36,146 nucleotides of DNA. It comes from Leptospiraceae bacterium (GTDB lineage Bacteria > Spirochaetota > Leptospiria > Leptospirales > Leptonemataceae). Location: NCBI GenBank assembly GCA_020441005.1, contig JAGRNA010000034.1:1-36146 (forward strand). The letters run 5' to 3'. The notes beneath the pieces were generated by a model. The model was given only the letters and a program-made list of their open reading frames with translations. It did not search any database and was not told the DNA's origin. Of the stretch, positions 1 to 36,146 are shown in pieces. The first letter of the stretch is position 1. The number at the start of each line of letters is the position of its first letter. Both the position numbers and the translations under genes were made by a program.

Positions 1-14
1 GGTGGCCGGGTACC

Positions 15-93
15 AAATAGTCGGGCGAGGACCGGACCTGCAACGCGGTCGTCCGGGGGTGCCTCTGCGATGCTTATCATATGACGACTATTT
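15..93. repeat. 9-bp inverted repeat flanking a G+C hairpin
   Basis: AAATAGTCG at 15-23 is repeated as its exact reverse complement CGACTATTT at 85-93. Between them, CCGGAC and GTCCGG can form a second, inner stem near 33-55. The nested arrangement suggests a folded RNA or the terminator region of a gene lying to the left of the window. No T-run follows closely on either strand, so I do not call a terminator. Function unknown. Confidence 0.35.
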
Positions 94-139
94 GTCAAGA
101 TTTATTTTAGCGCTGCAAATTTTCGAAAAATTGCAATCC

Positions 140-167
140 TTGTCACACCCCTGTGGTATGATATAAT
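140..167 (+). promoter_or_regulatory. Strong sigma70-type promoter with extended -10
   Basis: TTGTCA (140-145) and a perfect TATAAT (162-167) are 16 bp apart, and a TG dinucleotide one base before the -10 gives an extended -10 element. Transcription should start near 174 and run rightwards. No plausible plus-strand reading frame follows before the convergent metallopeptidase gene ending at 448, so the transcript is likely non-coding. Confidence 0.6.
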
Positions 168-173
168 CGGGGG

Positions 174-350
174 AGTATTGTGCCCACATTGTAAGCGCGG
201 CCACATTCCCTGGCCAAATGCTGCAACAGCAGCGGCGCCAGGGGGCGATCCTTCGACGCCGCTCATTGACCGCCGGAGCACCCGACGCTGCGAGGGCAGC
301 GGGGCGCCCGCGATAACAGGGGCCGGGTCTGACTAAAAGAGTACCAGTCG
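174..350 (+). ncRNA. Candidate structured small RNA
   Basis: This G+C-rich stretch directly follows the promoter at 140-167 and holds several self-complementary elements: CCCTGGC pairing with GCCAGGG around an inner GCTGC/GCAGC hairpin (about 207-252), GGCG/CGCC just after, GCTC/GAGC, and CGCTGC/GCAGCG near 288-303. No convincing sense ORF is present. I looked for signatures of SRP RNA, RNase P RNA and tmRNA and did not find them; 6S RNA cannot be excluded because its sequence is poorly conserved. The 3' end is a guess. The rest of the gene-free stretch 1-447 holds only the flanking inverted repeat and a weak stem (CTTGCC/GGCAAG) at 397-420. Confidence 0.35.
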
Positions 351-447
351 GATTTGAATAGAAACTGGCAATCATTTACTGAAATCACCGATTCCGCTTG
401 CCGCACTTTGGCATGGCAAGACATATAACCAGGCACCACTATAACTG

Positions 448-1599
448 CTATTCCTGATGGAAGCGCTGCAGGGTTCGACGCAGGGCTGCCGCGCCCTGAT
501 CTAGCGCCGCGCGACGCCACGCCTCGTCCGAAGGATAGAACATTTCCAGAAATCGCTGCCGCACAACTGCGGCGATAGAATCAGTCTGGCTGCCATAGTG
601 AAAGAGCTGATTTTCAAGGATCATATTGTGAACTGAAATAGCGCCGCCAAAAGGAGTATGGGAATCAAGAGTCCCAAATTCAAAAATCATGGGAATGTAA
701 AGCTGATCTGCACGACACAGTTTTCCAATATAATTTACGAATTCGCCAGTCACACTGTAAAAGCCTTCCGAATCGCCCCAGTCGATTTTGTAGCCCCTGA
801 ACAAGCGTTGTATAGCCGCCTTATGTTCCGGTGACTGAGCGTCAGGAAAGTAATGCAGTCTGCCACGCTCGCCGTAACCGGTGTGCACATCGATGGCATA
901 GACGGCTCGGAAATGTGGCAGATGATTCTGTAACAAAGAATCGATGACACCCCGTTGCCCGGCTGGCATGCAGCCGCCATAGTAGATGCCGCGTTCATAA
1001 TTGTACTGTCCCCGGGCGATTGCCTCGGTGAGTTCCCGTTCGCTGTGGCTTTGGGACAAGCCGTTCAAAACACCCAGAAAACTCTCCCGGTCCAAATCAG
1101 CCTCGGAAATCAGCCTCTCAGGATTCAGGATGCAATTCAATTGATCATAGCCTGGATTCGTTGTTTGGTAAAGATCGGCGCTGGTATCAAAGTTGCGATT
1201 CAGATCGATATTTTCCACAGTAGTGCGGCGGTTATGTTGAAAGCCGTACGGATTGAGTGCATGAATGAAAAGAAAAGCCGTATCCCGGGCGGCTGATGCT
1301 CCGAGTTCGACAGCTAGTAACTGATTCAGAAACAGCTGCTGCAGCGCGCTGCCGGCATAGCCCTCAATGCCATGCAGTCCGGACGTTAGCAGAAGCAATC
1401 GCTCCGTTTTGCCGGCCGGACCGATGTACAACCAGTCAATGCCGGGATCAGCTGCTGCCGAATGTGGCAGCCTCAACATGCCGTGTAGCAATTGGCGGTT
1501 CTGCAGAATTTGAGTGCCTTGCAAGCGACTACCAGCATGGCGGAACGCAGCGCAACACGCGCGGTAGTTGTCCTGAAAGTAATTTGCTGTCCTGATCAT
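448..1599 (-). CDS. M14-family metallopeptidase-like protein (DUF2817)
   Basis: A predicted zinc carboxypeptidase-like enzyme of 383 residues that probably hydrolyses a peptide or amide bond. The M14 hallmarks are visible: the first zinc-binding motif in LHGIEG (His76, Glu79), the substrate-binding block NIDLNRNF, the third zinc ligand in DVHTG (about residue 239) and a catalytic-type Glu in FEFGTL (about residue 307). Length and motif order fit DUF2817. The open frame continues upstream to 1896, but the family N-terminus corresponds to Met at 1599, which has AGGA five bases upstream, so I use that start. No signal peptide is seen, so it is likely cytoplasmic. It is transcribed away from the DUF2889 gene. 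Substrate unknown. Confidence 0.85.
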   Translation of the reverse strand: MIRTANYFQDNYRACCAAFRHAGSRLQGTQILQNRQLLHGMLRLPHSAAADPGIDWLYIGPAGKTERLLLLTSGLHGIEGYAGSALQQLFLNQLLAVELGASAARDTAFLFIHALNPYGFQHNRRTTVENIDLNRNFDTSADLYQTTNPGYDQLNCILNPERLISEADLDRESFLGVLNGLSQSHSERELTEAIARGQYNYERGIYYGGCMPAGQRGVIDSLLQNHLPHFRAVYAIDVHTGYGERGRLHYFPDAQSPEHKAAIQRLFRGYKIDWGDSEGFYSVTGEFVNYIGKLCRADQLYIPMIFEFGTLDSHTPFGGAISVHNMILENQLFHYGSQTDSIAAVVRQRFLEMFYPSDEAWRRAALDQGAAALRRTLQRFHQE

Positions 1600-1923
1600 C
1601 GTGATCCTGTCTTCTGTTACACTTTGCAAGGCGGCCAACCGCTGGGAAGTCCGGAGATGTATACTATTCTGCTTTGCGACAGATTCAGAAGCTGGCAGTA
1701 GACTGAAAGCACGAATTAGCCCCGGACTGGTTGATTGCTTCATCCATATGGACAAGCCGGTTGTGTTAACAAAAACCGGGCAGCGCGTCTCATCAAAGCG
1801 GGTTTTGAGCGCTGTGCAGGCGGCAAACGAGAAATCAGCACCGGACCAGATGAGAAGGACGCCAGACCGGTCCATTTGTGAATTCCCGCTTGACATCCAT
1901 CCAGGCCCGAGCGGGATCGATGC
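1600..1923. other. Intergenic region between divergent genes
   Basis: This 324-base stretch separates the divergent metallopeptidase and DUF2889 genes. It contains the hairpin CCCGCT (1885-1890) / AGCGGG (1910-1915) just ahead of the DUF2889 start, overlapping the only purine-rich segment that could serve as its ribosome-binding site. A TTGACA at 1890-1895 lacks a -10 at proper distance. On the minus strand an open frame in phase with the metallopeptidase crosses most of the region, but its translation resembles no known domain. Nothing else is recognised. Confidence 0.4.
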
Positions 1924-2565
1924 ATGGGTCTAACTGAAATGAAAGCTGCCATTGCGCACCGGGAACAGGCCTTCAACCTGCGTTACGAAAGTAAAGTTTT
2001 CTGGCTTTTGGAACAAAAGCCGGCGCGTTGCATCATCCGCACCGCCATGCGTGACCCGCACCATGAACTGCTGCTATATCTGGGCGTATCGCTGGCCACT
2101 ATGCAAATCGATGATATTGGAGTTGAATATGAACGAGCTCCATTTCCGGCCTGTATGGGTGCCTTTGATCGCTATCGTGATGTCATCGGCACAGACATGA
2201 CGGAAACCAAACTGCGTAAAAAACTGGAATCTTTCCAGCGCCGCAACTGCCTGCATCTCAATGAAATGTTCGAGGTCGCCTCCCGCGCCTTCACATCGGC
2301 CCTGGCCTTTTTGCTGAAAAACCGTGAAGTCCCCGCCGAGATGGATGAGTATCGCATGCATGTCGGTGATACCCCGCTGCCAGACAGGGTTGAAATGATG
2401 CGCCACTGGTGGGCCAGTGACCGGCGGGTAATTGACAGCTGCCACGCCTATCGTTCCGAAAGTCTGCAACCCGAAACCATGCAAAAAGTAGCCCACCTGC
2501 AGCCGATCACCAAATTGATGATTCGTGAAGTGCAGCGCAACCGTCCGGAATCCGGCAAGACTTGA
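1924..2565 (+). CDS. DUF2889 family protein
   Basis: A 213-residue soluble protein resembling DUF2889. The segment PFPACMGAFDRYRDVIGTDM (about residues 75-94), followed by a CLHLNEMFEVASRAF block (about 115-129), follows the family pattern of a conserved Cys, a LiG-type loop and a Cys-x-His-Leu helix. The N-terminal RCIIRTAMRDPHHELLLYL segment matches the family beta-strand region only loosely. The biochemical role of DUF2889 is unknown. A nucleoside transporter gene follows 36 bases later on the same strand, so the two may be co-transcribed. Start: ATG at 1924; Met6 at 1939 is an alternative, and neither has a strong ribosome-binding site. Confidence 0.65.
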   Translation: MGLTEMKAAIAHREQAFNLRYESKVFWLLEQKPARCIIRTAMRDPHHELLLYLGVSLATMQIDDIGVEYERAPFPACMGAFDRYRDVIGTDMTETKLRKKLESFQRRNCLHLNEMFEVASRAFTSALAFLLKNREVPAEMDEYRMHVGDTPLPDRVEMMRHWWASDRRVIDSCHAYRSESLQPETMQKVAHLQPITKLMIREVQRNRPESGKT

Positions 2566-2601
2566 CACAGAGCATTGAATGGAGCATTGTGGCGCCTCGT
2601 T

Positions 2602-3909
2602 ATGCAAGCTTTGCTCGGAATCATTGTATTTTGTCTGATCGCCTGGGCCGTCAGTGAAAACCGGCGCCGCATAGACTGGCGCGTATTGCTGGTCGGTGTC
2701 ATCCTGCAATTCCTGCTCGCTCTGGTGTTACTGAAAGTGGATCAGGTACGCCAGGCCTTTACTTCGCTGAATATCATTGTCACATCCCTTGACTCCGCGA
2801 CCAAAGCCGGCACCGGTTTTATTTTCGGGTACATCGGCGGCGGCGAGGCGCCCTTTGAAGTCAAGAACCCGGCCAGGCTATTCTCCCTCGCTTTTCAGGC
2901 ACTACCGCTGGTGCTGGTCATGAGCGCACTGACATCACTCCTTTTTTATTGGAAAATACTGCCGGTCATCATCAAATGGATCTCGCGTCTTTTTTCAAAA
3001 ACCCTGGGTATCGGCGGCGCGGCAGCCCTGGGCAGCGCCGCAAATATCTTTGTGGGCATGGTCGAAGCGCCGCTCTTTATCCGGCCCTACATCAGCAAAC
3101 TGAATCGTAGTGAACTCTTTATTATCATGACAACCGGAATGGCAACAATCGCCGGCACGATGATGGTTCTGTATGCCTGGATTCTGACGCCCGTTCTGGG
3201 TGATGCTGCCCTTGGCCACCTATTGGTGGCATCTATCATCAGCGCTCCGGCCGCGATTGTTATGGCCCGCTTGATGGTACCCCAGGACAAGAGCATGCCG
3301 GTTACTGCCGGTGAACTCTCCGATCCCCATCCGGCGGGTAATTCCATGGACGCCATCGCCGAAGGCACAATGGAAGGCCTCAAACTCTGGTTGAATATTA
3401 TCGCCATGATTATCGTACTGGTCGCGCTAGTAGAGCTGGTCAATATGATGCTGGGCGGTCTGGCCGCAATGATCTACGACAATCCAGAACCAGGTACGTG
3501 GACCCTCCAGGGAATCCTGGGCTGGTTTTTTCAATACCTGGCCTGGTTAATGGGCATTCCGGCAGCCGAGATGTCCAAAGCCGGTGAACTGCTCGGGATC
3601 AAGGTTGTGCTCAATGAATTTTTGGCTTACGATGCCATGGCCGCGTACGTCAGCGAAACCAATCAGGCCCTGCAAGCCGGCACTACTCTGCCCGCCGGGC
3701 ACATTATTCTCTCGGAACGCACCCGGATCATTTTAAGCTATGCCCTGTGCGGATTTGCGAATCTAGGCAGCCTGGGCATTATGATCGGCGGCCTGGGCGG
3801 CATGTCCCCCGAACGCCGCAGCGAGATAGCCGGCCTCGGCTTCAAATCAATTCTGGCCGGAATGCTGGCCACTATGATGACCGGAGCGGTGGTCAGTTTT
3901 TTTTATTAA
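2602..3909 (+). CDS. nupC: NupC-family concentrative nucleoside transporter
   Basis: An inner-membrane symporter (CNT family) importing nucleosides with H+ or Na+. The 435 residues are mostly hydrophobic, with the expected order of N-terminal helices, gate domain and C-terminal core. The two transport-core motifs are present: VEAPLFIRPY (about residue 154, equivalent to the EAPL motif that contacts nucleoside) and NEFLAY (about residue 338). The frame opens earlier with a TTG at 2575, but the family N-terminus (short helix, then SENRRRIDWR) fits ATG 2602; neither has a good ribosome-binding site. The acyltransferase gene starts two bases after its stop. A nucleoside role fits the adenosine kinase elsewhere in the window, though the two are 12 kb apart. 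Confidence 0.9.
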   Translation: MQALLGIIVFCLIAWAVSENRRRIDWRVLLVGVILQFLLALVLLKVDQVRQAFTSLNIIVTSLDSATKAGTGFIFGYIGGGEAPFEVKNPARLFSLAFQALPLVLVMSALTSLLFYWKILPVIIKWISRLFSKTLGIGGAAALGSAANIFVGMVEAPLFIRPYISKLNRSELFIIMTTGMATIAGTMMVLYAWILTPVLGDAALGHLLVASIISAPAAIVMARLMVPQDKSMPVTAGELSDPHPAGNSMDAIAEGTMEGLKLWLNIIAMIIVLVALVELVNMMLGGLAAMIYDNPEPGTWTLQGILGWFFQYLAWLMGIPAAEMSKAGELLGIKVVLNEFLAYDAMAAYVSETNQALQAGTTLPAGHIILSERTRIILSYALCGFANLGSLGIMIGGLGGMSPERRSEIAGLGFKSILAGMLATMMTGAVVSFFY

Positions 3910-3911
3910 GT

Positions 3912-4640
3912 ATGGCGCAGCCTACGAACCCTGTCCGTCGCCTGCTCTTCCAGACGGGTACCAGTCTGTTGGCCATGCTGGCCAGCCTGGTATTGGCACT
4001 CTATCATGCAACGCTGGAAATCGTCGTTGAGGGCGATGATGAAATCCGGCTGACACGCGGCCAGTCCTCGAATTTTATTCTAGCTGTCTGGCATACCTTT
4101 GTGGATGCGGCGGCCTTCGGTCTGCACACCCATAATCTATTGATATATTCTGATCATCCGCGCACAAAAAACTACCGCCGCAGCATTCAAAATATTTCCC
4201 GCGAAGTCGGCCTGAAGACCCTGAACAATCTGGGCTATGAGGTACTGGACGCTTCCCTTGGGAAACAATCCCAGGGCATCATGAATTTTATCAAGGCCAT
4301 CCGCAGCGGTCGTCCTGCTTTGGTGGCGCCGGACGGTCCCAGCGGACCCAACTATGAAGCCAAACCCGGTGTGATTTACATGGCCCGCAAGTCTGACAGT
4401 GTGGTCATACCGGTTGGCGTAGGTTGTAACTGGCGGATCACAGGACCCAATTGGGATGACTTTATACTGCCCCTGCCTTTCGCCCGGATTGCTCTTGTAT
4501 ATGGCAAGGCAATTACTCCCTCAGCTGATACTTCGGAAGAGTCACTGGCCCGACAGGCAAGTGAGATGGAACGGCAGCTGGATGAGCTTTGTTTTCGCGC
4601 CCGTGACCTGGCTGAAGGAAAGGCCGCTGCCGGAAACTGA
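3912..4640 (+). CDS. DUF374 lysophospholipid acyltransferase-family protein
   Basis: A 242-residue predicted acyltransferase acting at the inner face of the cytoplasmic membrane. The N-terminus has a membrane helix (about residues 12-32). An AVWHTFVDAA block and the characteristic PDGPSGPNYEAKPGVIYMAR segment, with DGPSGP in the active-site region, identify DUF374, related to Kdo/lipid A and glycerolipid acyltransferases. The His-to-Asp spacing in WHTFVD is one residue shorter than the classical HX4D, as is common in this subgroup. ATG 3912 lies two bases after the nucleoside transporter stop, so they are probably co-translated. The acceptor lipid is unknown; a lipid A or lysophospholipid role is an inference. 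Confidence 0.8.
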   Translation: MAQPTNPVRRLLFQTGTSLLAMLASLVLALYHATLEIVVEGDDEIRLTRGQSSNFILAVWHTFVDAAAFGLHTHNLLIYSDHPRTKNYRRSIQNISREVGLKTLNNLGYEVLDASLGKQSQGIMNFIKAIRSGRPALVAPDGPSGPNYEAKPGVIYMARKSDSVVIPVGVGCNWRITGPNWDDFILPLPFARIALVYGKAITPSADTSEESLARQASEMERQLDELCFRARDLAEGKAAAGN

Positions 4641-4824
4641 TGCAAGGTCTAGCCCAACGACGAGCAGAACATCTCTGATGATGGAATAAAAATTTTTCTG
4701 CACACATTAGAAATTTTTTTACCCGCCTCGCCCTGGGGCAGAACCAAGTACTATACCCGTTAAAAGAGATTGATGTTAGCAATAAAAGTATTGCCAAACG
4801 TGCCAGATCGGAGTCTAACAGGCT

Positions 4825-6717
4825 ATGGGTATGCGCAAGAAACGATTGATTACCATATCACTGCTCCTGTCGGCGATAATCTGGCTGACGGCGGCTTTAA
4901 CCGCCCAGGTAATTGACCTGCAACGTACTGCGGGCGAAATGCGCCATGAAGTGCATATTGCGGGCGGCTGGGGGCCGCTGCAGATTCCCATTCTGTATGC
5001 GCTTGTGAGCGCGGATTACAAGCCGGCTGATTCCAGAATTTGCCCGCCCACTCCTTTTTTTTCTACGAAAAGCAGCATCCAGAATTGGGGCGGCTTTGGC
5101 TGCTATCACGGCAGCGGCGGCGATCAAAAGCTGCTGGAGGCCTATATCGATTTTTTCAAGCGCAGTGCCCAGGACAAGCCGCAGTTTGAGTTCCGCCTGC
5201 GAGTGCCATCACTGCCCAATCCAGCCTGCCCAACGGGTCAAATTCCGCCCACCCTGTCCTATATCGGTTGCGATCATTACACGATGGCTGTCTACCGGGG
5301 TCTGCAGGGTTTCGAAATGCCTGCCAATCAGGATCATAGCGCCCAAAAAGCAGCGATTCATATCAACATAAAACCTGACTTTTCAATCGAGCAAAGTGTT
5401 GTCAGTCCGATGCAAAACGGCCGCAGCAGCTACGCCATACCAGCCAGTTGGCGCCTGTTACAATACAATTTAAAACTCAGCCCCCGGAGCGTGAACACCA
5501 TGATGCGCTTCAAGGACCAATACGATGTGTTGGTGCACTATCAATATGGCGGGCGCGACAGGATAGACAGCATTTCCAGGAAGGTAACGACCAACAATTA
5601 TTACAATGACACCAAAGACTACCGCTATCAGGTCTTTTTGCGCAATGTTGATACGAATTCGTCGAAAAACCCGGTCAAGATCAGTCTGGCCCGGCGTGAA
5701 TGGGGCAGCCAGCGAACCGATTGGCCCTGCTCTTTGTCTGAGTGTGAGTTACTCCCCGGGCAGCCGGTCCGCTTCGATCAAAAGGCCCGGTACGGTGTGG
5801 TGAATGGCGATTATTCTGCCAAAGAGCTGACCATACCCGGCCGAATCAGCTTCAGGCTGATGGACCATGACGGCTCGCACAAGCTGGATATAAAAAATGT
5901 AAAACTGTCTGTGCAAGCAAGGCGCAAAGGCTCGAAAAAAGCTTTCAAGGCCAAATTGATAAATGACCGCTGGCAAAATGTATTGACCCGCAGATTAAAG
6001 CCGGGCGAACCAGGATCCAACAATTTCCAGCAACAAGAGCGCTACTACCTGGAATTGGATGATGTGCCTGACAGCCGTTATGAACTGCAGCTTTACGTAG
6101 AAATCAATGGTGCCCGATTTCCGTTAAACAGCCTGGATCCAGGCAATCCATTGTACAAAATAGTCTTGAAAGGCAGCCCGGCAAACGTTGCCCAGGCACA
6201 GCGCAAACCGGATGTGATCTGGCAAGCGGCCCATGAAAACCTGCGCTTCAATACTGTAGGCCAATCAATCCGGGGGGGTGAGGCAGCCGGCATTTTTGAT
6301 TTTTATCCCCACTACGAAGTCTATTTTAAAAAACCGGGCACGGTGCTTACCAGCTTCGCGTTCCAGTTGAGTGCTGACTCTCTGCCGGGAGCAACCTTGA
6401 AAGTCAGCGCGCAGCGTTTGTCTGACAATCGAATCACCCAGGGTCGGGCGGGCGGGACGGAAGCCGCCTTGATGCTGCGCGATATCAAAGATGTGCCATA
6501 CAAACTGGACATCAGTGTGCTGTACAATGGTCGTGAATACCGGCCCGATGCAACACTCGTCGGCCGCCGGCCTCAACCAGCTTTGCTGCTGATCAAGGAT
6601 TTACAAACGGGCAAAGAGTATACACGCAATCAGAGCGGCTGGCAAAATATCAAAACGGGCATTCGTGGCCGCTATGAAATTAAATTCATCACAGTGGTCC
6701 CGGACCTCAGAGCCTAG
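4825..6717 (+). CDS. Exported protein of unknown function with internal beta-type repeats
   Basis: I do not recognise this 630-residue protein. Residues 1-27 form a signal peptide (MRKKR, a hydrophobic core, then ALTAQ), so it is exported; there is no lipobox or later membrane helix. The N-terminal 120 residues carry several Cys (ICPP, GFGCYHG, NPACPTG, IGCDHY) that may form disulphides in the periplasm. From about residue 350 the protein looks like beta-sandwich domains, and two units resemble each other: NVKLSVQA ... DDVPDSRYELQLYVEINGARF (about 358-430) and LKVSAQRL ... KDVPYKLDISVLYNGREY (about 525-572). It stands alone between an acyltransferase gene and the convergent B12 operon. ATG 4825 is used; ATG 4831 (MRKKR) is equally plausible. 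Cell-surface binding is a guess. Confidence 0.7.
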   Translation: MGMRKKRLITISLLLSAIIWLTAALTAQVIDLQRTAGEMRHEVHIAGGWGPLQIPILYALVSADYKPADSRICPPTPFFSTKSSIQNWGGFGCYHGSGGDQKLLEAYIDFFKRSAQDKPQFEFRLRVPSLPNPACPTGQIPPTLSYIGCDHYTMAVYRGLQGFEMPANQDHSAQKAAIHINIKPDFSIEQSVVSPMQNGRSSYAIPASWRLLQYNLKLSPRSVNTMMRFKDQYDVLVHYQYGGRDRIDSISRKVTTNNYYNDTKDYRYQVFLRNVDTNSSKNPVKISLARREWGSQRTDWPCSLSECELLPGQPVRFDQKARYGVVNGDYSAKELTIPGRISFRLMDHDGSHKLDIKNVKLSVQARRKGSKKAFKAKLINDRWQNVLTRRLKPGEPGSNNFQQQERYYLELDDVPDSRYELQLYVEINGARFPLNSLDPGNPLYKIVLKGSPANVAQAQRKPDVIWQAAHENLRFNTVGQSIRGGEAAGIFDFYPHYEVYFKKPGTVLTSFAFQLSADSLPGATLKVSAQRLSDNRITQGRAGGTEAALMLRDIKDVPYKLDISVLYNGREYRPDATLVGRRPQPALLLIKDLQTGKEYTRNQSGWQNIKTGIRGRYEIKFITVVPDLRA

Positions 6718-6844
6718 CACGAATCATTGCACTGTTTTAAGGCGCATTAATGAGGAGATTCAATCGACTATAGTGATTGGCCAGCCCCGAAGCCCCGCAA
6801 AAGACGGTCCCGATTACAATCGTTTATGACCGCCTGACGACAGA

Positions 6845-6883
6845 CTTTGATTTACCCGCATTCATGGTCACAGCAAATCAAAG
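6845..6883. repeat. 9-bp inverted repeat
   Basis: CTTTGATTT at 6845-6853 and AAATCAAAG at 6875-6883 are exact reverse complements with a 21-base spacer. The element lies between convergent genes (the exported protein ending at 6717 and the DUF6580 gene ending at 6998). There is no adjacent T-run, so it is not a classical intrinsic terminator. Confidence 0.4.
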
Positions 6884-6924
6884 CCCGCACTGGTTCAAAA
6901 CAAGGACTGGCTGGCCGCAATGAG

Positions 6925-6976
6925 GTGGTACAGGCTGCATCAGACCAGTAGCTGGAGCGACGACGGCCTGTACCAC
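6925..6976. repeat. 11-bp inverted repeat, possible convergent terminator
   Basis: GTGGTACAGGC (6925-6935) is matched exactly by GCCTGTACCAC (6966-6976) around a 30-base loop that itself contains CCAG/CTGG. It starts 21 bases beyond the DUF6580 stop codon, where the riboswitch-controlled operon should end. No U-rich tail follows on either strand, so termination would need help; it could also be an RNA-stabilising 3' stem. Confidence 0.45.
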
Positions 6977-6997
6977 AATCAGCTGATTGGCAAAAAC

Positions 6998-7597
6998 TCA
7001 AACTCGTTGAGCGACGGCATCCGGAACGGCCTGAAAAGCAGACCAGACTCGATAAGCGGCAAAACCAATGGCGCTATAAAGCACAGCTGAAGCCAGGCTA
7101 CTGCGAAAGAACGGAATCGCATTGATGTAGCACTGCATCAGCCCTTCAAAAGTGAGGGCGTACATACTACCCTCCAGCCAGACCATCGCATTGGTTGTAA
7201 CATAAAACAGGATTGCAGAGCCTGCAGATGCGCCCAGGACCGCACCGGCCAGGCGCGAATCCCGGCCGATCTGAATCTCACCGGAGACGGAGGGCAGCCA
7301 GCGGGCCGCAGCCAGACAAAGCAACAGGGTACCATAAACAGTAGCACGCATTGCCAGGCTATCGAAGCCCAGTATCAAATCGGACAACACCATAGCGCCG
7401 ACGAGAGCCGCTGCCGCGAAGTAGCCCGGACGCAGGGCATATCCGGCCAACAAGGCCACAGCCAGCACTGGCGTAAAATTGCTGCTATCGGCCATTACCC
7501 GGCCGCCGACCACCACAGTGACTATCAGAGCCAGAGCCAGTGCATATGATACAGTGAGTCCCCTGTTTTGCGGAATTAATTTTTTTAACGTATTCAT
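6998..7597 (-). CDS. DUF6580 membrane protein, putative transport component
   Basis: A 199-residue integral membrane protein with about five to six helices. It matches DUF6580 throughout: NFTPVLAVALLAGY (about 40-53), DLILGF, TNAMVWLEGSMYALT and GLMQCYINAIPFF. This family is usually described as putative transport proteins resembling the substrate-binding (S) subunit of ECF vitamin importers. It is the last gene of the operon downstream of the cobalamin riboswitch, directly after a DUF4430 protein, so cobalamin or a corrinoid is the likely substrate (inference). No ATPase or EcfT subunit lies in the window, so it would need partners encoded elsewhere or work alone. ATG 7597 follows an AGGAAG ribosome-binding site. 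Confidence 0.8.
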   Translation of the reverse strand: MNTLKKLIPQNRGLTVSYALALALIVTVVVGGRVMADSSNFTPVLAVALLAGYALRPGYFAAAALVGAMVLSDLILGFDSLAMRATVYGTLLLCLAAARWLPSVSGEIQIGRDSRLAGAVLGASAGSAILFYVTTNAMVWLEGSMYALTFEGLMQCYINAIPFFRSSLASAVLYSAIGFAAYRVWSAFQAVPDAVAQRV

Positions 7598-7637
7598 TTT
7601 TCCTTCCTGTTAATTTTATTAATATATTACATTGCCT

Positions 7638-8075
7638 TTATTCGTCGATAACAGTTCCGCATTGGCTGCGATCTGCGTAACTGAGGTAGCACCAGCGAAT
7701 CTGATCACCAGCGCTCAGCACCTGATCCGCCACACCCAAACTGGCCAGTTGACCGTTCAGGGCGTATTGCCAGGCGGGACCCTGGGCAGTATTCGCCAGA
7801 CCCGCCAGGCTGGTCACGATTACGCCATTGGCTGTATCTTGACTGACAAACCTGATTTGGTCGTTTTGCTGCATTGCCTGCATCGCAGCCAGCACAGTGG
7901 CGCCGGCAGCAATTGGAGTGCTAACACTCATAGCCAGCCCCTGCGTGGGAGCCTCTATTTTCATCTGAATCGTTCCCGCCTCGCTTGTACGTTGGGGCTT
8001 ACAAGCGAGAAGAACCAGTAGACCGCAAAGCCCGATCAGTACTGCGTAGCGAGTCCCGGGTTTTTTTTTCATCAT
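7638..8075 (-). CDS. DUF4430 (transcobalamin-like) lipoprotein
   Basis: A 145-residue predicted lipoprotein. A short basic N-terminus (MKKKPG), a hydrophobic stretch and the lipobox LLAC place the lipidated Cys near residue 25. The mature part fits DUF4430, the domain equivalent to the C-terminal beta domain of transcobalamin and intrinsic factor: a TPIAAGATVLAAMQAM helix, then AWQYALNGQ and a DQIRWCYL strand near the end, the positions of the family W-x-Y and W-x-Y patterns. Its place in a B12-riboswitch operon makes corrinoid binding likely. Several Met codons precede 8075; I choose this one because AGAGAG lies six bases upstream. It ends 40 bases before DUF6580. Confidence 0.75.
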   Translation of the reverse strand: MMKKKPGTRYAVLIGLCGLLVLLACKPQRTSEAGTIQMKIEAPTQGLAMSVSTPIAAGATVLAAMQAMQQNDQIRFVSQDTANGVIVTSLAGLANTAQGPAWQYALNGQLASLGVADQVLSAGDQIRWCYLSYADRSQCGTVIDE

Positions 8076-8143
8076 TTTCATCTCTCTGAAGGTCATACTA
8101 TAAGTCAAAGTCTGAATGGCAATCGAAAAGGCTTCACTGTGAT

Positions 8144-9061
8144 CTAACGAGTTGCCATGTATCTGGAAATTACACCGTCAATGTCGGCCCCGTCCGAAAT
8201 CGCATCATGCACAAAGGCACTGCCTGTATCCGGATTCACAAGTGCGCTCGCTGATCGAATCCGGATGTAGACAAAGCCGTTGGTCTGAATTGCGTTGCGC
8301 TCCACTGTGCTGCAGCCGTTGCCAAATTGATTGGTATCCACAAGATTCGACAAGTCAAAGCCGTCGCCGCCGGCCTTGTTCGGATCAAAGCTGTCTGCGG
8401 CGGTAAGAGGATTGGTGACCTGGTTGAGTAACACCGGGGTCAGTCCGGCGAACTTGCTCCAGTGAACCGGATTCGTACTATAACTCGTTTCCGGGGCGTT
8501 GGTATAATCCGGTCCAAAGCCGCAATAGGTCACATTATCACGGCTGACTTCCACTACCGCTGGATCCATAAATCGGCTGCTACTGCTGCTAATACTAAAG
8601 GGATTTTCAAATACCACAAAATCGATGCCGCTGCCATTCGTAACTTTTTGGCCTGCCCATTCGAGGACCAGACTGGCCCCGCTGCCGGTCGCATCCAGAG
8701 AAAACACATCTGTACCGCCGGTCGCACTACCACCGCCGCAAATACCATTTACCGCTTTGGTTTTGTCTTTATAGCCGCTACCGGTATGCGCCGGAGCGCT
8801 GGTGACGGTATCCGCCAGCGTAAGGCCTGCAGGCAGGCTTGTCCCGGCCGGACATGTCACAGTCGGGGCAGTCGCATTTAATCCATTCGACAGCAGCAAT
8901 GCCCCCAATGCTTCCATGTCATCATCGCCTGAATCGGTACCTGGCAAGCATTGATTGGCAGCGCAAAACAAGGCTAGCGCCAGTCCAACTCGCACGACTG
9001 AATTCCTGGCGCGCCCGAACGGAATGGCCAATGGTTTTTGATCTGTCCTGGATGACTTCAT
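8144..9061 (-). CDS. Lipoprotein with FVVFENPF cell-surface domain
   Basis: A 305-residue predicted surface lipoprotein. After a basic start and hydrophobic segment, the probable lipidated Cys is in ANQCLPG, followed by an acidic GDDDMEALGALLLSN tether closely resembling that of the upstream lipoprotein. The mature domain contains LEWAGQKV, then DFVVFENPF and a VEVSRDNVTYCGFGPD segment, the signature of a family annotated as cell surface proteins; relatives with DFVVFEN often sit beside corrinoid-uptake genes in Bacteroidetes (from memory). A late KAGGDGFDLSNL segment and four Cys suggest a folded extracellular domain. An AGGCAGG ribosome-binding site precedes ATG 9061, seven bases after the previous stop. 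A role in corrinoid capture is inferred from context. Confidence 0.75.
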   Translation of the reverse strand: MKSSRTDQKPLAIPFGRARNSVVRVGLALALFCAANQCLPGTDSGDDDMEALGALLLSNGLNATAPTVTCPAGTSLPAGLTLADTVTSAPAHTGSGYKDKTKAVNGICGGGSATGGTDVFSLDATGSGASLVLEWAGQKVTNGSGIDFVVFENPFSISSSSSRFMDPAVVEVSRDNVTYCGFGPDYTNAPETSYSTNPVHWSKFAGLTPVLLNQVTNPLTAADSFDPNKAGGDGFDLSNLVDTNQFGNGCSTVERNAIQTNGFVYIRIRSASALVNPDTGSAFVHDAISDGADIDGVISRYMATR

Positions 9062-9068
9062 TGCCTGC

Positions 9069-9638
9069 CTAGCGCCGGGTCATTTTGGACCAGGTGCCAG
9101 CTCCACAACCGTTCGCTTTGGTCGGATCATTGCGATCAAAGGTGTAAGCGGTTGTATCGGCATCCAGTTCCGCAAGGGAATTCTTGTTGAACGACTCATC
9201 ACACCGATAGATTGTATTGGCATCAAATATGGCAAAACGAGAGCGTTGATAGATGCTGTTTGTTTTTTCCGTGATTGTTGGCCAGGCTGCAAAATCGAGT
9301 TGCTTGCCGGTCACTTTGATGACAATGCCATTATTATCGTAACTCACTATCGACATGGTGTAGTCTGTTTTTGGAGTTCCCGAACCCAGCACCGTATGCT
9401 TTGTATAGGCGGTATTTGTGATTGTATAGGCCGCATTGCTATCGGCGGTATCCGTCCAGGTACCTGCCACCGAGAGATTGGACGCATTGCTAATCGCAGC
9501 CAGGAGTAGCAGCTCCAAATCTTCGTCGCCCGGATCATCCGGCGGCGTACACTGCGACAATAACAATCCCGACCCCAAAATACCGCTTAAAAAAAGTATC
9601 GGGATCAAAAGGCCTGCTCTATTTTTTTTAAATCTCAT
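9069..9638 (-). CDS. Small lipoprotein, first gene of B12-riboswitch operon
   Basis: A 189-residue predicted lipoprotein of no recognised family. The N-terminus MRFKKNRAG, a hydrophobic core and LLLSQC give a relaxed spirochaetal lipobox (Cys at about residue 30). An acidic tether PPDDPGDEDLELLLLA follows, then a beta-rich domain beginning VAGTWTD, reminiscent of small lipocalin/META-like surface proteins that start with a G-x-W motif; this resemblance is weak. Although the frame is open upstream to 9806, ATG 9638 has a clear GGGAGA site and begins a proper signal peptide; the upstream part overlaps the riboswitch. It is the first gene after the cobalamin riboswitch, so it is probably repressed by B12. 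Confidence 0.75.
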   Translation of the reverse strand: MRFKKNRAGLLIPILFLSGILGSGLLLSQCTPPDDPGDEDLELLLLAAISNASNLSVAGTWTDTADSNAAYTITNTAYTKHTVLGSGTPKTDYTMSIVSYDNNGIVIKVTGKQLDFAAWPTITEKTNSIYQRSRFAIFDANTIYRCDESFNKNSLAELDADTTAYTFDRNDPTKANGCGAGTWSKMTRR

Positions 9639-9725
9639 GTTGTTCTCCCGTGATTTTGCACAGGGCCAGAGCAAAGACTGCCAACTGACGGAGACAAGAG
9701 TATAAGTCAAATGTGTGCAATTGCC

Positions 9726-9754
9726 GGCCCCTGGTTTGTACGCTCCCGGGGGCC
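9726..9754 (-). promoter_or_regulatory. GGCCCC/GGGGCC hairpin in riboswitch expression platform
   Basis: GGCCCC and GGGGCC at 9726-9731 and 9749-9754 form a strong stem in the leader between the cobalamin aptamer and the first lipoprotein gene. On the transcribed minus strand no U-run follows, and the ribosome-binding site is still about 80 bases away. The switch may therefore act by Rho-dependent termination or longer-range occlusion rather than a simple intrinsic terminator. Confidence 0.35.
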
Positions 9755-9789
9755 CTTCGCGCCAGACGGCTACGATGCGTGTGCGGTCA

Positions 9790-9931
9790 AACCACGAACC
9801 AGTCACACAGGGAAGATCTGACTTATGGCCGCTATTTGAATTAACGAGCCAAATACAGTTGCGGGACAGCGCGGGAATCTCACCCGTCTTCCTCCTGGGA
9901 TTGTGGGACTACAGTTGACAGGGCACTTTCC
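9790..9931 (-). ncRNA. Cobalamin (B12) riboswitch
   Basis: Read on the minus strand, this leader carries the cobalamin aptamer core in order: AGTGCCC (9921-9927), GGTGAGATTCCCGCGCTG (core from 9885 downwards), GCTGTCCCGCAACTGTA (9870-9854), a TATTTG/CAAATA stem (9833-9855), and CATAAGTCAGA (9827-9817) followed by TCTTCCCTGTG. These match conserved blocks of the Rfam cobalamin family (GGTGCC, GGTGAAAATCC, GCTGxCCCGCAACTGT, AAGCCAGGAGACCTGCC), with AAGTCAGA in place of AAGCCAGGAGA. It precedes the lipoprotein/DUF4430/DUF6580 genes. Aptamer ends are approximate. A TTGACA at 9938-9933, right after the upstream gene's stop, is a possible -35, but a -10 at correct spacing would truncate the aptamer, so the promoter may lie inside the prepilin peptidase gene. 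Confidence 0.85.
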
Positions 9932-9939
9932 TTGTCAAA

Positions 9940-10743
9940 TTAAAACCAGTCGGCAACAAAGGACAAGGGCAGGCACACCAGCCAGCCAATCGCGAGTCCG
10001 GTTCCCAGCGGTGCCGGGGCGCGATGATCACGGGCAACTAAATAAATGTACAAAATAGCAAAAGCCCCGCCAATCTGAATCATAAACAAAGCCCAGGGTA
10101 AACCCAAAGCAAAGCCCAGCACCCCGACCAGAATCACATCGCCAAAACCGAGCCCTTTTTTATAAAATACATGTAGCAAGTAGAACAGGGCCGCAAGCCC
10201 GGGACCCGCCCATAGATGCCACTGTAAACGGTGCCAGTCAGAGCCGCTTTCGATCACGACCCCCAGCAATCCCAGGCTGGCCAGGACCAGCGCGTTTTCA
10301 TGATCAAGGCGCAAAAAAACAGTATCAGTTGCCACGCTGATGTACAAATGTCCGGCAAAGCAGGTCCACACCAGAGCCAAAAGCCAGGAAGCGCCAAAGT
10401 GCAAGAGCAGGGGCAATAACAGAGCCGCATAGATTTCTCCCGCCAGAGTCCACCAGCCTATAGGGTGCTTGCAAGACCGACAGCGACCGCGCGCAGCCAG
10501 ATATCCAAGGAGGGGCCACAGGAAAAGGCCCCGAATTTCTGTCCCGCAATTCTGGCAATGGCTGGGTCGCCCCAAAATCGCGGCCCAACGGCGACTTACA
10601 AGCGGCCGCCAAAGCCAGCCCTTCAGTTTGCGGCCGGGGCCGTAGTAATAATATAAAATCCGGGAGGCCAGGGCGGTGTAAAAACTGCCCAAAATCGCCC
10701 CCAGAATACAGGCCAAACCAGTTTCCAGGTATTGCGGCAACAT
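9940..10743 (-). CDS. pilD: Prepilin peptidase (A24 family)
   Basis: An inner-membrane aspartic protease that cleaves and methylates type IV prepilins or type II secretion pseudopilins. The 267-residue length is normal for the two-domain form. The N-terminal cytoplasmic domain has the zinc-binding pairs CQNC (63, 66) and CRSC (88, 91). The two catalytic Asp are D140 (in ATDTVFLRLD) and D202 (in GFGD). The segment after D140 lacks the usual IP-N sequence, a mild divergence. About seven to eight membrane helices are visible. It starts 18 bases after the aminotransferase stop, so the two are probably co-transcribed although functionally unrelated. No pilus genes lie nearby. Confidence 0.9.
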   Translation of the reverse strand: MLPQYLETGLACILGAILGSFYTALASRILYYYYGPGRKLKGWLWRPLVSRRWAAILGRPSHCQNCGTEIRGLFLWPLLGYLAARGRCRSCKHPIGWWTLAGEIYAALLLPLLLHFGASWLLALVWTCFAGHLYISVATDTVFLRLDHENALVLASLGLLGVVIESGSDWHRLQWHLWAGPGLAALFYLLHVFYKKGLGFGDVILVGVLGFALGLPWALFMIQIGGAFAILYIYLVARDHRAPAPLGTGLAIGWLVCLPLSFVADWF

Positions 10744-10761
10744 AACGCTGCGAATACCCGG

Positions 10762-11889
10762 TCAGGCGGCCAATTCCACCAGGGCCTGCAGGCCGCGCTC
10801 CAGAATATCTTCTTCAGCAGCATAGGAGATCCGAATGCGATCGTTTTGGCTGGTAAAAATGCGACCTGGAACGACTAAAAGCTCCTTTTGCTGGATTGCA
10901 GCCTCCACAAATTCACGATCCGTACGGCCAGCGGGCAAACGCGGAAATAGATAGAACGCTCCCCCCGGCTCGAGATCGATCGTGTAGGACCCCCGCAACA
11001 TATGCACACAACGATCGCGATTGCGCCGGTATTGATTGACATAGTCGCTGATGTCGGTCCGGAGGGCTTCAATGCCGGCCCATTGCACCGGCGCCGGAGC
11101 GCACACAAAGGTATACTGTTGCAGGGTTGTCATCGCCTGAATAATCTGCCAGGTGTCTCCGCTACCCCGCGGGGTGGCAACCGCTGCCAGTCGCAGACCG
11201 GTCATGTTCCAGGACTTGGAAAAACCGCTAAACACGAGCGAACGGGGATACACCGACCCGGCGCTAACAAAGCGGTTTTCGTAATCGAAGAGCTCGTAGA
11301 TCTCGTCGGCAACCAGAATCGCTCCGCAAGCGTCAGCTAGTTGACCCAGCCATTCAATTTGTTCGCGGCGCATGACATAACCGGAGGGATTGGAAGGGCT
11401 GCAATAGATAATGAATTTATATTTTTGATCCTGCATAGCTGCGACTGTGTCTCGATCAAAGTTTTCGGGTATCACCTCGACCACAGCACCGGCAAAATTA
11501 AGCATGCTACGGTAGATCAAAAAACAGGGGTCGGTTATCAGGATACGATCCCCAGGGTTGATGGCAGCCAACATAAACAAATGGATCAAGGCAGCCACCC
11601 CGGAGCTGATCAGAATTTGTCCAGGATCACTGTCAAATCCATTCGTCTGATGGTATCTGGCGGCCATGGCCTCGCGCAAGGGCTGGATGCCGTTGGTCTG
11701 GGTGTAGGATGTATGACCATCCCGGGCGGCCTTGTCCATTGCGGCAATGATGTTCGGCGGCGTGGCAAAGTGGGGCTGACCAATGGATAAATTGATCGGA
11801 TTTTTGAGACTGGCCGCCAGGGCAAATACCCGGCGAATTTCCGAGCTGTCAATACGGCTCATGGCGCTGGCTAAATAGTTGGTACTCAT
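10762..11889 (-). CDS. Class I/II pyridoxal-phosphate aminotransferase
   Basis: A 375-residue cytoplasmic enzyme of aminotransferase fold type I, probably transferring an amino group from an aspartate- or alanine-type donor. Visible hallmarks: LSIGQPHFATP near the N-terminus, YTQTNGIQPLREAM, the cofactor-contacting CSPSNPSG segment, VADEIYELFDY, and the Schiff-base lysine K225 in FSGFSKSWNMTGLRLA. The C-terminal PGRIF ... RISYA block fits the substrate carboxylate-binding Arg region. The start is ATG 11889; the open frame extends 27 codons further, but those residues do not fit the family. The precise substrate cannot be read from sequence. It is divergent from thrH, an amino-acid phosphatase/phosphotransferase, 108 bases away. 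Confidence 0.9.
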   Translation of the reverse strand: MSTNYLASAMSRIDSSEIRRVFALAASLKNPINLSIGQPHFATPPNIIAAMDKAARDGHTSYTQTNGIQPLREAMAARYHQTNGFDSDPGQILISSGVAALIHLFMLAAINPGDRILITDPCFLIYRSMLNFAGAVVEVIPENFDRDTVAAMQDQKYKFIIYCSPSNPSGYVMRREQIEWLGQLADACGAILVADEIYELFDYENRFVSAGSVYPRSLVFSGFSKSWNMTGLRLAAVATPRGSGDTWQIIQAMTTLQQYTFVCAPAPVQWAGIEALRTDISDYVNQYRRNRDRCVHMLRGSYTIDLEPGGAFYLFPRLPAGRTDREFVEAAIQQKELLVVPGRIFTSQNDRIRISYAAEEDILERGLQALVELAA

Positions 11890-11997
11890 GGCAATTGATC
11901 CAGTTTTCCAAAAGAAAGCTCCAAATCCACCAGAAAGGGGGGCCAACCAGAAAAAAGCATTGTCAAGCATCCAGACCGCCAGTACTTCGTAGGCTCT

Positions 11998-12633
11998 ATG
12001 AGCGCGTTAAAGCCCCTGCAAAGGCCCATTCTGGTCGCGACAGATATGGAAGGCTGCCTGGTTCCCGAAATCTGGATCGGTTTGGCCGAAAAAACGGGTA
12101 TAGCGGAACTGCGTTTAACCACCCGCGATATCAGCGACTATGATGAGCTAATGCAAGGCCGTCTGAAAATCCTGGATGAGCATGGGATTAGCTTGCATGA
12201 TCTAGAAGCTGTGATCGCTGCCATGGGCCCCCTGCCCGGCGCCCGTGAATATCTGGACTGGCTGCGCGCCCGGGTCCCACTGGTAATACTGTCCGATACC
12301 TTTTATGAATTTGCGCGGCCGCTAATGAAAGCCCTGGACGAGCCCTGCCTGTTTTGTCACACATTGACGATCGATGAAAACGACCGCATCCGGGGCTACC
12401 GCCTGCGCACAACCGACGGCAAACGGGGGGCTGTAGAGGGCTTTCGCACCAACGGCTTTAGCGTGATTGCCATCGGGGATTCCTATAACGATACAAGCAT
12501 GCTAAGGGCCGCTGATCAGGGCATTCTCTTTCGGGCCCCGGCAAACGTACGGGCCGAGTTCCCCCAATTCCCGCATTGCAGCGAGTATGCCGAGCTGATC
12601 AGCCTGCTGGTAGAATGCGGTATCCCGGCTTAG
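11998..12633 (+). CDS. thrH: Phosphoserine phosphatase / homoserine phosphotransferase ThrH
   Basis: A HAD-superfamily enzyme of 211 residues. ThrH dephosphorylates phosphoserine in serine synthesis and can transfer the phosphate to homoserine, feeding threonine synthesis. The ThrH-specific motif I DMEGCLVPEIW (D16 nucleophile, E18 instead of the usual second Asp) is present, along with TTRDISDYDELM, motif II in ILSDTFYEFA, and motif IV GDSYNDTSML. The NVRAEFPQFP tail is also typical. The gene overlaps the convergent HDOD gene by four bases at its 3' end. ATG 11998 gives the normal family N-terminus; the ribosome-binding site is weak (GTAGG). Confidence 0.93.
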   Translation: MSALKPLQRPILVATDMEGCLVPEIWIGLAEKTGIAELRLTTRDISDYDELMQGRLKILDEHGISLHDLEAVIAAMGPLPGAREYLDWLRARVPLVILSDTFYEFARPLMKALDEPCLFCHTLTIDENDRIRGYRLRTTDGKRGAVEGFRTNGFSVIAIGDSYNDTSMLRAADQGILFRAPANVRAEFPQFPHCSEYAELISLLVECGIPA

Positions 12634-14072
12634 GCCAACTGGCGGTATTCGGTCTCAAAGTTGCCCGCGCACAATTCAAAGGACTCCAGGGTTGTCATAT
12701 TAAACCAGGCCAGCACTTCCGGCTCCAGGGCATAGTACGAGTATTCGGACTCGATCGTATTCGCCATAGCATTGGCCATATACACAATATAGACCAGTTC
12801 TTTCAGTTCTTTGGCAGCAACGCGGGATTTAAGCGGATCATGATGGTACTCGATGCACTGCTGGAGCACCTCCGGGAACTGCCACTTTTTCGCCAAAAGG
12901 GCTCCCACCACGGCATGATTTACCCCCAGACTGATCTCTTCTATCTGAATCACAGTGCGGGTGTCCTTGTGTTCGACCGCTCTTTCAAAACTGTGCTTGT
13001 CGGGCATACCGGCCATTAGTACAATCTTGCCGATATCATGCAAGAGTCCGGCCACATACGCCTTGTCAGTCAAAGCGGCCCGGCCTTGCAAACGCGCCAG
13101 ACTGCGAGCGTAGAAACCGACGCGTACAGGGTGTTGCATAAAATCATCGGTCAGGGCATACCGATCACTGATCGCCTTTAAGGCTCCAATCTGCAGTAAC
13201 AGGTCCGAAATATTCTTCAGTCCCACAACCTTGACAGCATCAAATAGTTCGATAATGCCTCCGCCGCCGTAACCGCCCGAATTGGCCAGCTTGATGATTT
13301 GACTGGCCACTGTTGTGTCTTTCTGAATTGCCAGGGCAACCTGGCGCAAGTCCGATTTTTCCGATTCGCATAAGTCCTGGATCACCTTGATCTGATCCGG
13401 AAAGCCTGGCAGGGATTTGATTTCTTGCACAAGGGACTGATCAACCCGTGCCAGTTTCTGCGGACAGGCATGATTGGCCGGAATTTGCAAACGGAAGACA
13501 GTCTGGTCCGCTGCCAGGTCATAGCTGAACACATCCGGCATAAACAAGGCCTGCTTCAAGCACAGTGCGCTAAAGGCCAGACCGTAGTGCCGGGCCTGGG
13601 AGGTGATATCGCTCAAACGCTCGGCCTGCCAGCCCAGATTTAGCGCCAGGCGAATCTGCTCGCGATCCAGGTCGCTGACACCCTGGCGCTGACTGACCTG
13701 AATTTGGAACTGATCTGCTTGCAAGTGCAGGTCGATCAGGATCGTACAATCCGACTCAGCATGACTTTCCCATTCAGAACGCAGCTCCTGACGCCGGGCG
13801 CTGAACTGCGCATCGATTGCTGCCGGGGTCGCGGCCCCATTGGCGCCCAATTGGGAGCGAATCCAGGCGTCCCGCGCGTTCATCAGCAGTTCATGTAGCA
13901 CCAGTTGCAGGCTGCTAGTCAGAGCCATTTGATTGATCCGCGCTAGTCCGCGGCCGACCAACCCGTTCGCGACCGTGCCTTCCAGACTATCCACATGATT
14001 TAGCTGAATCTGCACCGGCTTGTGTTGGTCCAGTTGATCGCCCAGTTTTGCAAAATCGCGCTCCAGATTCAT
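12630..14072 (-). CDS. HDOD-domain protein with GHKL ATPase-like N-terminal domain
   Basis: A 480-residue signalling protein. The C-terminal half is an HDOD domain (about 212-420): EIKSLPGFPDQI, a QKDTTVASQIIKLANS segment, HPVRVGFYARSLA, AGLLHDIGK (near 344) and CIEYHHDP, retaining a His-Asp pair as in true HD domains. The N-terminal half resembles a histidine-kinase/RsbW-type ATPase: an N-box-like LQLVLHELLMNARDAW (about 56-70) and a late HYGLAFSALCLKQAL segment where the G2 box would be, followed by a terminal strand FRLQIP. The usual D-x-G-x-G is absent (VSQRQGVSDLD), so ATP binding is doubtful. Start ATG 14072. HDOD proteins often act in bacterial stress or c-di-GMP signalling; the partner is unknown. 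Confidence 0.8.
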   Translation of the reverse strand: MNLERDFAKLGDQLDQHKPVQIQLNHVDSLEGTVANGLVGRGLARINQMALTSSLQLVLHELLMNARDAWIRSQLGANGAATPAAIDAQFSARRQELRSEWESHAESDCTILIDLHLQADQFQIQVSQRQGVSDLDREQIRLALNLGWQAERLSDITSQARHYGLAFSALCLKQALFMPDVFSYDLAADQTVFRLQIPANHACPQKLARVDQSLVQEIKSLPGFPDQIKVIQDLCESEKSDLRQVALAIQKDTTVASQIIKLANSGGYGGGGIIELFDAVKVVGLKNISDLLLQIGALKAISDRYALTDDFMQHPVRVGFYARSLARLQGRAALTDKAYVAGLLHDIGKIVLMAGMPDKHSFERAVEHKDTRTVIQIEEISLGVNHAVVGALLAKKWQFPEVLQQCIEYHHDPLKSRVAAKELKELVYIVYMANAMANTIESEYSYYALEPEVLAWFNMTTLESFELCAGNFETEYRQLA

Positions 14073-14256
14073 ACTGCTACCAGTATCGGGTGCCAGGAAC
14101 ACACAAATGAAGGGCAACCGCATCTTATCAGCGGAAAGCTGGCCGAGCAGAACAAGCGGGTTAAGCGTGTCAGCGCCGTGCGCGACAGTCCCTGTCCGAA
14201 TCCGGGCGCGCTACCGCTCGTCCCCCGGTATGCTGACCTTGCCAATCACATCGGAG

Positions 14257-15480
14257 CTACCAGTCAGCGACCAGCCAGGCGATATGATTGTAATTCCATT
14301 CCAGGTTGCCCACTGTGCGCTCTTTGGCCGTAAAAGAGTCCATCTTGTCCTGATTATAAATGTATGTCGAGCCCCGGCGGCGTAGCCACTTCCGACCCAC
14401 GCTGCGTAAAAAACGCCGTAGAGACCGTTCGCGGGTTTTAGACGTCAACAGTCCCGGGGCCAGTTGCAAGTGACTGATCGCACTCATTCTTTGCGCCAGC
14501 TGATGAAACTGCGCGCCCAGTTCATCGACCCCGATCCGCCCTTGAGCGCGGTGCTTCCATAACACGGCAGCGATCAACTGGGAGGCAACGATGGTCGTAT
14601 TCTGGGTCAAAATGCGCTGTAAATCCTGCGACCAGCGCTGCGTGTCTGTCTTGCCGGCTGGCGGATCGAGCGGCGCGCCAGTGTGCACATAGCAGTCAAT
14701 GCGTCCCATCGTATCCGGGCACAACTCGTCGTAGCTAATGGTGCACGGCAAGGTACGCCGATTCTTTTTGAGAGCGGTAAATGCCAGAAAATCCTGCATC
14801 TTCTGGATTGTGCCGTCAAAACAGTAGCCCCCCTCTGGCGCAATGACCAGGCTGCGGTTCAATTCGCTGATGTCCTGCATGACCCGCACCAGGGAGGAGC
14901 GCGTTTTTTGACGCGCCATCTGCCGATAGGCCTCGTAATCCATGCCCAGAATCCGCTGGCCCCCGAAGTGGATGGATTCATATTGGGCCACTGTCGCCGG
15001 CATATCTTGTTCCCGGTAGACCGCATAGGTATTCACACTGTTAAACAAGTCCTTGATCGGCCAGGACAGTATGCGGGCCGCTTGCACGGCGAAAGGATCC
15101 AGCAGGGGCGCCTTCAGGAAACCCGGAATCCATTCGGTATAGGGATAAACCGCGCTATGAATACCGGCCTGGCCAATGATGGTGACATGATGAAAATGCG
15201 TCAGGGGACGCGCCAGCATGTAGATCGTGATAGCAGGCACATCGTGAAATTTTTTATGCGCAAAGGCATACAAGGGCGCCTCAGCGGTGGCCAGGGGCCA
15301 ATGATTGTGTTCATTGGCATATACAGCGCTCAGCATACCATACGAACGGGCCAGCCGGGTCAACCACCCGGCCCAGCGCCATGCCTTGGCACCGACAATC
15401 GCTTGCAGCTCGGAGCGCCGGCGCAGATTCGCCTGGGCCAGCGGGTACAGTTCGATCCAGGATGTTGCATCAGATTGCAT
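14257..15480 (-). CDS. Lysophospholipid acyltransferase-like protein (HX4D)
   Basis: A 407-residue protein with the core signature of PlsC-type acyltransferases: HKKFHD (His75 to Asp80, an exact HX4D catalytic pair) and IAPEGG (PEG motif, residues 215-217), about 140 residues apart, which is longer than in PlsC. A short hydrophobic stretch (AITIYMLARPLTHF) follows the HX4D motif, but there is no clear transmembrane anchor. The C-terminal 130 residues, rich in basic amino acids (RSLRRFLRSVGRKWLRRRG), are not assignable and may contact membrane. ATG 15480 faces the adenosine kinase gene with a 118-base divergent promoter region. Acceptor and donor are unknown; a glycerolipid role is inferred from motifs only. 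Confidence 0.65.
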   Translation of the reverse strand: MQSDATSWIELYPLAQANLRRRSELQAIVGAKAWRWAGWLTRLARSYGMLSAVYANEHNHWPLATAEAPLYAFAHKKFHDVPAITIYMLARPLTHFHHVTIIGQAGIHSAVYPYTEWIPGFLKAPLLDPFAVQAARILSWPIKDLFNSVNTYAVYREQDMPATVAQYESIHFGGQRILGMDYEAYRQMARQKTRSSLVRVMQDISELNRSLVIAPEGGYCFDGTIQKMQDFLAFTALKKNRRTLPCTISYDELCPDTMGRIDCYVHTGAPLDPPAGKTDTQRWSQDLQRILTQNTTIVASQLIAAVLWKHRAQGRIGVDELGAQFHQLAQRMSAISHLQLAPGLLTSKTRERSLRRFLRSVGRKWLRRRGSTYIYNQDKMDSFTAKERTVGNLEWNYNHIAWLVADW

Positions 15481-15598
15481 GGCTCAGTTCGTAGCAGCTT
15501 CCTGGATCACCGGCATCAGTCAGTCAATTTTTTTAACGGCAGAAATGAACACTTTTCTTGTTGCTGCCTGGTCGAGCAGACAAAAGGTACTCCTCATT

Positions 15599-16609
15599 AT
15601 GAATCAAGCGCACTCGAAAAAATACGATGTTTTTGGCATCGGCAATGCTTTGGTAGATACACTCGTCTTTGTGAACGAGGACTTCTTTGCCAGTCTCTCC
15701 CTGAACCGGGGAGCGATGAGCCTGGCGGATGGTGCCACCCAGGCCCGCATTTTAAGCGCACTACAGGACCATGAACTGGAATTGCGATCCGGTGGATCCG
15801 CAGCCAATACCATGTGGACCATCGCCCGCTGCGGCGGCTCCCCGGTCTATAACGGAGTCGTCAGCACAGATCCCAATGGAGAGTTTTACCGCTCTGATCT
15901 GGCCCAAAACGGAGTCGTTTTTGAAATCGGGGCGGTGGATGAATCGGAGGGGCCAACCGGCACCTGTGTTGTCATGACCACCCCCGATGCGGAGCGAACC
16001 ATGAGCACCCACCTGGGCGTATCAACCTTGTTTAATAAATCGATGGTCGATACCGCGATTCTGAATCAATGCCAGTATGTTTATATTGAGGGCTACCTTT
16101 GGGACGGCCCGGCGGCCAAGGAGGCCTGCCTCTACGCTTTTGATACAGCCCGCCAAAACGGCATCAAAACCAGCTTCACCTTTTCCGATCCATTTTGTGT
16201 GGGTCGTTATCGGGACGAGTTTTTAATGCTGGTTCAGAATAACTGCGATGTAGTGTTTTGCAATGCCCAGGAAGCTTTGGCCTTGACAGAACTGGACAAG
16301 CTCGACGAGGCAGCTGCCGCGATCGGAGCGCTGTGCGACCTGGTCTATATTACCGATGGCAAGCAGGGCTGCCTGGTTGTAGATCATCAGAATCAGTTCC
16401 GGGTAGCCGGCTTCCCTGTCCAGGCGATTGATACGAATGGAGCCGGTGATTCCTTTGCAGGCGGAGTATTGTACGCCCTGGCCCGGGGCGAGACCCCCTT
16501 GAAGGCTGCGCGCTGGGGTAATTATTTAGCTTCGCAAATCGTACAGATCCATGGGGCCCGACTGCAAAACGACTATGGTGAGCATTATAAAAATATTATG
16601 GAGCATTGA
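15599..16609 (+). CDS. Adenosine kinase (PfkB family)
   Basis: A 336-residue ribokinase-fold enzyme that phosphorylates adenosine to AMP with ATP (purine salvage). It follows the bacterial adenosine-kinase pattern: YDVFGIGNALVDTLVFV at the N-terminus, SGGSAANTMWTIARCGG (substrate-binding Gly-Gly), TGTCVVMTTPDAERTM, YIEGYLWDGP, and the PfkB signature DTNGAGDSFAGG with catalytic base D284. The annotation rests on overall pattern; other PfkB sugar kinases remain possible. ATG 15599 is chosen over the longer open frame because the family N-terminus starts here; AAAGG lies about eleven bases upstream. Glycosyltransferase and kinase-fold genes follow on the same strand. Confidence 0.88.
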   Translation: MNQAHSKKYDVFGIGNALVDTLVFVNEDFFASLSLNRGAMSLADGATQARILSALQDHELELRSGGSAANTMWTIARCGGSPVYNGVVSTDPNGEFYRSDLAQNGVVFEIGAVDESEGPTGTCVVMTTPDAERTMSTHLGVSTLFNKSMVDTAILNQCQYVYIEGYLWDGPAAKEACLYAFDTARQNGIKTSFTFSDPFCVGRYRDEFLMLVQNNCDVVFCNAQEALALTELDKLDEAAAAIGALCDLVYITDGKQGCLVVDHQNQFRVAGFPVQAIDTNGAGDSFAGGVLYALARGETPLKAARWGNYLASQIVQIHGARLQNDYGEHYKNIMEH

Positions 16610-16663
16610 TACGCGCACCAACCGCACTTGGGACCTGTAAATGGAAGCGGTGGCGCTACCTGT

Positions 16664-17806
16664 ATGATACGTATTATCCATTTGAACACCGCCAGGGATT
16701 GGCGCGGCGGAGAGCGTCAGGTCTATAATCTGCTTTTGGGTTTGCAGCAAAACACACAGATTGAACAAATGCTGATCGCGCGCACAGATTCCGAACTGGC
16801 CCGTCGCGCGCGCGCCGAGGGCATTCGCGTTCAGGAATTGCCCTTGCGCGGTGAATGGGATTACCCCAGTGTGCGCGCACTGCGTCAAAGCATTACCGAA
16901 TTTCAGGCCGCGATTGTGCATGCCCATACGGCCAAAGCCCACAGTCTGGCACTGTGGGCCTGCCATCAACACAAGAGCCCGCCGGCCCTGATTGTTTCGC
17001 GCCGGGTGGATTTTCCCATTAAACGAAACTGGCTGTCTCGTAAAAAATATTTTGATCCGCTTGTCAGCCGATACATTGCCATCTCGGAAAATATTAAAAA
17101 TATTTTATTGAGTGACGGTATCAACGCGGACAAAATCGATGTGGTCCACTCCGGCATTGATCTGAGCCGCTGGGCTATGAAACGATCGCCGGCTCGTCTG
17201 CAATCTGAACTGCGTTTGCATCCGGATGTGCTCGTCATCGGCAATGTGGCCGCTTTGGTCGGTCACAAGGATCAGCATACCCTGATCCGAACGCTTGCTG
17301 TGCTCAACCAGATCAGCAAGGCGAATCCAGGCGATCTGCCAGCATGGCGCTGCTTCATCCTTGGTCAAGGGGAGCTGGAAAACGAACTCACCAAAGCCGC
17401 CCGGGAGCTGAAACTGCTTTATCCGGAGGGACCGTTGCAATTTTTGGGCTTTCGGCCCGAGATAGAAGAGTACTATGCCCTGTTTGATATCTTTGTTTTA
17501 TCATCACGTGAAGAAGGACTCGGCACTGCTGTGCTGGATGCCATGGCCGCCGGACTGCCTGTCGCCGCTACAGCGGCCGGCGGGATTCCGGAAATGATCC
17601 TGCCCGAAAAAGGCGGCCTCCTGGCGCCGATTGCCAACGCCGAAGCCCTGGCGCATCATCTTGCTCGTTTACTTAAAGACGATGACCTGCGTCGCAAGAT
17701 GGGGCAGTTCAATCGCAAACACGTTTTGCGCTTTAGTCATGAAAACACGTGCCTTGGAAATCTGGCTGTGTATCAAAATGTCATCCAACAACAGGAGAGG
17801 CTCTGA
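16664..17806 (+). CDS. Glycosyltransferase family 4 (GT-B)
   Basis: A 380-residue cytoplasmic or peripheral-membrane glycosyltransferase. The N-terminal half has RIIHLNTARDWRGGERQVYN, with the Gly-Gly-x-x-x loop typical of GT4 enzymes, and HAHTAKAHSLAL. The C-terminal nucleotide-sugar domain has VHSGIDLSRW, VAALVGHKDQHTLI, LQFLGFRPEIEEYY and SSREEGLGTAVLDAMAAGLP, the E-x7-E motif with Asp in the second position. It probably adds a sugar to lipopolysaccharide or another envelope glycan; donor and acceptor are unknown. A TTG at 16628 would add twelve residues, but ATG 16664 begins the family N-terminus. The kinase-fold gene starts immediately after its stop, which supports a joint envelope-glycan function. 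Confidence 0.88.
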   Translation: MIRIIHLNTARDWRGGERQVYNLLLGLQQNTQIEQMLIARTDSELARRARAEGIRVQELPLRGEWDYPSVRALRQSITEFQAAIVHAHTAKAHSLALWACHQHKSPPALIVSRRVDFPIKRNWLSRKKYFDPLVSRYIAISENIKNILLSDGINADKIDVVHSGIDLSRWAMKRSPARLQSELRLHPDVLVIGNVAALVGHKDQHTLIRTLAVLNQISKANPGDLPAWRCFILGQGELENELTKAARELKLLYPEGPLQFLGFRPEIEEYYALFDIFVLSSREEGLGTAVLDAMAAGLPVAATAAGGIPEMILPEKGGLLAPIANAEALAHHLARLLKDDDLRRKMGQFNRKHVLRFSHENTCLGNLAVYQNVIQQQERL

Positions 17807-17807
17807 T

Positions 17808-18905
17808 TTGAAGCTCAAAGACCGCTGGCAACAACTGCGTAGCCGCTATCAAAAACGCAAGCGTCAGCTGCAAGAGTTCCAAAGCGGCCTGGGCGTCCGC
17901 AATCTGCTGGATTCTTTTACTGATGACTGGATGAACCAGGCCTTTCAGCTGGCCCGCCAGCGCAAGGCCCCTGAAATCGAGGAATTACCGGCAGACTTCA
18001 AATTACGCCAATCCGGCTGGATTCGGCGTTTGTATGAATGGCTGCTGCCGGTCTCGCATGTCAGCCGGATTGAATTCGAGCACCAGCGAGAATGCTTCAC
18101 CGACTATTATCCAATTAACGCCCATTCCTATATCGGGCGCGGATCTTATAAATTTGTTTACAAAATGCCCTGGCAGATGGTTTTAAAGGTGGGCAAACCT
18201 GTTTTGCAATCCGACCCTCTGCTTGGCAGCCTGTATCGCGAAGTGGCCGGGAACCCGGACCGTTTCTTAAGCAAGACCGAACTGGATTTAATGGAATACC
18301 TGTGCCAAGGACAGCGCCGCGGACTCAAAGAGCACTACTTATTCCAGTTTCACCGCCTGGCCCTGGAACGCTACAGCTATTGGAAAGTGCGCGAAGCCTT
18401 GCCCGACATGGTCTTGCCCACCCGGTTTTTTATGGGAGCCCATTTCCGCCACCTGCCCTTGCGGGGTCATTATCGCATGCGCATCCGACCGATGGACAGC
18501 CAGATTATGCTGGTGGGCAAGCATCTCAAGGAATTTGCCGTAGCTGGCAAACGCAGCCAACAAGGCCGCTTGCGACGGCGTTTTTTTCCCAGCTATGATT
18601 TCGAATTTGACAGCGGCCGCTTTGGCAAAATCAAAAAGAAAACGCTGCTAAAAATCACGGAAGATTTCCGCCGCTTAATTACCTACACGGAGCATCTGGC
18701 TCAAAATGAAAAATTGATTCTGGACATTCATACCGAGAACCTGATTATTACCTTACCGGATTTTCAGCTCAAAATATTTGATTTTCATTTATTCGACGAG
18801 CACCTGTACGAACCGAGTCTGAAATTCGACCGTCCGGAAAAGGATCATATTGAAGTCATTGAACGATTTATTGATTCTTTGGCCTTGAATAAACCAGAGG
18901 ATTGA
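17808..18905 (+). CDS. Kinase-fold protein, possible sugar/lipid (LPS-type) kinase
   Basis: A 365-residue protein with a protein-kinase-like fold. SYIGRGSYKFVYKM (about 108-120) is a glycine-rich loop, MVLKVGKP gives the ATP-contacting lysine (about 127), LDIHTENLII (about 306) matches the catalytic loop D-x-H-x-x-N, and KIFDFH (about 324) matches the metal-binding DFG position as DFH. This set resembles WaaP/KdkA lipopolysaccharide kinases and YrbL rather than regulatory kinases. The TTG start at 17808 has AGGAGAGG eight bases upstream and follows the glycosyltransferase stop by one base, so the pair is translationally coupled. I infer a role in phosphorylating an envelope glycan. The N-terminal 90 residues are basic and not assigned. 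Confidence 0.65.
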   Translation: MKLKDRWQQLRSRYQKRKRQLQEFQSGLGVRNLLDSFTDDWMNQAFQLARQRKAPEIEELPADFKLRQSGWIRRLYEWLLPVSHVSRIEFEHQRECFTDYYPINAHSYIGRGSYKFVYKMPWQMVLKVGKPVLQSDPLLGSLYREVAGNPDRFLSKTELDLMEYLCQGQRRGLKEHYLFQFHRLALERYSYWKVREALPDMVLPTRFFMGAHFRHLPLRGHYRMRIRPMDSQIMLVGKHLKEFAVAGKRSQQGRLRRRFFPSYDFEFDSGRFGKIKKKTLLKITEDFRRLITYTEHLAQNEKLILDIHTENLIITLPDFQLKIFDFHLFDEHLYEPSLKFDRPEKDHIEVIERFIDSLALNKPED

Positions 18906-18914
18906 TGCACGCCG

Positions 18915-18974
18915 AAATCCGGATGAGCATATCCCGGAAGGCAGACCCGGCACGGGAACCCGGATTTTATTGTA
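18915..18974 (+). terminator. Possible terminator after the kinase-fold gene
   Basis: AAATCCGG (18915-18922) pairs exactly with CCGGATTT (18960-18967); the 37-base interior holds further CCCGG/CCGGG complementarity, and TTTTATT follows on the plus strand. It starts ten bases after the kinase-fold stop. The long loop makes this a weak intrinsic terminator candidate. Confidence 0.35.
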
Positions 18975-19043
18975 ATCCGACAGCCTGGCGCGTCTGCGAC
19001 CGGTATGGCGCCCTGGCAGGGACTCGAGATCCGGCCATCCGAA

Positions 19044-20684
19044 TTAAATAATCGTACCGTATAGTCCGCCCGTGTGTTGACCGTCCAGAATGGCCGGCCG
19101 CCCGTTCACCAGCACATGGGCAATGCCGCGCGGGTAACGATCCGGTTCGGCATACGTTGCCCGGGACTGTATTTGATCAGGATCGAATACGACCAGATCG
19201 GCAGCCCAGTGGCGCTGGATACGACCGCGCTTTTGGATTTGCATGATTTCTGCCGGCAGGCCCGTCATTTTGTAGATGGCCTGCTCCAGCGACAAAATCC
19301 CGCGTTCACGCACGTAATGACCAAGCACTTCCGGAAAGCTGCCGAAATTGCGCGGGTGAGCACCGGGGAACTGACCGGCTCGCAAGGCGGCTCCGTCCGA
19401 GGCAATAGCGCACCAGGGATACTGTAGCAGGCGAGTCAAATTCTCCGCGTCCATACCAAAACCCACCATCGGGCCCTCTCCCTGATTTTCGACCAGAATG
19501 TCGCATAACAGCTGCCACGGATCCCTGGACTCCCGTAGTGCAGACTCTGCCAGACTCAGCCCGCTCAAATGACCAAAACGATTGCCGGGCACCTGGTTTA
19601 ATAAAATTCCTTTATAACCACCCAGCGAATCAATTTTATAGTGCACTTGCTCGCGAATGATTTTGCGATTGTTTCGGGATTGTAAAAAGAGCGCCAGGGC
19701 GGACGGACTGGGCCTTAATTCAAAAGGGAACAGATTAGCCAACCTGGTGTTATAAGCCAGGTAAGGGTAACGATCACAACTTACAAAAGGAAGTGTGGCT
19801 CTGGCTCGATTCAAGAGCCCCAGCATTTCCTCTAGTTTAGGCCAGTTGGGACGCCCCTGAGCCTTGATATGGCTGATATGCAGTCGCACCCGGGCCTGGC
19901 TGGCGATTAAAATCGCCTCGTCGATCGCCGAAATGACAAAATCATCCTCATTGCGCATGTGGGTGCTATAAATTCCTGCCGTACGGGCCAGAGCCGATAG
20001 CTCCGCAATATCGGCATAGGCGCCGGGCAGGTATTCCAGCCCTGAAGACAAGCCCCAGGCTCCAGCCTGCATGCCCGTCTGCAAAATTGTTTGCATTTGT
20101 TCTATTTCTGCCTGACTGGCCTTGCGTTCCTGTCCGCCGATCACCACAGCCCGCAAACTGCCAGCTCCGATCATTGTACGCAGATTTACTCCCACCCCGC
20201 GTTGCAGTAGCTGGCTGTGCATTTCCTGGGCCGCCGCAGCGTTTGTGGCTCCCTGGCCGGGAAACAGGGAACGACCATCCTGACCAATAATCTCGCTGGT
20301 CACACCCTGATAGATTTTACTCCAGGCCTCAGGCCAGGTGGCGATGGTCGTGTCGCTATGACTATGAATATCAATGAAACCAGGCGCTACGGCCAGGCCG
20401 CGGGCATCAATCCACTGTTCGCATTGATTGCCTTCCAAATCTCCGATCACCTGAATCCGGCCATCCCGAATGCCAAGGTCTGCCTGGTAGGCAGCGTTGC
20501 CGCTGCCATCGATAATTTCACCCCCGCTTATGATCGAATCGAAGCGTTGACCGCGAATCCGCAGCAGTCGGGGGCCACAGGCAAATACCAGGGCTGCCTG
20601 TCCGATTGTCAGTCCCAGGCGTTTCAGAAAGGCCCGGCGCGACAATGATGGTGTGGACTGATCGGGCTTATCTTTTAGAATCAT
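19044..20684 (-). CDS. Tat-exported amidohydrolase (D-aminoacylase-like)
   Basis: A 546-residue metal-dependent amidohydrolase related to N-acyl-D-amino-acid deacylases. The N-terminus has a twin-arginine signal (SRRAFLKRLG, Arg16-Arg17), and VFACG near residue 36 could be a lipobox, so the folded enzyme is probably exported and perhaps lipidated. Metal-ligand motifs GFIDIHSHSD (H107, H109), STHMRNED and LHISHIKAQGR and the late IASDGAAL are in family order. The position that in classical D-aminoacylases reads GNCG (bridging Cys) is GQDG here, so metal coordination or substrate may differ. It overlaps the 3' end of the upstream probable anti-sigma gene by 17 bases and is probably co-expressed with that sigma factor operon. 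Substrate unknown. Confidence 0.85.
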   Translation of the reverse strand: MILKDKPDQSTPSLSRRAFLKRLGLTIGQAALVFACGPRLLRIRGQRFDSIISGGEIIDGSGNAAYQADLGIRDGRIQVIGDLEGNQCEQWIDARGLAVAPGFIDIHSHSDTTIATWPEAWSKIYQGVTSEIIGQDGRSLFPGQGATNAAAAQEMHSQLLQRGVGVNLRTMIGAGSLRAVVIGGQERKASQAEIEQMQTILQTGMQAGAWGLSSGLEYLPGAYADIAELSALARTAGIYSTHMRNEDDFVISAIDEAILIASQARVRLHISHIKAQGRPNWPKLEEMLGLLNRARATLPFVSCDRYPYLAYNTRLANLFPFELRPSPSALALFLQSRNNRKIIREQVHYKIDSLGGYKGILLNQVPGNRFGHLSGLSLAESALRESRDPWQLLCDILVENQGEGPMVGFGMDAENLTRLLQYPWCAIASDGAALRAGQFPGAHPRNFGSFPEVLGHYVRERGILSLEQAIYKMTGLPAEIMQIQKRGRIQRHWAADLVVFDPDQIQSRATYAEPDRYPRGIAHVLVNGRPAILDGQHTGGLYGTII

Positions 20685-21159
20685 TACGATCGTAATACCA
20701 GGCCAGCCAGTGATCCAGTTCCTCCATCAAACTCTTTAGTGTAGAACGACGTGTTGTAATAATGTAAAATGTGATCGGCAACAATAAGACGAACACCATT
20801 ACACCGTAAAAAACAAAAATTGTGATCAACAGATTGTCATGAAAAAAACCTTCAAAGACACGGCTGCTAAACGCCAGCATCAAGGGACTGCAGATGATCA
20901 GGATCATTACCAAAATAAGGTGCCACATCTTGTACGAGGGCCGGATGATGCGCTGAAAGACAAGGTGATGCAAGGCCGGGGGCGGCTGTCGCCGCTCCAG
21001 AGGCAATTGGCCCAATCGCTGGTCCAGATCCAGGGAGAACTGGAGATCCTTGCGCATTTGCGGATCAGTGTGAATGCGTTTTAGCTCATCCGAATCGAGC
21101 GTGTCCGGTTCGGTATAGATCTTGCGCAGTAATGCATCCTGCTTCGGGCGCTCGCTCAC
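20668..21159 (-). CDS. Two-helix membrane protein, probable anti-sigma factor
   Basis: A 163-residue protein with a charged N-terminal cytoplasmic part (about 1-76), two membrane helices (about 78-99 and 108-133) and a short C-terminal cytoplasmic tail. Its start overlaps the end of the ECF sigma factor gene by four bases, the arrangement usual for a sigma factor and its membrane-bound anti-sigma partner. It lacks the zinc-binding H-x3-C-x2-C motif of ZAS-type anti-sigma factors and I cannot match a family by sequence. The DSDELKRIHTDPQMRKDL segment could be the sigma-binding helix region. The role is inferred from position. Confidence 0.6.
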   Translation of the reverse strand: MSERPKQDALLRKIYTEPDTLDSDELKRIHTDPQMRKDLQFSLDLDQRLGQLPLERRQPPPALHHLVFQRIIRPSYKMWHLILVMILIICSPLMLAFSSRVFEGFFHDNLLITIFVFYGVMVFVLLLPITFYIITTRRSTLKSLMEELDHWLAWYYDRNDSKR

Positions 21160-21689
21160 TCTAGCAACTCCTTTTGTAATTGTTTGCGCAATTGCAATTT
21201 GGCCCGGTAGACGCTGGATTTCAGCGTCCCCTCCGGGATCTGTAGTTCAGCAGCCATTTCAACATAGGGCATTTTTTCCAAATAGTGCAACACGACCGGT
21301 AATCGTAGTGCTTCCGGTAGAGAAGCCAGGGCTGCTTCGAGTTGACGCGAAACCTCTTTTTGATTTAGCAATTGCAACACCCGTTCATCCGGTTGCGTCG
21401 AGCGGGGTGCTTCGAGGTTTTCCAATAGCGCCTCATCGCCCGCTTGCATTTTCAGGCGCTTTTCTTTTTTAATTCTCTTGAGACCAAAATGCAGCGCTAA
21501 ACTGTAAAGCCAGGTGGATGGTCGCGAGCGTCCGGCAAATGTGTGTAATTTGTGGTAGGCTTGTAGATATACGTCCTGGGTGAAATCCAGCGCATCATCC
21601 TCATTGTTTCGAAAAAGCCGTAACCCAAGGTTGTAAATCATCCTTTCGGTCTCGAAAAACAGCTGCTCGAAATCGAGCTCTGCCGGCAT
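21156..21689 (-). CDS. ECF-type RNA polymerase sigma factor
   Basis: A 177-residue group 4 sigma factor. Region 2 includes LDFTQDVYLQAYHKLHTF and FAGRSRPSTWLYSLALHFG (about 30-72); a variable linker follows; region 4 contains LPEALRLPVVLHYLEKMPYV and the helix-turn-helix segment EMAAELQIPEGTLKSSVYRA (about 143-162). No C-terminal extension is present. It directs transcription of a small regulon in response to an envelope or other signal. The stop of the upstream small membrane protein gene abuts its ATG, and the probable anti-sigma gene overlaps its 3' end, so all are one operon. Autoregulation is expected but no promoter motif is clear. Confidence 0.9.
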   Translation of the reverse strand: MPAELDFEQLFFETERMIYNLGLRLFRNNEDDALDFTQDVYLQAYHKLHTFAGRSRPSTWLYSLALHFGLKRIKKEKRLKMQAGDEALLENLEAPRSTQPDERVLQLLNQKEVSRQLEAALASLPEALRLPVVLHYLEKMPYVEMAAELQIPEGTLKSSVYRAKLQLRKQLQKELLE

Positions 21690-22121
21690 TCAACGCTCCG
21701 CCCGTCTGGAAGCACTCCTGGGCGGCAGACTCAGGCCATAAAATACAATCAAGGCAATACCGGCAAACAGCGGAATCAGGCCGCCTAGAATTACATAGGA
21801 CAATCCTTCCACCAGGATGAAGAGCACTGTCATGGGTAAGCCCGTTGCCAGGCTCAAGAGCCCCGTTAGCAAAGTGATCAAACGCAGGTTTTCGCGCGAG
21901 GTATACTCAAATTGATTTGTCCGCACTAGTTCCCTTTTAATTTGATAATGCCACAGCAAAAAGAAAAACATTAGAACTGCGCCCATTACAATCGCCAGGA
22001 TGGGCACGAGCGCCAAAATCACCTGCGCCGCCGGGCTTTCGGCGGGAGCGTTCTGAGTCTGACTCAATTGAATCAGTTGATCCAGTTTTTCCAGTAAAGA
22101 GGCCTGCGCGTCCGGATTCAT
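21690..22121 (-). CDS. Small membrane protein upstream of ECF sigma factor
   Basis: I recognise no family in this 143-residue protein. The N-terminal 30 residues are polar and helical (KLDQLIQLSQ), followed by a strong membrane helix (about 33-56), a charged segment with RTNQFEYTSRENLR, and a second hydrophobic block (about 80-130) probably holding two helices. The C-terminus is basic. Its stop abuts the ATG of the sigma factor gene, so it is almost certainly in the same operon and may take part in sensing. Start ATG 22121. Confidence 0.6.
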   Translation of the reverse strand: MNPDAQASLLEKLDQLIQLSQTQNAPAESPAAQVILALVPILAIVMGAVLMFFFLLWHYQIKRELVRTNQFEYTSRENLRLITLLTGLLSLATGLPMTVLFILVEGLSYVILGGLIPLFAGIALIVFYGLSLPPRSASRRAER

Positions 22122-22162
22122 GAGTCAATGATCCCGGGTCTGTGCGAGTCGGCAAGTACTAA

Positions 22163-22174
22163 GGGGCTGTCCCC
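22163..22174. repeat. GGGG-CTGT-CCCC dyad
   Basis: A compact palindrome (GGGG, four-base loop, CCCC) inside AAGGGGCTGTCCCCAAA in the gap between the UbiD-family gene and the sigma operon. It resembles REP-type hairpins found near RAYT transposases in other bacteria, but no transposase or second copy is seen here. The rest of the 204-base gap shows nothing recognisable. Confidence 0.3.
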
Positions 22175-22325
22175 AAACGGCCTCTGGCAATACCGGACGT
22201 GTTGCCACCGGCGGTTTTTCCATCGAAATTGAGCCCGGTGTGCGCCATTTGGGAGCCTTGCTTTCCCATTGCCTTCTGCGTCCCAAATACCATGCATGCC
22301 TGGGGACGACTTCCTGGAGCCGACC

Positions 22326-24179
22326 TCAGATGATGCCATTGAGTACCTTGCCTGGCCCGGCCAGAGCATCCACTTTTTTTTCGATTTGCGCGTCGCTTTG
22401 TAGACCCGGGGCCTGGTGGGTTTTAAAACGCGCATCAATCAGAACCGGCCCCTTGCAGCCCCAGTGTTTCTGATGCACAAAACTGTCCACGCCATATATA
22501 TCACTAGCGGGATCAGACCTGGTGAAAGTGATCCACAGCCAATTGCGTAAACTTTGACAACTAAATGCCGCATCATCCACGATCACGACCAGGGGAAACT
22601 GCCCGGACCATTTTGCAGACCGTCCCTGGTCCTTTAGAAATGCGGCCACCTTCTGGATCTGACGGGCAGCCGCTTTGGGTGTGCTGTAACGCGGTCCCTG
22701 AATCACAATGACGCCTGGAAGCGCCAGACCGGCGTTTCGAAAACCGGCCGGCAATTTGAGCGTGGCCGGCACCTTGCGTCCCAGCTGACGCAGGGCAGGA
22801 CCGTGCGCCGCCCAAATCACCTTCGAACCGCGATTGAGGCCCTGACCGGCGCTGTAGTCCAGGGTATCGATGGTTGTATTGGTAATAAAATGTAAATCTC
22901 GCTGGGGCACAAAGCGCTCCAGGACGTGCTGCAAGTACAAACTGGCATCATGGGTGCTTAGGTGCGGATTGTGATCGCGGGTCGTGATAAACAGGTACTT
23001 GGCCAGCGAAGCATGCCCGAATCCCAGAATCGCGCTTGCCTGGGTCAGAATTTCCTGCGGAGGGGCGTCCTTCAGCCAGGGGGTGTAGCGTTCACTGCCA
23101 ATCGCGAACATCAATGGATGCACACCCGCGGCGTCAACAGCGTGCATTTCTAACACGCCCGGAATACTGACCGGCACCATGGGCGCAGTTAATTCATGAA
23201 TCAGCGCACCAAAGGTTGTGTCCTCGGCCGGAGGACGGCCCACCACTGTCGCGGGCCAGATGGCATGCGGACGATGATAAACCTGATCCACCAGCAACAC
23301 CGGGAAGTCATGCTGTAAGGCGTAATAGCCCAGATGATCGCCAAAGGGACCTTCCGGCTTGAGGTATGACGCGATATGACCGGTGATACAAAAATCGCTA
23401 TCACTGGCCAGGAGGTGGCCGCTTTTCAGACGCTGGTAGCGAAAATTCCGACCAGCCAGCGCTCCCGCAAAGGCCACTTCGGGTAAACCCTCCGGCAAGG
23501 GCATCACAGCCGCCAGGCTATGGGCTGGTGGACCGCCGGCAAAAATCGTTACCCGCAAAGCCTCGCCCCTCTGCAAGGCCTGGCTGTGATGAATGCCGAT
23601 ACCGCGATGAGTTTGATAATGCAGGCCGACTTCCCTGTCCTGCTGATAGGCATTGCCGCCTAATTGAATGCGATACATGCCTAAATTGGAATGCAGAACC
23701 CCGGGTTGAACAGGATCTTCGCTATAGACCTGCGGCAGGGTCAGGAAAGGACCGCCGTCGTCCGGCCAGGAGACGATCTGTGGCAAATCCGACACGCGAC
23801 ATGCATAACGGCGCACGCCACGCGTCAGCATAGTCCGTCGCGGCACGGCATGTGCCAGGGCCAGGCCAATACGCCACCAGTTGGGGACCTTTCTGAGCAC
23901 AACTGGGCCTTCTGCCTTGGCCTGGATCAGGGCCTGCACCTGGCGCAGGGTATGGCGAAAAATGTAGCGGCCCCGTTCCAGGGTCCCAAATAAATTGGTC
24001 AGCACCGGAAAGCGACTGCCCTTGACATTCTCAAATAATAGAGCTGGCCCCTCATGAGCATATACCCGCCGATGAATGGCCGCCAGTTCCAAATGGGGAT
24101 CAACCGGATCGGTAATCCGCAGTAAACGGCCGCTCTTTTGCAGATCGTGCACACAATCTGCCAGATTTCGATAATTCAT
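22326..24179 (-). CDS. UbiD-family decarboxylase (menaquinone-type)
   Basis: A 617-residue prenylated-FMN-dependent decarboxylase. Family signatures are clear: GPALLFENVKGSRFPVLTNL near the N-terminus, IGIHHSQALQRGE (the pr-FMN region), AGGPPAHSLAAVMPLPEG, and LKPEGPFGDHLGYY (about residue 275) with catalytic-type Glu and Asp. At about 617 residues it fits the long subgroup annotated as menaquinone biosynthesis decarboxylases, which would act in the futalosine route; this subtype call is an inference from length and organism. UbiX-type prenyltransferase genes are not in the window. The ATG 24179 start has a good GGGAG site six bases upstream. It lies 56 bases after the thioesterase gene on the same strand. 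Confidence 0.85.
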   Translation of the reverse strand: MNYRNLADCVHDLQKSGRLLRITDPVDPHLELAAIHRRVYAHEGPALLFENVKGSRFPVLTNLFGTLERGRYIFRHTLRQVQALIQAKAEGPVVLRKVPNWWRIGLALAHAVPRRTMLTRGVRRYACRVSDLPQIVSWPDDGGPFLTLPQVYSEDPVQPGVLHSNLGMYRIQLGGNAYQQDREVGLHYQTHRGIGIHHSQALQRGEALRVTIFAGGPPAHSLAAVMPLPEGLPEVAFAGALAGRNFRYQRLKSGHLLASDSDFCITGHIASYLKPEGPFGDHLGYYALQHDFPVLLVDQVYHRPHAIWPATVVGRPPAEDTTFGALIHELTAPMVPVSIPGVLEMHAVDAAGVHPLMFAIGSERYTPWLKDAPPQEILTQASAILGFGHASLAKYLFITTRDHNPHLSTHDASLYLQHVLERFVPQRDLHFITNTTIDTLDYSAGQGLNRGSKVIWAAHGPALRQLGRKVPATLKLPAGFRNAGLALPGVIVIQGPRYSTPKAAARQIQKVAAFLKDQGRSAKWSGQFPLVVIVDDAAFSCQSLRNWLWITFTRSDPASDIYGVDSFVHQKHWGCKGPVLIDARFKTHQAPGLQSDAQIEKKVDALAGPGKVLNGII

Positions 24180-24235
24180 GAATTTCTCCCATCCGATCTG
24201 CAAGCCCGCGAGCGAAGGTCCGCGCTGGTTTGTGA

Positions 24236-25111
24236 TTACAAGGCAATGCCTTCCCTGAATTCGATATAGTCAAACATACGCTGGATCCATTCAGCCGCCG
24301 GACGACGCGGCCGGGATTTTGAAACAGATACAAAGACAATGAATTCCCGACTGCGTAGAATCGCCTGGGTCTGCCCCGGTCGAAAGACTTCCTGACGCAG
24401 ATATACCCGAATCTTGTCGATGCGCTCAATCCATAGCTTCTGCAGCAAGGGCTCATTGGGCTGCACTGGTGACCGGATTTCGAAATTGCAGCCCATAAAA
24501 AAAGCGGTTGTGTCCGTTTGATTGATAAAACGAAAATCTATGCCTAGCTGGTGAAACATATTCCAGCGGCCATCTTCAAAAAAGCGCCAGATCTGCGCAG
24601 CCGGATACACCCAGTTAAAATTGCGCAGTGACGGATAAGTGTTAAATTGCCTTTCGATTTGCTGGCAACTGTGCGTAAAGGGCGGCACGGGCTCATAAAA
24701 AAAAGTTTCGGCCGGAATGGTAGCGCTAGCTTCCCTGTTTGGCCATAAAGTCACCGCCTCCTTGCCTTGATGATGGCGAGCCACCTCCAAGCTGCGAATC
24801 TCACAGGCCAGGTTTTGATCCTTGTCCAGCAACTCCTGATGCCACAGCAATTCCTGCGTTGCTGTAATCTGCAAACTAGTCCGAATCAAGAGTTGACTGC
24901 CCGGCATTTGCTGCCGGTGAAAGCGCGCGGCGCTGTGCAGCGGAATAAATTGCAATTCGTCTGCCAGTATCCGCTGCAAGTCATAGCCATTGGCCGCCAA
25001 ACAGGCAAAGCGCGCCTCAGCGGCCAGTTCTTCATAGGTGATACTGGTCACATGTAATTGAGTATCCAGATCGCTAAAACGGGTAGTATGCCGACTTTCA
25101 AACGTAAACAT
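24236..25111 (-). CDS. Tandem-hotdog acyl-ACP/acyl-CoA thioesterase
   Basis: A 291-residue protein with two hotdog-fold repeats. The first has TRFSDLDTQLHVTSITYEEL (about 11-30), the D-x-D-x3-H pattern of 4-hydroxybenzoyl-CoA-type thioesterases, and an IPLHSAARFHRQQMPG strand region; the second spans about 165-265 (WNMFHQLGIDFRF, NQTDTTAFFMGCNFEIRSPV). The double-hotdog architecture suggests an acyl-ACP or acyl-CoA thioesterase that releases fatty acids. It begins 41 bases after a TetR regulator gene that reads the same way, which suggests regulation by acyl groups. Which chain length it prefers cannot be told. Confidence 0.7.
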   Translation of the reverse strand: MFTFESRHTTRFSDLDTQLHVTSITYEELAAEARFACLAANGYDLQRILADELQFIPLHSAARFHRQQMPGSQLLIRTSLQITATQELLWHQELLDKDQNLACEIRSLEVARHHQGKEAVTLWPNREASATIPAETFFYEPVPPFTHSCQQIERQFNTYPSLRNFNWVYPAAQIWRFFEDGRWNMFHQLGIDFRFINQTDTTAFFMGCNFEIRSPVQPNEPLLQKLWIERIDKIRVYLRQEVFRPGQTQAILRSREFIVFVSVSKSRPRRPAAEWIQRMFDYIEFREGIAL

Positions 25112-25152
25112 GGCGTTAGCGAAACAGCAATTGCACCGCTCCGCAACCCATT

Positions 25153-25770
25153 TCAGGCCGGGCGCAGTCCTGGTAAAATCATTTCTTCCAATAAGTGCAG
25201 ATCATCCGGAAAACGCAGCTTGCCCTCTTTAAAACCCATGGCGATCCCGATAATCACCGCCCGCAAGAGCCAGGCTATTTTTTCAGCCGAATAGTCTTTC
25301 CGAAAGGTGCCCGCTGCGATGCCTTCCTGGATGGCCACAAAGAGGGGTTCCAGTATGGCCTGGCCCGATTTCTTGTGCTCCAGAACCGCTTCGGGACTAG
25401 AGTCCGCAATCATTTCCTCGCGCTTGCTGAACATCAAATCAAAGTAGCCATAATCGCTCTGGTAAAAAATAAAAAAGACACGGGCCAAAGTCATCAGCCG
25501 CTCATTGAGACTGGCCTCCGGGTGCTGTTCCTGCCAGCGATCATAATCCTGGCGTAGTTGCCACATGCCCTCGGTCAAAAGAGTCAGGTATATCTCGCTC
25601 TTGTTTCGAAAATACAGATATAAAGTGGCCCGCGACAATTCCAGCTCTCGGGCAATGTCTTCCATGGTGATTTCCAGATACGACTTTTGGCGAATCAATT
25701 CACGCGCCATATCCAGAATGGAGCGCCGGCGCTGCTCCTTCTCTCTTTGTTTGCGTTCCTGGATCCCCAT
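25153..25770 (-). CDS. TetR-family transcriptional regulator
   Basis: A 205-residue repressor-type protein. The N-terminal DNA-binding domain has RRRSILDMARELI, then the helix-turn-helix ITMEDIARELELSRATLYLY followed by FRNKSEIY (about 34-62), the canonical TetR sequence. The C-terminal part (about 70-205) is a helical ligand-binding domain of variable sequence. It probably controls itself and the thioesterase and UbiD-family genes immediately downstream; a lipid or fatty acyl ligand is a guess from the neighbourhood. ATG 25770 lies 26 bases after the coiled-coil gene's stop. Confidence 0.9.
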   Translation of the reverse strand: MGIQERKQREKEQRRRSILDMARELIRQKSYLEITMEDIARELELSRATLYLYFRNKSEIYLTLLTEGMWQLRQDYDRWQEQHPEASLNERLMTLARVFFIFYQSDYGYFDLMFSKREEMIADSSPEAVLEHKKSGQAILEPLFVAIQEGIAAGTFRKDYSAEKIAWLLRAVIIGIAMGFKEGKLRFPDDLHLLEEMILPGLRPA

Positions 25771-25796
25771 GCTAGTCTGTTTTGCCTGAACGAATT

Positions 25797-28700
25797 TTAT
25801 TTTTTCTGACTGGCAATCACAGCGCGCACCAGGGCCGGTTCAATTTGCATCTTTTGGGCGATTAAATCGGCATCCCACTTGTGATTCAGATACAGGCTCT
25901 TGATGCCCTCAATTTTATGCTCCGGCAGGCGCGCCGCGACGTTGCGCCCCCGCTTGCTGGCCAGGGCAACAGTCTGCGCTTCCGCCAGTTCGCTCTGGCG
26001 CTCCAGCACCTGATCGATGGTCTGGTAGAATGCCGACAGGCGTTCCATTTTATCATCCGCCTCGCTCAGCAGGGAACCCAGCTCCTCACGCAGCTCCATC
26101 CCGCCGTTTTGAATACTGTCGAAGCGCCGATTCATGGCCCCGATTTGTTTTTGCTTTTCTTCCAGATCCGCAAAAAGGCCCTCGATCTGCTCAAAGCGCG
26201 CCTCTACAATTTCCATATCACGATCAAAGTTACTCAACTTGTTGGTCCGCACCTCCAGGGCCTGGATGTCGCTTGCGATCTCGTTCTGGCGCAGCTCGGC
26301 CTTGCGGATTTCCTCGCTCAGGCGACCGGCAAACTCTGTAATGTCGCTGGAATCACCCCGACTTTTCTCGATGTGCTGCAGCGCCTTTTCAATAAAGCTG
26401 CGCCGGTCCTCCACCTCATGGTAGTATTTTTCAAAGGATTTCTTGAATTCCTGGAATTGGCCAACGCGCTTCTCGATCATTTGAGCCAGCTCTTCCGCTT
26501 CCCCAATGCGGTCAAATCGCTCATCCAGCTGCTCCAGGCGCGCTTCTATGCGGTGAAAATGATCTTCGCTTTCATTCAGGCGGCTTTTCTGGGTTGCCAG
26601 CAAGCGCAACTCGCTCTCCAGCTCTTTACGTCCCTGTTGTAGCTGCTGAAACTCAAGCTGGTATTCTTGCAGATCATCGCGGGCCTGGTTGGCGTTTGCC
26701 AGGCGTTGCTCAATAATTGCCAGGGTATCCTCCAGGTGCTGGATATACTCCGCCGATCGATCAACCAGATCCAGCTTGCCCCTGAATTCATCCAGCCGAG
26801 TGCTCTCGTTTTGAATCTCGGCAATCAGCTCTTGCTGGCGAGACTCGGCCAGTCCAAGGATCTGATCCACCTCTGCGCGCAGCGCGGCCACTTTTTGATC
26901 CCGGGCCTGGGCAAATTCATCCAAAGAGGCCTGTAGCTCCTGCTCTTTCTTTTCCAAAACACCGGTGTGCCGCTCTTGCAGCTCGTCGGTAAACTCCCGA
27001 TTGCGGGCTTGCAGCAGTTCCATTTTTTGCTGCACATCACCCAGATTCTGATCAAGGGTGACGCTGGCCTGATTCAGATCTGCTGCGATGGTGCGCTGGT
27101 AGTCCTCCATCTGCCCCGCCAGATCTGCCAGCACGGAGCGGGCCTCTGTTTCGAAGCGTGTCAGAACAGAGTCGGATCGGACCTGGATTTGCTCTGCGAT
27201 CGCATCGCGCTCCTGCTGGAGCCAAACATCCAGCTCGCTGCGATGCGTCTGCCATTCATCCTCCAGCTTGCGCTGCAATCCTTGCAACTCAGCGCTCTGT
27301 TGTTGGAGGCTTTCGCGGTTTTGGCGCGCGGATTCCTGAATCGAATGCGCAGCCTGCTGTTCCTGGTTCAGCAGCTCCTTGCCAGCCTCTGTCAGCAATT
27401 CGCTATTATGCAACCGCAAGGCTTCCAGTTCCCGCTCGCCGACAAGGGCCAGCTCGGACTGGTGGCGCTCCAGATCATCATGATAGCGATCCAGGAGCTG
27501 GTTCAACTCACCGTGGAACTGACGACCCATACTCTGCAATTCGCTCCTGAATCCAGCCTGCAGGGTCTGATATTTCTGATCAGCCATTGCCAGCAACTGA
27601 CCGGCAGCCGCGCGTTGCTCTTCCAGTTCTCCAAGTTGCTGATGCAGGCGATCCTGGGCCTGTTGTAAAAAAGCGCGACTTTGCTCGCTGTGGAGTTGAA
27701 AACTATCACCAAGTTCCTTATGCCTCGTATCCAGATCGCGTTCTCTGGTTTGCTGAGCCGACTGCCATTCATCCTGACCCGTCTCGATTTGTTCCAGAAT
27801 AGAATCGGCCAGATCCTGCAGCTGGCGTTGATACGCCTGATGCTCCTCCTGACTGGCTTTCAGGCTGCTTTGCTGTGTCGCTCGCCATTCGGCTGTCCCG
27901 GATTGCAGTTCGGTTTGCATTTGCCGGAAACCATCTTGCAGTTCAGCCATGAATTCCCTGGTTTTGGACCGTAATTCACTTTGACTAGCCTGACCGGCCT
28001 GCTGGATTTGCAGAGCAATCCCGTCCAAATCGGATTTGCGGCCTTGTAACTCATGTTCCATCGAGGCGGCCATTTCTTGCAGCTCGGTGCCCAGGTTCTC
28101 TTCTGTTTCCGCCAGCTTCTGTAAAAAGCGTGCTGTACCCTCATCCAGGCTGGCGTTTTGACGCTCCCACTCCTTATGCATTTGATCAAAATGATCCTGC
28201 AGGGCCTGGTGATACTCCTCGTATTTTTCATGCGCCCGGGAGCCGATACGATCGAGGTCCGCGCGCAAGACCTGCATCTGTTGTATGGCCTCGCTGTGCT
28301 GCGTCAGACTGCCTTGCTCCTGTTTTTTATATTGCTGTAACAATTGCTCTGATTCAGCCCGCAAATCGGCCTTCAATTCCTGAGCCATAAAGCCCAGACC
28401 ATCCTGGGCCTGACCGAATTCCTGGCGTAAACGGGCCAGTTTTTGCTCTTCTGTGTCCGCCGCCGATTCAATCGCCTGGCATGCTGTTTCAATGGCCTCA
28501 TCAACGCGCTCGTTTAGATCGGCGACTCGGGCGACACGCAGTTCTTGCAGCTCCTGACGGAATTCATCCAGACTTTGCTGAAAACCAGCCGTCAATGCCG
28601 CACTTCTTTCGCGCTCCACCGTTGCCTGGGCGTCCAGGCGGCTCTGCATTTCCGCCTCTAATTGATGCGCCTCACGCAACAGTCGGCTTTCCTGCCCCAG

Positions 28701-29669
28701 ATACTGCTCTTCAAAGGTTTGCATCTGCTCTTGCAGCTGATGGACCATCTTGCGGCTTTCATGTAGCGTCTCGTCGCGCTTGCTGATCACATCGAGGGTG
28801 ATGCTTTCCATGTCAGCGCGCATTTTTTGTAAATCGGTCTCCAGCGCTTTGACGGCCTGGTTGCGGATATTACCGAGGCCCTTTTCCATGGCCACAATCC
28901 GTTCCTCAATGCGACCCGATTGTTCCTGCAGACTGGCCGCCAGCTGACGCTCCTGATCCGTCATCCGTTCCTGCAAGCGCAAGGCCTCGCGGTCCCAGGA
29001 ATCGTCCAGCTGCAGGGCCAGGCTGGCGATGCGCTCACTCATGGAATCAGCCATGCGGCTTTGGTTTTGCAGCTCAAGCTGGACACGCTCTTGTTCCCCT
29101 TGCAGACTCTGCACGCTGGTACGCAAATTCGCAGTCAGGTGCTGGCTATGCTCTTCCGTTTCCTGAATCAACTGACTGACAATATTGGCAAGGGTGTCCC
29201 GGGCTTCCGACTGGCTGTGCGTCAGATGCTGTTCTAAATGACTGACATTGCGACCGACCGCTTCGATCTGCTCTTCGACCTGCCCCAGGCGCACCAGGCC
29301 CTGATCCAGCACAGCAATCTGGGCCCTGATACGATCCCCTTGCTCACTGACAGCGCCGAGCTCGGCGCTAACCTCGTGCACAATCTGCTGGTCTTGCTGT
29401 ATCTGCCGGATCTCCTGCTGCCAGGCCTCCAGTTCGACGCCTAGATCCTGACGCAGCTGTTTACTTTGGCGCATGGCCATCTCAAACTCGAGGCTGGCGT
29501 CCTTGATGGTCTGGATTTGCTCTGCGGTTATTTTCTGGATGTATTGGCCGCTATCCTCGCTCTGTCGCGCCAGGCGCGCAGTCTGAGACTGCGGTCGATC
29601 CAGACGGCGCAAGAGAATACTGACAGCTACCGAGGCTAAAAAACTGATTGCAATAAGGGCAATGGTCAT
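25797..29669 (-). CDS. SpiroCoCo-type giant membrane-anchored coiled-coil protein
   Basis: A 1290-residue protein. Residues 2-22 are a single N-terminal membrane helix followed by basic residues (RRLDR), so the bulk faces the cytoplasm. About residues 45-1235 are nearly continuous heptad-like coiled coil rich in Glu, Gln, Leu, Lys and Arg, with Gln-rich stretches. The C-terminal 40 residues (EHKIEGIKSLYLNHKWDADL and following) form a short separate domain that looks like a helix-turn-helix motif of the kind that recognises partners. Leptospira genomes carry similar proteins annotated SpiroCoCo; a scaffold role in cell shape, division or flagellar positioning is a guess. It reads divergently from the methyltransferase gene, 142 bases away. 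Confidence 0.8.
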   Translation of the reverse strand: MTIALIAISFLASVAVSILLRRLDRPQSQTARLARQSEDSGQYIQKITAEQIQTIKDASLEFEMAMRQSKQLRQDLGVELEAWQQEIRQIQQDQQIVHEVSAELGAVSEQGDRIRAQIAVLDQGLVRLGQVEEQIEAVGRNVSHLEQHLTHSQSEARDTLANIVSQLIQETEEHSQHLTANLRTSVQSLQGEQERVQLELQNQSRMADSMSERIASLALQLDDSWDREALRLQERMTDQERQLAASLQEQSGRIEERIVAMEKGLGNIRNQAVKALETDLQKMRADMESITLDVISKRDETLHESRKMVHQLQEQMQTFEEQYLGQESRLLREAHQLEAEMQSRLDAQATVERERSAALTAGFQQSLDEFRQELQELRVARVADLNERVDEAIETACQAIESAADTEEQKLARLRQEFGQAQDGLGFMAQELKADLRAESEQLLQQYKKQEQGSLTQHSEAIQQMQVLRADLDRIGSRAHEKYEEYHQALQDHFDQMHKEWERQNASLDEGTARFLQKLAETEENLGTELQEMAASMEHELQGRKSDLDGIALQIQQAGQASQSELRSKTREFMAELQDGFRQMQTELQSGTAEWRATQQSSLKASQEEHQAYQRQLQDLADSILEQIETGQDEWQSAQQTRERDLDTRHKELGDSFQLHSEQSRAFLQQAQDRLHQQLGELEEQRAAAGQLLAMADQKYQTLQAGFRSELQSMGRQFHGELNQLLDRYHDDLERHQSELALVGERELEALRLHNSELLTEAGKELLNQEQQAAHSIQESARQNRESLQQQSAELQGLQRKLEDEWQTHRSELDVWLQQERDAIAEQIQVRSDSVLTRFETEARSVLADLAGQMEDYQRTIAADLNQASVTLDQNLGDVQQKMELLQARNREFTDELQERHTGVLEKKEQELQASLDEFAQARDQKVAALRAEVDQILGLAESRQQELIAEIQNESTRLDEFRGKLDLVDRSAEYIQHLEDTLAIIEQRLANANQARDDLQEYQLEFQQLQQGRKELESELRLLATQKSRLNESEDHFHRIEARLEQLDERFDRIGEAEELAQMIEKRVGQFQEFKKSFEKYYHEVEDRRSFIEKALQHIEKSRGDSSDITEFAGRLSEEIRKAELRQNEIASDIQALEVRTNKLSNFDRDMEIVEARFEQIEGLFADLEEKQKQIGAMNRRFDSIQNGGMELREELGSLLSEADDKMERLSAFYQTIDQVLERQSELAEAQTVALASKRGRNVAARLPEHKIEGIKSLYLNHKWDADLIAQKMQIEPALVRAVIASQKK

Positions 29670-29811
29670 GCTAATTCCCGTAAGAATTGAACTTCTGTGA
29701 AACGCAACGTCAGCAGTCCAGCTGGCTGAAATCTGTATTTCCAGAGGGAGTCCATACTAATGCGACTTGTATCCATATTATGTCACATATTAAGCTACTT
29801 GCTGGCCATTC

Positions 29812-30693
29812 GTGTCCCTTGACAAGAAAAAAAAAGTGAGGCGGGTGCCAAAAAAAAATACCAATCCCCCCTCTGTCGCACCCGGTCTGCTGCAAGGAAA
29901 CACTTCTCCGTCCCGGGATGCCTATCAGTTCTTTGCGCCCTGCTACGATCAGACCCTGGCGCATGTGCAATGGCCCCGATGGAGCCAATACCTGCTGGAC
30001 GTCTTTAGCCAGTTTAGTCACTCAACCACCGCCACCATCTACCTGCTGGATATGGCCTGCGGTACGGGTCGATTGCTGGAAAACATTGCCAGCCAGACGA
30101 TCGGCAACAACCCTGAAAACCAGGGGCTGGGGCAATGGCAATTTTACGGTTACGATGGCAGCCCGGCCATGCTGGCCCAGGCCCGCCAGCGCTCGATACC
30201 AGCCCTGTTTTGTCAAAGTAAACTGGAGCAACCCGTTCTGCCACCGGACTGGCCCGCAAAATGGCACTGGTTGACTTGCACCCATGATAGCCTGAATTAT
30301 ATTACCGATCCAAACGACTTGCAGGGCCATTTCCAATGGGCAGCAACCCACCTGGATACGCAGGGCATCTATAGCCTGGACATTGTCAGTGAAGAAAACC
30401 TGCTACGCAATTTTGATGGACAAATGCGCGTATTTGATCTCGGCCCGACCCGGCTGGTCTGGCGGAATATCTATCACCAGGCGGATCGCCTGCTGGTATC
30501 GCGTCTGCTCTTTCGACCCCGCAAGGGACCCGTCCAGGAAGAAATTCATGTCCAGCGCTACTGGCTCAAAGAGGAATTGATTCAGACCGCCCGGAAGGCC
30601 GGGCTAACAGTCCTGGCCAGCCATGGTAATTATGAAGCGCGATCTCGTCGGGACCAGGATGACCTGTGGAACTTCCACTTTGGCCATGCTTGA
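29812..30693 (+). CDS. Class I SAM-dependent methyltransferase
   Basis: A 293-residue methyltransferase. After a basic, low-complexity N-terminus, AYQFFAPCYDQTLAHVQW leads into motif I LLDMACGTGRLLENIA (about 80-95), the SAM-binding glycine loop, and an acidic residue in FYGYDGSPAMLAQARQR (motif II). Further motifs THDSLNYI and SLDIVSEENLL fit the Methyltransf_25-type family. The substrate is not evident. The GTG 29812 start has no good ribosome-binding site; a GTG at 29845 preceded by GAGG is an alternative that removes the poly-Lys tail. It probably shares a transcript with recX, 41 bases downstream. Confidence 0.82.
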   Translation: MSLDKKKKVRRVPKKNTNPPSVAPGLLQGNTSPSRDAYQFFAPCYDQTLAHVQWPRWSQYLLDVFSQFSHSTTATIYLLDMACGTGRLLENIASQTIGNNPENQGLGQWQFYGYDGSPAMLAQARQRSIPALFCQSKLEQPVLPPDWPAKWHWLTCTHDSLNYITDPNDLQGHFQWAATHLDTQGIYSLDIVSEENLLRNFDGQMRVFDLGPTRLVWRNIYHQADRLLVSRLLFRPRKGPVQEEIHVQRYWLKEELIQTARKAGLTVLASHGNYEARSRRDQDDLWNFHFGHA

Positions 30694-30734
30694 GCAATGC
30701 GCACCAGAATCGTCTGTGAACCAGGGCAGTACGG

Positions 30735-31286
30735 ATGGCTGGACATTTGATTCAGCATAACTACGACGGTTCTATGAGCCCGCTTTTCGATGAAGGCCCG
30801 TCCATCGAGGTCCTGCAGCAGGTTTGGCCGCGCCTGCAACAATGGCTGGCCTGGCGGGAACGCTCCAGTGCGGAACTGTTCCGTTTTCTTGGCGATCGAC
30901 TGCAGTTGGCGGCGAGCGAGGTCGAACAGGTCGGCAATCATGTGCTTGAGAGCGGCCTGATAGACGATGAGCGCTTTGCGAACGGACGCATTGCCTGGCG
31001 GCGCAGCAAGGGCAAGGGTCCCTGGTGGATCCGACAGGATTTAAGGCAGGCCGGCATCCAGCGTGAATTGGCGGAGAGTCTCCTGAATGCAGTGGATGAT
31101 ACGGAGTGGCTGGCAGGGGCCATGCCCCGGGCTCGTCAAAAATATCAGCAACTGCAGGCACGCGAGACCGATGAACAGACGCGGCAGAATAAACTGAGGC
31201 AATTTCTACAGGCGCGGGGTTTCGACCCCGGGACCATCAAGGCGGTCTATGACAAGCTGTGTGCTGAAGCTCGCGAACAGGACTAG
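30735..31286 (+). CDS. recX: RecX-family regulator of RecA
   Basis: A 183-residue helical protein of the RecX family, which binds RecA filaments and tempers recombination. The characteristic block GLIDDERFANGRIAWRRSKG (about 75-94), followed by GPWWIRQDLRQAGI, is clearly present, and the protein shows the three repeated three-helix units, ending in FLQARGFDPGTIKAVYDKL. The usual partner recA is not nearby. ATG 30735 gives the longest form; Met14 at 30774 is a possible alternative. It converges on the acyl-CoA ligase gene across 102 bases that contain CAGGGC/GCCCTG complementarity but no T-run. Confidence 0.88.
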   Translation: MAGHLIQHNYDGSMSPLFDEGPSIEVLQQVWPRLQQWLAWRERSSAELFRFLGDRLQLAASEVEQVGNHVLESGLIDDERFANGRIAWRRSKGKGPWWIRQDLRQAGIQRELAESLLNAVDDTEWLAGAMPRARQKYQQLQARETDEQTRQNKLRQFLQARGFDPGTIKAVYDKLCAEAREQD

Positions 31287-31388
31287 CAGCGCTGACAGCC
31301 CGGTGAGAATCAGATGCCGGAGCGCAGGGCCGCCGATCCGCGCCCGGAAAGCTCACCAGCAGCTCCGCTCCGAGCCCTGCCAGACCGT

Positions 31389-33305
31389 TTACTGATAGAG
31401 CGCCTTTATCCGGTCGGCATATTTTTCCAGCACAACATTGCGCTTGACCTTCAGAGTCTGAGTCAGTTCATCGCCAATTTGAAACTCTTTATCCAGTAAA
31501 TCAAAGGCAGTCACCTTCTCAAAACTCTTGAAACCAGCCTCGGCGGATACCCGGCTTTTAATCTCCTGCTTGAAAAGCTGCTGCACAGCCTTGTTGTCGC
31601 GCCACGCCTGGATATCATCACCCGGACTGGCGGCACCCAGTTCGGCTAATACCGCTTCCTTGTTCGGTACAATCAAAGCCGCCAGGGTCTTTTGGTCCTG
31701 TCCGACCACGACGACCTGCTGGATATAGGCGCTTTGGGATAGTGTATCCTCGATGGGCTGCGGTTCAACATTCTCGCCGCCAAAAAGGACGATCGTATCC
31801 TTGGCTCGACCGGCAAATTTCAGCTCGCCGTGATTGGTATAGACCAGGATATCACCGGAATTCAGCCAGCCATCTTTCAAGACCTCGGCCGTTTTTTCCG
31901 GATTCTTGTAGTAGCCTTTCATGATATGCGGCCCAAAGTGCCAGGCCACACCCTTTTGATTCGGTTCGGTGACCTCATTGCCCTGCTCATCAATTAGCTT
32001 GATTTGCGTCCCCTGGAAGGGCTTGCCAACCGTACCGACAACGGTGCGCGGTTTGTCGCGCCGGCAGGTCACGCCCACGGTTTCCGTCATGCCATAGGTC
32101 TCGAGGATGGGGATGCCCACAGAATAGAAAAAGCGGTCAATGTGCTCCGGCAGCGCTCCAGCCCCGCTGATGGCAAACTCAACCCGGCCGCCGAGAGCCT
32201 TGCGGACTTTACCTAAAATAAGCTGCGCGATCAAATTGGGCACGAACAGAAAATTCAGGGCCACCAGGGCACCCAGCTTCCGAACACCGCTTACGATCAA
32301 ATTCTGCCTGGCCAAATAGTATTTGCGACCCAGCAGCACGTCTTTCTGGATAGACCAGGTATAGGCCGACCAGCGCGCGAATCCAAACAGCTTTTGGGCC
32401 ACCGGAGAAGCCTTTTTGACCCCGTCGAACACCTTGTTATAAAAACTTTCCCAAACACGCGGCACGGATAGCAGGAAAGTGGGCTGGGCCTCCTGTAGGT
32501 CCTTGGCCAGCGTGGGCACGGATGTAAAGGCTGTCGCGGTTATGGTATGCCAGGCAACGCCTTCGATCAAACGTTCGGCGATATGCCATGGCGGCAGAAA
32601 TCCCATCGTGACTCCATTTTTAGGCACATGAATCCCTTTAATGGCCTGATCGATTTCCCAGGTCAGGCTTTTTTGGGTGTGCATGACCCCTTTCGGCGCG
32701 CCGGTTGTGCCGGAGGTATAGATAATCGTGGCCAGATCATCCTCAGCCACGGCCTGGCCCAATTGACGATATTTGGCTGCACCATCGCTAACAGCCTGAC
32801 CAGACGCAATCAGCTCGTCCAGGGTCATGACACGTATGCCCGCAATGTCCGGCAGATCTGTTGTCTGGTAAAATATAATCGTTTTCAGACCGCTAAAACT
32901 GCCGATTTGGGCGCCGATTTTATCATACACAGCCCGGGTTTCCAGGAAAATAATCTGGCATTCGGCATGCTCAAAGATATACGTCAAATCGCCCGCAGTC
33001 GCATCTGTGCCGCGGGGCACATCCACTCCGCCAATTCCGCAGATCCCCCAGCAAACCGGTAGCCAATCGGGGCCGACATCGGCAATCAAACCGATTTTAT
33101 CGCCGGGTTGCATCCCCAATTCGCTCAGGCCGAGCGAAACAGCCATCATGCGATCTGCAGTTTGCCTGAAGCTGCGTTTAACAAAGGGTTTATTCTTTTC
33201 CGGCCGGTACATCTGGGCCGTGGAGTCCGGATGTTTTTCCAGGGCCTCCTGAATCAGATAATAGTGAGTGAATTTTTCAAGGCTGCTTTGATTTGACACG
33301 CGCAC
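31389..33305 (-). CDS. fadD: Long-chain fatty-acid-CoA ligase (AMP-binding)
   Basis: A 638-residue adenylate-forming enzyme that activates fatty acids to acyl-CoA via an acyl-AMP. Motifs in order: P-loop-like TIIYTSGTTGAPKGVM (about 192-207), YGMTETVG (adenine pocket), GWLNSGD, and the C-terminal hinge and lysine region GELKFAGRAKDTI and LTQTLKVKRN with catalytic Lys. The length and the large insertion around 330-380 (basic, with VALNFLFVPN) fit the long-chain group that associates with membrane. The start is GTG 33305; the ribosome-binding site is poor. It lies 73 bases after the PrsW-type gene on the same strand. With the thioesterase and acyltransferases it suggests active fatty-acid turnover. 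Confidence 0.9.
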   Translation of the reverse strand: MRVSNQSSLEKFTHYYLIQEALEKHPDSTAQMYRPEKNKPFVKRSFRQTADRMMAVSLGLSELGMQPGDKIGLIADVGPDWLPVCWGICGIGGVDVPRGTDATAGDLTYIFEHAECQIIFLETRAVYDKIGAQIGSFSGLKTIIFYQTTDLPDIAGIRVMTLDELIASGQAVSDGAAKYRQLGQAVAEDDLATIIYTSGTTGAPKGVMHTQKSLTWEIDQAIKGIHVPKNGVTMGFLPPWHIAERLIEGVAWHTITATAFTSVPTLAKDLQEAQPTFLLSVPRVWESFYNKVFDGVKKASPVAQKLFGFARWSAYTWSIQKDVLLGRKYYLARQNLIVSGVRKLGALVALNFLFVPNLIAQLILGKVRKALGGRVEFAISGAGALPEHIDRFFYSVGIPILETYGMTETVGVTCRRDKPRTVVGTVGKPFQGTQIKLIDEQGNEVTEPNQKGVAWHFGPHIMKGYYKNPEKTAEVLKDGWLNSGDILVYTNHGELKFAGRAKDTIVLFGGENVEPQPIEDTLSQSAYIQQVVVVGQDQKTLAALIVPNKEAVLAELGAASPGDDIQAWRDNKAVQQLFKQEIKSRVSAEAGFKSFEKVTAFDLLDKEFQIGDELTQTLKVKRNVVLEKYADRIKALYQ

Positions 33306-33378
33306 AGCAGAAAGTTCACCAGAAAATTGACAAGCTTTTTTTACACAAATGATATGCAGTCAGTTTATTTGTACTTTT

Positions 33379-34755
33379 TTAGCTTTCTGACAGTTTACGG
33401 ATGGTGAGCGGCACCTTGAGCAATTTGTGCCATTGATAGCGCAGACGAAAGCGGATAAAATCAAAACTTTGTCTTTCAAAATGACAAATATAGCCCAGCG
33501 GCATGGATTTGTTAAACAGATTGCTCCAGACGATCGTAGTTGCGACCCGATGTTGCTTTTGATCAGCAGCCACCAGGGTGTCGACAAAATCGAGAATCAG
33601 TTTGCTTTCGCGCGGCCAATGCTCCTGGCAGGAAACAAAAACGCCAATCGGATGGATGTTCATCACAAAGCTGAACTGCTCGTCCTCATCATCCGGCGGG
33701 TGCATATTGACGAGCGCGGTTTGAGGGACATTTGTAAAAATAATGCGAATAAAGGAGAAGTTGACCTTGCTGCCAATCAGGGTTATCAGACCGCCGGTCA
33801 AGGGATACAGAACCAGCAGGGTAATGCGCTCGCTGGCACTCAGTTCCTTGAAAGCGCCAAAAAATCGCGGATTGGTTTCCATAAGTACGGCTAGTGCCAG
33901 CCCGCTCAACATCAGCGCCAACGCAAACCAGGTGGCAGCCGGCCATTCTGAATTGATCCAGTGCAAGCGTTCCCGATTGCGTTGCCGCTGACTAACCCAG
34001 CGCTCGTATTCCTGCTGTTGCAGCATGATGCTGACATCGTCCGCGTTGATTGCCAGCATTTTCAGGATATTGCGGCCGAAAATTTGACGCCCCAGATCGA
34101 GCAGCTGTTCCAGATACACAAAGGACAGAATCACAATCACCGGGATTGTGTAGACAGCCGGACTGTGGGTAATCAAAACCCAGTCAAAAACTCCGTGCAC
34201 CAGCACGGGCAATAAAAGGCCATAACCCAGCATCAGGGCATTGCGCAAACGCAGGGTGCGACTGACATGTTGAATATTGTTCAAGGAAGCATACGAAATA
34301 AAATACCCCATAATGCCGGACAAAAAAACATGAATCGCAACGCTGCTGATGGTACGCACCAAAATCGTAAATCCATTATAATACAACGAGTAATGCAGAT
34401 TTTCAGCGAAAGAAAAACCCAGGCCTACCAGAATCGCATGAAATATACCTTCGGTAACGGTAAACTGCGTGTTGGCTGTTTTCACTAATAAAAAAACAAA
34501 GCCATAGCGAATCAATTCTTCCGTCAGCGCGGCATACAGGAAGGCCTCGCGAAATTTGTCCGGGGTGGCAGGATACAAACTCTGCAACAGGATAGTCAGA
34601 CCACTGCTCAATATACCCCAGAAAAAGGCGGACAGAGTGATCAATCGGGAGCGCTTGAATACAAAGCTGCGAAAATAGTACCAGAAAACGAGCACGACCG
34701 GCACAATCGAGAAGAAGATCTTCAAGGCATAATCTATTACTTTGATCCAGTGCAT
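33379..34755 (-). CDS. PrsW-family intramembrane protease with PilZ-like C-terminus
   Basis: A 458-residue membrane protein. The N-terminal half (about 1-235) has seven or eight helices with the PrsW/glutamic intramembrane protease pattern: ALTEELIRYG (E79, E80), GFSFAENLHY (E118), HVFLSGIMGYF (H142) and VLVHGVFDWV (H187). A basic cytoplasmic segment follows, then two more helices (about 273-290 and 308-325). The C-terminal part (about 330-450) resembles a PilZ domain: FVMNIHPIGVFVSC, then ILDFVDTL, VATTIVWSN and GYICHFERQ. The RxxxR motif that binds c-di-GMP is not visible, so this may be a non-binding PilZ variant. PrsW cleaves anti-sigma factors in Bacillus; no partner can be proven here. 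ATG 34755 is used; a TTG at 34761 is possible. Confidence 0.78.
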   Translation of the reverse strand: MHWIKVIDYALKIFFSIVPVVLVFWYYFRSFVFKRSRLITLSAFFWGILSSGLTILLQSLYPATPDKFREAFLYAALTEELIRYGFVFLLVKTANTQFTVTEGIFHAILVGLGFSFAENLHYSLYYNGFTILVRTISSVAIHVFLSGIMGYFISYASLNNIQHVSRTLRLRNALMLGYGLLLPVLVHGVFDWVLITHSPAVYTIPVIVILSFVYLEQLLDLGRQIFGRNILKMLAINADDVSIMLQQQEYERWVSQRQRNRERLHWINSEWPAATWFALALMLSGLALAVLMETNPRFFGAFKELSASERITLLVLYPLTGGLITLIGSKVNFSFIRIIFTNVPQTALVNMHPPDDEDEQFSFVMNIHPIGVFVSCQEHWPRESKLILDFVDTLVAADQKQHRVATTIVWSNLFNKSMPLGYICHFERQSFDFIRFRLRYQWHKLLKVPLTIRKLSES

Positions 34756-34836
34756 TTTCAAAGATCAATTACCAGTTCGCCCCCGGCAAGCTGTAGCAGC
34801 TCGCAGTCCGCCTGGCCCTGATTTTACATTATCGAC

Positions 34837-34874
34837 CGCAACGCCTCGCCTTCTGCGCGTTGCGATTTTTTTTT
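34837..34874 (+). terminator. Intrinsic terminator, plus strand, with no known upstream gene
   Basis: CGCAACGC (34837-34844) and GCGTTGCG (34857-34864) form a perfect 8-bp stem with a 12-base loop, followed by A and nine T (34866-34874). This is a textbook Rho-independent terminator for rightward transcription, yet every neighbouring gene here reads leftward and the nearest plus-strand gene ends at 31286. Seen from the minus strand there is no U-run after the stem. It implies an undescribed plus-strand RNA. Confidence 0.65.
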
Positions 34875-35012
34875 CTGCCCGATCCCACTGTATGGATCCG
34901 GATTGTCCAGCAGCACCGGTCGGCAGGCAAACATCCGGCCTTGCTCCTTTCGATGCAGCCAGGGGTCACCACAAGTCAGGTACCCGTCCCGACCCTTTTT
35001 CAGGCGGGCAAA
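34875..35012. other. Gene-free stretch
   Basis: Middle of a 347-base gap between the PrsW-type gene (start 34755) and the partial carbohydrate-binding protein gene. Apart from the two flanking terminators I see no conserved element or reading frame worth calling. The PrsW gene promoter must lie in this gap, but no convincing -35/-10 pair was found. Confidence 0.4.
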
Positions 35013-35041
35013 CAAAAAAAGGACCGGTGTTGCCACCGGCC
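35013..35041 (-). terminator. Intrinsic terminator for the partial surface-protein gene
   Basis: On the minus strand CCGGTG-GCAA-CACCGG forms a perfect 6-bp stem with a tetraloop (35024-35039), followed by TCC and seven T (35020-35014). It lies about 60 bases after the stop codon of the leftward gene at 35103 and so ends its transcript, separating it from the PrsW-type gene. Confidence 0.8.
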
Positions 35042-35102
35042 CGTCCAGGAATCAATCAGGTGTCCCTGAAATTTTGTCAAAAACACGATTCGAGGGGATT
35101 AG

Positions 35103-36146
35103 CTAAAAATCGGGTCCTTCGAATCCCTCCTGACGCCGCCGATACAACATAATTGCAGCCAATGCCCCTACTGCAACAAAGAGACTGAACAGCATCACGA
35201 TATTGTTACTGTGCTGGCCGATATAGGCCGCTAGACTAGCCCGTTCCGAATTGGCTACGCGTCGCAAGCTAATCTGGCGATACATAATATTCGCATCGTA
35301 TACGCCCTGTTTGTATTTATCATTGGTCCAGACCAGATTGACGACGGTATCGCCCCCGCGCACATCCAGAAGAGCAAGACTGCTTTTGTAGGCCGTGTCG
35401 CTTGCCTGGATGCTGATATTCTCGCTTACGCCATCTGCAGCCACATTGACCGCAAAGGCCTGATAATCAGCCGGCAATCCGGCCGCCCCATAATTTTTTG
35501 CGCTTACGCGCACCTCGTAAATGCCGCTTTCGAGATTATCAAAACAATATCCAATGGTCTGGTTGGCCCAGTAGGTTCGCGCTGTTTTCTTGTCGAAGAA
35601 AAAGTTGCCATTGGTATAGCAGTGCTGATCCCCATTTCGCTTCACTTTTTTGGTCGTCTGGACCGGCGATCCCACTAACTCCAGTTTTACTGATTTAATA
35701 TTAATGTTGGCATCGTAGACCCCCTCTTTCCAGGCATCATTGGTCCACAGCAGCCAAAAGGTGTTGGCCGGCCGAATGCGCACATAAATGGAGCCGCTGT
35801 GGTATTGCTGATCAGCGGCCGGGATGGTCATTGCTCCCAGGACCTTACCCTTGTTGCCGCGGCGGACCTCAACATTAAAGTTATGATAAAAATCCGGCAA
35901 GGGGCCGTTGATATTGCGTGCAATGACGCTTAATTTTGCCCAACGATACTGACGACAAGCCGGCTTGAGTTTGATTCGGACCTTCAAGGGCTGGTTTTTC
36001 CAGTAGGTATGCACACCGCTCACCGCATCATCGTTGGGATTCGTGCTCTGATACCATTTGCCCTTTTTTGTAATCACCTTGCTCAACTGAATACAATCAC
36101 TGGCTGTCGCATTGCCATTGGCGTTGTTGCCATTGCCGTTGTTGCC
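35103..36146 (-). CDS. Membrane-anchored protein with two carbohydrate-binding-like repeats (5' truncated by window)
   Basis: The frame stays open to the window edge, so 347 C-terminal residues are seen and the true start lies outside; the in-frame TTG at 36086 is unlikely to be the start. The visible part begins with a Gly/Asn-rich linker, then two related units of about 130 residues. Each has an A-x-N ... LPDxY/LPADYxxF segment and ends in WTNDAWKEGVYDANI or WTNDKYKQGVYDANI, resembling the N-D ... D-x-N calcium and sugar contacts of CBM36/CBM60-type xylan-binding modules (DANI in place of DRNL). A C-terminal helix (IVMLFSLFVAVGALAAIMLY) followed by RRRQEG is a membrane anchor. Likely an envelope glycan-binding protein; the missing N-terminal part may hold a catalytic domain. 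Confidence 0.7.
   Translation of the reverse strand, partial: GNNGNGNNANGNATASDCIQLSKVITKKGKWYQSTNPNDDAVSGVHTYWKNQPLKVRIKLKPACRQYRWAKLSVIARNINGPLPDFYHNFNVEVRRGNKGKVLGAMTIPAADQQYHSGSIYVRIRPANTFWLLWTNDAWKEGVYDANINIKSVKLELVGSPVQTTKKVKRNGDQHCYTNGNFFFDKKTARTYWANQTIGYCFDNLESGIYEVRVSAKNYGAAGLPADYQAFAVNVAADGVSENISIQASDTAYKSSLALLDVRGGDTVVNLVWTNDKYKQGVYDANIMYRQISLRRVANSERASLAAYIGQHSNNIVMLFSLFVAVGALAAIMLYRRRQEGFEGPDF
36109..36146 (-). repeat. Gly-Asn coding low-complexity repeat
   Basis: Alternating GGCAAC/GGCAAT hexamer-like units, read on the minus strand, encode a Gly-Asn linker (GNNGNGNNANGNA). The tract reaches the window edge, so its full length is unknown. It marks a flexible spacer between an unseen N-terminal part and the repeat domains. 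Confidence 0.7.

Follow-up and report, generated by a model that had tools for sequence, protein, structure and literature searches.

What does a spirochaete gain from four tightly spaced genes placed behind a leader that resembles a cobalamin riboswitch? The question is raised by a 36,146-nt stretch of a Leptospiraceae genome (the window), whose minus strand encodes three lipoproteins and a DUF6580 membrane protein downstream of such a leader (Table 1). The leader is a real cobalamin-class riboswitch, although it scores below the Rfam cut-offs; ligand binding and gene control are predicted from its sequence. The four genes likely encode the capture and inner-membrane parts of a system that takes up vitamin B12 (corrinoid).

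Table 1. Features of the riboswitch operon, in window coordinates
Feature	Position	Strand	Basis or remark
Cobalamin-class riboswitch leader	9794..9918	-	core 9806-9899; RF00174, RF01482, own model R1, covariation
Possible -35 box TTGACA	9933..9938	-	by eye; immediately beyond the upstream prepilin-peptidase gene
Small lipoprotein, 189 aa	9069..9638	-	LIC13354-like position; without family
LIC_13355-family lipoprotein, 305 aa	8144..9061	-	NF033170; predicted BtuH-like fold
DUF4430 (transcobalamin beta-like) lipoprotein	about 7638..8081	-	PF14478 match
DUF6580 membrane protein, predicted solitary ECF S-component	6998..7597	-	PF20221, 6fnp profile match, fold rankings
11-bp perfect inverted repeat, possible operon end	6925..6976	-	3′ of last gene

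The riboswitch leader and its operon

An Rfam scan of the whole window at gathering scores returned no matches, and the leader lies under that score for both RF00174 and RF01482; the gathering score is a curation threshold and not a biological trait. When positions 9700-10000 are scanned alone (301 bases), the AdoCbl family RF01482 is found at 9811-9895 of the minus strand with 45.5 bits (cut-off 50, E 1.9e-7). The initial annotation had recognized a cobalamin aptamer in the minus-strand leader at 9931-9790 and proposed RF00174 as the model to detect it. This model does match, with an E-value of 7.1e-4 per genome (whole own genome), albeit at 24.1 bits and under its cut-off of 31.5. The aptamer is borne out by the RF01482 match and by covariation among orthologous leaders. 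The core alignment was drawn from 27 RF00174 sites, with L030-L033 excluded as unlike the others; a pattern retained 19 of the 23 leader cores (L041, L045, L047 and L052 were missed), and 18 were aligned, L049 being excluded. Across these 18 cores, among them that of the window, standard pairs make up 95.8% of pair cells, and both-side changes occur in 42 cells versus 11.8 in shuffles. Our own model R1 also scores the window leader, but the window site was in its training set. RF00174 sites were detected in at least 20 of 30 genomes, a lower bound because only part of the candidates (59 each) was scored in most genomes.

At least 15 of 27 listed leaders have TTGAC 5′ of their aptamer. No full sigma-70 match was found at the TTGACA of the window, and sigma-70 and terminator scans remained at or below chance. 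For L. interrogans, LIC1nc80 was considered as the LIC13355 leader and dropped because its published position is in a 3′ UTR; a third riboswitch of this species appears in PMC7567364.

Open reading frames and family matches confirm the gene order first proposed (small lipoprotein, ‘FVVFENPF’ lipoprotein, DUF4430, DUF6580), with intergenic gaps of 7, about 62 and 40 nt in that direction. The operon itself indeed contains no BtuB, BtuFCD or ECF ATPase. Downstream lies the perfect inverted repeat (2 matches versus 0.02 expected). The lipobox cysteines of the three lipoproteins were identified by eye (...LLLSQC, ...AANQC and ...VLLAC); in the first two the residue before the cysteine is Q, an unusual choice.

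Families and predicted folds

The small lipoprotein has no family match in family scans of 9069-9638. In 19 of the 22 loci of its cluster, the cluster member is the first gene 3′ of the riboswitch, and other members match LIC13354_fam weakly, every score falling under the cut-off of that family.

The ‘FVVFENPF’ surface lipoprotein belongs to the LIC_13355 family NF033170 (279.1 bits, curated cut-off 120). At least four Leptospira proteins are named among 120 listed matches. Structure prediction, one of the checks proposed at the outset, yields a model like the B12-binding C-terminal domain of BtuH. Sequence homology to BtuH is undetectable in profile searches, and LIC_13355 is therefore named BtuH-like in fold and not assigned to BtuH. 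Against the PDB, the best single-sequence match had an E-value of 0.92 and profile searches gave nothing; in Pfam scans no model covered the domain, DUF4465 included, and DUF4465/BtuJ structures are absent among the listed fold matches.

The third protein matches PF14478 (DUF4430) with 45.0 bits against a gathering cut-off of 23.8 (scanned 7638-8063); its start, ATG at 8081, was chosen by eye. A PDB sequence search with it gave nothing useful.

DUF6580 (PF20221, 112.9 bits, gathering cut-off 27) found no PDB match as a single sequence. Its profile matches a sole PDB entry at E up to 0.01, ECF-CbrT 6fnp (E 1.6e-6), in the first half only. The predicted model has an S-component fold: BtuM comes first in both fold rankings, and all top 20 VIA rows can be recognised as ECF S-components from their title or chain, including CbiM of CbiMQO and 4huq_S, which we take to be one. 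CbrT is absent among the listed fold matches. Cys156, a possible counterpart of the BtuM residue Cys80, is present in 11 of 11 sequences of alignment A3 and falls below 90% in the wider A5.

Linkage across relatives and phyla

By model R1, a riboswitch precedes LIC_13355-family genes in the window and at 22 of 26 Leptospirales loci (23 of 27 sources); 10 of these 23 sites trained the model and 13 did not. Co-occurrence within Leptospirales extends to the other two families. DUF6580 is present in 24 of 30 genomes, every one among the 26 with LIC_13355, and DUF4430 lies immediately upstream of DUF6580 in all 11 of the 30 genomes that have it.

The association reaches other phyla, as the LIC_13355 family and cobalamin riboswitches occur together in Myxococcota, Planctomycetota and other records. 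Among the best 80 named family loci, none of them from a record titled Leptospira, 57 have a riboswitch, 40 at the Rfam cut-off; within the same set, 34 of 55 non-spirochaetal loci have one. Neighbour clusters in these 80 comprise TonB-receptor (15), DUF6580 (10) and DUF4430 (8), and BtuB-like receptors adjoin some family genes.

The window's own genome contains a second riboswitch, followed by a TonB-dependent receptor and a putative propeller lipoprotein, and the idea of an organism without a BtuB-type receptor was rejected on this account. The receptor's best family is TIGR01779 (107 bits, under the curated TonB-B12 equivalog cut-off of 599.7), hence ‘BtuB-like’. The candidate BtuG-like lipoprotein 3′ of it is a predicted propeller by weak profile matches (best 1l0q, E 2.1e-8, alignment A8). 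MetH and one DUF6580 are also present, and profile searches of this genome gave no match for CbiC, FecCD (BtuC) or EcfT.

A model for corrinoid uptake and its alternatives

The initial reading of the operon as a B12 capture and uptake system gains support from the cross-phylum riboswitch linkage, the BtuH-like predicted fold, the resemblance of DUF6580 to CbrT and BtuM, an archaeal ECF operon, and a six-gene operon in the relative L179. During cobalamin shortage, the leader would permit expression of the four genes. LIC_13355, through its BtuH-like domain, may then capture corrinoid on the outside of the cell for delivery to the BtuB-like receptor and the BtuG-like propeller lipoprotein encoded in the second riboswitch operon. 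In the periplasm, corrinoid would go from the DUF4430 lipoprotein, which resembles the transcobalamin beta half, to DUF6580, an S-component-type protein like CbrT and BtuM and the putative inner-membrane step. As the searches gave no EcfT, DUF6580 would act by itself in the manner of BtuM, and trapping inside the cell would probably accompany the transport.

DUF6580 could instead be an ordinary ECF S-component powered by an ATPase module, divergent or shared, which escaped the CbiQ profile. CbrT requires its ECF module (PMC5997447), and in the archaeal LIC_13355-family locus L156 EcfT and a fused EcfA adjoin the S-component, an arrangement that L158 shares as judged by clusters. We consider this unlikely for Leptospirales, where the CbiQ profile is found in 0 of 30 genomes while the same search is positive in 10 of 14 control genomes; for this reason DUF6580 is not assigned to a complete ECF transporter.

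The operon might also be B12-regulated while its DUF6580 imports, instead of the whole cobalamin molecule, only a precursor or component of it (cobinamide, alpha-ribazole or a lower-ligand base), as has been proposed for the S-component CblT. The DUF6580 fold is common, within about 1 Z, to S-components with many different substrates, and ECF-CbrT takes cobinamide too (PMC5997447). The sole PDB match to a B12 transporter, the first rank of BtuM and the presence of MetH in a genome without a CbiC match nevertheless make precursor import rather improbable.

For LIC_13355 itself, cobalamin control could be merely an environmental cue for adhesins that bind host or matrix. The recombinant L. interrogans protein bound laminin and plasminogen (PMC11891782), and in host-adapted cells LIC13354 and LIC13355 rose 3.8-fold and 3.7-fold while btuB was unchanged (PMC3953431). 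However, that binding study used refolded insoluble protein, the family accompanies cobalamin riboswitches and BtuB-like receptors in several phyla, and in an archaeon it sits beside ECF genes, where host adhesion is unlikely; taken together, adhesion as the family's role is very doubtful. The last alternative, a degenerate or accidental riboswitch ahead of genes with no B12 tie, is hardly credible and was rejected: despite sub-threshold Rfam scores and a stability, when folded alone, no better than shuffles (z -0.25), the leader is conserved in the same place in relatives, covaries, and belongs to a linkage that reaches the Rfam cut-off in other phyla.

Beyond B12 uptake by this operon, a wider proposal seems to us evenly balanced. 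B12 uptake would proceed with no ATPase at the inner membrane: a BtuH-like surface lipoprotein and a gate of BtuB and propeller would be followed by DUF4430, a half-transcobalamin acting as periplasmic carrier, and by DUF6580 as a solitary channel of the CbrT/BtuM type. The LIC_13355 domain would be a B12-capture module shared by spirochaetes, Myxococcota, Planctomycetota and archaea, in which case the ‘adhesin’ LIC_13355 of pathogenic Leptospira would really be a vitamin-piracy protein.

The uptake model gives a testable alternative reading for a Leptospira surface protein currently viewed as an adhesin, and proposes functions for two widespread uncharacterised families, LIC_13355/NF033170 and DUF6580. 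By gene order, DUF4430 of both bacteria and archaea is connected with B12 uptake, BtuH-type surface capture may extend beyond Bacteroidetes, and a further lineage is indicated in which cobalamin may enter through a solitary S-component that has no ECF motor.

Comparison with known B12 systems

LIC_13355 of pathogenic Leptospira belongs to the same curated family and is numbered beside LIC13354; it is described as a laminin- and plasminogen-binding protein in PMC11891782, whose main text has no occurrence of cobalamin, B12 or riboswitch. Vertebrate transcobalamins (PMC4350170) carry a C-terminal DUF4430 domain as does the window protein, which consists of this domain alone, with no alpha domain found. 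B12-binding DUF4465/BtuJ jellyrolls from B12 loci have been reported from Spirochaetota too (PMC13398666).

CbrT of ECF-CbrT (PDB 6FNP, PMC5997447) has B12 as substrate and is matched by the DUF6580 profile over the first half, but depends on its ECF module; no such module was found here. BtuM, a solitary vitamin B12 S-component with an essential Cys80 in loop L3 (PMC6072759), is resembled by DUF6580 in predicted fold only, and differs in that DUF6580 is linked to a DUF4430 gene; E. coli lacks an ECF module (PMC6072759).

The Bacteroides BtuB-BtuG-BtuH system (PMC8941943, PMC10404256) also combines riboswitches, a TonB-dependent receptor, a propeller lipoprotein and an extra surface lipoprotein with the same predicted fold of the B12-binding domain, although LIC_13355 is too short for the Ig-like domains of BtuH and has no sequence match to it. 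The initial annotation regarded a multi-lipoprotein corrinoid relay in a spirochaete, with DUF6580 as the membrane step, as apparently new; multi-lipoprotein B12 capture as such is already known from Bacteroides (PMC10404256). The Bacteroides loci have inner-membrane ABC transporters where the present operon has DUF4430 with a putative solitary DUF6580.

The window leader and its genes

Inspection of the window, together with family and Rfam scans, bore out the placing of the minus-strand leader and its four genes in the initial annotation. The LIC_13355-family lipoprotein, second in the operon, matches its curated lipoprotein family at 279.1 bits, and the DUF4430 and DUF6580 proteins match theirs at 45.0 and 112.9 bits. 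No family was matched by the first, small lipoprotein in these scans. Some of its relatives weakly resemble the LIC13354 family, all below the family cut-off, and the window protein itself shows no such resemblance in the same scan. Rfam at gathering scores gave zero matches over the whole window. Applied to 9700-10000, the AdoCbl model (cut-off 50) reached 45.5 bits, with E 1.9e-7. RF00174, run over the whole genome of this bacterium, does match the leader as proposed, but under the cut-off (24.1 bits, E 7.1e-4); the one further site in this genome is above it.

Riboswitch linkage of the LIC_13355 family

Across 30 Leptospirales genomes, LIC_13355 is present in 26, DUF6580 in 24 and DUF4430 in 11, and RF00174 matches in at least 20. 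R1, a covariance model built from 18 leader cores, was run over 27 sources, the window plus 26 LIC_13355 loci, and detected a leader upstream and in the same orientation in 23 of them. Ten of these sites belong to the training set; the 13 outside it score 49-82 bits. Three of the four misses are a cut contig, a weak second copy and a genome (G004) where LIC_13355 is the third gene of a riboswitch-receptor-propeller operon. The fourth, genome G027, has no leader in the 1.5 kb searched, nor does L097, seemingly the same place, in 6 kb. The leader helices covary, with 42 double-change cells versus 11.8 in shuffles and 95.8% pairing versus 40-53% with partners slid.

A scan of named genomes confirmed at least 324 LIC_13355 relatives, and the best 80 were kept. 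At 57 of these best 80 loci, a cobalamin-class riboswitch in the same orientation precedes the match by no more than 5 kb; the Rfam cut-off detects 40 and R1 (E <=1e-3) detects 45. Of the loci classed as non-spirochaetal, 34 of 55 have one (32 via Rfam), including Myxococcota/Deltaproteobacteria, Planctomycetota, CSSED10-310 and Sumerlaeota records. The spirochaetal figure, 23 of 25, is not independent of R1, since some loci are from the same 30 genomes; this class was defined by record titles, with L102 and L104 ("uncultured bacterium") added by gene order. Eight of the 23 riboswitch-less loci have a match starting about 1.5 kb or less from a contig end, and the archaeal loci are also among the 23. 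Among the Rfam cobalamin-clan matches listed, 41 of 43 are upstream and on the strand of the LIC_13355-family match. The source records of two loci (L118, L135) bear the title Klebsiella pneumoniae MAG and are probably mislabelled bins.

Side features of the window and related loci (L, loci; G, Leptospirales genomes; C, contigs)
Record	Position	Feature
Window	6925-6976	Inverted repeat GTGGTACAGGC, 11 bp and perfect, directly past the stop codon of DUF6580; the terminator scan did not call it
L157 (Planctomycetota)	3109-3306, 3504-3687	Tandem cobalamin riboswitches before a single LIC_13355-like gene
L102	1419-1526	TPP riboswitch, opposite strand, about 400 bases from a cobalamin riboswitch
G026 C94	4861-5243	DUF6580 split in two pieces by a stop codon
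L138	9622-10677	Permease-like gene between receptor and propeller in the operon (TIGR00950, 88 bits, under cut-off)
L172 (G000 C191)	5860-7859	DsbD_N-like gene (22.5 bits, cut-off 25) and DsbD_TM/thioredoxin gene directly past this bacterium's own riboswitch-receptor-propeller genes

Gene neighbourhood and other candidate B12 genes

Neighbours were counted by ORF clusters over the best 80 loci. The small lipoprotein cluster occurs at 22 loci and supplies the first gene past the riboswitch at 19 of them. A TonB-dependent receptor occurs at 15 loci, DUF6580 at 10 and DUF4430 at 8; no size is quoted for LIC_13355, as its single-linkage cluster also took in propeller proteins. The receptor cluster was scanned against families through two members, from L102 and L138, and the structures closest to the latter are BtuB (E about 1e-9). 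The gene after the receptor encodes a lipoprotein of about 390 aa with weak propeller profile matches, found in 25 of the 30 genomes, all among the 26 bearing LIC_13355. For co-occurrence with LIC_13355, uncorrected for shared descent, the hypergeometric value is 5e-4 (DUF6580) or 2e-4 (propeller). DUF4430 immediately precedes DUF6580 in all 11 genomes having it, and LIC_13355 does not adjoin DUF6580 in 10 of the 24 genomes with DUF6580. At L179, one riboswitch precedes small lipoprotein, LIC_13355, DUF4430, DUF6580, receptor and propeller.

In the bacterium's own genome, which is 89.9% complete, a TonB-dependent receptor and the propeller lipoprotein follow the second riboswitch. This receptor matches PF00593 (105.6 bits); its closest NCBI family is TonB-B12 (107 bits, below the 599.7 cut-off), and a PDB search ranked 9gbc, another TonB-linked receptor, first and BtuB next. 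The Dsb-type genes at L172 suggest a possible redox link to corrinoid handling. MetH was found in the own genome, which gave no match to CbiC, FecCD/BtuC, EcfT/CbiQ (0/30 Leptospirales genomes) or BacA-type ABC_membrane_2, the last a weak test (control positive 2/14). FecCD is also unmatched in 12 of 24 DUF6580 genomes. DUF6580 is therefore the only inner-membrane candidate found, the other transporter families searched being FecCD/BtuC, EcfT/CbiQ and ABC_membrane_2.

Pathogenic Leptospira

LIC_13355 is described in PMC11891782 as a laminin/plasminogen binder; the main text contains no occurrence of cobalamin, B12, riboswitch or operon, and another LIC_13355 paper none of the first three. The cobalamin riboswitches reported from Leptospira lie ahead of btuB and cob-type genes, and a later study lists three. 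Open-licence papers yielded no mention of DUF6580, or of Leptospira together with BtuG. The boldest reading is a B12 line with no ATPase in the inner membrane, in which LIC_13355 of pathogenic Leptospira would be a vitamin-piracy protein. Its rating is lowered to an even chance by two reports: in host-adapted cells LIC13354 and LIC13355 rise together with btuB unchanged (PMC3953431), and PMC4758666 predicts that the pathogenic species synthesise their own B12. Both argue against simple extension to the pathogens.

A candidate uptake route

In the proposed route, LIC_13355 would capture the vitamin at the cell surface, passage would proceed via the receptor/propeller pair, and DUF4430 and then DUF6580 would follow. 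By analogy, DUF6580 could plausibly act as a solitary transporter because BtuM, according to PMC6072759, supports uptake without an ECF module, unlike CbrT, for which PMC5997447 reports no uptake without one.
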